Notes under the pieces: model-generated
The model's input: only the letters and a program-made list of their open reading frames with translations
What the model was told of the DNA's origin: nothing
Databases searched by the model: none
Shown: positions 1 to 64,000 of the stretch, piece after piece
Layout of the letters: each line of letters begins with the position of its first letter
Position numbering within the stretch: position 1 is the first letter of the stretch
Position numbers and translations under genes: made by a program
From: Agrobacterium tumefaciens
GTDB lineage: Bacteria > Pseudomonadota > Alphaproteobacteria > Rhizobiales > Rhizobiaceae
NCBI RefSeq assembly: GCF_005221385.1
Contig: NZ_CP039903.1
Coordinates: 62,001 to 126,000 of the forward strand
Length of the DNA stretch: 64,000 nt
Reading direction: 5' to 3'

Positions 1-1662
1 CTGGAAACCGCGCGGCTTGCCCGCGAGGCCAGCCCGCAGGCGGCCAACCTGCAGGGCAACAACGACGCGAACCGGGCCAACCGCAAAGCCTATCAGGCGG
101 AAATCGATGCAGTCGTAAAGAATGACATTGCCGAACTTGAGGCAGTCAAGGCCGGCATCGACGGTTTTGTAACGACGACATTCTGGCTGGTCATCATCGT
201 CACCGGCAGCGGCATATTGGCCGGCGCGGCCTTCGGTCTTTATATTGGAGCCCGGCAGCTGAGCGCGCCCATCCGCAGGGTTTCGGAAGTGATGAACGCC
301 GTGGCTGACGGAAATCTGGACGCGGATGTGCCTTATCTCGGCCAGAACGACGAGATCGGTGAAATGGCGGCGGCCGTTGAAGTCTTCAAGAAGAACGGCC
401 GCGAAGTGCGCCGCATGAACGCCCAGGAAACCGCCATGCGCGCCAAGAGCGACGATCTTCAGGCCGGCATGGCCATCGTCGTCGATGCGGCTGCGGGAGG
501 CGATTTCAGCCGCCGCATCAACAAGGATTACGGTGACGAAAACCTCAACCGTTTCGCTGCAACGATCAACGCGCTGCTCACCGGGGTAGATAATGGCGTC
601 TCGGAGACCAGCCGCGTCATCGAAAGTCTGGCACGCGGCGATCTGACGGAAAAGATGGACGGTGAGTTCCGCGGCGTGTTTGCCGAACTCCAGGCCAACG
701 TCAACCAGACGCTGTCCAAGCTGCGGGAAACGATGCGCGAGGTGCGCAGCAGCACGGAAGGCATCAGCGGCAACGCAAACGAATTGCGCTCGGCGGCCGA
801 CGATCTGTCGAAGCGGACGGAACAGCAGGCCGCCGCGCTGGAAGAGACGTCCGCCGCGCTGGACGAGATCACCGCCGTCGTTCGCAATTCCACTGATCGT
901 GCGCAGGAAGCCAGCACCATGGTGGCCGAGACCAAGCAGAAGACGGAAGAATCCGCCAGTGTCGTGCGCGATGCCGTCTCCGCCATGGATCGCATCGAGC
1001 ACGCTTCCCGTGAAATCAGCCAGATCATCAACGTCATTGACGAGATCGCCTTCCAGACCAACCTTCTGGCGCTGAATGCGGGTGTGGAAGCTGCCCGCGC
1101 CGGCGAGGCGGGCAAGGGTTTCGCCGTCGTCGCCCAGGAAGTGCGCGAACTGGCGCAGCGTTCCGCCACCGCCGCAAAGGACATCAAGGCGCTGATCACC
1201 AAATCCGGTCAGGAAGTGGGACGCGGCGTATCGCTGGTGCAGAAAACCGGTAGCGCGTTGAACGAGATCGAGACCCGTGTTCTCGCGATCAATGACCACA
1301 TCCATTCGATTGCCACTGCAGCGCGGGAACAGTCCACCGGCTTGCACGAGGTCAATACGGCGATCAACCAGATGGATCAGGTAACGCAGCGCAATGCCGC
1401 CATGGTGGAAGAAACGTCGGCCGCAACCCACAAGCTGAGCAATGAAGCGGGACATCTCGTGACGCTGGTGTCGCGCTTCAAGGTTGGCGCTGAGGATGCT
1501 CCGCACCACACGCGGATCGAGCAGCCGATGCGACCCGTGGCGGTATCCGGCAGAGCGGCGGCTGTCGCTTCTCCGGCCCGCAAATTGATGAACAGCGTCA
1601 GCCGCGCCCTCAATGCCCAGCCGGCCGCCACACCGGCGCATGGCGACTGGCAGGAGTTCTGA
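1..1662 (+). CDS. Methyl-accepting chemotaxis protein (5' end outside window)
   Basis: The reading frame is open from base 1, so the periplasmic sensor and first membrane segment lie outside the window. What is visible is the end of the periplasmic region, a membrane segment (about bases 180-250), a HAMP domain, and the cytoplasmic signalling domain. The highly conserved hairpin tip ([20 protein letters not shown]) lies around bases 1042-1101. The protein signals ligand occupancy to CheA/CheW. It ends in GDWQEF, an aromatic pentapeptide-like tail of the kind that tethers CheR/CheB, so it may be a high-abundance type receptor. The ligand cannot be inferred. A strong terminator follows. Confidence 0.93.
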
Positions 1663-1702
1663 GAAAGCCGATCTGCGTTTCTCGTGAGACCCGCTATCCG
1701 TA

Positions 1703-1734
1703 AAACGCCGCCTTCGGGCGGCGTTTGTTTTTTG
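1703..1734 (+). terminator. Rho-independent terminator of the chemoreceptor gene
   Basis: A perfect 10-bp stem (AAACGCCGCC / GGCGGCGTTT) closes a TTCG tetraloop and is followed by GTTTTTT. Confidence 0.9.
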
Positions 1735-1855
1735 CGCCGATGAAAACGTTTATTTTGCAGTGCATTGGAAAAATGTCAGTTAGGTCCTATTATCATGCGT
1801 GCATATAAACCGAGCCGTTCAACCGAAGCGGCGGCGCGCATAGGATCAGGGCCAG

Positions 1856-3331
1856 GTGTTATCTAAAGGCGTAGACAGCTTGGACCGCACGGAGGACAAT
1901 CCGGTGCACTGCATGCCGGGATTGACCGCTGGTCTTTCGGGGCGCCTGCTGTTGCTCACGGTCATTTTCGTGATGATCGCCGAAGTACTGATCTTTGTGC
2001 CTTCCGTCGCCAATATGCGTCTGTCATGGCTGCGTGACCGCCTGAACACGGCGGCTGCCGCCGGCGCGGTGATTGACGGCTTGCAGGCTGAATTGCCACG
2101 AAGCGTGCAGAACGACACGCTGATGGCAACCGGGGCAAAGCTTATTGCGCTGCGCAAGGACGGCACGTCGCGCCTGCTCGCGGTGGCGGAAACGCCACCC
2201 GGGGTGGACGAGCAATATGATCTTTCCGATGTTTCACAGCTGGCGGCGGTTCGGGATGCGTTTTCCACATTGCTGTTCGGCGGCAACCGCATCATCCGCG
2301 TTTTCGATGTCGTCGGCGACAGTGACACCATCATCGAGCTGGTGCTCGGCGAAAACAAGCTGCGGGCAGCCATGCTCGCTTATGCGCGCAATGTGTTCCT
2401 GATCTCTATCGTCCTGTCACTCATCACCGCCGGCCTCATCTTTATCTCCATCAACCGCATCATGATCCGGCCCATACGCCGGTTGACGCTTGGCATGCAG
2501 CATTTCTCGGAAGATCCCGGCAATCCGGAGCGCATCTTCGTGCCCGAGGAAGGGACCGATGAACTGGCGGTTGCGGGGCGTCACCTCGCCGACATGCAGA
2601 CGGAACTGCAAAAAACGCTCAGGCAACAGAAGAACCTCGTTGATCTCGGCCTCGCCGTTTCGAAGATCAACCACGACATGCGCAACATCCTCTCATCCGC
2701 GCAGCTCATGTCGGACCGGCTGGTGGATGCCAAGGATCCGATGGTCCGCAGTTTCGCTCCGAAACTGCTGCGCACCATCGACCGCGCCGTGGCCTATACG
2801 GGTGAAGTTCTGGCCTATGGGCAGGCAACGGAGGGCGCCCCAAAACGCAAGACGGTCCATTTAAGCCTTCTGGTTCGGGATGTGCGCGATATTCTGGCGC
2901 TTGAGCCGGAAAGCGGCATCGAGTTTCATGACAGCGTGCCCAGCGATCTGACCGTTGACGCGGATGCCGAGCAGCTGTTCCGGGTGATCCACAATCTCTG
3001 TCGCAACGCCGTTCAGGCCCTGCAATCGGATGCGACAAATACCGTGCCGCGACATCTGTCCATTGCTGCTCAAAGGGCCGGCAGCGTCGTCAGCATCGTC
3101 ATCGACGACAACGGGCCGGGAATGCCGCGTAAAGCAAAGGAGAACCTGTTTTCCGCTTTCCGCGGATCGGCCCGCTCCGGCGGCACGGGCCTCGGCCTCG
3201 TCATCGCCCGCGAACTGGTGCTTGCCCATGGCGGCACCATAGCACTTGTCGAGAAGCCCGGCCCAGGCACGCAGTTCCGCATTGAGATCACTGACCGCGC
3301 CGCCACTGTGCAGGCGGCCAGAACCGCCTGA
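1856..3331 (+). CDS. Orphan membrane sensor histidine kinase
   Basis: About 491 aa. It has two hydrophobic segments (residues about 28-48 and 180-202) flanking a periplasmic domain, then HAMP and a phosphoacceptor region in which the histidine lies in an HDMRN motif (about H273). The ATPase domain has an N-box (NLCRNAVQAL), DDNGPGM and GTGLGL. It should autophosphorylate in response to an envelope signal, but no response regulator is adjacent, so the partner is unknown. HDMRN replaces the common HELRT-type box, which marks a divergent kinase subfamily. The start used is GTG 1856, in a weak SD context (AGG, GCCAG); an in-frame ATG near 1913 is possible. Confidence 0.85.
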   Translation: MLSKGVDSLDRTEDNPVHCMPGLTAGLSGRLLLLTVIFVMIAEVLIFVPSVANMRLSWLRDRLNTAAAAGAVIDGLQAELPRSVQNDTLMATGAKLIALRKDGTSRLLAVAETPPGVDEQYDLSDVSQLAAVRDAFSTLLFGGNRIIRVFDVVGDSDTIIELVLGENKLRAAMLAYARNVFLISIVLSLITAGLIFISINRIMIRPIRRLTLGMQHFSEDPGNPERIFVPEEGTDELAVAGRHLADMQTELQKTLRQQKNLVDLGLAVSKINHDMRNILSSAQLMSDRLVDAKDPMVRSFAPKLLRTIDRAVAYTGEVLAYGQATEGAPKRKTVHLSLLVRDVRDILALEPESGIEFHDSVPSDLTVDADAEQLFRVIHNLCRNAVQALQSDATNTVPRHLSIAAQRAGSVVSIVIDDNGPGMPRKAKENLFSAFRGSARSGGTGLGLVIARELVLAHGGTIALVEKPGPGTQFRIEITDRAATVQAARTA

Positions 3332-3548
3332 AAATTCCCTGAGCCAACGGCCCTCAGTCATCGGCGCGCCCGCTGGAAAAAGGGCAGTGTGCACCGCTTC
3401 GAAAACGGCCTCTATGGAATTTCTTTTGTAATCAATGAGATAAATGAATTGCTGCGGAAAAATGACAATTTCGAAACGAAATCGCTTGCAATCGGAATGA
3501 GGACGTTTTAGAGGATCGCCACGCCACCGGAAACGACCGGAACGGCAC

Positions 3549-3625
3549 GCACCCGTAGCTCAGCTGGATAGAGCACCAGACTACGAATCTGGGGGTCAGG
3601 AGTTCGAATCTCTTCGGGTGCGCCA
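3549..3625 (+). tRNA. tRNA-Arg(ACG)
   Basis: The 77-nt cloverleaf has acceptor arms GCACCCG/CGGGTGC, a D-arm, an anticodon loop CTACGAA (anticodon ACG), TTCGAAT in the T-loop and an encoded CCA end. Confidence 0.97.
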
Positions 3626-4113
3626 TTTCTCTTCCCATAAAACTTTAGATAAGACCCAAGTCAATCGTTGCTGTGGCGCAGCCTCATCCGCATAGTTTGG
3701 CTCCGCATGAGCGCTGCCATTCTTGCATCGGCGACGAGGCTCTGCGCGCCCAACAAACTTCGAATCACTCGAAGTCTCTGGGTCACCAGATGGCCCAGAG
3801 TAAAAGTCATGTTGGAAGCGGACACGTTTGCGGGTTCGATTTCGAGACATCACGACTGCGCCGCCTCTGCAATTGAGGTGCGGCATGGCAGCGGCGAGAT
3901 TTTAGCCAAAATGAGGTCGCTTGTGATTCCCGCCATGGCTTTAGGAGCTGAGTGCTCCAAGGCGGTTTTAAGCCGAGAAATGCCAGCTTCGCATATTTGG
4001 GAATAAACCCCTACATATTAGTGGTTTTGGTGAAAGCCCGTATTACAACGCTTGGCGGTGAGCCGGGTTTGCCTGGCTTTTTGATGTCACCGAACTTTCC
4101 GCAAACCTTCGTC
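3626..4113. other. Intergenic stretch with no convincing gene
   Basis: About 490 bases between tRNA-Arg and the ABC-importer promoter. Open frames exist on both strands but show no recognisable domain, no good ribosome-binding site and atypical composition. The segment directly abuts a tRNA 3' end, so it could be a decayed insertion, but no repeat of the tRNA end was found on its far side. Confidence 0.5.
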
Positions 4114-4130
4114 ATATTGTCATACAATAT
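4114..4130. promoter_or_regulatory. Palindromic operator upstream of the ABC importer operon
   Basis: A perfect 7-bp inverted repeat, ATATTGT-CAT-ACAATAT, ends 31 bases before the ATG of the ATPase gene. The core TTGTCATACAA resembles operators of GntR/FCD-type repressors. The regulator is not in the neighbourhood. Confidence 0.5.
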
Positions 4131-4161
4131 AAGCATATGCGCTCCAGAAAAGGAGCGCAGA

Positions 4162-5307
4162 ATGACGCCACAATCACTTGAGCTTTCAGGAATCGGCAAA
4201 GGCTTCGGGGCTGACGATGTTCTGAAAGAGATCGATCTCTCCATCCGTCCCGGGGAATTTTTGTCCCTCGTCGGCATGTCTGGCTGCGGCAAGTCCACGC
4301 TGCTGCGCATCATTGCCGGGCTGGAGACGCCGGATCGCGGTTCGGTATCGATCGGCGGGCAGGACGTGACGGAGATTGATCCGAGCGACCGCAATCTGGC
4401 GATGGTTTTTCAGTCCTACGCGCTTTACCCCCATATGAATGTCCGCCAGAACATCGCGACGCCGCTGCGTATGCGGCGTTTGCCGTTTGCCGCGCGTCTG
4501 CCGCTGATCGGACGCATGATGGCGCCGGCCGAAACATTGCGCGATATCGACGCCGCCGTCGAACAGGCGGCCGAGACCCTGCAGATCGCGCATCTGCTGG
4601 ACCGCAAACCGGCGCAGCTTTCCGGTGGTCAGCGCCAGCGTGTTGCGCTCGCCCGGGCGCTGGTGCGCTCGCCTGCCGCATTCCTGATGGACGAGCCGCT
4701 TTCCAACCTTGATGCCAAGCTTCGCGCCCATATGCGCGAGGAGCTGGCCGGGCTGCATCGGCGGCTGGGTGCAACCTTCATCTACGTCACCCACGACCAG
4801 ATCGAAGCCATGACCATGTCCGACCGCCTCGCCTTGATGTCGGAAGGCCGGATCGAGCAGCTCGGTACGCCGGATGAGCTTTACCGGAAGCCTGCAACGC
4901 TGACCGTCGCTCGCTTTATCGGCACGCCGTCGATCAATCTGCTGCCGGTCGAAATCGATACGCTCGGCAAGATCACCGCTTTCGGTCGTGATCTGGGCAT
5001 CGACACGGCAGTTCGCGACGCTGGCCCCGCGACCCTCGGTCTGCGCGCCGAAGATCTGCGTCCGGGTGCCGAAGGTTTTGCCGTGCGCGTGGTCCGCAGC
5101 GAAACCCACGGGGCGGATCGCTTCGTCAGCTGCCGTCTTCTCAGCGACGAGACGGTCGCCATCACCCTGCGTCAGGGTGCGGGCGAGGCACTGGAGGCCG
5201 ATGCGCATGGCGTGCTGAACCTCGGTTTTACCCCGGAAAGCGCTCATCTTTTTGCCGCCGATGGCCTGCGCCGCAAGACGACGGTGCGTGAACGGGTGCC
5301 GGCATGA
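4162..5307 (+). CDS. ABC importer ATPase, MalK/UgpC type
   Basis: 381 aa. It energises uptake through the two downstream permeases. Visible motifs are Walker A GMSGCGKST, signature LSGGQRQR, Walker B FLMDEPLSNLD and the H-loop VTHDQ. The C-terminal TOBE-like extension of about 130 residues is typical of CUT1 sugar or glycerol-phosphate ATPases. ATG 4162 is chosen because AAAGGAGCG precedes it and homology begins there; the open frame extends further upstream without support. It overlaps the next gene by ATGA, so translation is coupled. Confidence 0.93.
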   Translation: MTPQSLELSGIGKGFGADDVLKEIDLSIRPGEFLSLVGMSGCGKSTLLRIIAGLETPDRGSVSIGGQDVTEIDPSDRNLAMVFQSYALYPHMNVRQNIATPLRMRRLPFAARLPLIGRMMAPAETLRDIDAAVEQAAETLQIAHLLDRKPAQLSGGQRQRVALARALVRSPAAFLMDEPLSNLDAKLRAHMREELAGLHRRLGATFIYVTHDQIEAMTMSDRLALMSEGRIEQLGTPDELYRKPATLTVARFIGTPSINLLPVEIDTLGKITAFGRDLGIDTAVRDAGPATLGLRAEDLRPGAEGFAVRVVRSETHGADRFVSCRLLSDETVAITLRQGAGEALEADAHGVLNLGFTPESAHLFAADGLRRKTTVRERVPA

Positions 5308-6230
5308 CGGTTGTTGATGCTTCCATGACCGCGCGTGCCAAATCCCGTCCACGCCTGTCCAAGGCGGACCGGCGGATGATCTGGCGCGGCCTGATGTTTG
5401 CCGCCCCTGCAAGCCTGCTGCTTCTAGCCATCTATGTTGTTCCGATGCTGGTTCTCGCCGGGTTTTCCGTCACGGATTACCAGCTCGGCGCGCTCTCCAC
5501 GCGCTTCGTCGGCCTCGGCAACTTCGTAAAAGCATTTCAGGACCCGGTTTTCCTGCGTGCGTTGACGAATACCGCCATCTACGCGGTCATCGTCATCCCC
5601 TTCGGCGTGTTTCTGGCGCTTGGCGTGGCCCTGCTCGTCTATAATCGCAAGCGCAGCCGTGCCTTCTGGGAAGTCGCCTATTTTCTTCCCGTCACCGCAA
5701 CCCTCGTCGCCATGGCGACCGTGTGGCAATTCCTGCTGCACCCTTCGCTCGGCCCGGTGAATGCCGCGATCAAATGGCTGGGTTTCGAACCCGTCGCCTT
5801 CCTTTCCAATCCCGTCCTCCTCATTCCCACCATGGCGCTGATCGGCATCTGGCAGGTTCTGGGCTTCAACGTGGTGCTGTTCCTTGCCGGCCTTACCGCC
5901 ATTTCGAAGGATCTGCATGAGGCGGCGCGGCTAGACGGTGCAAAGAACCCCATAGACCGGTTCCTGACGGTGACATGGCCAATGCTTGGGCCGACGACCA
6001 TGTTCGTGGTGGTCACCACCTCCATCTCGGCCTTCAAGGTATTCGAGACGGTCGCCGTGCTGACCAAGGGCCGCTTCGGTTCGGAAACCCTGCTGTTCGA
6101 TCTTTATCTTGAGGGTTTCGAATATTCCAACACCGGTTATGCGGCGGCGCTGACCATTATCTTCCTCGCAATCGTGCTGGTCCTGTCGATAGGCCAGACG
6201 CTGCATATGGACCGGAAGGTGCATTACTGA
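5304..6230 (+). CDS. ABC importer permease, MalF/UgpA type
   Basis: 308 aa with six hydrophobic segments after a short charged N-terminus. The EAA loop (EAARLDGAKNPIDRFLTVTW) lies around residue 210 and contacts the ATPase. It forms the inner-membrane channel with the next gene. It overlaps its neighbours at both ends (ATGA upstream, TGATG downstream), a tightly coupled operon. Confidence 0.92.
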   Translation: MTVVDASMTARAKSRPRLSKADRRMIWRGLMFAAPASLLLLAIYVVPMLVLAGFSVTDYQLGALSTRFVGLGNFVKAFQDPVFLRALTNTAIYAVIVIPFGVFLALGVALLVYNRKRSRAFWEVAYFLPVTATLVAMATVWQFLLHPSLGPVNAAIKWLGFEPVAFLSNPVLLIPTMALIGIWQVLGFNVVLFLAGLTAISKDLHEAARLDGAKNPIDRFLTVTWPMLGPTTMFVVVTTSISAFKVFETVAVLTKGRFGSETLLFDLYLEGFEYSNTGYAAALTIIFLAIVLVLSIGQTLHMDRKVHY

Positions 6231-7051
6231 TGGGCGCTCTCCGCAAATATTTCCCGCATCTGGTCCTGGCGCTCGGCGCATTCGTGATGCTCCTGCCGTT
6301 TTACTGGATGATGCTGACGTCGATCCGCTCACCGGCGGAAATATTCAACGTCTCGCTCTGGCCGATCCCGGAAAAATTCGACGCGGTGGAAAACTATGCC
6401 CGGGCTGCGGGACAGGTGCCGATGGCGCGCTTCATGCTGAACGGCGTCATCGTCTGCGTCGGCATCCTCATTGTTCAGGTGCTGACCTCGGTTCCGGCGG
6501 CCTATGCACTGGCGAAGCTCAGGTTTCCGGGCCGCAAGCTGCTCCTGGGTCTCGTCATCGCGGCGCTCTGCGTGCCCATTCAGGCGCTGGCGCTGCCGCT
6601 TTTCGTCGGGCTGGCGAAAACGCAGCTCCTCAACACCTATTTCGCAATGATGATGCCGTTCTTCCTCTCGGTCTTCGCAATCTTCCTGTTCAACCAGTCC
6701 TTCCGCAGCTACCCGGATGAAATCATCGAGGCGGCACGCATGGATGGTTTTTCGGAAATGGAAATTTGCTGGGGGCTCGTCCTGCGCGGCTCGCTGCCTT
6801 CGCTCGCCGCTTTCTCGGTCTTCTCGCTCGTCGCCCACTGGAACGACCTTTATTGGCCGATGATCGTGGTTTCCGACACCAATCTCGCCCCGCCGCCGCT
6901 CGGCATGATGTTCTTTGCCGACGTCGAATCCGGCGCCAATTACGGTGCGCTTATGGCGGGCGCCACACTGATTACCGCGCCGATGGTGCTGTGCTTCCTC
7001 CTCGCACGGCGGCACTTCATCGCCGGTATTACCATGACCGGCGTCAAGTGA
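6230..7051 (+). CDS. ABC importer permease, MalG/UgpE type
   Basis: 273 aa with six hydrophobic segments. The EAA loop (EAARMDGFSEMEICWGLVLR) lies around residue 165. It is the second half of the transport channel. It starts at the ATG of TGATG, sharing one base with the preceding stop codon. Confidence 0.92.
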   Translation: MGALRKYFPHLVLALGAFVMLLPFYWMMLTSIRSPAEIFNVSLWPIPEKFDAVENYARAAGQVPMARFMLNGVIVCVGILIVQVLTSVPAAYALAKLRFPGRKLLLGLVIAALCVPIQALALPLFVGLAKTQLLNTYFAMMMPFFLSVFAIFLFNQSFRSYPDEIIEAARMDGFSEMEICWGLVLRGSLPSLAAFSVFSLVAHWNDLYWPMIVVSDTNLAPPPLGMMFFADVESGANYGALMAGATLITAPMVLCFLLARRHFIAGITMTGVK

Positions 7052-7092
7052 CGCCGTTCACACTCCTCCTCCCAACCTCTCTGGAGACTGAT

Positions 7093-8385
7093 ATGAAACT
7101 CAACCGACGCGCTGTGGTGAGCGGTCTGGCACTCGGCATGGCTTTTGCAGGCCTTGCACAGCCGGCTCTGGCCAATGAAATCACGCTGAACGTTCTCTAC
7201 AACCTGCCGGGCTTCACCAAGTTCCATCAGCCGTTGGCCGATGAATTCATGAAGAAGAACCCGGATGTGAAGATCAACTTCCTTGCCCCGGCCGCCGGTT
7301 ACAACGAAGGCCAGCAGCAGGTTCTGCGCTCTGCCGTCACTGGCAATCTGCCCGATGTTTATTTCTCGGGTTACAACCTGACGGCGGAACTGGTGCACAC
7401 GCTCGCACCGCGCAACCAGATCACCGATCTCGGCCCGTTCATCCAGGCTGAAGGCGGTCAGGCCTTCCTCGACAAGAACTACAGCCCGAAGATGGCCGCT
7501 CTCGGCCAGATCGACGGCAAGCAATACGGCCTGCCGGTCAACGCGTCTTCGCCGATCATCTACATCAACGCCGACCTCGTCACCAAGGCTGGCGGCGACC
7601 CGGACAAGATGCCGACGACCTTCCCGGAACTCATCGCTCTCGCCAAGAAGATCAAGGCTCTCGATGCCAAGTTTGCCGGCATGAGCTACGACATCAACGG
7701 CTGGCCGGATGACTGGTTGTGGCAGGCGCTGGTCTTCGAACAGGGTGGTAAGCTCGTTGACGAAAAGACCAAGACCGTTGCCTTCGACAATGAGATCGGT
7801 CTCAACGCCCTGAAGATGGCCCGCCAGTTCGTCACCGAAGGTGGCCAGAACCTGCTCGACTGGGACCAGTCGCGCCAGCAGTTCGGTGCAGGCCTCACCG
7901 GCTTCATCTTCTCGACCCCGGCCCATGTTCAGACGATCCAGGGTCTGGTTGGCGACCGCTTCAAGCTGAAGACGGCGACCTTCCCGCTCGACAACAAGGA
8001 AAAGGGCGGCGTGCCGACCGGCGGCAACTCTGCCGTTATCCTGACGCAGGAAAAAGCCAAGCAGGATGCTGCCTGGAAATACCTGAAGTGGATCACCGGT
8101 CCGGAAGCGCAGAACACCATCGTTCGCATCACCGGTTACCTGCCGACCAACAAGCTGGCAACCGGTCCGGACTTCCTCGCTCCCTATTATGTCGAGAACC
8201 CGAATGTGAAGACCGCTTCGCTGCAGGCCGACCGTTCGCTGCCTTGGGCCGGTTATCCGGGTGGTGATTCCGTCCGCATCTGGCGCACACAGCGCGACAT
8301 CATCGGCACCGTCATGCGCGGTGAGGTGACGCCGGAAGCCGGTCTCAAGCAAGTTGTCGAACAGACCAACGCCCTGCTGAAATAA
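7093..8385 (+). CDS. Periplasmic solute-binding protein of the ABC importer
   Basis: 430 aa, extracellular solute-binding family 1. The signal peptide has a twin arginine (NRRAVVSG), a hydrophobic core and an ALA cleavage site near residue 28, so Tat export is possible though Sec is not excluded. GGAG precedes ATG 7093. Family 1 proteins bind sugars or glycerol phosphates. The operon ends in a phosphodiesterase, which points to a phosphodiester or glycerol-phosphate type ligand, but this is inference and the ligand is not identifiable from sequence. Confidence 0.9.
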   Translation: MKLNRRAVVSGLALGMAFAGLAQPALANEITLNVLYNLPGFTKFHQPLADEFMKKNPDVKINFLAPAAGYNEGQQQVLRSAVTGNLPDVYFSGYNLTAELVHTLAPRNQITDLGPFIQAEGGQAFLDKNYSPKMAALGQIDGKQYGLPVNASSPIIYINADLVTKAGGDPDKMPTTFPELIALAKKIKALDAKFAGMSYDINGWPDDWLWQALVFEQGGKLVDEKTKTVAFDNEIGLNALKMARQFVTEGGQNLLDWDQSRQQFGAGLTGFIFSTPAHVQTIQGLVGDRFKLKTATFPLDNKEKGGVPTGGNSAVILTQEKAKQDAAWKYLKWITGPEAQNTIVRITGYLPTNKLATGPDFLAPYYVENPNVKTASLQADRSLPWAGYPGGDSVRIWRTQRDIIGTVMRGEVTPEAGLKQVVEQTNALLK

Positions 8386-8402
8386 GCAGATCCCCTGAAA
8401 GA

Positions 8403-8434
8403 GGCTGCGGGGAAATCCGTTCCCGCAGCCATTT
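8403..8434 (+). terminator. Hairpin between binding-protein and phosphodiesterase genes
   Basis: A 9-bp stem (GGCTGCGGG / CCCGCAGCC) with a 10-base loop is followed by ATTTT. It sits inside the operon, so it probably acts as a partial terminator or a 3' stabiliser that keeps the binding protein in excess. Confidence 0.7.
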
Positions 8435-8452
8435 TGTGCAGAAAGACCTGTT

Positions 8453-9253
8453 ATGAAGATCATCCAGATCACCGACACCCATCTCGTACCGCCCGGCATC
8501 GCTGTAAACGGCGTCGATCCGGAAAAGCAGCTGCGCGCGGCGGTGGCCGATATTGTCGAAAAACATGCCGACGCCGATCTTCTTGTCATGACGGGCGATC
8601 TTTGCAACTACGGCGAGCCGGAAGCCTATGAACTGCTGCGCGATATTCTCGCGCCCGTCTCCGTCCCCGTGCGGCTGATGCTTGGCAACCACGACCGACG
8701 TCCGGAATTCGTTGTAGCTTTCCCGGAACAGCCGCGCGACGACAATGGCTATATCCAGTCATTCATCGATACCGAATTCGGCCGCCTGCTGTTTCTCGAC
8801 AGCCACGAAGCGGATGTCATCGGCGGCAGGTATGGCGCGGATCGTCTGGCATGGTTGGAGCGTGCGCTGGAAAGCGCGGGCGAACTGCCGGTCACGGTGT
8901 TCATCCACCACCCGCCGATGGATTGCGGCATCCGCCATTTCGAACATATCGGCATGCATGATGATGGCGCCATCATGCGCCGCCTCGCGGCTCACCCGGC
9001 CGGTGTGCGTCATATCATCTTTGGTCACATCCATGTGCCTATGGCTGGTACGACGTCAGATGGCATAGCCTACAGTTCCGGTCAGGCCTGCGCGCATCGT
9101 TTCATTACCGATATCGATGTTCTCGATCCACTTTGGACGGGTGGCAACCCCTGTTACCGGGTCATCACGACAGGTGCATTTGGTCTGCGCGCCTATGATG
9201 CCGAAGTGGGGCAGGTTGTCCTCGGTCAGGCACCCATCTGTAAAGGCCCCTGA
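8453..9253 (+). CDS. Calcineurin-like metallophosphodiesterase (GpdQ/CpdA class)
   Basis: 266 aa. All metal-binding motifs of class III phosphodiesterases are present in order: DTH (residues 8-10), GDL, GNHD, HH and GHIH. The enzyme would hydrolyse a phosphodiester with a two-metal centre. Relatives include GpdQ glycerophosphodiesterase and cyclic-nucleotide PDEs, and sequence alone does not choose. No signal peptide is seen, so it is cytoplasmic. Its place at the end of an importer operon suggests it processes the imported compound. An imperfect hairpin follows at about 9269-9311. Confidence 0.88.
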   Translation: MKIIQITDTHLVPPGIAVNGVDPEKQLRAAVADIVEKHADADLLVMTGDLCNYGEPEAYELLRDILAPVSVPVRLMLGNHDRRPEFVVAFPEQPRDDNGYIQSFIDTEFGRLLFLDSHEADVIGGRYGADRLAWLERALESAGELPVTVFIHHPPMDCGIRHFEHIGMHDDGAIMRRLAAHPAGVRHIIFGHIHVPMAGTTSDGIAYSSGQACAHRFITDIDVLDPLWTGGNPCYRVITTGAFGLRAYDAEVGQVVLGQAPICKGP

Positions 9254-9551
9254 TCACGGGCGATTTTTGGCGATATGACGGGGCGGTTGCCCGCCTCATC
9301 ATATTTCGCCGCCGATACGATGCTACGGAAGCTCTCCGATTGGCGAGGCGGCGATGTCGCGAAGACCCCGCGGCCTGTAGCGCCGATGCACCACTTGCGG
9401 TTTCCTGAGCGAGATTTGATGGACTAAGGCCATGGTCCCGATCGCGCCCTTGATCTATGTCAGTTTCATCGGTGAAACTGCACGCCATAGTCGCCAGAGA
9501 AATGGCCAGCTTGATGTCGTGCCATCGTGAGTGCAGATCATGGAGAAGTGC

Positions 9552-11048
9552 ATGCTTGAAAAGCGTATCCGCAATGCGTCCCTGCTGAAGAGGATCGTCA
9601 GCGCCGAAGAGGCCGCCAGTCTCATTCAGGATGGCATGACTGTCGGTATGAGCGGCTTCACACGCGCTGGTGAAGCCAAGGCCGTGCCGCTGGCGCTGGC
9701 TGAGCGCGCCAAGTCGCATCCCATGAAGATCACCCTGATGACCGGTGCTTCCCTCGGCAACGATCTCGACAAGACCATGGTCGAGGCCGGCATGCTGGCG
9801 CGACGCATGCCGTTCCAGTCCGATCCGGCTTTGCGCAAAGCAATAAACGACGGCAAGGTGATGTTCATCGATCAGCATCTTTCCGAAACGGTGGAGCAAC
9901 TGCGCGGCGGTCAGATCCATGGCGTCGATGTTGCCATTGTCGAGGCCGTGGCAATCACGGCGGAAGGCGGCATCGTCCCCACCACCTCGGTTGGTAATTC
10001 CGCAAGCTTCGCCATTCTGGCCGATAAGGTCATCGTTGAGATCAACCTGTCGCAGCCCGAAGTGCTGGAGGGCCTGCACGACATTTTCATTCCCGCCAAA
10101 CGCCCGACCCGCATGCCCATTCCCGTCGTGGCGACGGACAGCCGTGTCGGCCTGCCATTCATTCCGGTTCCGCCGGAAAAAATCGCCGCCATCGTGCTGA
10201 GCGACAAGAGCGACAGTTTTTCAACGGTGCTGCCGCCGGATGACGAGACCAAGGCGATTGCCGGCCATCTCACCGAGTTCCTGCTGAACGAGGTGCGTCA
10301 TGGCCGCATGACCCACGAACTCCAGCCGCTCCAGGCCGGCATCGGCACTATCGCCAATGCGGTAATGCATGGTTTCATCGATACGCCGTTTCACGATCTC
10401 AAAATGTATTCGGAAGTCCTGCAGGATTCGACCTTCGAGCTTTTCGATGCGGGCAAGCTCACCTTCGCCTCCGGTTCATCGATCACGCTATCCTCCGCCA
10501 TGAACGAACGGGTCATGCCGCGGCTGGCCGACTACAAGAGCAGGCTGATCCTGCGTCCGCAGGAGGTGAGCAATCACCCTGAGGTCATCCGCCGCCTCGG
10601 CATCATCGGCATCAATACGGCGCTGGAATTCGATATTTACGGAAACGTCAATTCCACCCATGTCGGCGGAACGCATATGATGAATGGCATTGGCGGTTCG
10701 GGGGATTTTGCCCGCAACGCCTATATGTCGATCTTCGTCACCAAGTCGATCGCCAAGGGCGGGGCCATCTCAAGCGTCGTTCCGATGGTCAGCCATGTCG
10801 ACCACACTGAGCATGATGTGGATATTCTCGTCACCGAAACAGGTCTTGCCGACCTGCGCGGTCTCGCTCCGCGCGAGCGCGCGGCGGTCGTCATCGCAAA
10901 CTGCGTGCATCCCAGCTATCGCGATGCGCTGACGGATTATTACCAGCGGGCGGCGGCGCGGGGCGGGCACACGCCGCATCTCATCGAAGAGGCGCTCTCC
11001 TGGCATAATACACTTCGTGAAAGAGGAACGATGCTGCCGCAGCAATAG
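9552..11048 (+). CDS. Succinyl-CoA:acetate CoA-transferase / acetyl-CoA hydrolase family
   Basis: 498 aa, the length of AarC/Cat1-type class I CoA transferases. It would exchange CoA between acyl-CoA and acetate or succinate through a glutamyl-CoA intermediate. The likely catalytic glutamate is in MYSEV (about E288). The oxyanion and CoA-binding segment around GNVNSTHVGG is conserved. ATG 9552 is preferred because GGAGAAG lies 4 bases upstream; GTG 9531 and ATG 9540 are in frame but lack a site. It is transcribed alone, with no recognisable partner genes. Confidence 0.87.
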   Translation: MLEKRIRNASLLKRIVSAEEAASLIQDGMTVGMSGFTRAGEAKAVPLALAERAKSHPMKITLMTGASLGNDLDKTMVEAGMLARRMPFQSDPALRKAINDGKVMFIDQHLSETVEQLRGGQIHGVDVAIVEAVAITAEGGIVPTTSVGNSASFAILADKVIVEINLSQPEVLEGLHDIFIPAKRPTRMPIPVVATDSRVGLPFIPVPPEKIAAIVLSDKSDSFSTVLPPDDETKAIAGHLTEFLLNEVRHGRMTHELQPLQAGIGTIANAVMHGFIDTPFHDLKMYSEVLQDSTFELFDAGKLTFASGSSITLSSAMNERVMPRLADYKSRLILRPQEVSNHPEVIRRLGIIGINTALEFDIYGNVNSTHVGGTHMMNGIGGSGDFARNAYMSIFVTKSIAKGGAISSVVPMVSHVDHTEHDVDILVTETGLADLRGLAPRERAAVVIANCVHPSYRDALTDYYQRAAARGGHTPHLIEEALSWHNTLRERGTMLPQQ

Positions 11049-11236
11049 GGCCTGCGCTTTTGCCGGCCACGGAGTTTCCTGCCCGTCGCCCGGCAATTGG
11101 GTCTGTTTGGACACACCGGGGCGGAAAGTGTGCGCTGCTCCGCTTTGGTTGCTGGCGCGGCAGTTCCGCCTCCGGTAGAAAATCCTCTCCCCCTGGCTGT
11201 TATCCGGCTGCCTCTGGGTTGTAGGAGAGTGATGTG

Positions 11237-12559
11237 ATGCCCCTTCGCTTTGTGGCCGTAATTGCGATTGTCGCCCTGCTCGCAGGCTGCGGTGGGCGAC
11301 CCATCGGGGTCATGACGCCGACGGGGCAGACCGTGGCGGGCACGACGCCGGTCAACCTTCTGGTTGCCACCACGCGTGCGCCATCGGAAAACACCGCCGT
11401 GCTTTTCGGCGGTGAGCGTGGAACGGGCTTGAAGGTCGATGCCGTCACCATTTCGATTCCGCCCAACGCCAACCGCAAGGTCGGGCAGGTGCAATGGCCG
11501 AAAAAGCTGCCGCCGAACCCGCTGAAGGATTTCACCACGGTGGCGGTGGAGCCTATTCGTTCCGAAGCCGAAACCAGAAGCTGGATCGGTAAACATATCG
11601 CGAAGGACCGCCGCGTGCTGGTCTTCGTGCATGGCTTCAACAATCGCTACGAGGAATCCGTTTATCGCTTCGCCCAGATAGTCCATGATTCAGGCACGGA
11701 TGTTGTGCCCGTCGTCTTCACCTGGCCGTCGCGAGCAAGCATTTTCGACTATAATTACGACAAGGAAAGCACCAACTACTCCCGCGATGCGCTTGAAGAG
11801 ATGCTGACGCGTCTCGCCAAGGACAAGTCCATCGGTGAGGTCACTGTCATGGCGCATTCCATGGGCACCTGGCTTGCGGTGGAAGCGCTGCGCCAGATGG
11901 CAATCCGTAACGGCCGCGTCGATCCGAAGATCAACAATGTCATTCTTGCCGCGCCGGATCTCGATGTGGACGTCTTTAGCCGGCAATTCGCAAGTCTTGG
12001 CAAGACGCCGCCGAAATTCACCCTTTTCGTCTCGCAGGATGACCGCGCACTCAGCCTGTCGCGCCGTATCTCAGGCAATGTCGACCGTCTCGGCCAGATC
12101 GATCCATCCGTCGAGCCTTATAGCAGCCAGCTGGAAAAGGCCGGCATCACCGTTCTCGATCTCACCAAGCTGCAATCCGGTGATCGCCTGAACCACGGTA
12201 AATTTGCCGAAAGCCCCGAGGTCGTCCGCCTGATCGGCGACCGCCTGATTGCTGGCCAGACGGTGACGGATTCCGATGTCGGTCTGGGTGAGGCGCTGGG
12301 TGCTGTCAGCATCGGCGCTGCGCAAACCGTTGGAACGGCAGCCAGCGTGGTGGTCAGCGCACCGATTGCGGTGTTCGATCCGCGCACGCGGGAAAATTAT
12401 GGCAGGCAGGTGGAACGGCTCGGTCGCTCCATGGAGAACACTGTCGGATCGGTGGGCGATACGGCCGGTTCCGTGGTGGATGATCAGGCGCTTCAATCGT
12501 CAAGGGTCAACTGCGAGGCCGCCGCCAATCGCAAGCGGGCGGAATGCCGTAACCGTTAA
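11237..12559 (+). CDS. Lipoprotein alpha/beta hydrolase (DUF900 family)
   Basis: 440 aa. The N-terminus is a lipoprotein signal peptide with lipobox LLAGC, predicting a lipidated envelope protein. The DUF900-type hydrolase domain has FVHGFNN (oxyanion region) near residue 130 and the nucleophile elbow AHSMG near residue 205. The C-terminal 120 residues are low-homology, alanine/valine-rich and end in a Cys/Arg-rich tail. AGGAG lies upstream; GTG 11234 directly precedes the ATG used. Substrate unknown. Confidence 0.82.
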   Translation: MPLRFVAVIAIVALLAGCGGRPIGVMTPTGQTVAGTTPVNLLVATTRAPSENTAVLFGGERGTGLKVDAVTISIPPNANRKVGQVQWPKKLPPNPLKDFTTVAVEPIRSEAETRSWIGKHIAKDRRVLVFVHGFNNRYEESVYRFAQIVHDSGTDVVPVVFTWPSRASIFDYNYDKESTNYSRDALEEMLTRLAKDKSIGEVTVMAHSMGTWLAVEALRQMAIRNGRVDPKINNVILAAPDLDVDVFSRQFASLGKTPPKFTLFVSQDDRALSLSRRISGNVDRLGQIDPSVEPYSSQLEKAGITVLDLTKLQSGDRLNHGKFAESPEVVRLIGDRLIAGQTVTDSDVGLGEALGAVSIGAAQTVGTAASVVVSAPIAVFDPRTRENYGRQVERLGRSMENTVGSVGDTAGSVVDDQALQSSRVNCEAAANRKRAECRNR

Positions 12560-12620
12560 GCTGAGATGTGAGCGGGGGTGGCGAAAACGTTAGGCGTTTT
12601 TGTCATCGCGCCCCGCAGAT

Positions 12621-12650
12621 TTGTATACAGCTTGTATTTTTATCTGTATG
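12621..12650. promoter_or_regulatory. Probable operator upstream of the hydroxyproline dehydratase gene
   Basis: The palindrome TGTATACA (12622-12629) is followed by two more TGTAT half-sites in 30 bases, ending 36 bases before the start codon. GntR-type regulators commonly control hydroxyproline genes, but the binding protein here is inferred only. Confidence 0.4.
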
Positions 12651-12685
12651 GTCGGGTCAACAACCCAACTTCCGGAGTAAGACCC

Positions 12686-13723
12686 ATGCGTTGGAAACGC
12701 ACCCTCCAGCTTCTCGATGTTCATTGCGAAGGCGAAATCGGCCGTGTCGTCACCGGCGGCGCGCCTAAAATTCCCGGTAATACCGTGGCGGAACAGCTTC
12801 ACTGGATGAATACCGATCCGCAGGGCGAGGCGCTTCGCCGCTTTCTGACACTAGAGCCGCGCGGCACGCCGATGGGATCGGTCAATCTTCTCCTGCCGCC
12901 GAAGCATCCGGATGCGCATGCCGCCTTCGTCATTCTCCAGCCGGATCAGGCGCATGCCAGTTCGGGTTCCAATTCCATCTGCGCAACGACCGCGCTTCTG
13001 GAAAGCGGCATGGTAGAAATGCAGGAGCCGGAAACTGTCATCATTCTCGAAACGGCCGCCGGTCTGGTCAAGGCCACCGCCACCTGCCGGGACGGGCGCT
13101 GTGAAAAGGTCAAGTTGACCATGGTTCCATCCTTCGTGCATGAGCTGGATGTCAGCATCGAAACGCCCGAATGGGGCAAGGTGACGATGGACATTTCCTA
13201 CGGCGGCATTTTTTACGCGCTCGTTGATGTTCGCCAGATCGGTCTCACCATCGAGAAGGCCAATGCCGCGAAACTCGTTGCCGCCGGCATGACTCTGAAG
13301 GACCTAGTCAACCGTGAAATGACGGTCGTTCATCCGGAAATCCCCGCCATATCAGGCGTTGCCTATGTGATGTTCCGCGATGTGGATGCGGATGGTTCCA
13401 TCCGCACCTGCACCACCATGTGGCCGGGCCGGGCGGATCGTTCCCCCTGCGGCACCGGCAATTCCGCCAATCTTGCGACGCTTTATGCGCGCGGCAAGGT
13501 GAAGGTGGGAGACGAATATAAATCCCGCTCGATCATCGGTTCGGAATTCGATGTCGGCCTCTCCGCCGTCACCGAGGTGGCGGGCCGCCCGGCCGTCATT
13601 CCCACCATTGCCGGGCGCGGCTTCACCTTCGGCCTGCACCAGGTGGGCCTCGATCCCTTCGACCCCTTCGCTGATGGCTTCGCCATGACCGATGTCTGGG
13701 GGCCGGAAGCCGGCAACATCTGA
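12686..13723 (+). CDS. Proline racemase family, probable trans-3-hydroxy-L-proline dehydratase
   Basis: 345 aa. Racemases and 4-hydroxyproline epimerases of this family use two cysteines. Here the first position, in SSGSNS, is serine (S93), while the second, in DRSPCGTG, is cysteine (C255). A Ser/Cys pair is the pattern associated with trans-3-hydroxyproline dehydratases, which form pyrroline-2-carboxylate, rather than with epimerases. ATG 12686 has GGAG at the right distance; the frame is open further upstream through the operator region. No other hydroxyproline genes are adjacent. Confidence 0.8.
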   Translation: MRWKRTLQLLDVHCEGEIGRVVTGGAPKIPGNTVAEQLHWMNTDPQGEALRRFLTLEPRGTPMGSVNLLLPPKHPDAHAAFVILQPDQAHASSGSNSICATTALLESGMVEMQEPETVIILETAAGLVKATATCRDGRCEKVKLTMVPSFVHELDVSIETPEWGKVTMDISYGGIFYALVDVRQIGLTIEKANAAKLVAAGMTLKDLVNREMTVVHPEIPAISGVAYVMFRDVDADGSIRTCTTMWPGRADRSPCGTGNSANLATLYARGKVKVGDEYKSRSIIGSEFDVGLSAVTEVAGRPAVIPTIAGRGFTFGLHQVGLDPFDPFADGFAMTDVWGPEAGNI

Positions 13724-13748
13724 GGCAGGCTTTAAAAAAATGACATTT

Positions 13749-13780
13749 ACAGCCGCCCGATGACCTCTGGCGGCTGTTTT
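13749..13780 (+). terminator. Rho-independent terminator
   Basis: A 9-bp stem ACAGCCGCC / GGCGGCTGT with an 11-base loop is followed by a T run. It ends the dehydratase transcript. Confidence 0.75.
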
Positions 13781-13835
13781 CCCGCGACAAAAGATGCTAA
13801 GCGGGCGCAATTCCATCATGCTCCGAGGTATCCCG

Positions 13836-14873
13836 ATGAAGTCGCTCACCCTGCGCCGCCCTGATGACTGGCACCTGCACCTGCGTGATGGGGCAATGCT
13901 GGAAGGGGTGATCGGGGATACGAGCCGCCATTTTGCCCGTGCCATCATCATGCCGAACCTGGTGCCGCCGGTCGTTACCACGGCCGATGCACGCGCCTAT
14001 CGCGAACGCATCGTCAAGGCGATCCCGGCGGGTGACCGTTTCGAACCGCTGATGACCCTCTATCTGACTGAGGACACGCAGGCCGACGATGTGGAAGAGG
14101 GCAAAAAAAGCGGCCTCATCACCGCCGTAAAGCTCTACCCGGCGGGTGCGACCACCAATTCCCATGGCGGTGTGCGCGATTTCAACAGGGCGATGCCGGT
14201 TCTGGAGCGCATGGCGAAGATTGGCCTGCCGCTCTGCGTGCATGGTGAGGTAACGACGCCGGAAGTCGATATTTTCGACCGCGAGAAGGTGTTCATCGAT
14301 ACGGTTCTGGAACCGCTGCGCCAGCGCCTGCCGGAACTGAAGGTGACGATGGAGCACATCACCACCCGCGACGGTGTGGACTATATCAAGTCGTCCAAGG
14401 CCAATCTGGCTGGCTCCATCACCACTCACCATCTCATCATCAACCGCAACGCCATTCTGGTTGGCGGTATCAAGCCGCATTATTATTGCCTGCCCGTCGC
14501 CAAGCGCGAAGAACACCGGCTGGCGCTGCGGGCTGCCGCGACATCGGGCGATGCGCGCTTCTTCCTCGGCACGGATTCCGCTCCGCATGTGGACCCGCTG
14601 AAGGAATGCGCCTGCGGCTGTGCCGGTATCTATACCTCCATCAACACCATGAGCTGTCTCGCCCATGTCTTCGAGGATGAAAATGCCCTCGACAGGTTGG
14701 AAGCCTTCGCCTCGCTGAATGGTCCCGCCTGGTATGGTCTCGCGCCGAACGAAGAGACGATCACGCTGGTCAAGCGTGATGAAGCGGTTTCCTTCCCCGA
14801 AAAGATCGAGACGGGTGCTGGGCCGGTGACGGTGTTTGACCCGATGTTCCCGCTCCACTGGGATGTAAGCTGA
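13836..14873 (+). CDS. pyrC: Dihydroorotase
   Basis: 345 aa, the length of E. coli PyrC. It interconverts carbamoyl aspartate and dihydroorotate in pyrimidine synthesis. The metal ligands HLHLRDG occur near residue 13, the carboxylated lysine is in AVKLYPAG, further histidines are in HGEV and MEHITT, and the catalytic aspartate is in GTDSAPH. The start ATG 13836 has CGAGG upstream and aligns with the family N-terminus ([13 protein letters not shown]). pyrE follows in the same direction after a terminator. Confidence 0.97.
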
Positions 14874-14883
14874 TTTTTTAATG

Positions 14884-14908
14884 ACCGCCGGCACTGCCGG
14901 CGGTTTTG
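14884..14908 (+). terminator. Rho-independent terminator after pyrC
   Basis: An inverted repeat of 10-bp arms (ACCGCCGGCA / TGCCGGCGGT) almost without a loop is followed by TTTG. Confidence 0.75.
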
Positions 14909-15045
14909 TTATGGTCTTCAGGTATTCGCCTTAAATTCCGGCGCCGCCTGAGGATGCCTGCAACACTGAACCAAGACTTTGTGCTTTCCGAAAACCGATC
15001 CGGGTTTTCGGAGCGATGAACCAAGGCCGAAAAAGGAGAACGCCT

Positions 15046-15744
15046 ATGAACCATTTCACATTCACCGATCGCACCGTCGTTGCGGAACTGGTTGCGAAGA
15101 TGTTGTGGGAAATCAAGGCGGTCCATTTCAATTCCGAAAGCCCCTATACCTTCGCTTCGGGCATGAAGAGCCCTGTCTATATCGACATGCGCAAGCTCAT
15201 CTCCTTCCCGCGCATTCGCTCCGCAGCCATGGATTTCGCGGCGGCGGCGGTGATGCGTGAGGCCGGTTTCGAGAAGTTCGACTGTGTCGCCGGTGGTGAA
15301 ACGGCCGGCATTCCTTTCGCCGCTTTCCTTGCCGAGCGCCTTGGCCTGCCGATGATCTATTGCCGCAAGAAGCCGAAAGGCCATGGCCGCAACGCCCAGA
15401 TCGAAGGCCATATGCCGGAAGGTGCCCGCGTTCTCGTCATCGAGGATCTGACGACGGCCGGTGGCTCGATGTTTACCTTCATCGACGCGATCCGAGCGGC
15501 GGGCGGCATCGTTGATCACGGTATCGCGCTCTTCTATTACGGCATCTTCGAAGAGGCAGAAGCGCGCTTCGCCAATGGCAATGTCAAGCTGCATTATCTG
15601 ACGACCTGGCGCGATGTTCTGGCTGTCGCACGGGCTGAAAAACTGTTCGATGAAAAGACGCTGTCGGGGGTTGAAGCTTTCCTCGACAATCCGCTGCCCT
15701 GGTCTGCGAAGCACGGCGGCGTCAGCGAATTGCCGCAATCGTGA
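15046..15744 (+). CDS. pyrE: Orotate phosphoribosyltransferase
   Basis: 232 aa. It joins orotate and PRPP to give OMP. The PRPP-binding loop is [13 protein letters not shown] (about residues 128-140), and RKKPKGHGR forms the flexible catalytic loop. AAAAGGAGAA precedes ATG 15046; an earlier in-frame ATG at 15016 lacks support. A GC-rich hairpin follows. Its proximity to pyrC groups two pyrimidine genes, but each seems to have its own promoter. Confidence 0.96.
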
Positions 15745-15754
15745 TTTCGGATGC

Positions 15755-15779
15755 GGCCAGCCGGCTTGTGGCTGGCCTT
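15755..15779 (+). terminator. Hairpin after pyrE
   Basis: The stem GGCCAGCC / GGCTGGCC has a 7-base loop and only a short T tail, so it is a weak terminator. Confidence 0.55.
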
Positions 15780-15795
15780 CCGATCGATCTTCGTC

Positions 15796-15807
15796 TAAAT
15801 CGATTTA
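15796..15807. promoter_or_regulatory. LacI-type operator upstream of fructokinase
   Basis: The perfect 12-bp palindrome TAAATCGATTTA has a central CG, the form typical of LacI/GalR-family operators. It lies 36 bases before the start codon. Confidence 0.5.
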
Positions 15808-15842
15808 AGTTCATTTGATTTGCTGTTTTGAGGAGGACCGTA

Positions 15843-16769
15843 ATGATCCTGTGTTGTGGTGAAGCCCTGATCGACATGCTGCCCCGGCAGACGACGCTGG
15901 GTGAGGCGGGTTTTGCCCCCTATGCCGGCGGAGCGGTCTTCAACACGGCGATTGCGCTGGGGCGTCTCGGCGTCCCCTCCGCCTTTTTCACCGGCCTTTC
16001 CGATGACATGATGGGCGATATCCTGCGGGAAACGCTGCGCGCCAGCAAGGTGGATTTCAGCTATTGCGCGACCCTTTCGCGCCCCACGACCATCGCCTTC
16101 GTCAAGCTGGTGGATGGCCATGCGACTTACGCTTTTTACGACGAGAATACCGCTGGCCGGATGATCACTGAGGCCGAGCTTCCGGCACTGGGTGCCGATT
16201 GCGAGGCGCTGCATTTTGGCGCGATCAGCCTCATCCCGGAGCCTTGCGGCAGCACCTATGAAGCCCTGATGACGCGCGAGCATAAAAGCCGCGTCATCTC
16301 GCTCGATCCGAATATCCGCCCCGGTTTCATCAAGGACAAGCAATCGCATATGGCCCGCATCCGCCGCATGGCCGCCATGTCGGATATCGTCAAATTCTCG
16401 GATGAGGATCTGGCCTGGTTCGGTCTGGAAGGTGATGAGGATACGCTTGCCCGCCACTGGCTGCATCATGGCGCGAAACTGGTGGTCGTCACCCGCGGTG
16501 CCAAGGGCGCTGTGGGGTATACCGCCAATCTCAAGGTGGAAGTGGCCTCCGAGCGGGTCGAAGTCGTCGACACCGTCGGTGCGGGCGACACTTTTGACGC
16601 GGGCATCCTCGCTTCGCTTAAAATGCAGGGCCTTCTGACGAAGGCGCAGGTTGCCACGCTCAATGAAGAGCAGATCAGGAAAGCTTTGGCGTTAGGTGCA
16701 AAAGCCGCTGCGGTCACTGTCTCGCGGGCTGGCGCAAATCCGCCTTTTGCGCATGAAATCGGGCTTTGA
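15843..16769 (+). CDS. frk: Fructokinase (PfkB family)
   Basis: 308 aa. It phosphorylates fructose to fructose 6-phosphate. The ribokinase-fold motifs are the N-terminal GEALIDML, the glycine pair AGGAVFNTA and the C-terminal DTVGAGDTFDAG, which holds the catalytic aspartate. GAGGAGG precedes ATG 15843; an upstream in-frame start at 15828 is not needed. A LacI-type palindrome sits in the promoter, consistent with sugar control. pgi, which uses fructose 6-phosphate, is 2.3 kb downstream on the other strand. Confidence 0.88.
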   Translation: MILCCGEALIDMLPRQTTLGEAGFAPYAGGAVFNTAIALGRLGVPSAFFTGLSDDMMGDILRETLRASKVDFSYCATLSRPTTIAFVKLVDGHATYAFYDENTAGRMITEAELPALGADCEALHFGAISLIPEPCGSTYEALMTREHKSRVISLDPNIRPGFIKDKQSHMARIRRMAAMSDIVKFSDEDLAWFGLEGDEDTLARHWLHHGAKLVVVTRGAKGAVGYTANLKVEVASERVEVVDTVGAGDTFDAGILASLKMQGLLTKAQVATLNEEQIRKALALGAKAAAVTVSRAGANPPFAHEIGL

Positions 16770-16865
16770 GCATCGCTGTCTAACGCTTGATCTGTGTCTG
16801 GAATATTGTGGTTCTGAGGACAGGGGCGTATTCTCGTCCCAATTTGCATCGCCACGGATGAGACT

Positions 16866-17213
16866 ATGGCTCCGTTGACCCCACCACCCAGGATCAGGCT
16901 TTCGCGGTTGCGGGATATCGGTTGGTCTGTGTGGGACCCCATCGGCCTGTTGCCGGCGGGAGAAAACTGGAACGATCCCGATAACCTGTGTTTTGCGGAT
17001 GAATACGACAATTACCTGATTTCGGCCGCAGGCCAATTGCGCAGAGGTATCGCTGTCGCTGAAGTCGCCGATTATCTGGTGGGAATCGAGGCCGAAGATA
17101 TGGCCCTTGGTGAAACGCCCGGATGCCGCGAAAGAGCATTGGCGGTTGTAGCCGCAATCAATGCGGACCCACAGCTTTGGACCTTGCCCGAAGGTCAGGA
17201 TGTTGCTGTTTGA
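16866..17213 (+). CDS. Small conserved-looking protein of unknown function
   Basis: 115 aa, no recognised domain. It is acidic in the C-terminal two thirds, with no signal peptide or membrane segment. The N-terminus has IGWSVWDPIGLLPAGENW, reminiscent of DUF-type small proteins found beside enzymes. The start ATG 16866 has no strong ribosome-binding site. Composition matches the core genes, so it is probably real. Function unknown. Confidence 0.55.
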   Translation: MAPLTPPPRIRLSRLRDIGWSVWDPIGLLPAGENWNDPDNLCFADEYDNYLISAAGQLRRGIAVAEVADYLVGIEAEDMALGETPGCRERALAVVAAINADPQLWTLPEGQDVAV

Positions 17214-17323
17214 GGCGGGGCATTTTCGGCACAGCCGCTGTGCGCGCGGTCAATGCCCTAAAAAACCGGTATTTCGATATTATCACGCTTGTGTCAGCTG
17301 TTTTTTCGCGAAACAAGCGTCGC

Positions 17324-18289
17324 ATGAGTGTTCCCAATATCCATCCTTTCGATTTCGATCCCAGCTACGGCATGAAGCGCGAACAGCTGCTGGCCATCAC
17401 CCCGCCCGAAGCGCCGCCGGGCTTCGATGACTTCTGGCAGAAGCGCTATCGCCGCGCGCTCGCTACGGATCCGCGGCCAGTGCTGCGCAAGAGCAGGCTC
17501 AGCCATCCGCGCTGGCATGTCCTCGATGTCATCTACACCTCCACCGGCGGCTTCCGCATCGGTGGTTGGATGCTTCTTCCGCGCGAAGGCCTGGTGCGCC
17601 GCGGCCTCGTCGTCGGCCATGGTTATGGTGGGCGCTCCGAGCCTGATTTCGAAGTGCCGGTGGAAGAAACGGCTGTGCTGTTTCCCTGTTTTCGCGGGCT
17701 CTCGCTAAGCGCCTGTCCGCCGATTTCTTCGGAATCCGCCCTTCATGTTCTCTACAATATCGACAGGAAAGACGATTACATCATCGGCGGTTGCGTAGAT
17801 GATCTGTGGGTCGCCGTTTCGACGCTCGTGACCCTTTACCCCTGGCTGGAAGGGCAGGTGGGGTATAGCGGCATCAGTTTCGGCGGTGGCATTGGAGCGC
17901 TGGCAATACCGTTTGATGAGCGCATCGACCGTGGCCATCTGGTGGTACCGACATTCGGACATAGGCCGTTCTGGCTGACATTGCCCACCGTTGGCAGTGC
18001 GAATTCGGTTCAGTCATACCAGAAGGGCCATCCGAATGTGCTTGAGACCTTGCGCTTCTTCGATGCCGCCTGTGCCGCCGCCCGCATAAAAGTGCCGATG
18101 CTGGTTGCGCCGGCGCTTTTCGATCCATCGGTGGCGCCGCCCTGCCAGTTCGCAGTGGCCAATGCGCTGCCGCACTCAAAATTTAATGAAATCTTCATCC
18201 TCGACGCCGGGCATTTCGATTACCCTGACAGCGCATCGCAAGATGCGGTCCACAAGGACAAGGTCAGACGGTTTTTCAAGGTGCCATGA
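17324..18289 (+). CDS. Acetyl xylan esterase-like alpha/beta hydrolase
   Basis: 321 aa of the AXE1/cephalosporin deacetylase family. The nucleophile elbow is GISFGGG (serine near residue 187). The acid lies in LFDPSVAPP and the catalytic histidine in DAGHFDYP. A GHGYGG oxyanion segment is near residue 100. There is no signal peptide, so it is cytoplasmic, unlike secreted xylan esterases. It overlaps the next hydrolase by ATGA, so the two are translated together. ATG 17324 is used because family homology begins there. Substrate unknown. Confidence 0.8.
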   Translation: MSVPNIHPFDFDPSYGMKREQLLAITPPEAPPGFDDFWQKRYRRALATDPRPVLRKSRLSHPRWHVLDVIYTSTGGFRIGGWMLLPREGLVRRGLVVGHGYGGRSEPDFEVPVEETAVLFPCFRGLSLSACPPISSESALHVLYNIDRKDDYIIGGCVDDLWVAVSTLVTLYPWLEGQVGYSGISFGGGIGALAIPFDERIDRGHLVVPTFGHRPFWLTLPTVGSANSVQSYQKGHPNVLETLRFFDAACAAARIKVPMLVAPALFDPSVAPPCQFAVANALPHSKFNEIFILDAGHFDYPDSASQDAVHKDKVRRFFKVP

Positions 18290-19014
18290 AACGCGAATAT
18301 CTCCGTTGGTATAGTCACAGGCTCCATCGCGACATGGAGCTCCTGATATTCGGTCATGCCGGCGCCAAGGTGCTGATGTTTCCCACCCGGGACGGGCGCT
18401 TCTTCGAATATGAAGAACTGGGGCTTGTCGGTAGCCTGGCCGACAAGCTGGAGGCAGGACATCTCCAGCTATATTGCATTGAGGGGTTGGCCACAGAGAC
18501 TTTTTATGCGGCCCATCATCATCCCGCCGACCGCATCCGCCGCCATTCAGCCTTCGAGAACTATATCCTCAGCGAAGTACTGCCGCTGATGGCCGAGAAA
18601 AATTCCCATACCGATACCATCGTGCATGGCTGCAGCCTCGGTGCGTTTCAGGCCGCCAGCCTCGTTTTTCGCCACCCGCATCTGTTCCGCAAACTCGTCG
18701 CCTTTTCCGGCCGCTACGACCTGACGATGAAGGTGGAATCATTCGGCGATCTATTCGACGGTTATTATGACGATAATGTCTATTTTCACATGCCAAGCCA
18801 TTTCCTGCCGGGTCTTGCCTGCCCGTGGCGACTTGAACACCTGCGCCGCATCGACATGGTTTTCACCATCGGTGATGCAGACCCGTTTTTGAACAACAAC
18901 CATCATCTGAGCCGGCTTCTATCAGACAAGCAGGTGGGCCATCAGATGCATGTCTGGGAGGGCCGCGCCCATCGAGCGGGTGCATGGCGCAAGATGGCGG
19001 CGCTTTATATTTAA
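18286..19014 (+). CDS. Putative esterase (esterase D/EntF-like fold)
   Basis: 242 aa with the nucleophile elbow HGCSLGAF near residue 110 and a C-terminal histidine in GRAHRAGAW. It belongs to the putative esterase family that includes S-formylglutathione hydrolase and antigen-85-like enzymes, but is too divergent to assign a substrate. Translation is coupled to the preceding hydrolase (ATGA overlap). The two hydrolases probably act on one substrate or in succession. Confidence 0.72.
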   Translation: MKREYLRWYSHRLHRDMELLIFGHAGAKVLMFPTRDGRFFEYEELGLVGSLADKLEAGHLQLYCIEGLATETFYAAHHHPADRIRRHSAFENYILSEVLPLMAEKNSHTDTIVHGCSLGAFQAASLVFRHPHLFRKLVAFSGRYDLTMKVESFGDLFDGYYDDNVYFHMPSHFLPGLACPWRLEHLRRIDMVFTIGDADPFLNNNHHLSRLLSDKQVGHQMHVWEGRAHRAGAWRKMAALYI

Positions 19015-19031
19015 GGCCGCTGCATTAAAAA

Positions 19032-19055
19032 AGCCGGAAGTGTCCTTCCGGCTTT
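19032..19055. terminator. Bidirectional terminator between esterase and pgi
   Basis: A 9-bp stem AGCCGGAAG / CTTCCGGCT with a 4-base loop has A residues on the left and T on the right, so it can end transcripts from both sides. The minus-strand T run is the stronger one, favouring pgi. Confidence 0.85.
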
Positions 19056-19079
19056 CCTGAGATCGAGGGTAGGCGGCTT

Positions 19080-20708
19080 TTACCCAGCCAGACCCGCCAG
19101 CGCCTTTACCAGCCCCTGTGTAGAGCTGTCATGGCCGGCGGCGCTTTCCTTGCCTTCCACGACGGGTAGCAGGCCGGTTGCCAGTTCCTTGCCAAGCTCC
19201 ACACCCCACTGGTCGAAGGAGTTGATGCGGAACAGCACGCCTTCCACAAAGACGCGGTGCTCATAAAGCGCGATCAGGCGGCCAAGCGCGAAAGGCGTCA
19301 ACTTGTCATAGACGAAGGTGATCGAAGGGCGGTTGCCGGTGAAGACGCGGTGCGGGGCGATGAAGTCGGCAAGTTTGTCTTCCATGCCCTTGGAGGTGAG
19401 CTGGGCTTTCGCCTCAGCCAGCGTCCGTCCCTTCATCAGCGCTTCCGATTGCGCCAGGCAATTGGCGATGAGGAGCTGGTGCTGATGGCGCAGTTCGGGC
19501 TCAAAACCGTTGGCGGCGATCATGAATTCCGCCGGAATGACGCTCGTGCCCTGATGGATCAGCTGGTAGAAAGCGTGCTGGCCGTTGGTGCCGGGTTCGC
19601 CCCAGACAACGGGGCCGGACTGGCCTTCGACGGGTGTGCCGTCGATGGTAACGCCCTTGCCGTTCGATTCCATGTCCAGCTGCTGGAGATAGGCGGGGAA
19701 GCGCGACAACCGCTGGTCATAGGGCAGGATCGCCCGCGTCGGATAGTTCAGCACGTTACGGTTATAGAAGCCGATGAGGCCGAGCAGCATCGGCAGGTTT
19801 TCGCGGATCGGCGCCTCGCGGAAGTGCCTGTCCATCGCATGTGCACCATCCAGGAACTTGCCGAAATTATCCGGCCCGATGGCGAGCATCAGCGGCAGGC
19901 CGATGGCGGACCAGATCGAATAACGGCCACCTACCCAGTCCCAGAAACCGAAGATGCGGTCGCTTTCGATGCCGAAGGCTGCAACCTTGTCCAGCGCGGT
20001 GGAAACGGCGGCGAAGTGGTGCTTTACGGCCTCCTCGCCCAGCTTCTCGGCGATGAAGCGGCGCGCGGTGGCGGCATTCGTCATCGTTTCGATGGTGGTG
20101 AAGGTCTTCGACGCGATGATGAAGAGCGAGGTTTCCGGATCGAGCAGCTTCAGCGTATCGGCAATATGTGCGCCGTCAATATTGGAAACGAAATGCGCCC
20201 GCGGCCCGTCATGGAAAGGCGCAAGCGCGAGCGTTGCCATGACAGGGCCGAGATCGGAGCCGCCAATGCCGATATTGACGACGTCGGTAATCTTCTTTCC
20301 GGTCGCACCTTTCAGGGAACCGGAACGGATCGCATCGGCAAACTTGCCCATGGCCGCCAGAACGCCGTTCACATCAGGCATCACATCCTTGCCGTCAACG
20401 AGAACGGCAGTGTTGGAGCGGTTGCGCAGCGCGGTATGCAGCACGGCGCGGTCTTCGGTGAAGTTGATGGCCTTGCCGGAGAACATCTCCTCGCGCTTGG
20501 CTTCGACGCCGCCTTCGCGCGCCAGCTGTTCGAGAAGCGTCACGATCTCTTCGTTGACGGCGCATTTGGAATAATCCATCAGCAGGTCATCGAATTTTAC
20601 GCTGAAACGGCTGAATCTCTTGTCGTCGGCCGCAAACGCGGCGCGAAGATCGGTTGCGGCTGTGCTGCTTGCCGTTGCTTTGAGTTTTTCGATGGTGGCC
20701 TGCATCAT
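19080..20708 (-). CDS. pgi: Glucose-6-phosphate isomerase
   Basis: 542 aa. It interconverts glucose 6-phosphate and fructose 6-phosphate in the cytoplasm. Family signatures include [13 protein letters not shown], the SIS-fold phosphate-binding [25 protein letters not shown] and the C-terminal [12 protein letters not shown]. The start ATG 20708 is preceded by GAGGAGC. The gene is convergent with the esterases and shares their terminator. Confidence 0.97.
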
Positions 20709-20796
20709 GTGCTCCTCGGCTTCCGTGGAAGGATGAGGAAACTATTCTTTTTCAGGCGGCCAAATCAAGGCGACTTTGATAAAAGAAAAGCGCCGG

Positions 20797-20826
20797 GATA
20801 AAAGAAAAGAGCCGGTCGCCCGGCTC
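20797..20826 (-). terminator. Terminator of fadD
   Basis: Read on the minus strand, the stem GAGCCGG / CCGGCTC with a GCGA loop is followed by TTTTCTTTT. Confidence 0.8.
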
Positions 20827-20846
20827 TCGTCATTCGCTTCAAGCGC

Positions 20847-22559
20847 TCAATTCAGATTGCGCAATTCGCGCCGCAAAATCTTGCCGACATTGGATTTCGG
20901 CAGCTCGGTGCGGAACTCGATGATCTTTGGCCGCTTGTAGTTTGTCAGGTTCTTGGCGCAGAAGGCCTTGAGTTCGGCTTCCGTCAACGACTGATCCTTC
21001 TTGACGACGAAAAGTTTGACGGTTTCGCCGGAATGTTCGTCCGGAACGCCGATTGCGGCGCATTCCAGGACGCCGGGATGGCTGGCAGCCACTTCTTCCA
21101 CCTCGTTCGGATAGACATTGAAACCGGAGACGAGGATCATGTCCTTCTTGCGGTCGACGATCTTGGTGTAACCGCGCTCGTCCATGAAACCCATGTCGCC
21201 GGAGCGGAAGAAACCGTCGGCGGTCATGGCTTTTGCCGTTTCATCGGGCCGTTGCCAATAACCGGCCATGACCTGCGGGCCGCGAATGCAAATCTCGCCA
21301 ACTTCACCCACAGGCAAACGGTTGCCATCGTCATCGCGAATGTCGATCTCCGTCGATGACAGCGGCAGACCGATGGTGCCGCTGAACTCGGTAGAATCGA
21401 GGCGATTGACGGTTGCGACGGGCGACGTCTCGGAAAGACCGTAGCCCTCCGCAATCGGGCAGCCGACAATCGAAAGCCAGCGTTCCGCGACCGGTCTTTG
21501 CACCGCCATGCCGCCGCCGAGAACGAGGATGAGCGATGAGAGGTCGAGCTTGCGGAAATCCTCATTGTTCATCAGCGCGTTGAAAAGCGTGTTGATGCCG
21601 GGGAAGATATGCGGCTGGTAATGCGACAGTTCCTTGACGAAGCCGGGAATGTCACGCGGATTGGCGATCAGCAGATTGTGGCCGCCGAGCGCAATGCCCA
21701 TCAGCGAATTCACCGTCAGCGCGAAAATGTGGCAGAGCGGCAGCGCGCAGATGAAGTTGAGAACCTCGGGACGATCCTTGCGGCTGCTGAAGGCGGCGTC
21801 CAGCCACAGGCTGATCTGCGCCTTGTTGGCCAGAAGATTGGCATGGGTAAGGATCGCGCCTTTGGAGATGCCCGTAGTACCGCCGGTATATTGCAGGAAG
21901 GCGATATCCTGAGCCGTGAGGCCGACGGACTTCAGGGAAAATCCCTGGCCTTCCTTCAGCACCGCCTTGAAGCTGATCGAGCCGGGGATCGCATAGGCGG
22001 GCACAAGCTTCTTCACCTTGCGAACGACAAGATTGACGATATGCCCCTTGAAGCCGAGAAGATCACCCATGGCTGCGACGACCACATGCCGTACGGCGGT
22101 TTTCGGCACCGCCTGCTGCGCCACATGGGCGAAGTTTTCGAGCACGAACAGCGCCTTTGCGCCGGAGTCCTTCAGCTGGTGTTCCAGTTCGCGCGGTGTG
22201 TAGAGCGGATTGACGTTGACCACGATCATGCCCGCCCGCAGGATTCCATAAACCGCGACAGGGTTCTGCAGGATGTTCGGCATCATCACCGCAACCCGGT
22301 CACCTTTTTCCAGTCCTCTGGATTGCAGCCAAGCGGCCACAGCGCGGGTTTGAGCATCCAGCTCCCGATAGGTCAGCGATTTCCCCATGCTGGAAAAGGC
22401 TTTGCGGTCGGCAAATTGCACGCAGCTCTTTTCAAGAAGGTCTACAAGCGAGGCGTTGGCCGATACGGGGATCTCGGAAGGGACGCCCGGCGGATAGGAC
22501 GACAGCCAACGCTTCTCTACGCTGACATTTCCCGGCTGTCCCAGGGACAATTCACTCAT
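20847..22559 (-). CDS. fadD: Long-chain fatty acid--CoA ligase
   Basis: 570 aa. It activates fatty acids to acyl-CoA through an acyl-adenylate. The AMP-binding P-loop is YTGGTTGISKGA (about residue 216). The A5 motif GYGLSETSP, the A7 motif RSGDMG and the A8 region KIVDRKKDMILVSGFNVYP are present, and the catalytic lysine lies in the C-terminal KSNVGKILRREL. GGAGGAGAAG precedes ATG 22559. It lies divergent from the iron ABC operon. An ACGTTTACG-containing site is about 220 bases upstream. Confidence 0.93.
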   Translation of the reverse strand: MSELSLGQPGNVSVEKRWLSSYPPGVPSEIPVSANASLVDLLEKSCVQFADRKAFSSMGKSLTYRELDAQTRAVAAWLQSRGLEKGDRVAVMMPNILQNPVAVYGILRAGMIVVNVNPLYTPRELEHQLKDSGAKALFVLENFAHVAQQAVPKTAVRHVVVAAMGDLLGFKGHIVNLVVRKVKKLVPAYAIPGSISFKAVLKEGQGFSLKSVGLTAQDIAFLQYTGGTTGISKGAILTHANLLANKAQISLWLDAAFSSRKDRPEVLNFICALPLCHIFALTVNSLMGIALGGHNLLIANPRDIPGFVKELSHYQPHIFPGINTLFNALMNNEDFRKLDLSSLILVLGGGMAVQRPVAERWLSIVGCPIAEGYGLSETSPVATVNRLDSTEFSGTIGLPLSSTEIDIRDDDGNRLPVGEVGEICIRGPQVMAGYWQRPDETAKAMTADGFFRSGDMGFMDERGYTKIVDRKKDMILVSGFNVYPNEVEEVAASHPGVLECAAIGVPDEHSGETVKLFVVKKDQSLTEAELKAFCAKNLTNYKRPKIIEFRTELPKSNVGKILRRELRNLN

Positions 22560-22777
22560 GCTTCTCCTCCCAGAGTCTTTTTCGCGCCGTGCATTCGGTG
22601 GAATGCATGAAGGGCGCTTTAGGCTTCGTGATGATCATGAAGCTCCCGCAACCAGCCGGCATATCGGCGAGATAGAAGGAACCACATGTGCGCCACCGGA
22701 TCGACCGCTCCTCCCGCTCCCCGGTGACGAATGATAGACGCGGAATCCCCTGACGTCCATCGTATCGGTGAAGCCTA

Positions 22778-22801
22778 TTTAACTCTAACGTAAACGTCAA
22801 T
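22778..22801 (-). promoter_or_regulatory. Possible MerR/LiuR-type operator upstream of fadD
   Basis: On the minus strand the site begins TTGACGTTTACG and has a TTAGAGTTAAA flank. MerR-family LiuR regulators of acyl-CoA catabolism bind ACGTTTACG-like palindromes. Assignment is tentative. Confidence 0.3.
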
Positions 22802-22870
22802 ATTGCTGTCGCACATCTCGCGTCCTCGTGAATGGAAACGGAGTCATGTGCGATTTTTTGACTTTAATCC

Positions 22871-22885
22871 TGATTTGAGCGATCA
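22871..22885. promoter_or_regulatory. Iron-responsive (IRO/RirA-type) box upstream of fbpC
   Basis: TGA-TTTGAGCGA-TCA fits the TGA-N9-TCA consensus and ends 31 bases before the start of fbpC. Its inner bases nearly match the box in front of fbpA. Confidence 0.55.
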
Positions 22886-22916
22886 ACATAATTCGCAAAG
22901 CAGGGCAGGATTGGAA

Positions 22917-23966
22917 ATGGCAGGCAGCGCAGCGCTTGAACTGAAATCGGTTGGGAAAAGATTCGGTGATACGGATGTCTTGTCCGATATCGACCTGTCC
23001 GTCGAACGCGGCGAAATTATTTGTCTGGTTGGACGGTCGGGCTGTGGAAAATCGACCTTGCTGCGCATCGTTGCGGGTGTGGAGACGCCAGACCGCGGTA
23101 GCGTTTCCCTTAATGGTTCGGCCGTTGCCGACTCGGCTGTTTTCGTTGAGCCGGAAAAGCGCAATATCGGTTTTGTCTTTCAGGATTATGCGCTGTTCCC
23201 GCATCTCACTGTCGAGCAGAATGTCATGTTCGGTCTCAGAACCCTCGCTAAGGCCGAGGCCCGCCGCCGTGCGATGGAGATGATCGAGCACGTGCATCTG
23301 CAAGAGCTGGCCAAGCGTTATCCGCATACGCTTTCGGGCGGTGAGCAGCAGCGAGTGGCGCTTGCCCGTGCGCTCGCCCCTCAGCCCGGTCTGTTGCTGA
23401 TGGATGAGCCTTTCTCCAATCTGGACAGAGGTTTGCGCGACAATGTCCGCGAAGAGACGCTTGGTCTTCTGCGACAATTGGGGACGACGGCGATCATGGT
23501 CACCCATGATCCGGAAGAGGCGTTGTCCGCAGGCGACCGTGTGGTTCTGATGCAGCGCGGGCGCATCGTGCAGAGCGGCACGGGTTATGAAATCCACGAC
23601 AATCCCAAAACCCGCTATGCCGCTGATTTTTTCTGCGCCTTCAACAAGATCGAAGGCCGGGTAAGGCAGGGGCGCGTTGAAACACCGCTCGGGCTGCTGG
23701 GTGATGCCTCCGATCTGCCCGATGGCCTTGCTGCGGTTGCCTATGTTCGACCCAATGCGATTTCGATTATCGAGGACAACACAGCGAAAGACGGGATCGC
23801 CGGCGAAATATTGAGCCGCGTTTTCCTCGGTGAGATCGAACAGCTCGGCATCGCCGTACCCGGGCTGCCGGGAGACTTGCGTGTCCGCACGATGCAGCGC
23901 ACACCCGCCAAGACCAAGGCAGTGCGTTTCGGTATCGACCCCAAGGGTGTCCTGATATTTACTTGA
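22917..23966 (+). CDS. fbpC: Ferric iron ABC transporter ATPase
   Basis: 349 aa. It drives uptake of ferric iron through FbpB. Motifs are Walker A GRSGCGKST (residues about 37-45), signature LSGGEQQR, Walker B LLLMDEPFSNLD and the H-loop VTHDPEEA, with a C-terminal regulatory TOBE-like domain. ATG 22917 is preceded by CAGGA; the open frame to 22803 runs through the promoter and is not used. It sits 153 bases upstream of fbpA, which has its own iron box. Confidence 0.88.
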   Translation: MAGSAALELKSVGKRFGDTDVLSDIDLSVERGEIICLVGRSGCGKSTLLRIVAGVETPDRGSVSLNGSAVADSAVFVEPEKRNIGFVFQDYALFPHLTVEQNVMFGLRTLAKAEARRRAMEMIEHVHLQELAKRYPHTLSGGEQQRVALARALAPQPGLLLMDEPFSNLDRGLRDNVREETLGLLRQLGTTAIMVTHDPEEALSAGDRVVLMQRGRIVQSGTGYEIHDNPKTRYAADFFCAFNKIEGRVRQGRVETPLGLLGDASDLPDGLAAVAYVRPNAISIIEDNTAKDGIAGEILSRVFLGEIEQLGIAVPGLPGDLRVRTMQRTPAKTKAVRFGIDPKGVLIFT

Positions 23967-24053
23967 GGTTGAATGAGTGGATTTGCATGTAAATTTCAGC
24001 ATCCTTTTCAACTCTTGGTGATCAAACTCGACAGAAAACAGCGAAATAAAACT

Positions 24054-24068
24054 TGATTTGACCCATCA
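24054..24068. promoter_or_regulatory. Iron-responsive (IRO/RirA-type) box upstream of fbpA
   Basis: TGA-TTTGACCCA-TCA lies 51 bases before the fbpA start and just upstream of a TATGAT -10-like element. Confidence 0.55.
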
Positions 24069-24119
24069 GGTATGATGTCTGCTGCCTCTATATTGCCGCC
24101 ATCGAAGAGGGAGACGACC

Positions 24120-25136
24120 ATGACGAAATTTACCAGATTTGCCCTGCTTGCCAGCACTGTTGCTTTTGCAGCCGGGTCAGCCAGCGCCGCGGAACTCAAC
24201 ATCTACACCACCAGAGAGCCGGGCCTGATCCAGCCCCTGCTGGAATCCTTCACCGCGTCGAGCGGCGTCAAGGTCAACACCGTGTTCCTGAAAGATGGTC
24301 TGGCTGAGCGCGTTCTGAGCGAGGGCGCAAGCTCGCCTGCCGACGTCCTGATGACCGTGGATGCCGGCAACCTCGTTGATCTCGCAGAAAAGGGCGTTAC
24401 CCAGGCGGTTGAGTCCGAAACCCTGACCAAGGCAGTCCCGGCCGAACTTCGTGATGCCAAGGGTCACTGGTTTGCGCTTTCCATGCGCGCCCGCGTTCTT
24501 TATGCGGCGAAGGATCTCGACCTTGCTTCCTTCAACTATGAAGATCTGGCGGATGCCAAGTGGAAGGGCAAGGTCTGCATTCGCGCTGGCCAGCACCCCT
24601 ACAACACGGCACTGTTTGCCGATTACATCGCTCATTATGGCGCTGCCGACACTGAAAAGTGGCTTGCTGGCGTCAAGGAAAACCTGGCCCGCAAGGCAGG
24701 CGGCGGTGACCGTGACGTTGCCAAGGACATCCTCGGCGGCATTTGCGATATCGGTATTGCCAACTCCTACTACGTCGGCCTGATGCGCTCGGGCAAGGGC
24801 GGCGAAGAGCAGGTCAAGTGGGGCGACGCCATCAAGGTGGTTCTGCCGACCTTCAAGAATGGTGGCACGCAGGTCAACATTACCGGTGCGGCCGTGGCCA
24901 AGAATGCGCCCAACAAGGCTGAAGCCGTCAAGCTTCTGGAATATCTCGTTTCCGACGAAGCCCAGAAGATCTATGCCGAAGCCAACTACGAATATCCGGT
25001 CAAGCAGGGCGCGGGTCTCAACGAGATCGTCGCTTCCTTCGGTGACCTGAAGATCGACAGCAAGCCGCTGACGGAGATCGTGTCGCATCGCAAGCAGGCG
25101 AGCGAGCTGGTCGACAAGGTCGGTTTCGACAAGTAA
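24120..25136 (+). CDS. fbpA: Periplasmic ferric iron-binding protein
   Basis: 338 aa, FbpA/FutA family. It has a Sec signal peptide ending in SASA-AE near residue 22. Conserved family segments include NIYTTREPGL, a RARVLYAAKD hinge and IANSYYVGLM, whose adjacent tyrosines are iron ligands in this family. AGAGGGAG precedes ATG 24120. It delivers Fe(III) to FbpB. A separate iron box lets it be expressed above the ATPase and permease. Confidence 0.9.
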   Translation: MTKFTRFALLASTVAFAAGSASAAELNIYTTREPGLIQPLLESFTASSGVKVNTVFLKDGLAERVLSEGASSPADVLMTVDAGNLVDLAEKGVTQAVESETLTKAVPAELRDAKGHWFALSMRARVLYAAKDLDLASFNYEDLADAKWKGKVCIRAGQHPYNTALFADYIAHYGAADTEKWLAGVKENLARKAGGGDRDVAKDILGGICDIGIANSYYVGLMRSGKGGEEQVKWGDAIKVVLPTFKNGGTQVNITGAAVAKNAPNKAEAVKLLEYLVSDEAQKIYAEANYEYPVKQGAGLNEIVASFGDLKIDSKPLTEIVSHRKQASELVDKVGFDK

Positions 25137-25209
25137 AGGCCAATTGGCAACAACAAGGTGGAAGGCGCTCGCACCCGCGGGCGCCTTTCCCTGTATTTTC
25201 AAGAAGCTC

Positions 25210-26886
25210 ATGAATCCAGACGCCGCTCAGCCATTGACGTCCCGCGCAAGACCAAGGTTTTCATCCGCCTTCTGGTGGCTGGGCCTGTCGCTCATTGCGG
25301 TCTGCGGCGCCATGGTGCCGGTTCTGGCGCTGGTCTCTCAGGCGGTGCAGGGGTCTGCCGGCCTGTGGGAGCATCTCGGCTCCACCGTTCTTTTGACGGC
25401 CTTGCCGGATACGGTCATCCTTCTCACCGGTGTCGGCTTGCTGGCCGGCATCATCGGAACCTGTTCGGCCTGGCTGGTTACCGCTTATGATTTTCCCGGT
25501 CGCCGGATATTGGAATGGGCGCTGCTGCTGCCGCTGGCCATGCCAACCTATATTGTTGCCTATGCCTATCTGGATATTCTGCATCCGATCGGGCCAGTGC
25601 AGGGCATAATCCGCTTTCTGCTCGGTTATTCCAGCCCGCGTGAATTCCGTCTGCCGGACATAAGATCGATGACGGGCTGCATCATTTTGCTCGGCTTCGT
25701 GCTGTTTCCCTATGTCTATATTCCCGTCCGCGCCATGTTCCTGACGCAGGCTGGCAATCTGCTGGAGGCCGCCCGCACGCTTGGCGTTTCCAGACAGAGG
25801 GCTTTTTTAAAGGTCGCAGTGCCGCTGGCGCGGCCGGCGATCGCGGTCGGCGTCAGCCTTGCCCTTATGGAAGCGCTGAACGATATCGGCGCCTCGGAAT
25901 TTCTGGGCGTCCGCACCCTCACAGTTTCGGTCTATACGACCTGGGTCACGAAATCCGATCTGCCCGGTGCGGCGCAGATCGCGCTCTCCATGCTGTTCAT
26001 CGTCGTCGCCCTCGTGGCGTTTGAACGCTGGGCGCGGCGTAAGCAGCGTTATTCGGTTTCCGCGCAGAAAAGCCGGGAACTGGAGCCGGTGCGCCTTACC
26101 GGCCTCAAGGCCTGCGGTGCATTTACACTCGGCAGCCTGCCGGTCCTGATCGGTTTCGTCGCGCCAGCGAGCTATCTCGTCATCGAGGCATGGAAACGGT
26201 TCCGCTTCAGCGGCCTGTCTGCCCGTTTCACCGAGGAGGCGTTGAACACCATCGTCTTTGCCGGATTGGCGACGTTGATCACCCTTATTCTCGGCCTTGC
26301 GGTTGCTTACGCGATGCGCCTTGCTCCGGGGCGCCTCTCGCTTTGGTCCTATCGTCTTTCCACGGTGGGATATGCAGCTCCCGGCACGGTCATTGCTATT
26401 GGTGTGCTGATCGCGCTCGGTGGTTTCGACCGGTTTGTTGACCAGACCATGCGTGACTGGTTTGGCATATCCACCGGCCTCATTTTCATCGGCAGCGGGG
26501 CCGCCCTGATCTATGCCTATTCGGCGCGTTTCCTCACCATTGCAGCTGGCGGCGTCGACGCCGGCCTGAGCCGTATCCCGCAATCTTTTGATCACGCTTC
26601 ACGAACACTCGGGCGATCCGCAACCCAGACATTCCGCCAGATCCACTTACCACTCTCGAAGGCATCGCTTGCGGCAGCGGCGTTGCTGATCTTCGTGGAC
26701 TGCGTCAAGGAACTCCCCGCCACGCTTTTGTTGCGGCCGCTTAATTTCGAGACCTTCGCGACCCATCTCTACGGCGAAGCAGCGCGCGGCACCTATGAGG
26801 AGGCGGCAATCGCCGCACTGGCGATCGTCGTCATCGGCATCCTTCCCGTCATGCTGCTTGCAAGGATCGGCCGGCGCAAAGGTTGA
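25210..26886 (+). CDS. fbpB: Ferric iron ABC transporter permease (two fused domains)
   Basis: 558 aa with about twelve hydrophobic segments in two homologous halves. Each half has an EAA-type loop: EAARTLGVSRQRAFLKVAVP (about residue 190) and HASRTLGRSATQTFRQIHLP (about residue 463). This fused layout is normal for FbpB/SfuB. It follows fbpA by 73 bases and probably shares its transcript. ATG 25210 was chosen as the first codon before the charged N-terminus; an upstream in-frame start at 25144 is less likely. Confidence 0.9.
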   Translation: MNPDAAQPLTSRARPRFSSAFWWLGLSLIAVCGAMVPVLALVSQAVQGSAGLWEHLGSTVLLTALPDTVILLTGVGLLAGIIGTCSAWLVTAYDFPGRRILEWALLLPLAMPTYIVAYAYLDILHPIGPVQGIIRFLLGYSSPREFRLPDIRSMTGCIILLGFVLFPYVYIPVRAMFLTQAGNLLEAARTLGVSRQRAFLKVAVPLARPAIAVGVSLALMEALNDIGASEFLGVRTLTVSVYTTWVTKSDLPGAAQIALSMLFIVVALVAFERWARRKQRYSVSAQKSRELEPVRLTGLKACGAFTLGSLPVLIGFVAPASYLVIEAWKRFRFSGLSARFTEEALNTIVFAGLATLITLILGLAVAYAMRLAPGRLSLWSYRLSTVGYAAPGTVIAIGVLIALGGFDRFVDQTMRDWFGISTGLIFIGSGAALIYAYSARFLTIAAGGVDAGLSRIPQSFDHASRTLGRSATQTFRQIHLPLSKASLAAAALLIFVDCVKELPATLLLRPLNFETFATHLYGEAARGTYEEAAIAALAIVVIGILPVMLLARIGRRKG

Positions 26887-26986
26887 TGGCTGGGTCTCGT
26901 CCCATAAAATGAGGGGCATAAAACAGTGCGAGAGGCCAATAAGCTTCAAATCCTCCCGGAAAACGACAAGCATCCCGCCTTAATCC

Positions 26987-27001
26987 TGATGTAAATACTC
27001 A
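26987..27001. promoter_or_regulatory. Iron-responsive (IRO/RirA-type) box upstream of the siderophore receptor
   Basis: TGA-TGTAAATAC-TCA ends 84 bases before the likely receptor start codon. Confidence 0.5.
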
Positions 27002-27084
27002 GCTTAATTGAAGTGCTGCGGCCTGCCGGCTATGATCGTCGGCCGCGATCTGTTTCGGGGCATATCTTGAAAAATTTGCATGGG

Positions 27085-29256
27085 ATGTTTTTGAGCCGTC
27101 TGGCTTTGGGAACGGCTGTCGTTGTTTTGATGGCGCCGGTGATGGGCCACGCACAGGAAACGACTGTTCTGCGGGAAATCACCGTCGAAGGGCAGGGGGC
27201 GGAAAATGCCACGGGCCCGGTCCGTGGCTATGTTGCGAAGAAAAGCGCGACCGGTTCGAAAACCGGCACGGAAACGAAAGACATTCCACAATCCGTATCC
27301 GTCGTCGGTCGCAAGGAAATGGATGACCGCGGTGCCGTGACCAAAATCGACGAGGTACTGCGCTACACGCCCGGTGTGACGGCGGAGCCCTTCGGCACCG
27401 ACCCGGATACCGACTGGTTTTACATTCGCGGTTTTCAGGCCACCCAGACCGGCGTGTTCCTCGATGGGCTGAACCTGTTCAGTTATGGTTTCGGCGGTTT
27501 CCAGATGGATGCCTATGGTCTGGAACGGGTGGAAGTCCTTAAAGGGCCCGCTTCGGTGCTGTATGGCGGCGCCAATCCCGGCGGTATCGTGCAACTGGTC
27601 CGCAAGCAAACTCAGGATACGCCGGTTCGTGAAACGGAAATCGGCATCAACAATTTCGGCAATGCCTTTTTCGGTTTCGATGTCGGCGACAAGGTGGATG
27701 GTGAGGGCGTATGGAAATACCGCGTCACCGGCAAGGTTTCCGGCGGCGATAATTACACCGATTACTCAGAGGATCTGCGCGGCTTCATCATGCCGCAGAT
27801 CACCTTCGAGCCGGATGCGCAGACAAGTGCCACGCTCTACGGATATTTCTCGGCGCTCGATCAGGTGCATGTCGGCAATGGCTTCCTGCCCTATGTCGGT
27901 ACCGTTGTCGATGCGCCATTCGGCAAGCTCGACCGCAAGGCCTTTTATGGCGAACCGGATATCGACAATGGCCGTGTCTACCAGTCGATGGTGGGTTATG
28001 AAGTCAGCCATGAATTCGACAATGGCTGGAAGATCAGCCAGAACGCCCGTTATGGCCACCTCTACAAGCACGAGACCGGACCCTATCCGGGCGGTTGGGC
28101 CAATGCCGACGCCAATGGCCAGCCGATCCTCAATGCCACCACCAACGACTATATGTTGACCCGCTTCGGTTATGACGGCCTGTCGAAAGCGGATAGTTTC
28201 GGCGTTGACAACCGCATTGAAGGACAGTTCGAAACCGGCGCGGTCAGCCATTCGCTGCTCGTCGGTCTCGACTATAAATATTACAGGCTGGATCAGGTGC
28301 AGGCTTGCTGCGGATCGAATGCGATCGGCGCGCTCAAGCCGGTCTATGGCTCGACGCAGGGTACGAATTTCGTTTATGCCGACAATGTCGTGACCCAGCA
28401 GCAGATCGGCATCTACGCGCAGGACCAGCTGCGTTTCGGCGATGGCTGGCTGGTGACGCTCAACGGTCGTTACGATTATGTCGATACGGAGCTGAACAAT
28501 AGGTTGCCGGCAGGCGCGTCTTTCCGCTCCAATGACGATGCGCTGAGCGGCCGGGCCGGCCTCGCTTATGAATTCGACAATGGCCTGACACCCTATGTCT
28601 CGGCGGCCACCTTCTTCAATCCGCTGATCGATACGCTTGCGGATGGCACCCCGGCCGCACCGGAGGAGGGGCACCAGTTCGAAGCAGGTGTCAAATACGA
28701 ACCGACTTTCTTTGATGGCAGCATCACTGCCTCCGTCTTCAAGCTGGTCAAGGACAATGCCATCGTGTCCTATACGGCTGGCGGCGTGACCACGAGCGGG
28801 CAGTTCGGACAGGTGGAATCCACCGGCTTCGAGCTGGAAGCCAAGGCCAATCTTTCCGACAACTGGAAGGCGCTTGCCTCCTATTCCTATACCGATCTTG
28901 AGATTACCCGCGACGCCAATCCCAACCTGATCGGCAAATCCCCATGGATCGTGCCCGCCAACACCGCGTCCCTGTGGGTGGATTACGCCTTCACCGATGA
29001 TACGTTTGAAGGCCTCAGCATCGGTGGCGGTGTGCGCTATCAGGGTAAATCCTGGGCGGATGCGGCAAATACGCTGCGCGTTCCAGATGCGGCGGTCTTC
29101 GATGCCGCGATACGTTACGAGAAGAACGACTGGACGGCATCCGTCAATGTCGCGAATGTCTTCGACAAGGAATATGTCAAGAGCTGCGCCGGCGTCTCGG
29201 TTTGTGGCTGGGGTGACAGCCGCACCATCACCTTCAAGCTTGCAAAGAAGTGGTAA
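27085..29256 (+). CDS. TonB-dependent siderophore receptor
   Basis: About 723 aa. An outer-membrane beta-barrel for ferric-siderophore uptake. A signal peptide ends at GHAQ near residue 24. The plug domain has the FhuA/FhuE-type start (ETKDIPQSVSVVGRKEM) and VEVLKGPASVLYGG, and the barrel ends in a terminal tryptophan (KLAKKW). Residues CC and CAGVSVC in loops could form disulfides. The start is uncertain: ATG 27085 gives a good signal peptide but lacks a clear ribosome-binding site. Siderophore specificity is not deducible. Its iron box and AraC neighbour indicate iron-limited, substrate-induced expression. Confidence 0.92.
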   Translation: MFLSRLALGTAVVVLMAPVMGHAQETTVLREITVEGQGAENATGPVRGYVAKKSATGSKTGTETKDIPQSVSVVGRKEMDDRGAVTKIDEVLRYTPGVTAEPFGTDPDTDWFYIRGFQATQTGVFLDGLNLFSYGFGGFQMDAYGLERVEVLKGPASVLYGGANPGGIVQLVRKQTQDTPVRETEIGINNFGNAFFGFDVGDKVDGEGVWKYRVTGKVSGGDNYTDYSEDLRGFIMPQITFEPDAQTSATLYGYFSALDQVHVGNGFLPYVGTVVDAPFGKLDRKAFYGEPDIDNGRVYQSMVGYEVSHEFDNGWKISQNARYGHLYKHETGPYPGGWANADANGQPILNATTNDYMLTRFGYDGLSKADSFGVDNRIEGQFETGAVSHSLLVGLDYKYYRLDQVQACCGSNAIGALKPVYGSTQGTNFVYADNVVTQQQIGIYAQDQLRFGDGWLVTLNGRYDYVDTELNNRLPAGASFRSNDDALSGRAGLAYEFDNGLTPYVSAATFFNPLIDTLADGTPAAPEEGHQFEAGVKYEPTFFDGSITASVFKLVKDNAIVSYTAGGVTTSGQFGQVESTGFELEAKANLSDNWKALASYSYTDLEITRDANPNLIGKSPWIVPANTASLWVDYAFTDDTFEGLSIGGGVRYQGKSWADAANTLRVPDAAVFDAAIRYEKNDWTASVNVANVFDKEYVKSCAGVSVCGWGDSRTITFKLAKKW

Positions 29257-29295
29257 GGTTTGGCAGCAGGCCAGCAGTTGCGGGAAATATAGTTT

Positions 29296-29336
29296 GCCTC
29301 TATAAACATGAATAGATTTATCATGTTTATAGAGGC
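29296..29336. promoter_or_regulatory. 16-bp inverted repeat with a central IRO box, before the AraC gene
   Basis: Perfect 16-bp arms flank a 9-base centre. The innermost bases form TGA-ATAGATTTA-TCA, a fourth TGA-N9-TCA match. The repeat lies 40 bases after the receptor stop and 30 before the AraC start. There is no T run, so an operator is favoured over a terminator, although the hairpin could also protect the receptor mRNA. Confidence 0.55.
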
Positions 29337-29365
29337 GCCTTTGCGCCTTGCGGGATCAAGAGGCC

Positions 29366-30247
29366 ATGGCTTTCCGCGTACGGATGGAAAATGAGATCGA
29401 GGGCTTTGCCGTCATCGGCGGCCCGCGCTCGAGGGTCTGGAACGGCATCGTCGCCGACCTCTGGGATGTGCGTTGCGCGCCGAAAGCGGGTGGCCGTTAT
29501 GTTGGCAAGGACCCGCGTTTCGTTTTTCTGCTGGATATGGACGGGAGCGATGATGGCCGGTTCATGATGAACCGCTCCCGTCGTGACAATCACGGTTCTT
29601 CCAAGGCGAACCGGATTTCCTTCGTGCCCGCCGATCTGGATGTGCATGCGGAACTCAGCAATGTGTCCTTTGTGCGCCATCTCGATCTGCATTTTGATGC
29701 GGGTTTGCTGGGCGCGCGGCTGGTGCAGGGGTTTGACCCGCACGGCCTGCTCGATCCGCATCTGATGTTCGAGGATGAGCGCCTGCTGGCGTTGGCGCGG
29801 CTGATCGCTGCCGAATGCGATAATCCAGACCCCTTGCATGACCTTTACGGCGAAAGCCTCGTGCTGGCGCTGCTGACGGATTTTCTCAAGGTAAAGCGGG
29901 AACCGGTCAAGAAACGCAGCAAGCTCGCCGTCTGGCAGTTAAGAGCGGCGACCGACTATATCCGCGAACATTGCCTGCGGTCGATCCGGCTGGAGGAACT
30001 GGCGGAACTCACAAACCTGTCGCAATCCCATTTCAGCCATGCCTTCAAGGCTTCCACCGGCGTACCGCCGCACCAATGGCAGATGCAGGCGCGTATCGAT
30101 CGCGTCAAGGATCTGATGATGCGGACCGATATGGCGTTGACCGACATCGCCATTGCTAGCGGGTTTTCAGACCAGGCGCATTTTTCCCGCGTCTTTCGCA
30201 AGATGGTCGGAGTTTCCCCCTCCGTCTGGCAAAAAATCCGCCAATAA
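29366..30247 (+). CDS. AraC-family transcriptional regulator
   Basis: 293 aa. The N-terminal ligand or cofactor domain is unrecognised. The C-terminal double HTH (residues about 195-290) contains IRLEELAELTNLSQSHFSHAFK and the conserved IAIASGFSDQAHFSRVFRKMVG. CAAGAGG precedes ATG 29366. Adjacent to a TonB siderophore receptor and with its own iron box, it probably activates the receptor gene when the siderophore is present, like PchR-type regulators. That role is inferred. Confidence 0.87.
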   Translation: MAFRVRMENEIEGFAVIGGPRSRVWNGIVADLWDVRCAPKAGGRYVGKDPRFVFLLDMDGSDDGRFMMNRSRRDNHGSSKANRISFVPADLDVHAELSNVSFVRHLDLHFDAGLLGARLVQGFDPHGLLDPHLMFEDERLLALARLIAAECDNPDPLHDLYGESLVLALLTDFLKVKREPVKKRSKLAVWQLRAATDYIREHCLRSIRLEELAELTNLSQSHFSHAFKASTGVPPHQWQMQARIDRVKDLMMRTDMALTDIAIASGFSDQAHFSRVFRKMVGVSPSVWQKIRQ

Positions 30248-30377
30248 GTGCGCCTTTTTGTTCCGTCCTTCTTCAAAAAAATACCTGCCGCAGCGCTTGA
30301 AACGCCTCGGAACGATTTCTCCGTCGCAGGGTTTACAAGACGTGACACCAACGAAGAAAATCAAGGAGGAAGACGTC

Positions 30378-30770
30378 ATGTTGCATCAGGAACCCCGCGC
30401 TGGGCAGGATCCCTATGTCAAGGATACGCCGAGCCTGATCGCCAGCGACAAGGTAGAAGGCACCCGCGTTTATGGCGCCGATGGCAAACATATCGGGTCG
30501 ATCCAGCGCATTATCCTGGAAAAGCGTGGCGGCCGCGTCGCTTATGCGGTGTTGAGTTTCGGTGGCTTTCTCGGGATCGGTGACGACTATTACCCGCTGC
30601 CCTGGGAAAAGCTGCATTACGATGAAGAACTGGACGGCTACCGCATCGATCTTACCAAGGAAGAGATCGAAAACGCGCCGCACTTCGCCAATCTCGATGA
30701 CAATGATCTGCTGAACGCCAAGGACCGCAAGGTTTACGACTATTACGGCGTCGCGCCTTACTGGATGTAA
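30378..30770 (+). CDS. PRC-barrel domain protein
   Basis: 130 aa. The PRC-barrel lies about residues 20-90 (VEGTRVYGADGKHIGSIQRI; LGIGDDYYPLPWEKL). Small proteins like this are common in rhizobia and often linked to envelope or stress responses, but no biochemical role is established. AAGGAGGA precedes ATG 30378. A strong terminator follows. Confidence 0.85.
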   Translation: MLHQEPRAGQDPYVKDTPSLIASDKVEGTRVYGADGKHIGSIQRIILEKRGGRVAYAVLSFGGFLGIGDDYYPLPWEKLHYDEELDGYRIDLTKEEIENAPHFANLDDNDLLNAKDRKVYDYYGVAPYWM

Positions 30771-30826
30771 GGTCCAGAAAAAAGCGCTTCCGGCAATTTT
30801 GTTACCGGGAGCGCAATACGTAAAAG

Positions 30827-30858
30827 AACGGCTCCTTTTCAGGAGCCGTTTTGTTTTG
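30827..30858 (+). terminator. Rho-independent terminator after the PRC-barrel gene
   Basis: A 10-bp stem AACGGCTCCT / AGGAGCCGTT with a TTTC loop is followed by TTGTTTT. Confidence 0.88.
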
Positions 30859-30864
30859 GGCCTG

Positions 30865-31107
30865 TCAATGCGGGTTTTTCTGCATCTCGGAAACCGCATC
30901 GGTGAAACATTTGCGCGCTTCCTCCGGCGATTTGCGCCCGTCAAGGGCGGCGCGGCAGGCGCTTCTGGCTCTCACGAAGCTTAATCCGCCAATCTTCGGC
31001 CAGCCTTCCGTTAGCAACGTCAGCGCTTCAGAGGGGCCGGCGACGACACTCTTGCCGTTCGCCTCAAGATTGACCTCGACCGGTTCTGTCCATCTCTCGT
31101 TCTTCAT
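30865..31107 (-). CDS. DUF982 protein
   Basis: 80 aa. The fold and spacing match the rhizobial DUF982 family: a beta-rich start (EPVEVNLEANGK), GPSEALTLLTEGWP, then ACRAALDGRKSPEEARKCF. Function unknown; these genes occur in many copies in Rhizobiales. ATG 31107 has GGGAGGTG upstream and is preferred over the longer frame starting at 31164. Confidence 0.75.
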   Translation of the reverse strand: MKNERWTEPVEVNLEANGKSVVAGPSEALTLLTEGWPKIGGLSFVRARSACRAALDGRKSPEEARKCFTDAVSEMQKNPH

Positions 31108-31226
31108 CGTGCACCTCCCAGAGCAACGCGATCCCGAAATACACCCGACAGCGGAGCAACCCATGAACGCAGCCGTGTGTCACTGCCGCTTAGAATATGC
31201 GCAAGCGAGTGAATTGACAACGGGGA

Positions 31227-31301
31227 TCAGCGGAAGCCGAAAAACGACAGGATTGCCAGTACGATAACGACGAGGCCGACGATGTAGATGATCTGGTTCA
31301 T
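31227..31301 (-). CDS. 24-residue single-span membrane peptide
   Basis: Too short for usual gene callers. It reads MNQIIYIVGLVVIVLAILSF followed by FGFR and a stop, one membrane span with a short basic tail. AAGGAGAAA lies at ideal distance before the ATG. Similar tiny membrane proteins are seen in Rhizobiales, often next to stress genes. Function unknown. Confidence 0.65.
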   Translation of the reverse strand: MNQIIYIVGLVVIVLAILSFFGFR

Positions 31302-31422
31302 GATTTTCTCCTTGGCTGCTTGTCATCACCTTAACGTGAGGGAGAAGACGAGGTTCCAGAGATCATAAGAATTTAATCACGTACTAAAATGTTGCGGACG
31401 TTCCATTGCAAATGGCCGGACT

Positions 31423-31581
31423 TCACTTCCGCAGGATCACCCAGATGGCGTGAATAATGCCGGGTACATAACCGCACAGCGTCAAAAGAATATTGAGCCA
31501 AAAATGCAGGCCAAGCCCGACCTGAAGGAACACACCGACGGGCGGAAGAAGGATGGCGATAAGAATACGAATGACGTCCAC
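31423..31581 (-). CDS. YqaE/Pmp3 family small membrane protein
   Basis: 52 aa from GTG 31581. It has two hydrophobic segments with the family signature LLPPVGVFLQVG and a C-terminal PGIIHAIWVI. Pmp3 proteins sit in the inner membrane and are associated with ion and osmotic stress. A longer frame from TTG 31620 exists, but the family normally begins at V/M-DVIRI, so GTG is chosen. Confidence 0.8.
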   Translation of the reverse strand: MDVIRILIAILLPPVGVFLQVGLGLHFWLNILLTLCGYVPGIIHAIWVILRK

Positions 31582-31684
31582 GATGACTGGCTTTCTGGTT
31601 GAGAGTGACTTGCCGGTCAACGTATTGCGGGCTGTTTGGTTTCAAACACTTTTGCCGTGACGATCACGCGTCGGTCGAACGGCC

Positions 31685-32098
31685 TTACCTATGATCGTCG
31701 CGGGTTGCGTTCGACATCTCATGTTTCGCCGCGCGCGCCAGGAATCCAGACCGCGTCAGCCCTCTGGTCTCTGCGAAGGCATCAATTGCCTTCAGGACGT
31801 CTTCCGGGAGCGTGATGTTGAGACGAACGGACTTCCTGCTCTCTGCCTTGAGGGCAACGAGGATGGCAACGCTATCCCTGTTTTCTGCATCCGCCATGAT
31901 GGTATCGAGAGAAGACGCTTCGGGAATGGCTTCGCCATCCTCGATCATACCTTCAACATGGAGCGCCAAAGCTTCTTCCGCCATTCGGCGCGCGTCATCA
32001 AGATCAGTGCCCGCAGTCACGACACCGGGAAAATCGGGGAAAGAAACGCCGTAATCGCTATCAGCGTCCTTATGGATCAGTCCGATATAGTTACGCAT
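31685..32098 (-). CDS. hicB: HicB-family antitoxin
   Basis: 137 aa. The N-terminal HicB fold (YIGLIHKDADSDYGVSFPDFPG; AEEALALHVEGMIEDGE) neutralises HicA. The C-terminus is a ribbon-helix-helix DNA-binding domain (SVRLNITLPEDVLKAIDAF; RSGFLARAAKHEM). It follows hicA by 3 bases on the minus strand, in the toxin-first order usual for hicAB, and would repress the operon at the palindrome upstream of hicA. Confidence 0.88.
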   Translation of the reverse strand: MRNYIGLIHKDADSDYGVSFPDFPGVVTAGTDLDDARRMAEEALALHVEGMIEDGEAIPEASSLDTIMADAENRDSVAILVALKAESRKSVRLNITLPEDVLKAIDAFAETRGLTRSGFLARAAKHEMSNATRDDHR

Positions 32099-32101
32099 GG
32101 T

Positions 32102-32290
32102 TCACCTCAGTTTCAGTCCGGATTGTTTTTCAATGCTTTTAAGCGTGCCGATCGGCAAATCTCTCTTCGGGTGAGGAACAGTGACGCGGCCTGGTTTGGT
32201 TGGATGTTTGAATTGAACGTGACTACCTATCGTGCTCACCTCGTACCAGCCATCCGCTTTCAAGGCCGAAACGATGTCGCCGCTTTTCAT
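32102..32290 (-). CDS. hicA: HicA-family mRNA interferase toxin
   Basis: 62 aa. The double-stranded RNA-binding-like fold has the catalytic histidine in GSHVQFKHP and the basic VTVPHPKRDLPIGTLKSIEKQ. It cleaves mRNA when HicB is lost. ATG 32290 matches the normal HicA N-terminus (MKSGDIVSALKADGWYEV). Upstream in-frame starts at 32326 (TTG) and 32314 (ATG) would run translation through the operator. Confidence 0.88.
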   Translation of the reverse strand: MKSGDIVSALKADGWYEVSTIGSHVQFKHPTKPGRVTVPHPKRDLPIGTLKSIEKQSGLKLR

Positions 32291-32309
32291 GTGTGTATTG
32301 ATACACACA
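32290..32309. promoter_or_regulatory. Perfect 20-bp palindrome at the hicA start
   Basis: TGTGTGTAT-TG-ATACACACA directly abuts the hicA start codon. It is a probable HicB operator; it could also hide the start in an RNA hairpin. Confidence 0.6.
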
Positions 32310-32466
32310 ATCATCTCGAAAGTCAATAATTGGGGATTATGTTTGATTGACGAAGTCTGACGGTCAAGGAACCCCGACGTGTTATCGAGTTTCTGTCACG
32401 ACGTAGAGGCGTGTAAAATCGAAGCTGTCGATCCCGCGGTATTGAATGAGTTTTCATTTTACTTGG

Positions 32467-32485
32467 AAATGGTGCCGCTTACGTG
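32467..32485. repeat. Left attachment site copy (attL)
   Basis: AAATGGTGCCGCTTACGTG is identical to 38410-38428, which overlaps the tRNA-Thr 3' end. Similarity continues imperfectly for about ten bases to the right, with matching GAAC. Confidence 0.85.
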
Positions 32486-32638
32486 CATTGAACTCTAGTA
32501 AGCGTGTGTCATAACCTGTCGCCTTTCGCTTGCCTACCCCTTGCGTTCCAGTCTATCGATTGTAAAACGCAGTCGTCTTATGTAATAGTTCGTCGTCATA
32601 AGTCGTTTCTCCAAAGGTGGATTAGAAGGTGGATTGAA

Positions 32639-33835
32639 ATGGCCCGCTCTTTGAACAAGCTTTCGGCGCTTGCAGTCAAAAATGCCGGTGCCGGTAAATT
32701 CTCCGATGGCGGCGGCTTGTGGCTCATCAAGCGTGAAGATGGCGGCGGCCAATGGGTGTTGCGTTTTACGATCCACGGCAGGCGCCGGGAGATGGGTCTA
32801 GGCTCGATCGTTGAGGTATCGCTAAAGGAAGCGCGCGAAGCTGCCGAACGCTGGCGCGCCTCCGCACGCTCTGGCCTTGATCCTATTAGCCAGCGCGAGA
32901 AACATAAGCGGGAAGCGGTAAAGCGGCTGCACCTGTTGAAGGACGTTGCCGACGATGCGTTCGAAAGCCGGAAGGCAGAGCTAAAGGGCGATGGGAAGGC
33001 GGGCCGGTGGTTCAGCCCTCTTGAGCTTCACATTCTTCCTAAACTCGGCAAGACGCCGGTTGCCGAGATCGACCAAACCCAAATTCGCGATGTGCTTTCG
33101 CCAATCTGGCACACCAAGGCAGAGACAGCGCGCAAGGCCCTAAACCGCCTCGACATCTGCATGCGCCATGCTGCCGCCCTTGGCCTTGAGGTGGACATTC
33201 AAGCGGTTGCCAAAGCTCGGGCGCTTCTAGGCCAGCAGAGACACGAAGCCACTAACATTCCCGCAATGCCCTGGCTTGAGGTGCCAGCTTTCTACACCCG
33301 TCTTTCCGATGGTTCGATAACGCACCTTGCCTTGCGCCTTCTCATTCTTACTGGCGTTCGCTCCCGACCACTGCGCTTCCTACATGTTGACCAGATTGAG
33401 GGCGACGTGTGGACGATACCGGGTGAGGCAATGAAAGGCAGGAAAGGGAAGACGCCAGATTTCCGCGTGCCGCTCACGCCTGAAGCGCTGGATATCATCA
33501 AGGCAGCGTTGCCGCTCTCCCGTGATGGCTTCCTATTCCCAAGCATCAAGAAGGGCGTAATTTCCGATGCCACGATGTCGAGGCTAATGGAGCGCGATAA
33601 AATCGCATATCGGCCGCACGGCTTTCGCTCCTCTTTGCGCGACTGGATAGCCGAAGCAACAGACACCCCACACGATATTGCAGAAACAACGCTCGGGCAC
33701 ACCGTGGGCGGTAAGGTGGAGCGCGCATATAGGCGAACCGATTTTTTGGATCAGCGCCGCAAGCTTCTTGAGCGCTGGGCAAATCATGTAACCGGCAAGG
33801 GTGGGCAAGTCCTGCGGCTTGTTGCGGAGGGATAG
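32639..33835 (+). CDS. Tyrosine-type integrase (DUF4102/P4 family)
   Basis: 398 aa. The N-terminal arm-binding domain (about residues 1-90) contains LSALAVKNAGAGKFSDGGGLWL. The catalytic domain shows arginine in TGVRSRPLRFL, lysine in KGRKGK, HGFRSSLRD, LGHTVGG and the nucleophile tyrosine in VERAYRR, so all residues needed for activity are present. It should catalyse integration at tRNA-Thr. It begins 153 bases inside attL and points into the element. ATG 32639 follows AAGGTGG; the longer upstream frame is unlikely. Confidence 0.93.
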   Translation: MARSLNKLSALAVKNAGAGKFSDGGGLWLIKREDGGGQWVLRFTIHGRRREMGLGSIVEVSLKEAREAAERWRASARSGLDPISQREKHKREAVKRLHLLKDVADDAFESRKAELKGDGKAGRWFSPLELHILPKLGKTPVAEIDQTQIRDVLSPIWHTKAETARKALNRLDICMRHAAALGLEVDIQAVAKARALLGQQRHEATNIPAMPWLEVPAFYTRLSDGSITHLALRLLILTGVRSRPLRFLHVDQIEGDVWTIPGEAMKGRKGKTPDFRVPLTPEALDIIKAALPLSRDGFLFPSIKKGVISDATMSRLMERDKIAYRPHGFRSSLRDWIAEATDTPHDIAETTLGHTVGGKVERAYRRTDFLDQRRKLLERWANHVTGKGGQVLRLVAEG

Positions 33836-33930
33836 AGATTTCGAATCCGTGGGGATAGGCCGGCCAGCCGACAAGCCAAACGCACCTTTGGTTTCCCTGC
33901 GGTAACGGTGCTTTCGCGGAGTGCAGCGAA

Positions 33931-34671
33931 TTGGCATATTACCCAGCAGTAACAAGAAGTTCGTTTTGGTTCGACAGTAGCCAGCCCCGAGATGCCCCGG
34001 ATGGCAGCTACGTATTCATAGGTCGCGCGGTAGATATCCTGGGCCGCGCCATTTTTGCCGACTGGCAGGAAGATACCCCCCGGAAAGCATTTGCGTCTGT
34101 AGGGAAGGATAAAAACGCGATCGATCGAATATCCCAGATTATGGACGAGCTCGGGCCTGCCATAGCCCGAGGGCAGGTTAAATTTGCGCTCCGCGCAGCG
34201 AAGGGCGGTGACTTCAAGCTGCCGCGTGAAGAGCTTGGCGTGCGAGAGGGCGCGTTTATTCAGTTCAGCCGTTCATCTTGGAACGTTGACGATTTCACGC
34301 CACTTTTCAAATTTGGGCAAATGTCAGACGGCATTTTTCGCTCTGACTACAGCGTTCCAGATTGGATTTATGTTGAGCGGGAAAGCCTAACCCTATTCGC
34401 AAGTTCAATCACTAAACCGATTCACCATAAGGTCACGGAAGAAGAACTTCCAGAAGCCCAGAACCCTGTGCTCACTATGGCAGCCCGCATAATCGCTATC
34501 AAAAAAGAAAACACAAGCAAGACTAGAAGCCAAATCAAAGATGAAATGAGGGCCGAGAATAAAGGTGGGCTTACTGACGCTGCGTTCGATAGCGCTTGGG
34601 CTTTGGCTAGAGAGCAACATCCGCCGTTAAAGCAATCCGGGAGGCCGCATGGGGCAAAAAAAACCATATAA
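33931..34671 (+). CDS. Element cargo protein of unknown function
   Basis: 246 aa from TTG 33931, which has GGAG 9 bases upstream; no ATG is near. No known domain was recognised. The first part has aromatic and charged segments (FWFDSSQPRDAPDGSYVFIG; WIYVERESLTLF). The last 60 residues (TRSQIKDEMRAENKGG onward) could form a small helical DNA-binding module, and the tail is basic. It lies directly after the integrase and is probably co-mobilised. Confidence 0.6.
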   Translation: MAYYPAVTRSSFWFDSSQPRDAPDGSYVFIGRAVDILGRAIFADWQEDTPRKAFASVGKDKNAIDRISQIMDELGPAIARGQVKFALRAAKGGDFKLPREELGVREGAFIQFSRSSWNVDDFTPLFKFGQMSDGIFRSDYSVPDWIYVERESLTLFASSITKPIHHKVTEEELPEAQNPVLTMAARIIAIKKENTSKTRSQIKDEMRAENKGGLTDAAFDSAWALAREQHPPLKQSGRPHGAKKTI

Positions 34672-34716
34672 GTTTCAATGCGATACAAATAAAATAATCC
34701 CTCCTACCATTATTTT

Positions 34717-35196
34717 TTAACCCTTCCAAATATTTAAGCAGTCCCGCATTTGCCATCCTCTTGTCTGTCGCAACCGGACACTAGAGGTCAACAAATGACA
34801 GACGTTAACATCAAGGCAGATAAGCTGCTCACCGACAAAGAGGCTGCCGCCTATCTGGGAGTAGCTCGTCAAACGGTAGCCGCCGCCCCCACAATTGTTG
34901 TTCGCGCACACGGCGACGGCGGTGCCCACGAGTGCTACAGCAACAAGCGCAGCGGCCGCTGCATCCTGATTCTGAACCATCTGAGGACAATCAAAAGCCT
35001 GTACGCCCCGTCGATTCAGTTCTTTCAAAATATCTTGCTGGAATACTGGATCTTGGTTCTGCAAGTATGTCCGACAGAGCGTCGGTTTATCGATCGACTT
35101 TGGATTATTGTCGAACGCTTCCCGCGAAGTGGTGCATGCGCTCAAGGCACACGAAATGAATAGGGCGCTGAGCACCCGCAAATATACAATTGTCAA
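34717..35196 (-). CDS. Short lipoprotein, 3' end fused to foreign sequence
   Basis: About 159 aa from TTG 35196 (GGGGG upstream; TTG 35208 is also possible). The signal peptide ends in the lipobox ALSAC, followed by a Cys-containing soluble domain and CANNNCGGGGYR. After that the frame runs antisense through an excisionase gene fragment to a stop at 34717, so the last 55 residues look accidental. The original C-terminus was probably lost by a rearrangement near 34,880. Function unknown. Confidence 0.55.
   Translation of the reverse strand: MTIVYLRVLSALFISCALSACTTSREAFDNNPKSIDKPTLCRTYLQNQDPVFQQDILKELNRRGVQAFDCPQMVQNQDAAAAALVAVALVGTAVAVCANNNCGGGGYRLTSYSQIGGSLFVGEQLICLDVNVCHLLTSSVRLRQTRGWQMRDCLNIWKG
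34795..34880 (+). pseudogene. Truncated AlpA/excisionase-type DNA-binding gene
   Basis: GAGG precedes ATG 34795. The product starts MTDVNIKADKLLTDKEAAAY and continues LGVARQTV, the first helices of a MerR-like excisionase. Homology stops abruptly there, where the sequence becomes the antisense 3' end of the lipoprotein gene. The wing and remaining helices are missing. The open frame continues to 35163 without sense. Confidence 0.65.
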
Positions 35197-35446
35197 AATA
35201 GCCCCCAATAACGTCCCCGCGATTACGCAAACACGCTGAACGTTCAGAGTCGAGTCTACTCAACTGAAATTTTAATTAGTAGAAAGAAAAGAATGGGCCG
35301 GCCGGTGGCGCCCCCGTGCGGTTTAGGCGGTGCTCCGCCGTTATTTAATCTCAAGGCGTGAGAGGAATGACCGTGGCACGTGCTGAGATTTTGGAAGCCA
35401 TTCACTAGGGACGTCGTGTCGAATTTTTGTTGGAAAGCGAGTTAAC
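35197..35446. other. Intergenic stretch with no gene seen
   Basis: About 250 bases, partly AT-rich, with a short GC-rich GGCGGTGCTCCGCC inverted repeat near 35330. It must hold the promoter of the toxin gene, but no clear elements were found. Confidence 0.4.
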
Positions 35447-35866
35447 ATGGGCAAGAAGGACAAGCCCGAAGACGCCATTATGGGAGCGATATTTGGGGAG
35501 AAAGACGAAGCAGTTGCGGAACCAGATAATCAACAGACAGTTGACTGTGACGAAGAAAGTGATAACTCTAGTTCACAGTCAATCGAGGTGAGGCGTACCA
35601 CTGAGTTTCAAGACTGGCTCCGCGGCCTCAAGGATCGAACGGCACAGCAGCGCATAGCAACGCGACTTGTGCGGGTCCAATCTGGCCTCCTTGGCGATGT
35701 GAAATATTTCAATGGCATAGGTGAGATACGCATCGATTATGGGCCCGGATATCGCGTCTACTTCGTGAAAAAAAGCAATGTCATCATCGTGCTTCTATGC
35801 GGCGGTGACAAGAAGAGCCAGCCGAGCGATGTAAAGCGTGCTCAGGATATGGCAAAGGAGGTTTGA
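35447..35866 (+). CDS. RelE/ParE-like (Gp49/HigB-type) toxin with N-terminal extension
   Basis: 139 aa. Residues about 47-139 are a standard killer protein: IEVRRTTEFQDWLRGLKDR, GLLGDVKYFNGIGEIRIDYGPGYRVYF, and IVLLCGGDKKSQ. Such proteins usually start at that first segment. Here it is preceded in frame by about 46 acidic residues rich in Asp, Glu, Asn and Ser, and no ATG occurs at the usual start. The extension is therefore translated or an unusual start codon is used. The antitoxin gene follows after 1 base. Confidence 0.82.
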   Translation: MGKKDKPEDAIMGAIFGEKDEAVAEPDNQQTVDCDEESDNSSSQSIEVRRTTEFQDWLRGLKDRTAQQRIATRLVRVQSGLLGDVKYFNGIGEIRIDYGPGYRVYFVKKSNVIIVLLCGGDKKSQPSDVKRAQDMAKEV

Positions 35867-35867
35867 G

Positions 35868-36242
35868 ATGGCTATTGAATCCGTACCTTTTGACGCTTCG
35901 GAGTTTTTCGACTCCGAAGAATCGCAAGCTAAACTGGTTGCCGATGCCTTCGAGACCGGGGATCTGCGATACATAACTCATGCGCTGGGCGTTGTCGCGA
36001 AGGCCGAAGGAATGACGAAAATTGCTCGTCAGGCCGGGGTCAGCAGAGAAGCTCTCTATAAGGCATTGAGCGACGACGGCGATCCAAAGTTTTCAACGCT
36101 GATGGGTGTCCTGAAGGCGCTAAACCTGAAGGTCTCCGTTGAACCAGAAAAGGCTTCAGGCAAAGCCACTCGTGTTCAAAAGCGGTTCAAACCTCGACGC
36201 AAGCGGATGGCGGTTCGGCAGAGAGCTCTGAAAGCTGCGTAA
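35868..36242 (+). CDS. HigA-type antitoxin (helix-turn-helix)
   Basis: 124 aa. The HTH around residues 58-80 (KIARQAGVSREALYKALS) and the downstream FSTLMGVLKALNLKVSV are characteristic of antidotes paired with Gp49-like toxins. The basic C-terminal tail (RVQKRFKPRRKRMAVRQR) is longer than usual. AAAGGAGG lies inside the end of the toxin gene, so expression is coupled. It probably represses the pair. Confidence 0.85.
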   Translation: MAIESVPFDASEFFDSEESQAKLVADAFETGDLRYITHALGVVAKAEGMTKIARQAGVSREALYKALSDDGDPKFSTLMGVLKALNLKVSVEPEKASGKATRVQKRFKPRRKRMAVRQRALKAA

Positions 36243-37044
36243 GCGCCTGCCGGATGCTTAGAAAACGCGTTCCGGGCTTTTGCGGTGTCATGAGAACCTG
36301 ACATGCGTCGCTTTTTTGAGACGGTGCCGGCTTTAAAAAATCGGCTGCCCCAAATCTGAGGACGCCCGATTTACGGGAAATTACGGGGAGGGCAGCCTTG
36401 CCAGAAACCCACGTTCCCGCTTTTTTTCAGTTACCCCATGTGCCAATAAAATAGTGGGAAATACTGATGAGAGCGTAAAATAGGCCGAAATAGGGGAATG
36501 GGGTCTGCTGCTACGCTCGCCGTACGGTAGATGAAGGAATTTTGTCACTCCCTAAAAGAGATCGAATTTTCGGAAGCCGTAAAAAGGCAGCGCCGCCCTG
36601 ATAATACAGAGTGGAAACAGAGTGCATCAAAGTTTGTGATGGGGTCGATAAGATAGATCGGTTTGGGTTATGTGTTGCGCACGTCTACGGATGAACTAGC
36701 GCAGAGAGAAATAGGCCAGCAGTCAGGCGCTGGCCTTTTCGTTTTCTTTCAAGACAAATGGCAAGTGGCGCCGAGAACCTGACAAAACCTGACATCAAGG
36801 CTGCAATTGACGCGACCTGTTGGAGGATGTTGGAGCAGCTGCCGCAATTTCTGCGGCCATGAATATCTGGCCCGGTTCCCCGGCCGAGATCGATACAGAC
36901 AAGTCAGATCAGCAACCGCATGGAAAAGCTTGTGAAATGGCGAGTTTCCAAGAAGCTGGAGATGCTGATGGGCAAAAAACGAAAAAACTCAACAACATAG
37001 CAGCTAAAGTCATGGAATTGGCGCATCCCGCCGGGGAGGGGAGC
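36243..37044. other. Non-coding stretch of the element
   Basis: About 800 bases without a convincing gene. It contains a direct repeat GAGAACCTGACA at 36292-36303 and 36773-36784, two close TTACGGG copies near 36373-36390, and a terminator at 36714-36746. An open frame at 36820-37092 lacks a recognised domain and runs into the downstream promoter, so it is not called. Confidence 0.45.
36714..36746 (+). terminator. Rho-independent terminator inside the element
   Basis: The stem GGCCAGC / GCTGGCC with an 8-base loop is followed by TTTTCGTTTTC. No gene ends nearby, so it may end a small RNA or a long 3' UTR of the toxin-antitoxin transcript. Confidence 0.75.
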
Positions 37045-37090
37045 TTGACTTATGGTTTCATTGAAACCATAATGGTTTCATTGAAACCAT
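37045..37090 (+). promoter_or_regulatory. Promoter covered by two tandem 19-bp palindromes
   Basis: TTGACT (37045-37050) and CATAAT (37068-37073) are spaced by 17 bases. Identical palindromes ATGGTTTCA-T-TGAAACCAT occupy 37052-37070, between the two elements, and 37072-37090, over the expected transcription start. A dimer bound at both would block RNA polymerase completely. Confidence 0.75.
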
Positions 37091-37102
37091 AAGGTGTCCG
37101 CG

Positions 37103-37657
37103 ATGAGCAAAAACAGTGAAGACCTCCCTGTTCAGGCATTTCATTATTTAAAAGACCACTGGCACATTGGAATGCCAAGCATTACCGGTGTCGCAGAGCT
37201 CTTAGGCGTTAACAGGAACACTTTCAAAACCCGCATAGCAAGGGGGCAGGCTCTTTCACTAAAGGAGCCCAACGGTGAATTACGGAAGACTTTGATATTT
37301 ACGGGATATCATCTCGTTTACAATCTTTTATCCGATCGGCTTCTCCGCTACGGCTTCTCCGTTCATCACGACGAGGCATCACTAGCATCAGAACCACATA
37401 CGTATGCCAACTGGGTCGCTGAGAAGGTTCTAACTTCACCATACCGTTCCGATGCAATACTGAGGTTTAGCAAGGATGCAGATGGCAAGGTGATGGGCTT
37501 GGCCTATGAGAACGGAGACGCGACGCTCCCCTACAGCGATTGTGCGCTAATCTTGCCTATAGGCCACATGGTTAGACGTCTGGCCATGTCCGTTCACATG
37601 CGATCAAATCCAGCGCGCTACGGCTTGGCATCTTTCGAAAAAGCCGATTTGACTTAA
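37103..37657 (+). CDS. Putative DNA-binding protein, likely autoregulated
   Basis: 184 aa. An HTH-like segment occurs at residues 26-48 (SITGVAELLGVNRNTFKTRIARG). The rest (ILRFSKDADGKVMGLAYENGD; a C-terminal helical part) matches no family I know. AAGG lies 8 bases before ATG 37103; GTG 37094 is in frame. The duplicated palindrome over its promoter suggests the protein represses itself and perhaps the membrane-protein gene downstream. Its role in the element could be immunity or maintenance control. Confidence 0.6.
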   Translation: MSKNSEDLPVQAFHYLKDHWHIGMPSITGVAELLGVNRNTFKTRIARGQALSLKEPNGELRKTLIFTGYHLVYNLLSDRLLRYGFSVHHDEASLASEPHTYANWVAEKVLTSPYRSDAILRFSKDADGKVMGLAYENGDATLPYSDCALILPIGHMVRRLAMSVHMRSNPARYGLASFEKADLT

Positions 37658-37695
37658 ATACCCGCGAAAAATTAGCGACTCAGGAACCGGCCAAT

Positions 37696-38094
37696 ATGAA
37701 GAAGTTACTTGAGCAAGCTTTCCGATCCCACTGTGAGACATTTGAAGACAGCAAGGACAATCTTCAGCATTTTTCAGGAATCTTGGATCACGTCATAAAG
37801 ATTGTGACGACAATCGCATTGCTAGTCGGGATCGAGCTATCGCGACAAAAGCATCCAATGATGCTCATTACCGTCGTCTACTGGCTCACCTGGCTCGTCT
37901 TTTTCATCTACTTGCAGAGGCTTTTTGAGCACTGCCTGATATTTATAATTGACAGGTGGGACCTCGCAGACCCCAAGGCTTCTCCGGTAAGATGGTCGAT
38001 AGGAATAAGTACGCTCCTGTTCAGCCTTGTCTTGCTCTACTGGGGAAACGATACGCTAAGCGAGTTAGTTGCGGTAGGTTTTCTGAAAGACTGA
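37696..38094 (+). CDS. Small membrane protein of unknown function
   Basis: 132 aa with an amphipathic N-terminal helix (about residues 1-30) and three membrane spans (about 32-48, 54-72 and 98-116). It starts 38 bases after the DNA-binding gene and is probably in its operon. No domain was recognised. The pairing of a tightly repressed promoter with a small membrane protein could reflect an immunity or growth-arrest function, but nothing in the sequence proves it. Confidence 0.55.
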   Translation: MKKLLEQAFRSHCETFEDSKDNLQHFSGILDHVIKIVTTIALLVGIELSRQKHPMMLITVVYWLTWLVFFIYLQRLFEHCLIFIIDRWDLADPKASPVRWSIGISTLLFSLVLLYWGNDTLSELVAVGFLKD

Positions 38095-38409
38095 CCCATT
38101 GTACGGAGCGCGACCATCGATCGACGCAAAGGCCCGTAGGCGGGAAACCCCGGCTCTGCCCTATCGAAAGTGAGTGCGTGCTCGTCCATCTGGCGCATCA
38201 ATTCGATATCGCTTTCATCACTTCAGTATCCATCGCGGCTATGGGGCATGTTGAAGAAGGTTGGGACCGGCGCCGATGCTTCAAACGGGCAAGTGCAGTT
38301 CACGGGCTTGTGACCATCCTCATACCGACGCGCAAAAGGTGGGCAGAAAGGTGGATGAAAAACCACCGCTCCGTCTTAATGATTTGAGATATCTAGGTTT
38401 TTTAGAAAA
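38095..38409. other. Non-coding right end of the element
   Basis: About 315 bases between the last cargo gene and attR. No gene was supported on either strand. Integrase arm-binding sites would be expected here, but no repeated motif stands out. Confidence 0.4.
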
Positions 38410-38428
38410 AAATGGTGCCGCTTACGTG
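38410..38428. repeat. Right attachment site copy (attR) in tRNA-Thr
   Basis: Identical to 32467-32485. It covers the last 16 bases of the tRNA including CCA, plus three bases downstream. Confidence 0.85.
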
Positions 38429-38488
38429 ACTCGAACACGTGACCCCGTCATTACGAATGACGTGCTCTACCAACTGAGCTAAAGCGGC
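38413..38488 (-). tRNA. tRNA-Thr(CGT)
   Basis: A 76-nt cloverleaf read on the minus strand: acceptor GCCGCTT/AAGCGGC, D-arm GCTC/GAGC, anticodon loop TTCGTAA (anticodon CGT), T-arm ACGTG-TTCGAGT-CACGT and encoded ACCA. Its 3' end is the integration site of the element and is intact. Confidence 0.97.
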
Positions 38489-38624
38489 CCGAACATGACC
38501 CGTCTGTTGCGGATCAGCTTCATGGCGGGCTGATACAGGCAATGCTGACGGATTTCAAGCCTTGAATACGCGGCTTTTGAAATTTCCGCAAAAAGCTTTG
38601 CCTGCTTATTGTTTGCGGGCGGCG

Positions 38625-39587
38625 TCAGGCCGTTGTGCAGATGCGGTTTTTCGCAGCCTTATATTCCCGCGCCAGCCGATCGACGAGGTCTGCCACCGGC
38701 TCCACGGCCTTGACCGCGCCAATACCCTGGCCGGCGCCCCAGATGTCCTTCCAGGCCTTTGCCCCGCCGGTTGCCGTTTCGAAGTCCATCTTGGAGGGGT
38801 CCGCTTCGGGCAGGTCGTCGGGATCCATGCCGGAGGCGACGATGGAGCTTTTCAGGTAGTTGCCATGAACGCCGGTGAAATAATTCGAATAGACGATGTC
38901 TTTCGCTTGAGCGTCCACGATCGCCTGTTTGTAGCCGTCGGAAGCGCGCGCCTCCTGCGTGGCAATGAAGGGCGAGCCGATATAGGCCATGTCCGCGCCC
39001 ATGGCCTGTGCCGCGAGGATTGAACCGCCATTGGCGATGGCGCCGGCCAGCAATAGCGGGCCATCAAACCATTCGCGGATTTCCTGAACAAGCGCGAAGG
39101 GTGACAACGTGCCGGCATGTCCGCCAGCGCCGGTTGCCACCGCAATCAGCCCATCCGCGCCCTTGCGGATGGCGGAGCGGGCGTGTCGATCATTGATCAC
39201 ATCGTGCAGCACGATGCCGCCATAGGAGTGCACCGCCGCATTGACCTCCGGTACGGCGCCGAGCGAGGAAATCACCACCGGCACCTTATATTTGACGCAG
39301 AGGCCAAGATCATGTTCCAGCCGGCGATTGGACATGTGCACGATCTGGTTGACCGCAAAGGGGGCAGCCGGACGATCCGGGTTGGCGCTGTTATGGGCGG
39401 CAAGCTCTTCGGTAATCATCGCCAGCCATTCGTCCAGCTGGCTTTCGGGCCGCGCGTTCAGCGCCGGGAAAGCGCCGATGACACCCGCCTTGCATTGTGC
39501 CAGCGTCAATTGCGGATGCGAAATAATGAATAGCGGTGATGCTATGACCGGAAGACGCAGATTGTCTTTCAGCACGGACGGTAGCAT
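38625..39587 (-). CDS. Nitronate monooxygenase (2-nitropropane dioxygenase family)
   Basis: 320 aa, an FMN-dependent TIM-barrel enzyme oxidising nitronates. Signatures are an N-terminal LRLPVIASPLF, KYKVPVVISSLG, GADGLIAVATGAGGHAG, with the histidine of the GGH motif, and ANGGSILAAQAMGADMAYIG for flavin phosphate binding. GGGAGGAAAC lies directly upstream of ATG 39587, so that start is preferred over ATG 39599. A palindromic site lies close upstream. Some relatives act in fatty acid or enoyl-related metabolism. Confidence 0.88.
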   Translation of the reverse strand: MLPSVLKDNLRLPVIASPLFIISHPQLTLAQCKAGVIGAFPALNARPESQLDEWLAMITEELAAHNSANPDRPAAPFAVNQIVHMSNRRLEHDLGLCVKYKVPVVISSLGAVPEVNAAVHSYGGIVLHDVINDRHARSAIRKGADGLIAVATGAGGHAGTLSPFALVQEIREWFDGPLLLAGAIANGGSILAAQAMGADMAYIGSPFIATQEARASDGYKQAIVDAQAKDIVYSNYFTGVHGNYLKSSIVASGMDPDDLPEADPSKMDFETATGGAKAWKDIWGAGQGIGAVKAVEPVADLVDRLAREYKAAKNRICTTA

Positions 39588-39602
39588 GTTTCCTCCCATG
39601 AA

Positions 39603-39622
39603 TTACGTTTACGCGCACGTAA
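39603..39622. promoter_or_regulatory. Palindromic site upstream of nitronate monooxygenase
   Basis: TTACGT and ACGTAA flank 8 bases and include ACGTTTACG. The same core lies upstream of fadD, suggesting a shared MerR/LiuR-type acyl-CoA regulator. Confidence 0.4.
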
Positions 39623-39841
39623 GTTAATATCGTGTTCGGCGACGGATTGAAAGCGAAAACCGCGCCGTATCGGCGTCACAAATCTGCGTTCGCAGCGCCA
39701 CAATGGATCGATTTTCCCCAAGCCAATCCGGTCATTATAACAAACGATGCTTGCGGAGGCGCGGCATAGCCGTTACCGAATCGTAAACCAATGGCGCAGC
39801 GCCGCATATTTTTGCACAGCGCAACAGAACAAGGATCGGTC

Positions 39842-40987
39842 GTGAGCGGACTGGAAACGGCAATCAGAAATGCTCTGGAAAAATCGGACAGATCGAACGC
39901 CGAAGTTCGTGCACGGATTTACCAATCATCGCGCCAGGCGCTGGAAGCTGGCCTGCGCAAGCAGGGCATAGACGAACCACAGGTCGTCGCCCAGCAACGC
40001 CAGCGGCTTGAAAGCCTCATTCATGTCATTGAAAATGAAGAGCGTAACCGGCTTCTGGACAGGGTGGAACAGCAATTGCGGCCACCACTGCCGGAGAGTG
40101 TCGCCCATGATGAACCCTCGGTCGATCCCGTTTCGCAGCCGCAGCACCACGGCGATATGGCCGTCGAGCCGGAACTGCGTGGCGAAACGCGTGACGCGCG
40201 GCCGGGCGTCGCTGCTGCTGAAGAGCCGCTAAGTGCCGGTCGGCGCAATGCAAAGCCATCCAGGAGAGGATCCAGCGCGGGCGATGCCTCGCTTGCTTTC
40301 CGCCCGGAAGGCGCTGTTGGCCGCCGCAAGCGCCGCGGACTTTTTGCAAGGCTTTTCATATATGTAACGCTTCTCGCCTTCATCGGTTTCGGCGCCTGGT
40401 GGGTCTATTCGTCCGGCCTGCTGCTGTCGCCGGCGCAACGTGATACCAGCGTGCCCAATCCGCCGGCCCAGGTGCAGGCGGAGGACTTCAACGGCGCAGA
40501 ACCGGCGCCGAGCCTCTCCGCCGGCCGTGGTTTCTCCGATGACTGGGTGGAACTCTTTAATGCCGAGCGCGGCAGCGCCGGAGTTTCGGCAGGCCCGCGC
40601 GCCACGGTCGAAAACATCGCCACACCTGCCGGCAAGGCGATAAAGGTGACGTCGAGAAGTGTTTCGCAGGATGGTGCTGTTAGCGTCGAGGTTCCGGTGG
40701 AAGTCATGCGTGACATGGCGGGCAAGTCCTCGACCATATCGATCACGCTGCAATCATCCAGCGACCGGCAGACACAGGTTTCCGTCGCCTGCGATTTCGC
40801 CACGCTTGGAGATTGTTCACGTCACCGCTTTACGGCCACGGCTGAAAGGGCGGATATGCTGCTGAACGCGACATTCGAGCGCTCGCTCGCTCCTAACGCG
40901 CCGGGCAAAATCTTCATCAACAGCGACATTGACGGCAACAGCCGCCCGGTCAATCTTTACTCCGTGCGCATTCTGCCCGGCCAGTAA
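39842..40987 (+). CDS. Single-span membrane protein of unknown function
   Basis: 381 aa. It starts at GTG 39842 with AAGGA 6 bases upstream (ATG 39791 lacks a site). The order is a helical, partly coiled-coil N-terminus (residues 1-80), a disordered Pro/Arg/Ser linker, one membrane span (about 178-197, after RRKRRG), and a beta-rich C-terminal domain of about 170 residues likely in the periplasm. No known domain. It is not linked to its neighbours in an obvious operon. Confidence 0.65.
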   Translation: MSGLETAIRNALEKSDRSNAEVRARIYQSSRQALEAGLRKQGIDEPQVVAQQRQRLESLIHVIENEERNRLLDRVEQQLRPPLPESVAHDEPSVDPVSQPQHHGDMAVEPELRGETRDARPGVAAAEEPLSAGRRNAKPSRRGSSAGDASLAFRPEGAVGRRKRRGLFARLFIYVTLLAFIGFGAWWVYSSGLLLSPAQRDTSVPNPPAQVQAEDFNGAEPAPSLSAGRGFSDDWVELFNAERGSAGVSAGPRATVENIATPAGKAIKVTSRSVSQDGAVSVEVPVEVMRDMAGKSSTISITLQSSSDRQTQVSVACDFATLGDCSRHRFTATAERADMLLNATFERSLAPNAPGKIFINSDIDGNSRPVNLYSVRILPGQ

Positions 40988-41047
40988 GACTGACAGGAAG
41001 AATGGCAAGCGCCGCCGTGAGGAGGCGCTTGCCTTCGTCTCCCCGTC

Positions 41048-41929
41048 CTATTTAAGAAACTCCGGACCCGACCCCAGTATCTTGTCGTCGATCTCGCCGA
41101 TCACCTTCTTGTCCTTGCCGTCATAGTCGAGTGCATTGAGAATATGGCAGATCAGGTTCACACGGGCGCGGCGCTTGTCGTTGGCGCGCACCACCGTCCA
41201 GGGGGCATCGTCGGTGTGGGTCTTTTCCAGCATCTCGTCGCGCTTTTGTGTGTAGTCATCCCATTTCGTCAGCGCCGCTATGTCCATATCCGAAAGCTTC
41301 CAGCATTTCAGCGGGCTGTGGCGGCGATCGTGGAAGCGTTCGATCTGCGTCTCGCGGCCGATGTCGAGCCAGAACTTGAAAAGATGAATGTCCTCATGCA
41401 CCAGCATCTTTTCCAGCCGCGGTGTTTCCTTGAGAAAGCGCTTGTGTTCTTCCGGGGTGCAAAATCCCATGACCGGCTCGACACCGGCGCGGTTATACCA
41501 GGAACGGTCGAAGAGAACGAATTCGCCGGCAGTCGGAAAATGTGAGATATAGCGCTGGAAATACCATTGGCCGCGTTCTGTTTCCGTCGGTTTGGTCAGC
41601 GCCACCACGCGGGCATAACGGGGGTTGAGATAGGCCCGGGCCGCAAAGATCGCGCCGCCCTTGCCCGCCGCATCGCGGCCTTCGAAGACCGCCATCACCC
41701 GTTTGCCGGTGGCCTGCAGCCAGAACTGCACCTTCACCAGCTCCACCTGCAGCGCCTCCAGCGCGGCGTCGTAATCTTCCCGTTTCATCTTCTTGTCGTA
41801 GGGAAAGTCGCCTGCAGAGAGTTTTTTGTCCTCCACCCAGTCGGGAAGAACCGGATCGTCGATGTCGAAGCTGCGCGGCTTGCCGCCAATGGTAAGCTCC
41901 ACCGCTCGCTTCTTCGTGTCTTCGGCCAT
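41048..41929 (-). CDS. ppk2: Polyphosphate kinase 2
   Basis: 293 aa. It transfers phosphate between polyphosphate and nucleotides. Walker A is [10 protein letters not shown], and the lid and Walker B region is [11 protein letters not shown]. The one-domain length and motifs fit the Sinorhizobium-type PPK2. GGAGAAC precedes ATG 41929; the longer open frame to 42052 is not supported. It is divergent from phoR, and a Pho-box-like site lies between them, linking polyphosphate use to phosphate starvation. Confidence 0.92.
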
Positions 41930-42097
41930 ATTTGTTCTCCGGCTATTGTTGTGTAAAGGCAACTCACCGCCAATGAGTTCATATCCACCGGCAGAATTCA
42001 AGTGAAAGAGGAGTGGCTGCGCATGGTGCGGCGCCGGGGAAGATTGCGGCACAGATTTTGCGCATATACGTTGCGAAAAATGCGCGGTGATGAATCT

Positions 42098-42115
42098 CTG
42101 TCATGAAGCTGGCCT
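42098..42115. promoter_or_regulatory. Pho-box-like site between ppk2 and phoR
   Basis: CTGTCAT-GAAG-CTGGCCT. The first 7-mer is perfect and the second has mismatches to the CTGTCAT repeat with 4-base spacing. It ends 46 bases before phoR. Confidence 0.45.
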
Positions 42116-42161
42116 ATGAGAATTCGATGCGCCGTCAGGTGAAAGTGGAAAGCAGGCTGAA

Positions 42162-43430
42162 ATGGCAGTCATGGAAGGCGATCGTGGATTAAGGCTTTTG
42201 GGACGAAAGCTTGGCCGAAACTGGTTGCCCGTTCTCGTCGTCAGCATGCTGGCCATCGTGGCCGTTTCGGAACTGCACACGCCCTATATGCCGGCCGTTC
42301 TTTGGTTCTGTGCCATCATCGCCATTCTTGCGGTTCGGGAACGGCCAGTGGCGCCGAAAACCGATGAAACCGCGGTTGCGGAAACGGATGAACCCGAGGT
42401 GCCCGCCGAAAGTGTCATTTCCGGTGTCAGGGCCGGCCTTGCAGTGCTGGATACGCCGGTCTTCATCCTCGACAAGAATGCCAGCGTGCTGTTTCAGAAC
42501 GGTGCGGCCGAACGTGCTTTCGGCCAGCTTCCACCCGGCGCGCATATTTCCGCCCGCCTGCGATCTCCCGGTCTGCTGGATGTCATCCGCGAAACCATCA
42601 CCACCGGCCAGCCCAATCAGGTCGAGCATTCGGAGCGTTTTCCATCCGAACGGGTCTTCATCGTTCGCATCGCCCGTGCGGATGCGGGGGAGGTGGCCGG
42701 CCCGCCATTTTACATATTGTCGTTCCGTGATGTGTCGGAGCTTCGCCGCATCGACCGGATGCGCAGCGACTTCGTCGCCAATGCCAGCCATGAATTGCGC
42801 ACGCCGCTCGCCTCGCTGCGCGGCTTCATCGAAACCATGCAGGGTCCGGCTCGCAACGATCCGAAGGCACAGGAACGTTTCCTCGCCATCATGCTGGATC
42901 AGGCAACCCGCATGAGCAGGCTGGTGGATGATCTGATGTCGCTTTCACGGCTGGAGCTGCGGGCGAATATCGCGCCTGACCAGAAGGTCGACCTCGTCCC
43001 CGTCATCGGACATGTGCGGGACGCGCTGTTGCCGCTCGCCAATGAGCTGGATGTCGAGATCACCCTACATCTGCCTGACCGGCCGGCAGAAGTGCAGGGC
43101 GACCGCGACGAACTGGTGCAGGTGTTTCAAAATCTCGTTGAAAATGCTTGCAAATATGGACAGGAAGGCAAGGTCGTGGATGTCTGGCTGCGCGCCGAAC
43201 CCGGCAAGCCGGTGGAAGTGAGCGTCATCGACAAGGGGCCGGGCATTCCCGCTGAACATGTGCCGCGTCTGACGGAGCGGTTTTATCGCGTCAGTGTCGC
43301 CGACAGCCGTTCCAAAAAAGGAACGGGTCTGGGGCTTGCCATTGTCAAGCACATCCTCACCCGCCACCGTGCCCGCCTCATCATCAAATCGGAATTGGGC
43401 AACGGTACGGACTTCACGGTCAGATTCTGA
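42162..43430 (+). CDS. phoR: Phosphate regulon sensor histidine kinase
   Basis: 422 aa. Two adjacent N-terminal membrane spans (about residues 17-33 and 39-55) are followed by a PAS-like domain (about 85-190). The phosphoacceptor is H210 in SHELRTPLASLRG, and the ATPase domain has NLVENACKYG, DKGPGIP and GTGLGL. It phosphorylates PhoB under phosphate limitation. ATG 42162 is followed by an in-frame ATG at 42171. phoR and phoB flank pstSCAB-phoU, so sensor, transporter and regulator form one regulon. Confidence 0.95.
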   Translation: MAVMEGDRGLRLLGRKLGRNWLPVLVVSMLAIVAVSELHTPYMPAVLWFCAIIAILAVRERPVAPKTDETAVAETDEPEVPAESVISGVRAGLAVLDTPVFILDKNASVLFQNGAAERAFGQLPPGAHISARLRSPGLLDVIRETITTGQPNQVEHSERFPSERVFIVRIARADAGEVAGPPFYILSFRDVSELRRIDRMRSDFVANASHELRTPLASLRGFIETMQGPARNDPKAQERFLAIMLDQATRMSRLVDDLMSLSRLELRANIAPDQKVDLVPVIGHVRDALLPLANELDVEITLHLPDRPAEVQGDRDELVQVFQNLVENACKYGQEGKVVDVWLRAEPGKPVEVSVIDKGPGIPAEHVPRLTERFYRVSVADSRSKKGTGLGLAIVKHILTRHRARLIIKSELGNGTDFTVRF

Positions 43431-43491
43431 CATAAAATATCTATCTGCTTTTACTGTCGTAAAATTTTATAAATTAAATCAATAATTTAGG

Positions 43492-43509
43492 TTGTCACAA
43501 ATCTTTCAC
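43492..43509 (+). promoter_or_regulatory. Pho box upstream of pstS
   Basis: TTGTCAC-AAAT-CTTTCAC: two 7-base half-sites with 4-base spacing, 116 bases before the pstS start. Confidence 0.6.
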
Positions 43510-43625
43510 TGAAGTGACATAAAAGGATGTGGCTACGGTGGTTAAGAAAAGGTCGCCGAGCGCATGCTTTGAGCGAGTGCCGCTATCGGCCGCGTCCACA
43601 AACAAGCCCACGACGGGAGAGACAA

Positions 43626-44660
43626 ATGAACATCCTTAAATTTTCCGCAGCAGCTCTGGTGGCTTCTGTCGCCTTCGCTGGCGCCGCCGCTGCTCGCGAC
43701 CAGATCCAGGTTGCCGGTTCTTCCACGGTTCTGCCCTATGCCAAGATCGTTGCTGAAACCTTCGCCGAAACCTTCCCGAACTTCAAGGCTCCGGTTGTTG
43801 AGTCCGGCGGCACGGGCGGTGGTCTGAAGGCGTTCTGCTCCGGCGTTGGTGAAGGCACCATCGACATCGCCAACGCTTCGCGCGCAATCAAGAGCGACGA
43901 ACTGGCCGCCTGTAAGGCTGCCGGCGTTGCCGACGTTCAGGAAGTGAAGATCGGTTACGACGGTATCGTCTTCGCAATGGACGCTTCCAACAAGGACATC
44001 AAGCTCGAGCCGAAGGATCTTTACCTCGCTCTCGCCGCTGAAATCGTCAAGGACGGCAAGCTCGTTGCCAACCCCAACAAGAAGTGGTCGGAAGTCAACA
44101 AGGAACTGCCTGATGTAGCGATTGCCGCTTACATCCCGGGTTCCAAGCACGGCACCCGCGAAGTCTTCGAAGAGAAGATCATGGCTGACGGCTGCAAGGA
44201 AGCCGGCGCTACCGACGCCATCAAGAAGATCGTCACCGATGCCAAGCAGGCAGCTGCAAAGTGCATCGCTGTCCGTAAGGATGGCGCCGCGGTCGACATC
44301 GACGGCGACTACACCGAAACGCTGGCCCGCATCGACGCCAACAAGACCGGCCTCGGCGTCTTCGGCCTCGCTTTCTATGAAAACAATGCTGACCGTCTGA
44401 AGGTTGCCACTGTTTCTGGCGTTGTTCCGTCCACCGAAACCGTTGCCAGCGGCAAGTACCCGGTTTCCCGTCCGCTGTTCTTCTACGTGAAGAAGGCTCA
44501 CCTGGGCGTTATCCCGGGCCTCAAGGAATATGTCGAGTTCTTCGTTTCTGACGACATGATCGGCCCTGATTCCCCGCTCGCCAACTACGGCCTGGTTGCC
44601 GCTCCGGACAAGGAGCGCGAAGAAATCCGCGCCAAGTTCGCAGCCGGCGCTTCCATGTAA
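43626..44660 (+). CDS. pstS: Periplasmic phosphate-binding protein
   Basis: 344 aa with a signal peptide ending in AAAARD near residue 23. The phosphate-binding loops are AGSSTVLPYAK (near residue 32), ESGGTGGGLKAFCSG and the later GSKHGTREVFEEK. GGGAGAGA precedes ATG 43626. Codon use is strongly biased to C/G-ending codons, as in highly expressed genes. A terminator after it suggests that most transcripts stop here and pstS is made in excess over the membrane parts. Confidence 0.96.
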   Translation: MNILKFSAAALVASVAFAGAAAARDQIQVAGSSTVLPYAKIVAETFAETFPNFKAPVVESGGTGGGLKAFCSGVGEGTIDIANASRAIKSDELAACKAAGVADVQEVKIGYDGIVFAMDASNKDIKLEPKDLYLALAAEIVKDGKLVANPNKKWSEVNKELPDVAIAAYIPGSKHGTREVFEEKIMADGCKEAGATDAIKKIVTDAKQAAAKCIAVRKDGAAVDIDGDYTETLARIDANKTGLGVFGLAFYENNADRLKVATVSGVVPSTETVASGKYPVSRPLFFYVKKAHLGVIPGLKEYVEFFVSDDMIGPDSPLANYGLVAAPDKEREEIRAKFAAGASM

Positions 44661-44668
44661 TAAAGATG

Positions 44669-44693
44669 AGGGGCGCGGCCTGCCGCGCCCCTT
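44669..44693 (+). terminator. Hairpin between pstS and pstC
   Basis: 11-bp arms AGGGGCGCGGC / GCCGCGCCCCT are followed by a short TTG tail. A partial terminator or mRNA-stabilising hairpin. Confidence 0.7.
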
Positions 44694-44931
44694 GTTCCGC
44701 CCGGTGCCTCTCCGCTTCGGCGATTGTCTCCGGTTGACAGTTCCGATCCATCGCCATCCACATAATTGTTTATGGATTACAGATGGATAGGTTGTATCAA
44801 CCTTGACGCTTGCCAGACTTTGATACAGTCAAAAGGCAGGCATCTCTGGATGGTCCAGCGGTCTCGTTTTGATGACTTTTTGATTTGCCCGATATCGCAC
44901 CGTGCTCTTGAGGCACGCCGAGGGAATTCTA

Positions 44932-46416
44932 ATGAACACATCGATCCTTTTGCTGATACTGGCGCTGATCGGCATCGGCAGTTATCTGCTCGGCAGCCGC
45001 CGCGCCATTGCTCTGTCTGGCGGGCGCCCCGCCAGCATGCATTCCCGTGCCGGTTATCACGGCTCCTACGCGGTCGTCTGGGCGGTGTTGCCCGCGGCGT
45101 TCATTCTCTGTGTCTGGCTCGTTATCAGCCCGCTGGTCGTCACTTCTGCCGTGCGCGGCAATTTTCCCGAAGATGTGCGCGCCCAGTCCGAGGCGCAGCA
45201 AAGCCTGACCTATGGCATGGTGAGCTCCATCGCCCGAGGTCTTCAGCGCCTGACGGCGGAAGAAACTGCGCAGGCAGACGCGGATACAGCCGCGGTAAGG
45301 CCGCTTCTGGCATCGAAAGGCGTCGCGATCGCCGGCGATCCTGAGCGTTATATGGTCGATGCTGCCCAGACGCTGAACACGATGACCACTACAAGCCGCA
45401 TCGCGATGATCGTCATCGTGCTGGCGGCCGCGTTCGCCGGCGCCGCTTATGCGCTGCGTTCGATCGCTCCGCGCTTTCGGGCCCGCAACAAGGTTGAAAG
45501 GGTCATTCTCGCATCCTTGCTTGTTGCCTCGTCCATCGCGATCTTGACGACCATCGGCATCGTCCTGTCGATGCTGACGGAAGCCATCCAGTTCTTCACC
45601 ATGGTTCCGGCACACCAGTTCTTTTTCGGAACCGTGTGGGATCCGCGTTTTGCCGCCGCTGGGGCAACGGACTCCTCCGGCCAGTTCGGCCTCATCCCGC
45701 TGCTTGCCGGCACGCTCTATATCGGCTTCGTCGCCATGCTGGTCGCGGTCCCGGTCGGTCTGTTTTCGGCGATTTACATGTCGGAATACGCCTCGCCGCG
45801 CCTGCGTTCAGTGGCAAAGCCGCTGCTCGAGGTCCTCGCCGGTATTCCCACGATCGTCTATGGCTTCTTCGCGCTGACGACGGTGGGTCCTTTCCTGCGA
45901 GACATTTCCACGCAGATCAGCGGTCTCACAACCGGAAACTATGCCAATTTCATCCAGGCGCAGAGCGTCATTACCGCCGGCTTTGTGATGGGAATCATGC
46001 TCATTCCCTATGTCTCGTCACTGTCGGACGATATCATCACCGCTGTGCCGCGTTCGTTGCGCGACGGTTCTCTCGGTCTTGGTGCCACGCGCTCTGAAAC
46101 CATCAAGAAGGTCATCGTTCCTGCCGCTCTTCCCGGCATCGTCGGCGCCGTGCTGATGACGGCGTCGCGTGCGATCGGCGAAACGATGATTGTGGTTCTC
46201 GCCGCCGGTGTTGCGGCCCGCCTGCAGATCAACCCGTTCGAACCGATGACCACGGTGACGGTCAAGATCGTCAGCCAGCTGACCGGCGACCTTGAATTCA
46301 CCTCGCCGCAGACGCTTGTCGCCTTCGCGCTGGGCATCACGCTTTTCGCCATCACGCTTTGCCTGAATATCTACGCGCTTTACATCGTGCGCAAATACCG
46401 GGAGCAATATGAATGA
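44932..46416 (+). CDS. pstC: Phosphate ABC transporter permease PstC
   Basis: 494 aa, about 170 longer than E. coli PstC owing to an N-terminal region of two or three spans plus a soluble loop (about residues 1-170). The core has EVLAGIPTIVYGF and the EAA-type segment LRDGSLGLGATRSETIKKV. ATG 44932 follows GAGGG; the open frame from 44902 is not favoured. The stop overlaps the pstA start (ATGA). Confidence 0.95.
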   Translation: MNTSILLLILALIGIGSYLLGSRRAIALSGGRPASMHSRAGYHGSYAVVWAVLPAAFILCVWLVISPLVVTSAVRGNFPEDVRAQSEAQQSLTYGMVSSIARGLQRLTAEETAQADADTAAVRPLLASKGVAIAGDPERYMVDAAQTLNTMTTTSRIAMIVIVLAAAFAGAAYALRSIAPRFRARNKVERVILASLLVASSIAILTTIGIVLSMLTEAIQFFTMVPAHQFFFGTVWDPRFAAAGATDSSGQFGLIPLLAGTLYIGFVAMLVAVPVGLFSAIYMSEYASPRLRSVAKPLLEVLAGIPTIVYGFFALTTVGPFLRDISTQISGLTTGNYANFIQAQSVITAGFVMGIMLIPYVSSLSDDIITAVPRSLRDGSLGLGATRSETIKKVIVPAALPGIVGAVLMTASRAIGETMIVVLAAGVAARLQINPFEPMTTVTVKIVSQLTGDLEFTSPQTLVAFALGITLFAITLCLNIYALYIVRKYREQYE

Positions 46417-47735
46417 CCGACATCGTTTCTCCCACAGCCGGTGCTGCCGCCGGAAACAGCGCCACGCGCCGTGATATCGGCATCAAGCGCCGCTATGCCG
46501 CCGAACGCCGCTTCCGCGCCTATGGAATGGCAGCGATTTCCTTCGGCCTCATCTTCCTCTTCCTGCTGCTCTGGTCGGTCGTTTCCAAGGGTTACACCGC
46601 CTTCCAGCAGACGATGATCACGGTCCCGGTCGAGTTTTCCGAACTGATCATCGATCCGAAGAATGAGCGGGCCGCAAACCCCGCAAAGCTGATGACGGCC
46701 AATTATCCCGTTCTCGCCCGAGATGCGGTTGCCAAGGTTCTCGGCGTCGCGCCGACGGACCGCGCCGGTCTGCGCGCCGTCAACGTCATGATCTCCGACA
46801 GCGTCCGCACCCAGCTGCGCGACATCGTCGTCGCCGATCCTGCCGTCATCGGCACCACACGCAACGTCACGCTTCTCGCATCGGGCGATGTGGATAGTGC
46901 CTTCAAGGGCCAGGTCGATCTGACGGTGGATGAAGCCAACCGCCGTATCTCGAACCAGCAGCTCGGCTGGATGAATCAGCTCGCCGAAGGCGGCCAGCTC
47001 GGCAAACATTTCAACACCGGCATCTTCGTTAACGGCAATTCGAGCCGTCCGGAAGCGGCAGGTGTCGGTGTGGCGCTGATCGGTTCCTTCTATATGATGA
47101 TGATCGTGCTGGTTCTGTCGCTGCCAATCGGTGTCGCAGCCTCCATCTATCTCGAGGAATTTGCTCCGAAGAACCGTTTGACGGATCTTATCGAGGTGAA
47201 CATCAACAATCTCGCGGCTGTTCCCTCGATCGTTTACGGTCTGCTTGGCCTTTCCGTCTTCATCAACTTCATGGGCTTTCCGCGCTCGGCCTCTCTGGTC
47301 GGCGGCCTCGTCCTGACACTGATGACACTGCCGACGATCATCATTGCCACACGCGCCGCATTGAAGGCCGTGCCGCCGTCGATCCGTGCCGCAGCACTTG
47401 GTCTCGGCGCTTCGAAGATGCAGACGATCTTCCATCACGTTCTGCCGCTCGCCATGCCCGGCATTCTCACCGGCACCATCATCGGCCTTGCCCATGCGCT
47501 GGGTGAAACGGCGCCGCTGCTCTTGATCGGCATGGTGGCATTCGTTGCAAATTATCCGACAACGCCGATGGATCCGTCCACGGCTCTGCCGGTGCAGATT
47601 TACATGTGGGCGAACGAAGCGGAACGTGCCTTTGTCGAAAGGACATCCGGCGCTATCATCATCCTGCTTTTGTTCCTCATCGTCATGAATGTTGGCGCAA
47701 TCCTGTTGCGTCGCCGCTTCGAACGGCGCTGGTAG
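46413..47735 (+). CDS. pstA: Phosphate ABC transporter permease PstA
   Basis: 440 aa. After one span (about residues 36-58) there is a large periplasmic insert to about residue 220, then the transporter core with VNINNLAAVPSIVYGLLGL and IRAAALGLGASKMQTIFHHVLP. The long form is common in alphaproteobacteria. It forms the channel with PstC and is coupled to it by an ATGA overlap. Confidence 0.95.
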   Translation: MTDIVSPTAGAAAGNSATRRDIGIKRRYAAERRFRAYGMAAISFGLIFLFLLLWSVVSKGYTAFQQTMITVPVEFSELIIDPKNERAANPAKLMTANYPVLARDAVAKVLGVAPTDRAGLRAVNVMISDSVRTQLRDIVVADPAVIGTTRNVTLLASGDVDSAFKGQVDLTVDEANRRISNQQLGWMNQLAEGGQLGKHFNTGIFVNGNSSRPEAAGVGVALIGSFYMMMIVLVLSLPIGVAASIYLEEFAPKNRLTDLIEVNINNLAAVPSIVYGLLGLSVFINFMGFPRSASLVGGLVLTLMTLPTIIIATRAALKAVPPSIRAAALGLGASKMQTIFHHVLPLAMPGILTGTIIGLAHALGETAPLLLIGMVAFVANYPTTPMDPSTALPVQIYMWANEAERAFVERTSGAIIILLLFLIVMNVGAILLRRRFERRW

Positions 47736-47749
47736 AGGGAGATTGAGCA

Positions 47750-48565
47750 ATGAACATGTTGTCGGAAGCAGCAGTTGAAAAGGCGCTGGACAAGAAAATG
47801 AATGAAGTTTCGTACAAGATGATCGGCAAGGACGTTTCGGTTTTTTACGGCGAAAAGCGTGCGCTTTACGACGTGAACCTCAATGTCCGCGAAAACACGG
47901 TCACTGCGCTCATCGGTCCGTCCGGTTGCGGTAAATCCACATTCCTGCGTACCTTGAATCGCATGAACGATACGATCGATGGCTGCCGGGTTACCGGCAA
48001 GATCACCCTCGACAGCGACGATATCTACGATCAGGCGATCGATGTCGTGGAATTGCGCGCCCGCGTCGGCATGGTGTTCCAGAAGCCGAACCCCTTCCCG
48101 AAGACGATTTACGAGAACATCTCCTACGGTCCGCGCATCCACGGTCTTGCCCGTAACAAGGCGGATATGGACCAGATCGTTGAACAGAGCCTGCAGAGGG
48201 CCGGCCTGTGGAACGAAGTGAAAGACCGCCTGCAGGAATCCGGTACCGGCCTTTCCGGTGGTCAGCAGCAGCGTCTGTGCATTGCGCGCGCGGTTGCCGT
48301 CAGCCCGGAAGTGATCCTGATGGATGAACCCTGCTCGGCGCTCGATCCGATCGCAACCGCCAAGGTCGAGGAACTGATCCACGAACTGCGCGCCAACTTT
48401 ACGATCGTCATCGTCACGCACTCCATGCAGCAGGCAGCGCGTGTTTCCCAGCGTACGGCCATGTTCCATCTTGGTCATCTTGTCGAAGAAAACGAAACGG
48501 ACAAGATGTTCACCAATCCGGACGACCAGCGTACGCAGGATTACATCATGGGCCGCTTCGGCTGA
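47750..48565 (+). CDS. pstB: Phosphate ABC transporter ATPase
   Basis: 271 aa. Walker A is GPSGCGKST, the signature [14 protein letters not shown], Walker [13 protein letters not shown] and the H-loop [12 protein letters not shown]-type [15 protein letters not shown] is typical of PstB. It begins 14 bases after pstA with GGGAGATTG upstream. Confidence 0.97.
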
Positions 48566-48663
48566 TTTCCGGCCGGCGCTTTATCGAAACCGAACAAGAC
48601 TGGTGCCTTTGCCGTGCCCCGTTGGCGTGCACGTGCATGAAGGCCAAGCCGGAGGATTAGACC

Positions 48664-49389
48664 ATGACACAGACAACGACCCATTCGCATATTCTGTCCG
48701 CTTATGACGAGGAATTGAAGTTCCTGACGCGCCGCATCGCCGAAATGGGCGGTCTGGCCGAGCAGATGTGCGCCGACGCCGTGCGCGCATTGGTCAATTC
48801 CGACGCTGCGCTTGCGCAGAAGGTCATTTCCGACGACGCGATCCTCGACCATTCCGAGCGCGAGATCGGCGACAAGGCCATCGTCACCATCGCCAGACGG
48901 CAGCCTGTCGCGGCCGATCTTCGCGAAATCATCGGCACGCTGCGTATTGCCGGCGATCTCGAGCGCGTTGGCGATCTCGGCAAGAACACTGCCAAGCGCG
49001 TTATCGCGGTTGCCGGCACCGGCGTGCCGCGCAAGCTCGCCCGCGGTCTCGAACATCTGTCGGAACTGGCGCTGGTGCAGCTCAAGGAAGTACTCGACGT
49101 CTATTCCACGCGTTCTGCCGAGAAAGCCAACGCCATTCGTGAACGGGACGAAGAAATCGACGCCATGTACACGTCGCTCTTCCGTGAGCTTCTGACCTAC
49201 ATGATGGAAGATCCGCGCAACATCACCACCTGCACACATCTTCTGTTCTGCGCCAAGAACATCGAGCGTATCGGCGATCATGCGACGAATATCGCTGAGA
49301 CAATCTATTACATGGCCACCGGCAGCCAGCCGGAGGGTGAGCGTCCGAAGGACGATAGTTCCAACACACTCGGTTCGGTGACCGAATAA
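48664..49389 (+). CDS. phoU: Phosphate signalling protein PhoU
   Basis: 241 aa with two three-helix repeats. Each carries the metal-binding consensus: GDLGKNTAKR in the first and GDHATNIAE in the second. PhoU couples the Pst transporter to PhoR and holds the regulon off in phosphate excess. Its place between pstB and phoB is the usual one. Confidence 0.95.
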   Translation: MTQTTTHSHILSAYDEELKFLTRRIAEMGGLAEQMCADAVRALVNSDAALAQKVISDDAILDHSEREIGDKAIVTIARRQPVAADLREIIGTLRIAGDLERVGDLGKNTAKRVIAVAGTGVPRKLARGLEHLSELALVQLKEVLDVYSTRSAEKANAIRERDEEIDAMYTSLFRELLTYMMEDPRNITTCTHLLFCAKNIERIGDHATNIAETIYYMATGSQPEGERPKDDSSNTLGSVTE

Positions 49390-49419
49390 CAGACAGGCAG
49401 AAGCTTGCGGAGTTAGTAT

Positions 49420-50103
49420 ATGGTGCCCAAGATTGCAGTTGTGGAAGACGAGGAAGCGTTGAGCGTCCTGCTTCGTTACAATCTCGAGGCTGAGGGATAC
49501 GACGTCGACACGATACCCCGTGGCGACGAGGCGGAAATCAGGCTGCAGGAACGTATTCCGGATCTTCTTATCCTGGACTGGATGTTGCCCGGTGTTTCCG
49601 GCATCGAACTGTGCCGGCGCTTGAGAATGCGGCCCGAAACCGAACGCCTGCCCATCATCATGCTGACAGCGCGCGGTGAAGAAAGCGAGCGGGTGCGCGG
49701 TCTTGCCACCGGCGCCGACGATTATGTCGTCAAGCCGTTCTCGACGCCGGAACTCATGGCCCGCGTCAAGGCCATGCTACGCCGGGCCCGCCCCGAGGTT
49801 CTTTCATCGGTGCTGAAATGCGGCGATATCGAACTCGATCGCGAAACCCACCGCGTTCACCGCAAGAGCCGCGAAGTGCGCCTCGGACCGACGGAATTTC
49901 GCCTGCTGGAATTCCTGATGACATCTCCGGGCCGGGTGTTCTCCCGCTCGCAGTTGCTGGACGGCGTCTGGGGTCACGATATCTACGTGGATGAGCGCAC
50001 CGTTGACGTTCACGTAGGACGCCTGCGCAAGGCGCTCAATTTTTCGCACATGCAGGATGTCATCCGCACCGTTCGCGGTGCTGGATATTCGATGGAAGCC
50101 TGA
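49420..50103 (+). CDS. phoB: Phosphate regulon response regulator
   Basis: 227 aa, OmpR/PhoB family. The receiver domain has the phosphorylated D53 in LLILDWMLPG, acidic D10/E11/E12 and K105 in DDYVVKPFS. The winged helix occupies about residues 130-226, with RTVDVHVGRLRKAL. It binds Pho boxes when phosphorylated by PhoR. It probably shares the phoU transcript (30-base gap) and ends at a good terminator. Confidence 0.96.
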   Translation: MVPKIAVVEDEEALSVLLRYNLEAEGYDVDTIPRGDEAEIRLQERIPDLLILDWMLPGVSGIELCRRLRMRPETERLPIIMLTARGEESERVRGLATGADDYVVKPFSTPELMARVKAMLRRARPEVLSSVLKCGDIELDRETHRVHRKSREVRLGPTEFRLLEFLMTSPGRVFSRSQLLDGVWGHDIYVDERTVDVHVGRLRKALNFSHMQDVIRTVRGAGYSMEA

Positions 50104-50151
50104 GCTAAGCCGAACAGCAGCTTCAATCAGCACAACATCTGACCAAAATCA

Positions 50152-50184
50152 AAAGGCCCGACACCATTCCGGTTTCGGGCCTTT
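50152..50184 (+). terminator. Terminator of the pst-phoB operon
   Basis: A 10-bp stem AAAGGCCCGA / TCGGGCCTTT with a 13-base loop. The tail is weak (CGGTTTTG). Confidence 0.75.
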
Positions 50185-50433
50185 CGGTTTTGAACCTTTC
50201 CCAAACACGGCACCTTGACCTTTTGAATGGACAATCGGCGGCCTGTTCGCATGCGGATTGTGGGCTAGAGTATTTCCAGTAAAGCGGTTCTACGTCCGGA
50301 AAATGCGTAAAACAAAGAGATAGGGCACGTCCAAAGTTGCCGTTTAAACCGCACGTGCCTGGACCGGGCGGCGTGGAGGAAAGGCCGAACATGCCACCGG
50401 CGATTGTTTTCCGGAACCGGCCTGAATTTGTCA
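50185..50433. other. Space between convergent phoB and gcrA
   Basis: About 250 bases with no supported gene or strong structure on either strand. Confidence 0.5.
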
Positions 50434-50458
50434 TAAAAAAACGGGCCCGAAGGCCCGT
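50434..50458 (-). terminator. Terminator of gcrA
   Basis: On the minus strand the stem ACGGGCC-TTCG-GGCCCGT is followed by seven T. Confidence 0.9.
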
Positions 50459-50490
50459 AGTTTTTGAGTGCTGAATGCGTGCCGCAACAC

Positions 50491-51024
50491 TCAAGCCTTA
50501 CGGCGCTCACTGACCGGCTGGTAGGCGAGCTTCGCATGGAACTTGCAATAGGGTGAGGATTCCAGCGCTTCGCAACCGCAGAAGTGGAAATCGTCTTTCA
50601 AGGGATCACCGACCGGCCACTTGCAGGTGCGCTCGGTCAGTTCCGTCAGCGTCAAGCGACGGGAAATCGGCGTCACTACATTTCTGGAAGGAACGTAATC
50701 GAGAACCTGCGCGGTTTCGATATCGATCTCTTCATGAAGAGCCGTTGCTGCGTTCGAACGGCTCATGGTTCGGGCCGGTGCCGCGCTGACGCGTGCCGTG
50801 AAATTTGTCGCGCGCGGGGCAGGGGCCGCGGTGCGCTTGGGCGCGGAGCGTGCAGAAGTCACCGGTCCGCCGGCCTTGACGCGTCCCGGCAGATTGAGGC
50901 GGTGGACCTTGCCGATCACGGCATTACGGCTTACACCGCCCAGCTGCGCTGCTATCTGGCTGGCGCTCAGTCCTTCGGCCCACAATTTCTTGAGTTTCTC
51001 GACCCGCTCGTCTGTCCAGTTCAT
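50491..51024 (-). CDS. gcrA: Cell-cycle regulator GcrA
   Basis: 177 aa. The N-terminal DNA-binding domain starts MNWTDERVEKLKKLWAEGLS and includes SRNAVIGKVHRL. The middle is disordered (Ala/Pro/Arg) and the C-terminal sigma-70-contacting region has CKWPVGDP and a Cys-rich FCGCEALESSPYC. GcrA activates promoters carrying GANTC sites methylated by CcrM. A GAATC site lies at 51058-51062, 33 bases upstream of the start, with two more near 51191 and 51202. Confidence 0.96.
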   Translation of the reverse strand: MNWTDERVEKLKKLWAEGLSASQIAAQLGGVSRNAVIGKVHRLNLPGRVKAGGPVTSARSAPKRTAAPAPRATNFTARVSAAPARTMSRSNAATALHEEIDIETAQVLDYVPSRNVVTPISRRLTLTELTERTCKWPVGDPLKDDFHFCGCEALESSPYCKFHAKLAYQPVSERRKA

Positions 51025-51318
51025 GCCGCTTCTCCGCTTGTCGCGTATCTTTCGGCAGAATCCCTCTCCGTCTCGCGGGCGCGCCGCGAGCGTGGTTTCT
51101 GCCGGATTTTAGGTGACTAGTTCCGCCGCAATGCAGTCTAGTAATTAGCGATTAACCTAGTGCCAGCCCGACTCCGTGGCAAGAGTCGCGGGAATCATCT
51201 GGAATCGATTTTCCGGTTTTCCCCAACTTGCTGGCGAGTTGAGTCTGAAAGGCAACACCTTGGGCCTCTTTCGGTGGCGCCTACTAGTGCTTGAGAAGCC
51301 CGGGAAACGCGGACTTTT

Positions 51319-51402
51319 GTTGACATCGGCAAACGAAGTGACAATAGTGCCCCTGCCGCCGCGAGGCGGCATTTTTGATTTTCAGGCGAGGGATAACCTC
51401 GC
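51319..51402 (+). promoter_or_regulatory. argD promoter region with two hairpins
   Basis: TTGACA at 51319-51324 is followed 17 bases later by AATAGT. Just beyond is a terminator-like hairpin (TGCCGCC-GCGA-GGCGGCA, then TTTTT, 51354-51376). A second hairpin follows (GCGAGG-GATAA-CCTCGC, 51386-51402), then another TTGACA at 51410. This may be an attenuated leader, or the end of an upstream short RNA followed by the true argD promoter. Confidence 0.45.
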
Positions 51403-51454
51403 GAGCCTATTGACAACCTTATGACAGCGCATCCGCGCAAGGAGTGATACAGCC

Positions 51455-52654
51455 ATGGCCGAAGCCGCCGCGCCATTGTTCGATACGTTTGCAAGAGCCC
51501 CGCTGCGCTTCGAGCGCGGTGAAGGCGTCTGGCTGTTCACGGAGAGCGGCGAACGATATCTGGATTTTGCAGCCGGTGTTGCGGTTAACTCGCTGGGCCA
51601 CGCCCATCCGCACCTCGTGGAAGCAATCAAGGCGCAGGCCGAGAAGGTCTGGCACGTCTCGAACCTTTATGAAGTGCCCGGACAGGAAAAGCTCGCCAAG
51701 CGGCTGACGGAAGCAACTTTCGCGGACAAGGTGTTCTTCACCAATTCCGGTGCTGAAGCGCTGGAATGCGCCATCAAGACCACGCGCCGTTATCACTATT
51801 CAAAGGGCCACCCGGAAAAATTCCGCATCGTCACCTTCGAGGGCGCGTTCCATGGCCGCACGCTGGCAACAATCGCTGCCGGCGGCCAGCAGAAATATCT
51901 CGAGGGTTTCGGTCCCAAGGTCGAAGGTTTCGATCAGGTTCCTTTCGCTGATGTCGATGCCTTGAAGGCTGCCATCACGTCTGAGACGGCCGCGCTTTTG
52001 ATCGAGCCTATCCAGGGCGAGGGCGGTATTCGTGCGCCGAGCAAGGAATTCCTGCAAATCCTGCGTGGATTGTGCGACGAGCACGGCCTTCTCCTGATTT
52101 TTGATGAAGTGCAGACGGGCGTCGGCCGCACGGGTAAGCTGTTTGCCTATGAGCAGACCGGCGTTGCGCCTGATATCATGGCGGTTGCCAAGGGTATCGG
52201 CGGCGGTTTCCCGCTTGGCGCATGCCTTGCAACAGCGGATGCCGCCTCCGGCATGACGGCCGGTGTGCATGGCACCACCTATGGCGGCAACCCCCTGGCA
52301 ATGGCGGTCGGCAATGCGGTGCTGGATGTCGTTCTGGCCGACGGTTTTCTGGAAAAGGTTCGTGATGTCGCGCTGGTCTTCCGCCAGGGACTGGCATCGC
52401 TCAAGGACCGCTATCCTGATGTAATCGAGGAAATTCGTGGCGAAGGCCTGTTGATGGGCATCAAGGCGAAGGTTCCTTCGGGCGATCTGCTGCAGGCCAT
52501 GCGCGCGGAGCACCTGCTCGGCGTTCCGGCAGGTGACAACGTCATCCGTCTCCTGCCGCCGCTCGTCACCACGGCGGAAGAGGCCCGCGAAGGGCTGGCG
52601 CGAGTGGAAGCGGCTGCCGCCTCCCTGACAGCGAAACAGGCGAAAATCGCCTGA
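51455..52654 (+). CDS. argD: Acetylornithine aminotransferase
   Basis: 399 aa, a class III PLP enzyme of arginine synthesis. The PLP lysine is about K246 in [14 protein letters not shown]. The aspartate that contacts the cofactor is in [14 protein letters not shown], and [12 protein letters not shown] is the phosphate-binding part. AAGGAGTGAT precedes ATG 51455. argF follows after 40 bases in the same operon. Confidence 0.95.
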
Positions 52655-52694
52655 AACCAATCAAGGGCGGGCCTCTTCCTGGAGGCTCGCGAGC

Positions 52695-53627
52695 ATGGGA
52701 CAGTTTGAAATGGCTTCACCAAAACATTTTCTAGACCTTTCGGCCGTTGGGTCGGAGGATTTGCGGACGATTCTTGATGATGCGCGGGCGCGCAAGATTG
52801 CCACCAAGGCCGGCACTGCGGAAAAGCCGTTAGCCGGCAAGATGCTGGCGATGATCTTTGAAAAGCCGTCCACCCGAACCCGCGTTTCCTTCGATGTCGG
52901 CATGCGTCAACTCGGCGGTGAGACCCTGTTCCTGTCGGGTACGGAAATGCAGCTCGGTCGTGCGGAAACGATCGGTGATACGGCCAAGGTTCTGTCGCGT
53001 TATGTCGACGCCATCATGATCCGCACCACGGATCATTCGCGCCTGCTTGAGCTTGCCGAACATGCAACCGTGCCTGTTATCAACGGCCTGACGGACGACA
53101 CCCATCCCTGCCAGATCATGGCGGATATATTGACGTTCGAGGAACACCGCGGTCCGGTGAAAGGCAAGACCATTGCCTGGACGGGTGACGGCAATAACGT
53201 GTTGCACTCTTTCGTTGAGGGCTCGGCCCGCTTTGGTTATCGCATGAATATGGCGGTGCCCATGGGCTCTGAACCGCATGATAAGTTCCTGAACTGGGCG
53301 CGCAATAATGGCGGCGAGATCGCGCTATATCATGATGCCGACAAGGCGGTTGCCGGGGCAGATTGTATCGTTACCGACACCTGGGTATCGATGAACCAGG
53401 AACACAAGGCGCGCGGCCACAACATCTTCCAGCCCTATCAGGTGAATGAAGCACTGATGGCCAAGGCCGATAAGGACGCACTGTTCATGCACTGCCTGCC
53501 GGCGCATCGCGGCGAGGAAGTAACGGACGGCGTTATCGACGGGCCGCAATCGGTGGTCTTCGATGAGGCGGAAAACCGGCTCCACGCACAGAAGTCCGTC
53601 ATTGCCTGGTGCATGGGCGTCATCTGA
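52695..53627 (+). CDS. argF: Ornithine carbamoyltransferase
   Basis: 310 aa. It makes citrulline from ornithine and carbamoyl phosphate. The carbamoyl phosphate loop is [11 protein letters not shown] (near residue 56), DDTHPCQ, the ornithine loop WVSMNQE and [10 protein letters not shown] are all present. ATG 52695 has GGAGG 9 bases upstream; ATG 52710 is an alternative that would match shorter homologues. Confidence 0.96.
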
Positions 53628-53870
53628 CGAACATCGTCGGTTCCGACTGATGCCTGCCAGGTGCTTGAACTTGGCCGCATACATTACCATCTGTGGGACT
53701 TCGAAGAGGCTCGTCGGTTTTTTGCTGGCGGGCCATCATCAAGATTTGCACGATTTTCCCCGGAGGCGGTTTCGCTTCCCGGATCTCTGTGCGACAAGCG
53801 GAAAAAGCACATTCAAAAAGCCGGACTTTTGGACGGTAGCGGCGCAACGGCTGCGCCAGGGAGTTATGAT

Positions 53871-54860
53871 ATGGCAGATGTAACGGTTGAACTGGACGAT
53901 CTCGTTCTTGCTGGCGACGACAAGGTCGTGCCCTTTCAGGTCGAAGGTCTGGATGTGCGCGGTCGCGCCGTACAGGTTGGGCCGCTGCTGAACGCCATCC
54001 TCGAACGGCACGACTATCCCACGGTTGTTGCCCGCCTGCTGGCGGAAGCGACCGTTCTGACGGCGCTGATCGGCACATCCCTGAAGTTCTCCGGCAAGCT
54101 TACGGTGCAGACCAAGGGTGACGGCCCGGTGGACCTTCTGGTCGCGGATTTCACCGCACCCGAGAGCATGCGCGCCTATGCCCGTTTTGACGAAGAACGA
54201 CTGGCCGAGGCAATCGCAGCCGGCGCCACCTCGCCCGAACAGTTGCTGGGCACCGGTATTCTCGCTTTTACGATCGATCAGGGTATGGGCATGCAGCCCT
54301 ATCAGGGCATCGTTCCGCTGGATGGCTCGTCGCTGGAAGAAATCGCCGGGGTTTATTTCCGCCAGTCTGAACAGCTTCCCACCCGCGTGCGCCTCGGCGT
54401 TGCCGAGTTCTTCGACCGTGACGGCGAAGGCAAGCCACGCCATGGCTGGCGTGCCGGCGGCGTGATCGCCCAGTTCCTGCCGCAGGCGCCGGAGCGTCTG
54501 CGCATGCGCGATCTCCACGGTGGTGATGGCGATGAAGGCGGTTACGAAACGGTGGAAGACGATGCCTGGACCGAGGCTGTAACGCTGCTGAATACGGTCG
54601 ATACCGATGAATTGACCGACCCGCAGGTGCCGGTCGAACGTCTTCTGTATCGGCTTTTCCACGAGAGTGGTGTGCGCATTTATGATCCGCAGGCCATTTT
54701 CGATCGTTGCAGCTGTTCGCGTGACAAGATCAAGGGCGTTCTGTCCGGTTTCACCGCTGAAGAGATCAAGGCGAGTGAGGAAGACGGCGCAATTGCGGTG
54801 ACGTGCGAATTCTGCTCTACCACCTATCGCTACGACATCAGCGAGTTTGAAAACGTCTGA
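53871..54860 (+). CDS. hslO: Redox-regulated chaperone Hsp33
   Basis: 329 aa. The substrate-binding domain is followed by a zinc switch with the CxC motif CSCS and, about 30 residues later, CEFC near the C-terminus. Oxidation releases zinc and activates the holdase. ATG 53871 is chosen with GGGAG upstream and homology beginning at ADVTVELDDLVL; the frame is open back to 53661 without support. The 243-base gap to argF has no gene. Confidence 0.94.
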   Translation: MADVTVELDDLVLAGDDKVVPFQVEGLDVRGRAVQVGPLLNAILERHDYPTVVARLLAEATVLTALIGTSLKFSGKLTVQTKGDGPVDLLVADFTAPESMRAYARFDEERLAEAIAAGATSPEQLLGTGILAFTIDQGMGMQPYQGIVPLDGSSLEEIAGVYFRQSEQLPTRVRLGVAEFFDRDGEGKPRHGWRAGGVIAQFLPQAPERLRMRDLHGGDGDEGGYETVEDDAWTEAVTLLNTVDTDELTDPQVPVERLLYRLFHESGVRIYDPQAIFDRCSCSRDKIKGVLSGFTAEEIKASEEDGAIAVTCEFCSTTYRYDISEFENV

Positions 54861-54865
54861 GTAGA

Positions 54866-54892
54866 AAGCCGCGCTTTTAAAAGGCGCGGCTT
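54866..54892. terminator. Bidirectional hairpin between hslO and apaG
   Basis: 9-bp arms AAGCCGCGC / GCGCGGCTT with an A/T loop. The T tracts are short on both sides. Confidence 0.65.
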
Positions 54893-54911
54893 CTCAACCG
54901 CCTTGTGAACC

Positions 54912-55304
54912 TCAGTTCAACACCCGCAAAAGCCCGGGTGAATCCAGCGAGAAGGCGGGTATGGTGACGTTGAACACCTCGCCCTTTTCGGTTTCCATTT
55001 CATAATGGCCGAACATCAGGCCTGAAGGTGTGTCCAGCGGGCAGCCGGAAGAGTACTCATAGCTGTCTCCGGGGTTCAGGTGTGGTTGCTCACCAACGAC
55101 GCCTGGCCCGTAAACCTCATCCACCTGGCCGTTCTGATCGGTGATATGCCAATACCGGTTGACGAGTGTCACCGTCATATCAGAGTTGTTCGAGATCACG
55201 ACTTTATAACCCCAGACGTAACGGTCGTCATCCGGGTCGGATTGTTCTTCGAGATAATACGGATCGACCGTTACCTCGATATCCCTTGTCAGAGCACGAT
55301 ACAT
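54912..55304 (-). CDS. apaG: ApaG (Co2+/Mg2+ efflux-associated protein)
   Basis: 130 aa. A fibronectin-like beta sandwich with the signature [21 protein letters not shown], and [15 protein letters not shown]. Precise function is unknown in bacteria. GAGGTG precedes ATG 55304; a GTG three codons earlier is not needed. Confidence 0.93.
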
Positions 55305-55545
55305 ACGCGCCACACCTCGATATTATGCCTGTTGCCATCATCCTACACTATAGGCTCTGGCTATCGTCAAGAAAATGAACGGCTTGACGGGCGGGAGCCA
55401 CCTGTTGTCGCGCCGTTTTCCACCGTTAGGGATAACGATAAAGGTAAATATTAGTTGCCCGCCACAGGATTTTGCCCCTTGCGGAGCCGGCTGCGGCGCC
55501 ACGGCCCAACGCAGGGTAGGGCCATGGCGCTTATGGATTGAATTC

Positions 55546-56730
55546 TCAGGCGGAAACGGCTGCCAGCCCCTTCGCCAGATCTTCCAGCAGGTCGTCCGTA
55601 TCCTCGATACCGCAGGAAAGACGCAGAGTTCCGCCGGAAATGCCGAGTTCGGCGCGCGCCTCATCGGAAAGGTTCTTATGCGTCGTGGTTCCGGGGTGGG
55701 TGATAAGGCTCTTGGCATCGCCCAGATTGTTGGAAATCTTCACGATCTCCAGCGCGTTCTGCAACGCGAAAGCCGCGTCCTTGCCGCCCTTCAGTTCGAA
55801 AGCCACCAGCGTCGAACCGCCTGACATCTGCCGCGCGATAATATCGGCCTGCGGGTGATCGGCGCGACCGGGATAGATGACCTTGGCGACCTTGCCGCTA
55901 CCGGCGAGGAAATCGGCGATCTTGCCGGCATTTTCCGTCTGCTGCTTGACGCGCAGCGGCAGGGTCTCGATGCCCTTCAGCAGCGTCCACGCGTTGAACG
56001 GCGACATGGCCGGACCGGTGTGGCGGAAATAGTCCTGCAGCTCTTCCTCGATCCATTTCTTGTCGGAAAGGATCACGCCGCCGAGGCAACGGCCCTGGCC
56101 ATCAATATGTTTGGTCGCCGAATAAACTACGATATGGGCGCCGAGTTCGAGCGGCTTCTGGAAGAGTGGCGTCGCAAATACATTGTCGACCACGACCTTC
56201 GCGCCGATCTGGTTGGCAAGCTTTGCCACGCCGGCAATATCCACCACTTCGAGTGTCGGATTGGTCGGGCTTTCAAGGAAGAACAGCTTGGTATTCGGCT
56301 GGATCGCCTTTTCCCAGTTGCCGAGATCGCGTCCGTCGATCAGCGTGCATTCGATGCCGTATTTCGGAGCAAGCGTCTCAACCACCCAGCGGCAGGAGCC
56401 GAAAAGGGCGCGGGCAGCAACGATATGGTCGCCTGCACGCAGCTGGCACATGATGGCGGCGGTGACGGCCGCCATGCCGGAGGCAAGCGCCCGGGCGTCT
56501 TCGGCACCTTCCAGCAGGCACATGCGCTTTTCGAACATGTCATTGGTCGGGCTTGCATAACGGGCATAGATGAACCCGTCCGTTTCGCCCTTGAAGCGCG
56601 CTTCGGCGGCTTCGGAGTTTTCGTAGACGAAACCCTGGGTCAGATAGATCGCTTCAGACGTCTCACCATAGGGGGAGCGTAGCGTGCCGCCGTGAACGAG
56701 CTGGGTTGCCGGGCGCCATTTATTGCTCAT
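55546..56730 (-). CDS. metZ: O-succinylhomoserine sulfhydrylase
   Basis: 394 aa, a Cys/Met-metabolism PLP enzyme that makes homocysteine from an O-acylated homoserine and sulfide. The PLP lysine is K207 in YSATKHIDGQGRCLGG, which is the MetZ form. YARYASPTNDMFEKR and the C-terminal LRLSCGIEDTDDLLEDL are typical. GAAGGTG precedes ATG 56730. Expression is controlled by the SAM-II riboswitch and terminator directly upstream. Confidence 0.95.
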   Translation of the reverse strand: MSNKWRPATQLVHGGTLRSPYGETSEAIYLTQGFVYENSEAAEARFKGETDGFIYARYASPTNDMFEKRMCLLEGAEDARALASGMAAVTAAIMCQLRAGDHIVAARALFGSCRWVVETLAPKYGIECTLIDGRDLGNWEKAIQPNTKLFFLESPTNPTLEVVDIAGVAKLANQIGAKVVVDNVFATPLFQKPLELGAHIVVYSATKHIDGQGRCLGGVILSDKKWIEEELQDYFRHTGPAMSPFNAWTLLKGIETLPLRVKQQTENAGKIADFLAGSGKVAKVIYPGRADHPQADIIARQMSGGSTLVAFELKGGKDAAFALQNALEIVKISNNLGDAKSLITHPGTTTHKNLSDEARAELGISGGTLRLSCGIEDTDDLLEDLAKGLAAVSA

Positions 56731-56747
56731 GTGATCACCTTCAAAAC

Positions 56748-56843
56748 AAAAAAACCGGTCGCAAAAGCAGACCGGTTCCAAGCACCCGGTCTTTTTAGCC
56801 ACTTGTTTAACGTGGCTGCAAGCCGACCGGCCAAATCACCACG
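56748..56843 (-). promoter_or_regulatory. SAM-II riboswitch with terminator and antiterminator
   Basis: Read on the minus strand, the aptamer (56843-56791) has P1 arms CGTGG and CCACG (pairing 56839-56843 with 56811-56815), the conserved GATTTGGCCGG, TTGCAGCC and GCTAAAAAG of the H-type pseudoknot. The 3' AGACCGG can pair with CCGGTCT as an antiterminator. Otherwise ACCGGTC and GACCGGT (56776-56754) form a terminator ending in T7. SAM binding therefore should stop transcription before metZ. Confidence 0.93.
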
Positions 56844-56925
56844 GGATAAGCTTGCCATACTGCCGTTATCGGCTTGCGTCAATGCTTTCCTTTTGGTTTT
56901 GTCGCCGTAAAAAGGAATGATGATC

Positions 56926-58023
56926 ATGACGAGAACCACGGGCATTTTGGCGGATGGCGCTATCCGGGCGCTGTTTGCAGGCGGCAAGCTGAAGAGCGAG
57001 GCCGAGCTCGATGTTGACCAGGTGCAGCCCGCCAGCCTCGATTTGCGGCTGGGCTCAAAAGCCTATCGCGTTCGTGCCAGCTTCATGCCCGGCCCCGGAA
57101 CCCGCGTCATCGACAAGCTCAATCGCTTCAGCCTGCACGAGGTTGACCTCTCTGAGGGCGCCGTGCTGGAAACCGGTTGCGTTTATATCGTTCCGCTGAT
57201 GGAAAGCCTGGAACTGCCGGCGGAGATGTCGGCTTCGGCCAATCCCAAAAGCTCGACCGGTCGCCTTGATATTTTCACCCGCGTGATGACCGACAACGCG
57301 CAGGAATTCGACAAGATCCCGGCGGGATATACCGGCCCGCTTTATCTGGAAATCAGCCCGCGCACCTTCCCGGTGGTGGTTCGCCGCGGCTCGCGCCTGT
57401 CGCAGATCCGCTTCCGCATCGGCCATTCGCTGCTCAACGAAAGCGAGCTTTTGAAGCTGCACGAAACGGAAACGCTGGTTGCCAGCGAAACCCCCAACGT
57501 GACGGGCGGCGGCATCGCGCTTTCGATCGACCTCAAAGGTTTCGGCGATAATGGCCTGATCGGTTATCGCGGCAAACACCACACGGCTGTGGTGGATGTC
57601 GACAAGAAGGCCCAGCACGACGTTCTCGATTTCTGGGAGCCGCTTCATGCGCGCGGCCGCGCCGAGCTGATCCTTGATCCCGATGAGTTCTATATTCTCG
57701 TCTCACGCGAAGCCGTGCACGTACCGCCGCTTTACGCCGCCGAAATGACGCCTTTCGACCCGCTGGTGGGCGAATTCCGGGTCCACTACGCCGGCTTCTT
57801 CGACCCAGGCTTCGGCCATGCGCAGGCCGGCGGAACCGGCAGCCGCGCGGTGCTGGAAGTGCGCAGCCATGAGGTGCCCTTCATCCTCGAACACGGCCAG
57901 ATCGTTGGCCGCTTGGTATATGAACACATGCTGCAGAAACCGGAAGGCCTCTACGGCACGGGTCTTGGATCCAATTATCAGGCTCAGGGCCTGAAACTCT
58001 CCAAGCATTTCCGCGTGGAATAA
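56926..58023 (+). CDS. dcd: 2'-Deoxycytidine 5'-triphosphate deaminase, alphaproteobacterial long form
   Basis: 365 aa, about twice the length of E. coli Dcd, as expected for the two-domain alphaproteobacterial family. It converts dCTP to dUTP. Each half shows the jelly-roll pattern, for example PASLDLRLGSKAYRV and the substrate-binding SSTGRLDIFTRVM in the first and VPPLYAAEMTPFDP in the second. ATG 56926 lies 9 bases after AAAGGA, so it is preferred over ATG 56917 and 56920. Confidence 0.9.
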   Translation: MTRTTGILADGAIRALFAGGKLKSEAELDVDQVQPASLDLRLGSKAYRVRASFMPGPGTRVIDKLNRFSLHEVDLSEGAVLETGCVYIVPLMESLELPAEMSASANPKSSTGRLDIFTRVMTDNAQEFDKIPAGYTGPLYLEISPRTFPVVVRRGSRLSQIRFRIGHSLLNESELLKLHETETLVASETPNVTGGGIALSIDLKGFGDNGLIGYRGKHHTAVVDVDKKAQHDVLDFWEPLHARGRAELILDPDEFYILVSREAVHVPPLYAAEMTPFDPLVGEFRVHYAGFFDPGFGHAQAGGTGSRAVLEVRSHEVPFILEHGQIVGRLVYEHMLQKPEGLYGTGLGSNYQAQGLKLSKHFRVE

Positions 58024-58080
58024 TGAACCCGCCGGGCGCTTGACACCCGCTGCGAACTGTCCGATGTCTTTTTTCACGGT

Positions 58081-58154
58081 GCGGGTGTAGCTCAATGGTA
58101 GAGCAGCAGCTTCCCAAGCTGAATACGAGGGTTCGATTCCCTTCACCCGCTCCA
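58081..58154 (+). tRNA. tRNA-Gly(CCC)
   Basis: A 74-nt cloverleaf: GCGGGTG/CACCCGC acceptor, anticodon loop TTCCCAA (anticodon CCC), T-loop TTCGATT and an encoded CCA. An integrase remnant and a T6SS module lie just downstream, so its 3' end is a likely integration site. Confidence 0.97.
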
Positions 58155-58187
58155 GCGACCTTTCCAACAAGACCGATGACGTCCACG

Positions 58188-58211
58188 AAACGCTGAATTT
58201 TCAGCGTTTTT
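58188..58211 (+). terminator. Terminator after tRNA-Gly
   Basis: 9-bp stem AAACGCTGA / TCAGCGTTT with an ATTT loop and T tail. Confidence 0.82.
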
Positions 58212-58317
58212 GCCTCACGCGTGCGTAAGGTCGTGCAACGGTATGCAGTGACATCCAGCAATTTTGTCGGTAAAAATTACGGTATTCATCAACGTGGCGG
58301 GAAGCCGATACCGTAAA

Positions 58318-58498
58318 ATGGCCCTGACAGACATTCAGGTAGAACGCCAAAGCCGATAGCAAGCCGCGCAAGCTGTCTGATAAGAAGGGGCTTTACCTCT
58401 ACATTTCGGTTGCCGGTGGCAAGTCCTGGCGGTTCGACTATGATTTTTTCGGTAAGCGAAAAACACTGACGATTGGGGTATACCCTAATGTTCGGCAA
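58318..58498 (+). pseudogene. Frameshifted remnant of a DUF4102 tyrosine integrase
   Basis: ATG 58318 begins MALTDIQV, then the frame breaks near 58340. In the next frame the typical arm-binding domain continues: KLSDKKGLYLYISVAGGKSW and RKTLTIGVYPNV. Similarity ends near 58,490 and the catalytic domain is absent. Lying just after the tRNA-Gly, it marks an old tRNA-targeted insertion, now unable to excise by its own enzyme. Confidence 0.8.
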
Positions 58499-58542
58499 TT
58501 CGGCGACCCGAACTTTTACTGGGCGCTGCGAGCATATCAGCT

Positions 58543-58845
58543 CTATTCAAAAGTTAGCCACGGAACACCTTGAACGAGCCTACCACCATGCGCGCAGCTG
58601 TCGCCTAGGCGGGATATCTGTTTCCCATTAATACTTGCAACGGACGAGCCTGCGATGATCTTGTCATTAGTAGGCACGCCTGCGCACAGACATGTGTCAC
58701 CAACTGTGGCGATTGGTACACCTTCGACGTTCACAAAACTCTGCTGCGTCGAATTTACCGGTCCCCCAATATGAGGTTTAGGACCGGGGTCGATCATAGG
58801 GCATATATGCATATGGCCTTTTAAACTGACCGGGCGTCCAACCAT
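58543..58845 (-). CDS. PAAR-domain spike-tip protein
   Basis: 100 aa. It has the PAAR-like pattern HMHICPMIDPGPKPHIGGPV and repeats GDTCLCAG and GDSCAHGG, whose His/Cys residues coordinate zinc. It sharpens the VgrG tip of the type VI secretion system. AAAGGAAAG precedes ATG 58845. It is the last gene of the vgrG-adaptor-toxin-immunity-PAAR set. Confidence 0.92.
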   Translation of the reverse strand: MVGRPVSLKGHMHICPMIDPGPKPHIGGPVNSTQQSFVNVEGVPIATVGDTCLCAGVPTNDKIIAGSSVASINGKQISRLGDSCAHGGRLVQGVPWLTFE

Positions 58846-58918
58846 TCAACTTTCCTTTTTTCGGACAACCTTACTATGGATTGGCAATTAAGCGTTGCGA
58901 GTGAAGATGACCAAACAA

Positions 58919-59593
58919 CTAATTACCGATTCTGCGCACGTGTCGGGGTGGGAAGGGTGTCATATCAACCAGTTGGAAATCATGCGCCTGTGCAAGTATG
59001 CTCATATGTGGAAAGGCGTCATATACGATCAAGCTGTTGGCGTTTCTGGGGCCACCAAAGGCAAGGATGGGCTTGAATCCGTAGATTTGCCCAGCTCCAA
59101 GATCACCAAGTTTCGATTGTGCCACCTTAAATAATGGTCTGCCGTTTTCGTCTGGCATGTCGTATGAGTCATCGTCAACCATCAGTAAACTCGTTAAAAT
59201 CGTCAAGTTTGGGTCGACCCCCTGTTTAGGAGAGGTTAGCCAGCGGCAAGACACCTGACTTTCCGGTAGAGTGACATAAACACTCCGATGAGTTTCGTTC
59301 CAAGCGAGTATTTCCCCGAAGGCGCTGAAGCCTATGGCGTGTGTTTTCTCAGGATCTAAATCAGGATCTCCTAAAAGGACTTGGTCGAGAATAGGTCGAT
59401 ACTTGTCGGGATCGCAAAGTTGAAAGTAACCGCTCCAAAAAACCCCAAGGCCAAGCTCGTCCCAAACTTTGAAGATAGATTCTGGAAGGCGGCCCATGTA
59501 CTTTTCGCTGTCAACCGGGCCACGCCCCTTTTCCAGCTGACCCGCAGTCAATTTGGTAAGAACAGCTTCAAGCCTAGTTTGATATGAAACCAT
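58919..59593 (-). CDS. tdi: Immunity protein to the Tde-type toxin (GAD-like plus DUF1851)
   Basis: 224 aa. The N-terminal GAD-like domain shows RLPESIFKVWDELGLGVFWSGYF and DPDKYRPIL, and the C-terminal DUF1851 part shows PLFKVAQSKLGDLG and GFKPILAFGG. This two-domain set is that of Tdi proteins, which block Tde DNases in the cytoplasm. AAGGTGATC precedes ATG 59593; an ATG at 59608 overlaps that site. It starts 21 bases after the toxin gene, ensuring co-expression. Confidence 0.88.
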   Translation of the reverse strand: MVSYQTRLEAVLTKLTAGQLEKGRGPVDSEKYMGRLPESIFKVWDELGLGVFWSGYFQLCDPDKYRPILDQVLLGDPDLDPEKTHAIGFSAFGEILAWNETHRSVYVTLPESQVSCRWLTSPKQGVDPNLTILTSLLMVDDDSYDMPDENGRPLFKVAQSKLGDLGAGQIYGFKPILAFGGPRNANSLIVYDAFPHMSILAQAHDFQLVDMTPFPPRHVRRIGN

Positions 59594-59614
59594 ATGATCA
59601 CCTTTCAAATTTGC

Positions 59615-60475
59615 TCAGGACGTTGGAATATTTGACTGACCTTGACCTTGTCCCGAACCCGCCCCAATGCTGCCCCCTGATGTTGCATTGTCGGGGTCGG
59701 AAGCGCCAGCCTCGTCACACAATTTAAGTTTGGTATTACTTTTTTCGCCCTTTTGTCGTGCCTTTTCTGCGTGTTCCTTTAATTGTTGCAGTCGTGTTTT
59801 TCCGCTGTCTCCCGCCTTGGACCACTGAGAACCTATAGACCTGTTCGCCGACCTCGGTGCTAACCCACCGTCTTTTGTTGAAAACTCCCCTGTACCACCG
59901 GCGGAAAGATCAGGCGTATGGATCACATCCATAGTTTTGAGCTCTTTCTGAGCAGCACTCTTAGCTGCTGATTCAGTGAGTTCTCCGTTACTCTCCATAA
60001 GGTCTTCTATCTTGTTGCGCAGCCACTTGCTTCGGGCTGCCGCACGATCAGCAGCATCTGTCGCGCCTCTACCGATCTTTTCGTAAGTGTCCATGTTTTT
60101 GATAAGCTGGTCGGGCGGAATATTGTTTATTGCATCTTGCTGTTCTTCGAGTTGTCTCTTGAATTCTTTGATCTCATCAGGCGTCGAGCCTTTTGGAGGT
60201 TTGAAGCAATCGATTTCCCCACAATCAACGCAAGGCTTGGCCTGTTCGCTCTCCTTGGTCTTGGCGTCAGCGTCTACATTCGCACCTTCCATATAAGATG
60301 CGATTGCGGAGGCAGCCGCTCTACCCGCCATAGCGCCGACTTGTCCACCTATCCATGCTCCAACCGCTGTACCTCCAGGCCCAGCGAGGCTGCCAGCCAA
60401 GCCTCCAATAACACGGCCAAGCCAACCTCCTGCGATAGCACCGCCCGCCCCGGCGACTGTTGTCGTCGCACTCAT
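59615..60475 (-). CDS. tde: Tde-type T6SS DNase effector (Ntox15/HxxD)
   Basis: 286 aa. The first 65 residues are glycine-rich with many GxxxG steps (AGGAIAGGWLGRVIGGLAGS), like the N-terminal glycine zipper of Tde1. A Cys cluster (CVDCGEIDC) and a charged helical region follow. The C-terminal toxin domain has H186-T-P-D189 in DVIHTPDLSAGG, then NRSIGSQW, the pattern of the type 15 polymorphic toxin domain. It should degrade DNA in rival cells. The start overlaps the DUF4123 stop (ATGA). Composition is more AT-rich than vgrG. Confidence 0.87.
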   Translation of the reverse strand: MSATTTVAGAGGAIAGGWLGRVIGGLAGSLAGPGGTAVGAWIGGQVGAMAGRAAASAIASYMEGANVDADAKTKESEQAKPCVDCGEIDCFKPPKGSTPDEIKEFKRQLEEQQDAINNIPPDQLIKNMDTYEKIGRGATDAADRAAARSKWLRNKIEDLMESNGELTESAAKSAAQKELKTMDVIHTPDLSAGGTGEFSTKDGGLAPRSANRSIGSQWSKAGDSGKTRLQQLKEHAEKARQKGEKSNTKLKLCDEAGASDPDNATSGGSIGAGSGQGQGQSNIPTS

Positions 60476-61428
60476 GCAGGCACTCCAGATGCTGACGGAT
60501 TAGAACGCAAGGCATCGACGGTGTGGTCAATCAGGGATTTAACCCTATTATCGGGTGTGTCGCCGCCATCGCCAACATAGTTTCGCACCTCCGGAGCATC
60601 TGCCGCCTTTCCATCGGACATTATCATGACGTAAGCCCAGCGAGCGCGACCGCGCTCCGTCTTGATACCAAGCTCATCGGCAGATTTTTCGCTGGCCAAG
60701 GTGGCACCCCAAATGAAGTTATCGTCGACGCCAGAAAAATACGGCGGAGTATTCGCTTTCAGGAACCGGGCTATTCGGAGTCGAGAGGAATGAAGCATGG
60801 CTGCTTTCAGCTTTTCAATTTGGTCCCGCTCAATTCGCAACGGGCCGGGCGGAGTAGCAGGCAGGTCTGCCGGCGCCTTTACTCTCTTAACCCCACCGTA
60901 GTCCGGTGCGTTGAAAACGACGCAGTCTGCAGGGCCCAAGAAGCGGGCAATCTGCGGCCTTGTCAGAATTGGAAGAAGAGCGCCGAGGACATTAGGGTCC
61001 CAATGTCGAAACAATACGCGTTCATACTGGGGTGAACTCGAAGCTGGCAGATTGCTACTTGTCTGCTCCAGTGGGATCATAACCTCGTTAATAGTCCTCA
61101 GGTGACGGTAAAGATCATCGGTTCCAGACGGACAGGACCAATAGACAGCGCAAGCATTTTTTGCGTCTAGCCAGCCTATATAAGAGCGCACGGGGATAGC
61201 CGAGAGATCGACTAACCATGGTCCTGACAAACGAAAATCGGCGGAAGCACCTTCAAGAAACAATGACCGGGCACTGATACCTTCTTCCTGAAGGATGCGC
61301 GGAAGATTATCAAATGCACCCCCATCTAAAACGACGGACACCTGTCCCGTCATGGCCTCTACGGCTTGTCTTGTAAGCTCGGCGGTCTCGTTCGGATTTG
61401 GCAGATCAATTATGGGTGTGTCGTTCAT
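60472..61428 (-). CDS. tap: DUF4123 effector adaptor/chaperone (Tap/Tec type)
   Basis: 318 aa. The DUF4123 domain (about residues 35-160) has the family pattern of a YIGWLDAKNACAVYWSCPSG segment and LFRHWDPNVLGALLPILTRPQ with the following FLGPAD. Such proteins load effectors onto VgrG. ATG 61428 lies two bases after the vgrG stop. Its stop overlaps the toxin start, so adaptor and toxin are made together. Confidence 0.86.
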   Translation of the reverse strand: MNDTPIIDLPNPNETAELTRQAVEAMTGQVSVVLDGGAFDNLPRILQEEGISARSLFLEGASADFRLSGPWLVDLSAIPVRSYIGWLDAKNACAVYWSCPSGTDDLYRHLRTINEVMIPLEQTSSNLPASSSPQYERVLFRHWDPNVLGALLPILTRPQIARFLGPADCVVFNAPDYGGVKRVKAPADLPATPPGPLRIERDQIEKLKAAMLHSSRLRIARFLKANTPPYFSGVDDNFIWGATLASEKSADELGIKTERGRARWAYVMIMSDGKAADAPEVRNYVGDGGDTPDNRVKSLIDHTVDALRSNPSASGVPA

Positions 61429-61430
61429 AA

Positions 61431-63881
61431 TCAAATCCTGACAAACGGGGTGGAATTCTTCGACATCGACTTCAAGCAAGAGCCACTTTCACCGGGCCCA
61501 CCTTTCTTGAAGTTAATCTGGTTACCTTCGATATCGATCTTCAGGGCAAAGAGCTTGATGCCGCTTTTTGTCAGGGAAATGTATCCGCCGGGTGTCGAAA
61601 GGCGAATTTCATCGTCGCCGAATATCTCCCAGACCTTCGCCTCGCCGTGGTATTTCTCTTCGGAGACGAGATTGTAGAGCTTGCCGACATTGACGGTGAT
61701 CTTCTCACCGACACGCGTGTATTGGCCCGTACCGATCTCGACGAATTGCTCTTTGCCGATGGTCAGGTTCTGCTGTTTTCCGACCTGTCGGACTTCCGTC
61801 TGGCCAATATTGGTAACCTTGCTGACCCCGACCTGCTCGGCTTTTGCCACACCTACGGATGTGGACTGAAACGCCCCGATGATCGTGTTCATGATGCCGG
61901 GCAGCGGAAAGAGCCCCGAGGCATCGGAACCGACGCCCGAGCCGGAGCCGGCAAGCGCCGTGCCTGCATCTGCCCGCGGACTTGGGCCGGAGACCACACC
62001 ATCCCGCGACGACATGCCGCCAGCACCGAGAAAGCCAAGCGCCGATGAGGCAAGTGTCGTAGCAAAGGCAGCGACACCCGGGCCACCTCCACCGGCGATC
62101 TGTGCTGCCTGACTGAGCAACCCCGCCGTCTGTCCGGAGAGCGCCTGCACGCCCGCCATGGCCATCATCGCCATCGGCCCCGTGCCGCCAACGACGGTGT
62201 TCACCGAGCCGCCGATCTCGTGTTTCTGGTTGCCGGAAACCTCCACCGCGCGGTTGCCGCCGACCGAGGCAACCTCGTGCCGGTCAATACGCTTGGTCCG
62301 GTCATTCAGAACCCGCGTCGTCTGGTCCTTCTGGGCGTGGAAGAACTGGTTCTCCTTGCCGGCCTCGTCCTCGAAGGTGATTTCGTTGAAGCCATCACCC
62401 TTGTGGCTGTTGGAACGCAGTACCATGCGCGTCTTGTTGGCGGGCAGGTCGTAAGGAACGGAATTGGCAGGATTGTTGACCACGCCGATGACCAGCGGCT
62501 TGTCCGGATCGCCATCGACAAAGGCGACCATCACTTCCATGCCGATGCGCGGGATGACCTGCGCGCCCCACGTCCCGCCGCCCCATGCCTGGCTGACGCG
62601 CACCCAGCACGTATCGGTTCCATCCTTCTTCGCCTTGCGGTCCCACGGGAACCACAGCTTGATGCGGCCATATTGATCCGGATGGATTTCCTCGCCTTCA
62701 GGACCGGCGACGATCGCCACCTGCGTACCCTCGATGCGCGGCCGCTTCGTCGCACGGTGCGGCGTCAGCGGCACGCGTGCCGGGATCGCCTCGAAGTGAT
62801 TGCGATATTCCGGCTCGTTGCTGTTTGTCTCATAGGAGAGATCCACAATACTGTGGCTTGCCCTGATGATCACATGTTCTTCATAGGCATGTTCCGGATG
62901 CGCAACCTCGTAAGGCGTAAAGCGGCGGCCGGCTTCCAGGATGCGCGTGGTCGAAGACCCGAATACCCGGTCATGATCGGCCTCGATGGATTGGGTTCTG
63001 AGTTTCTGCGCCCGCTCGGCCTCTTCAACCGTCTTGATGCGGGCCGGATATTCATAAAGCTCGCGTTTCGTCGCATCCGGCATCTGCACCAGTGAGGGCG
63101 TCATGGTGCCAGGCACCATGCCCGGTGTCTCGAAATTCCAGTCCGCACCCGCGCGCTGGCCCGACACATAGGAAAAACGCCGCGCCCAGTCGCTAATGTG
63201 GTTGCGATCCGACGACCCCTGCGCCAGACGCACCGTCCCCTCACCCTGGGCGGCCGGCGACGGCCCAAGCCAGCCGCTGGCGCTATCGGCCACATGCAGC
63301 TTGTGGGAACCGTCCTCATGGGCAAACCAGTAGAACAGCCCGTCCTCTTCGAAACGCCGGGTGAGATAGTCCAGATCGGTCTCGTTAAACTGCACACTGT
63401 AATGCTGCGCCGGCGGCGGCGAGATGATGCCCGATGTATCGGGGGCGGGAATGCCGTGTTCGGAAAACAGCGTCTCGACGATCTCGACCGCCGTCTTGTC
63501 CATCCAGATACGGCAATCCGAGCGGCGTGACAGAAGCCACATCTGCGGCCGCAGCGTCAGCGCATAGGAGCGCATGCCGCGGGTGATCGGCGGACCTTCG
63601 TGCAATTCCGTCACCAGACCATTGAACGGCCGGCGAACACCGCCACCGTCGCCATCGCCCTGGCTGATCTCGACCGACACATCGACAAGCCGGCCAATCA
63701 GCTCCTCGGGCTTGACCGCTTCCTTCTTGGCCCGCAGGGTCAGGTGGATTTCGAAGAGCCGTGATACGCCCTCGTCAACCGCAAGTCGTTCAGGAAGAAG
63801 CTGGTCTTCCCCTAGAGGAGACTTGACCTTGAGCACGCGGCTCGCCTGAACGAAATCGGAAAAAGAAGACTGATCATTCAT
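61431..63881 (-). CDS. vgrG: T6SS spike protein VgrG
   Basis: 816 aa. The gp27-like part covers about residues 1-380 (FNETDLDYLTRRFEEDGLFY). The gp5 OB-fold contains GEEIHPDQYGRIKLWFPWDR and WVRVSQAWGG. A long beta-helical tail with DUF2345-like repeats ends in an irregular stretch after KKGGPGESGSC. That tail usually decides which adaptor and effector are loaded. VgrG trimers puncture target cells with PAAR at the tip. No other T6SS structural genes are in the window, so this is probably an auxiliary vgrG module using an apparatus encoded elsewhere. Confidence 0.95.
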   Translation of the reverse strand: MNDQSSFSDFVQASRVLKVKSPLGEDQLLPERLAVDEGVSRLFEIHLTLRAKKEAVKPEELIGRLVDVSVEISQGDGDGGGVRRPFNGLVTELHEGPPITRGMRSYALTLRPQMWLLSRRSDCRIWMDKTAVEIVETLFSEHGIPAPDTSGIISPPPAQHYSVQFNETDLDYLTRRFEEDGLFYWFAHEDGSHKLHVADSASGWLGPSPAAQGEGTVRLAQGSSDRNHISDWARRFSYVSGQRAGADWNFETPGMVPGTMTPSLVQMPDATKRELYEYPARIKTVEEAERAQKLRTQSIEADHDRVFGSSTTRILEAGRRFTPYEVAHPEHAYEEHVIIRASHSIVDLSYETNSNEPEYRNHFEAIPARVPLTPHRATKRPRIEGTQVAIVAGPEGEEIHPDQYGRIKLWFPWDRKAKKDGTDTCWVRVSQAWGGGTWGAQVIPRIGMEVMVAFVDGDPDKPLVIGVVNNPANSVPYDLPANKTRMVLRSNSHKGDGFNEITFEDEAGKENQFFHAQKDQTTRVLNDRTKRIDRHEVASVGGNRAVEVSGNQKHEIGGSVNTVVGGTGPMAMMAMAGVQALSGQTAGLLSQAAQIAGGGGPGVAAFATTLASSALGFLGAGGMSSRDGVVSGPSPRADAGTALAGSGSGVGSDASGLFPLPGIMNTIIGAFQSTSVGVAKAEQVGVSKVTNIGQTEVRQVGKQQNLTIGKEQFVEIGTGQYTRVGEKITVNVGKLYNLVSEEKYHGEAKVWEIFGDDEIRLSTPGGYISLTKSGIKLFALKIDIEGNQINFKKGGPGESGSCLKSMSKNSTPFVRI

Positions 63882-64000
63882 GGCAAACCTCGATGGAAGA
63901 TCGGAAAAATATCAATCAGCTGTCAAAATCTCGACAGAATGCAATCAAACATTGTGGCGAAACCATGGACTCACCATGAATTCTGCAACCTGCATATGCC
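63882..64000. other. Region upstream of vgrG at the window end
   Basis: Probably the vgrG promoter region; too little sequence to identify elements or the right end of the acquired segment. Confidence 0.4.

What the first reader, a model, noticed from the sequence alone, without database searches (positions are those of the whole stretch)
58081..63881. Auxiliary T6SS effector module next to tRNA-Gly and an integrase remnant
Order on the minus strand is vgrG, DUF4123 adaptor, HxxD toxin, GAD/DUF1851 immunity, PAAR. This is the order known for the Agrobacterium C58 vgrG1-tde1 locus (established knowledge), but here it follows dcd and tRNA-Gly(CCC), with a dead integrase between. This suggests a whole toxin cassette arrived by tRNA-targeted transfer, then was fixed. 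It may give strain-specific competition.
Basis: partly seen in the sequence, partly recalled or inferred. Interest (0 to 1): 0.7.

Follow-up and report, generated by a model that had tools for sequence, protein, structure and literature searches.

The report
T6SS toxin module in tRNA island
An Agrobacterium-type genome carries a known kind of DNA-cutting toxin module, fired at rival bacteria by a contractile injection machine, in a tRNA-gene landing site whose integration enzyme is now broken, and the module is a patchwork whose spike gene matches a second copy on the other chromosome.

Summary
Minus-strand vgrG, DUF4123 adaptor, Ntox15 (HxxD) toxin, GAD-like/Tdi1 immunity and PAAR lie between tRNA-Gly(CCC) and aqpZ, with a truncated P4-type integrase beside the tRNA (insert about 6.3 kb, 58155 to about 64459, just past the window). 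Of 39 genomes of the genus, this one included, six keep tRNA-Gly and aqpZ within 145 bp, and vgrG was found in the 14-20 kb read at this site only here. A T6SS core lies on the second replicon. So this is a new member of a known kind, an accessory Tde1-type vgrG locus, in an unusual place: the primary chromosome.

No second tRNA end (attR) was found; integrase and vgrG's companion gene are truncated at the two ends; the module is a mosaic. 1,820 bp of vgrG differ by one base from a vgrG on the second replicon, while the adaptor gene is 97.5% identical to another species'. That species, G016, carries the homologous module inside a 29-kb att-bounded element at tRNA-Arg, and its vgrG trunk is again identical (2,094 bp) to a second-replicon copy. 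Delivery by tRNA-targeted islands, fixation, and overwriting of the spike trunk by resident sequence fit best.

The parts
56917..58023 (+). dcd, conserved left flank
   Evidence: Pfam DCD_N/DCD_C; matched in 39 of 39 genomes of the genus
58081..58154 (+). tRNA-Gly(CCC), insertion site; the left break of the insert is at its 3' end
   Evidence: ARAGORN; homology to empty-site relatives stops at or within 4 bases of the tRNA end
58155..58485 (.). left end of an integrative element, shared at 90-91% identity with integrase-bearing elements at the same tRNA in G001, G003, G026 (G008 82.7%)
   Evidence: blastn
58318..58492 (+). remnant of a P4-type tyrosine integrase (about 59 codons, frame broken)
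   Evidence: tblastn and alignment to the gene of A. arsenijevicii; domains of that gene
58543..58845 (-). PAAR spike-tip protein
   Evidence: PF05488
58919..59608 (-). immunity protein, Tdi1 type
   Evidence: GAD-like + T6SS_Tdi1_C
59615..60475 (-). toxin, Tde1 type: N-terminal glycine-zipper repeats, C-terminal Ntox15 with HxxD
   Evidence: PF15604; alignment with three relatives
60472..61479 (-). DUF4123 adaptor (tap1 type), 97.5% nt identical to G016; start codon as listed, a later start is possible
   Evidence: PF13503
61431..63881 (-). VgrG spike protein
   Evidence: TIGR03361
61972..63791 (-). vgrG trunk tract, 1 difference in 1,820 bp to the vgrG at C2:2052732 of the same genome
58155..64000 (.). 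inserted segment; it runs on to about 64459, beyond the window, where homology to empty-site relatives resumes upstream of aqpZ. A truncated divergent companion gene of vgrG lies at 64013-64465

Best explanation
It is an accessory T6SS locus of the known tap1/Tde1 type. The second-replicon T6SS would fire a VgrG-PAAR spike; the DUF4123 adaptor would load the toxin on it; the toxin's glycine-zipper N-terminus would help it cross the prey membrane and its Ntox15 domain would cut prey DNA; Tdi would protect the producer. The locus sits in a tRNA-Gly(CCC) landing site where elements with P4-type or phage-type integrases are found in many relatives. Here the integrase is truncated and no attR was found, so the locus is probably fixed. 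I infer that tRNA-targeted islands bring such loci to the primary chromosome, as seen with both ends in G016 at tRNA-Arg, and that afterwards (or during capture) the vgrG trunk is overwritten by homologous recombination with a resident vgrG. Shown: anatomy, empty site, broken integrase, mosaic, the att-bounded island in G016. Inferred: secretion, killing, the order of events, and that this site's own integrase brought the module.
For: Domains; HxxD and an identical 60-residue N-terminus in 4 of 4 aligned toxins; HxxD DNase and glycine-zipper roles from passages of PMC4096383 and PMC10240207. T6SS core on C2: TssB, TssC (2 matches), TssA, TssE, TssF, TssG, TssK, TssL, TssM, a ClpV-type ATPase (cut by the stretch read), FHA, TagF, Hcp. 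tRNA-Gly to aqpZ within 145 bp in 6 of 39 genomes; vgrG at the site in 1 of 39. Element left-end DNA beyond the tRNA is shared with G001, G003, G026 and G008 (331-342 bp) and in shorter pieces with G028 (154), G027 (121), G002 (112), G037 (70) and G011 (18). G016: homologous module inside a 29-kb element at tRNA-Arg(CCG) with integrase beside the tRNA and, at the far end, 47 bp equal to this genome's own tRNA-Arg 3' part. Adaptor own vs G016: dS 0.08 against 0.64 for dcd and 0.52 for vgrG.
Against: No attR here, so insertion by this integrase is not proven. The integrase remnant and the module need not have arrived together: relatives with the same left end carry CDI-like, restriction or other genes instead, and none of the other 38 sites combines that left end with vgrG in the stretch read. 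The closest toxin relatives after G016 (G007, G017) lie in hcp operons, not islands. The vgrG trunk and the companion gene resemble this genome's own second-replicon loci, which also fits internal copying. No expression or activity data.
Confidence: 0.7

Rival explanations
1. Internal origin: a resident accessory vgrG locus of the second replicon was copied into a decayed tRNA-Gly island by illegitimate recombination, and its adaptor-toxin part was later exchanged with other species.
For: vgrG trunk 1 difference in 1,820 bp to C2:2052732; companion gene up to 99% (one 200-bp window) identical to the copy at L140 on C2.
Against: Near-identity stops inside the locus on both sides: the adjoining 300 bp are 76.5% (upstream) and 68.3% (downstream) identical in gapped alignment, as expected for a conversion tract rather than a copied locus. 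The companion gene and the trunk match two different C2 loci best. In G016 the same trunk identity occurs in a locus inside an att-bounded element.
Confidence: 0.2
2. Classic case: one integrase element carried the whole cassette into tRNA-Gly, then lost integrase and attR; the vgrG identity is later gene conversion. (This is a narrower form of the best explanation.)
For: Element left end directly at the tRNA, empty site in relatives; an att-bounded element carrying a homologous module exists in G016, at tRNA-Arg.
Against: No attR. No relative shows this left end together with a T6SS module: 0 of the other 38 sites in the stretch read.
Confidence: 0.4
3. The near-100% vgrG identity between replicons is an assembly or polishing artefact.
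For: Repeats of 1.5-2 kb can be homogenised by short-read polishing (general knowledge); no reads were available.
Against: Both outer flanks of the module match the tRNA-Gly/aqpZ order of relatives, so no misjoin. The pattern recurs in a second genome (G016), and the third copy in G000 shares only shorter runs with the other two.
Confidence: 0.07

Closest known systems
Agrobacterium C58-type vgrG1-tap1-tde1-tdi1-paar (PMC4096383, passages; order read in G007)
   Same: Gene order, adaptor 97% and VgrG 97% aa identity, identical first 60 toxin residues, HxxD
   Different: There it ends the hcp operon on the second replicon; here it is alone on the primary chromosome and the hcp operon ends after the Tae4-type amidase gene. 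Toxin 61% aa identity, with the divergence in its C-terminal part; immunity about 40%
Module in the tRNA-Arg(CCG) island of G016
   Same: Companion gene, VgrG 96% and adaptor 98.5% aa identity, same order, primary chromosome
   Different: Inside a 29-kb element with a full-length integrase frame and an att site at each end; toxin 74%, immunity 48% aa identity
Accessory vgrG loci of agrobacteria (PMC8546570; outline and the two results sections on effector genes and recombination read, passages elsewhere)
   Same: tap1-associated locus, recombination hot spot within vgrG
   Different: The paper puts all accessory loci of biovar 1 on the secondary chromosome; its main text never uses the words tRNA or integrase
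Vibrio cholerae Aux3 (PMC7721734, passages)
   Same: T6SS effector cluster on a mobile element with a P4-type integrase; excision reduced in the form with a truncated integrase
   Different: attL and attR retained; empty site between gcvT and thrS (no mention of tRNA in its main text); different effector (tseH, from a passage)
Rhizobium sp. K102 plasmid pRSpK102d locus (NZ_CP092437.1)
   Same: Order vgrG, DUF4123, Ntox15 toxin, GAD-like/Tdi1, PAAR
   Different: About 72% DNA identity over 76% of the query; on a 644-kb plasmid, with tssH nearby

Membership tests
tap1/Tde1-type accessory vgrG locus | VgrG (TIGR03361) followed by a DUF4123 adaptor | tested here: met
tap1/Tde1-type accessory vgrG locus | Ntox15 toxin with HxxD and N-terminal glycine-zipper repeats | tested here: met
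   PF15604 1.2e-27; HTPD and GxxxG repeats seen in the alignment; motif roles from passages
tap1/Tde1-type accessory vgrG locus | adjacent GAD-like/Tdi immunity gene | tested here: met
tap1/Tde1-type accessory vgrG locus | T6SS-dependent secretion and DNase killing | not testable with these tools
   needs bench work
T6SS-bearing genome | core apparatus encoded in the genome | tested here: met
   TssJ was not searched
tRNA-targeted integrative island | integrase next to the tRNA 3' end | tested here: met
   present only as a broken remnant
tRNA-targeted integrative island | empty site in relatives | tested here: met
   6 of 39 genomes with tRNA-Gly to aqpZ within 145 bp
tRNA-targeted integrative island | direct repeat of the tRNA 3' end at the far side (attR) | tested here: not met
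Aux3-like mobile T6SS cluster | the integrase mobilises the effector cluster itself | tested here: inconclusive
   remnant and module are adjacent here, but this left end is seen with vgrG in none of the other 38 sites as far as read

The most novel reading that the evidence does not exclude
Spike localisation: when a T6SS effector module arrives on a tRNA-targeted island, recombination with a resident vgrG overwrites its spike trunk (about 2 kb, ending near residue 636-667 of VgrG) with the host's own version and leaves the cargo-binding end, adaptor and toxin foreign. A foreign toxin is thus fitted to the host's injection machine. Seen twice, in G000 at tRNA-Gly and in G016 at tRNA-Arg; a third primary-chromosome copy (G038) does not show it.
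Probability: 0.35. Interest if true: 0.6.

Novelty: new member of a known kind. Interest (0 to 1): 0.42.

Why it matters
It ties a well-studied plant-bacterium weapon to tRNA-gene landing sites on the primary chromosome, a location that a survey of agrobacterial T6SS loci (PMC8546570) reports for biovar 3 only. It also shows one landing site holding quite different cargo in related genomes: a T6SS module, two-partner (CDI-like) exoproteins, restriction genes, prophage-like elements. The paired vgrG identities suggest a testable way by which foreign spikes become compatible with the host machine.

Tried and rejected
A family-wide search for a donor of the toxin found no close relative outside the genus: 4 of the 393 other genomes searched matched at E <= 1e-8, the best at 43% identity (seven congeners are named among those without a match, so congeners with the module were probably not drawn). 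The reciprocal test at tRNA-Arg in G000 was not informative: beyond the tRNA, G000 (20-kb stretch) and G016 (80-kb stretch) share only the 47-bp att piece at the search threshold used. Organism identity was not settled: the first 12 kb of the small replicon C4 match mercury-resistance transposon DNA of several genera. The companion gene of vgrG looked AP2-like to me; this label is from memory and Pfam gives no family for it, truncated or full length. One search used a wrong family accession (I wanted TssE) and says nothing; TssE was then found. The idea that vgrG copies within a genome are generally homogenised was not borne out: 15 of 35 copies in multi-copy genomes have their nearest relative in the same genome (45 of the 56 matches used, 11 partial or stop-bearing ones dropped). 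Ungapped flank identities (39-68%) were distorted by indels and are replaced by the gapped values. A 13-bp piece of the tRNA 3' arm occurs inverted about 58 kb downstream; wrong orientation for an attR, probably chance.
Full report
WHAT IS THERE. All five are open frames; with the starts as listed, vgrG and adaptor overlap and so do adaptor and toxin, so the block reads like one operon. The toxin's first 60 residues are identical in the four aligned sequences, and its C-terminal Ntox15 domain keeps HxxD. Passages of PMC4096383 (DNase activity needs HxxD; Tdi protects) and PMC10240207 (glycine zipper needed for translocation, N-terminus binds Tap1) supply the mechanism; nothing functional was tested here.

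THE MACHINE. The genome (G000; window = C1:62001-126000; C1 3.05 Mb, C2 2.15 Mb) encodes a T6SS on C2. The C2 hcp operon runs hcp, a small gene that I take for the Tae immunity gene, and a Tae4-type amidase gene; the next frame listed is on the other strand, and no vgrG follows. Three vgrG genes exist: this one and two on C2. There is one Ntox15 match in the genome. So spikes in this strain come from dispersed vgrG loci, one of them the module studied.

THE SITE. The set is 39 genomes of the genus, this one included; at each, up to 20 kb from dcd was read, less (13.7-15.9 kb) where a contig ended or began: G003, G029, G031 (19.1 kb in G000). tRNA-Gly(CCC) follows dcd in 39 of 39, although dcd itself is matched in three pieces in G013. 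Homology to empty-site relatives stops at the tRNA 3' end and resumes upstream of aqpZ, so the insert here is about 6,305 bp. aqpZ lies within 145 bp of the tRNA in 6 of 39 (G012, G014, G016, G020, G033, G034). VgrG matches at the site in 1 of 39, this genome; in 14 of the 39 no far-flank gene (aqpZ, glycosyltransferase, binding protein) was reached, so those sites are only partly seen. In 80 named loci with at most 10 kb of downstream DNA, several cut short by contig ends, none showed the module.

OTHER OCCUPANTS. TPS-domain (CDI-like) exoproteins in 4 of 39 (G001, G003, G011, G027). A phage-type integrase relative in 9 of 39, one of them a partial match; in G006 it comes with a terminase large subunit, whose relatives cluster in four genomes, so at least that one is prophage-like. 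Methylase or GmrSD restriction genes beside a P4-type integrase in G008 and G026. An ALTTAQ-repeat protein in G027 and G037, a catalase gene in G028. Several other sites were not identified.

FIXATION. Beyond the tRNA, own DNA shares the left end of the P4-type element with G001, G003, G026 (90-91%) and G008 (82.7%) for 331-342 bp, and for 154, 121, 112, 70 and 18 bp with G028, G027, G002, G037 and G011. I read this as repeated erosion of the integrase end. Own copy: integrase cut after about 59 codons, frame broken. On the right, the companion gene of vgrG is 150 codons here against 313 in the C2 locus L140. No attR was found; attR-like repeats were found in 2 of 39 sites, G027 and G032.

MOSAIC. 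Sliding-window identity splits the module. Trunk of vgrG: 1 difference in 1,820 bp to C2:2052732 of the same genome, but 88.3% to G016 over the first 2 kb and 89.3% to C58-like G007 over the gene. Next to the tract, identity to the C2 copy falls to 76.5% upstream and 68.3% downstream (300 bp each). Adaptor: 97.5% nt to G016, dS 0.08, whereas dcd between the same genomes has dS 0.64 and vgrG 0.52. Toxin C-terminus, immunity and PAAR: strongly diverged. Thus adaptor and toxin N-terminus seem to have moved between species recently, while the trunk is of local type.

A SECOND CASE. G016 has the homologous module, with companion gene, in a 29-kb element at tRNA-Arg(CCG): integrase beside the tRNA, a serine recombinase, a flagellin gene. 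At its far end lie 47 bp identical to the tRNA-Arg 3' part of G000; the tRNA of G016 itself has a changed 3' arm, as when an element supplies a new one, so the two ends are an imperfect repeat. Its vgrG shares 2,094 identical bp with a C2 vgrG of G016; flanks fall to 80.6% and 47.6%, and non-homologous DNA follows until a related PAAR gene. Among 28 within-genome pairs two have exact runs above 1,000 bp, these two; among 962 between-genome pairs the longest is 336 bp, between G033 and G034. The counter-example is G038, whose primary-chromosome vgrG is only 81.8% identical to its other copy. Of the other toxin relatives, G007 and G017 have theirs in hcp operons; G030 and G004 match only the N-terminus and show no tRNA in the 19-20 kb read.

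WHAT IS KNOWN. Wu et al. 2021 (PMC8546570; sections on effector genes and on recombination read, passages elsewhere) describe such loci, a recombination hot spot inside vgrG, and accessory loci of biovar 1 only on the secondary chromosome. I infer from dcd and T6SS similarity to G007 that G000 and G016 are near biovar 1; they are unnamed. Santoriello et al. 2020 (PMC7721734, passages) give the closest precedent, Aux3 with a truncated integrase. PMC5361080 (passages) mentions a V. cholerae T6SS cluster on a genomic island and mosaic vgrG clusters. My searches for vgrG with gene conversion (3 papers), T6SS with auxiliary, integrase, tRNA, genomic island and vgrG (5), Agrobacterium with tRNA-Gly, integrase and genomic island (5) and CDI with Agrobacterium (15 of 49 listed) showed nothing about this site in titles and abstract openings; of those papers I saw passages only of PMC5361080.

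VERDICT. A real, intact-looking, ordinary type of weapon in an interesting place, with a history more tangled than a single arrival. The vgrG-trunk pattern is the part worth following.

Noticed in passing
L010:11346-21104 (A. arsenijevicii), L011:11431-21097 (UMA610), L112, L105: The same tRNA-Gly(CCC) site carries two-partner secretion (CDI-like) exoprotein genes with varied C-termini, in two cases next to a P4-type integrase gene.
   Followed up: partly
L009:1177-2664: The hcp operon of this genome ends after the Tae4-type amidase gene and has no vgrG, unlike the C58-like operon.
   Followed up: partly
L107:1835-6709 and L105:14252-18763: Large ALTTAQ-repeat proteins (1,624 and 1,503 aa) sit at the tRNA-Gly site of G037 and G027; function unknown to me.
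   Followed up: no
L140:7851-8792 and L004:8013-8465: A divergent gene without a Pfam family accompanies several accessory vgrG genes; the copy beside this module is truncated.
   Followed up: partly
L145:6538-8513 (G004): A vgrG with an inverted middle segment.
   Followed up: no
L154 (first 12 kb of G000 C4): Small replicon carries DNA nearly identical to mercury-resistance transposon regions of several genera.
   Followed up: no
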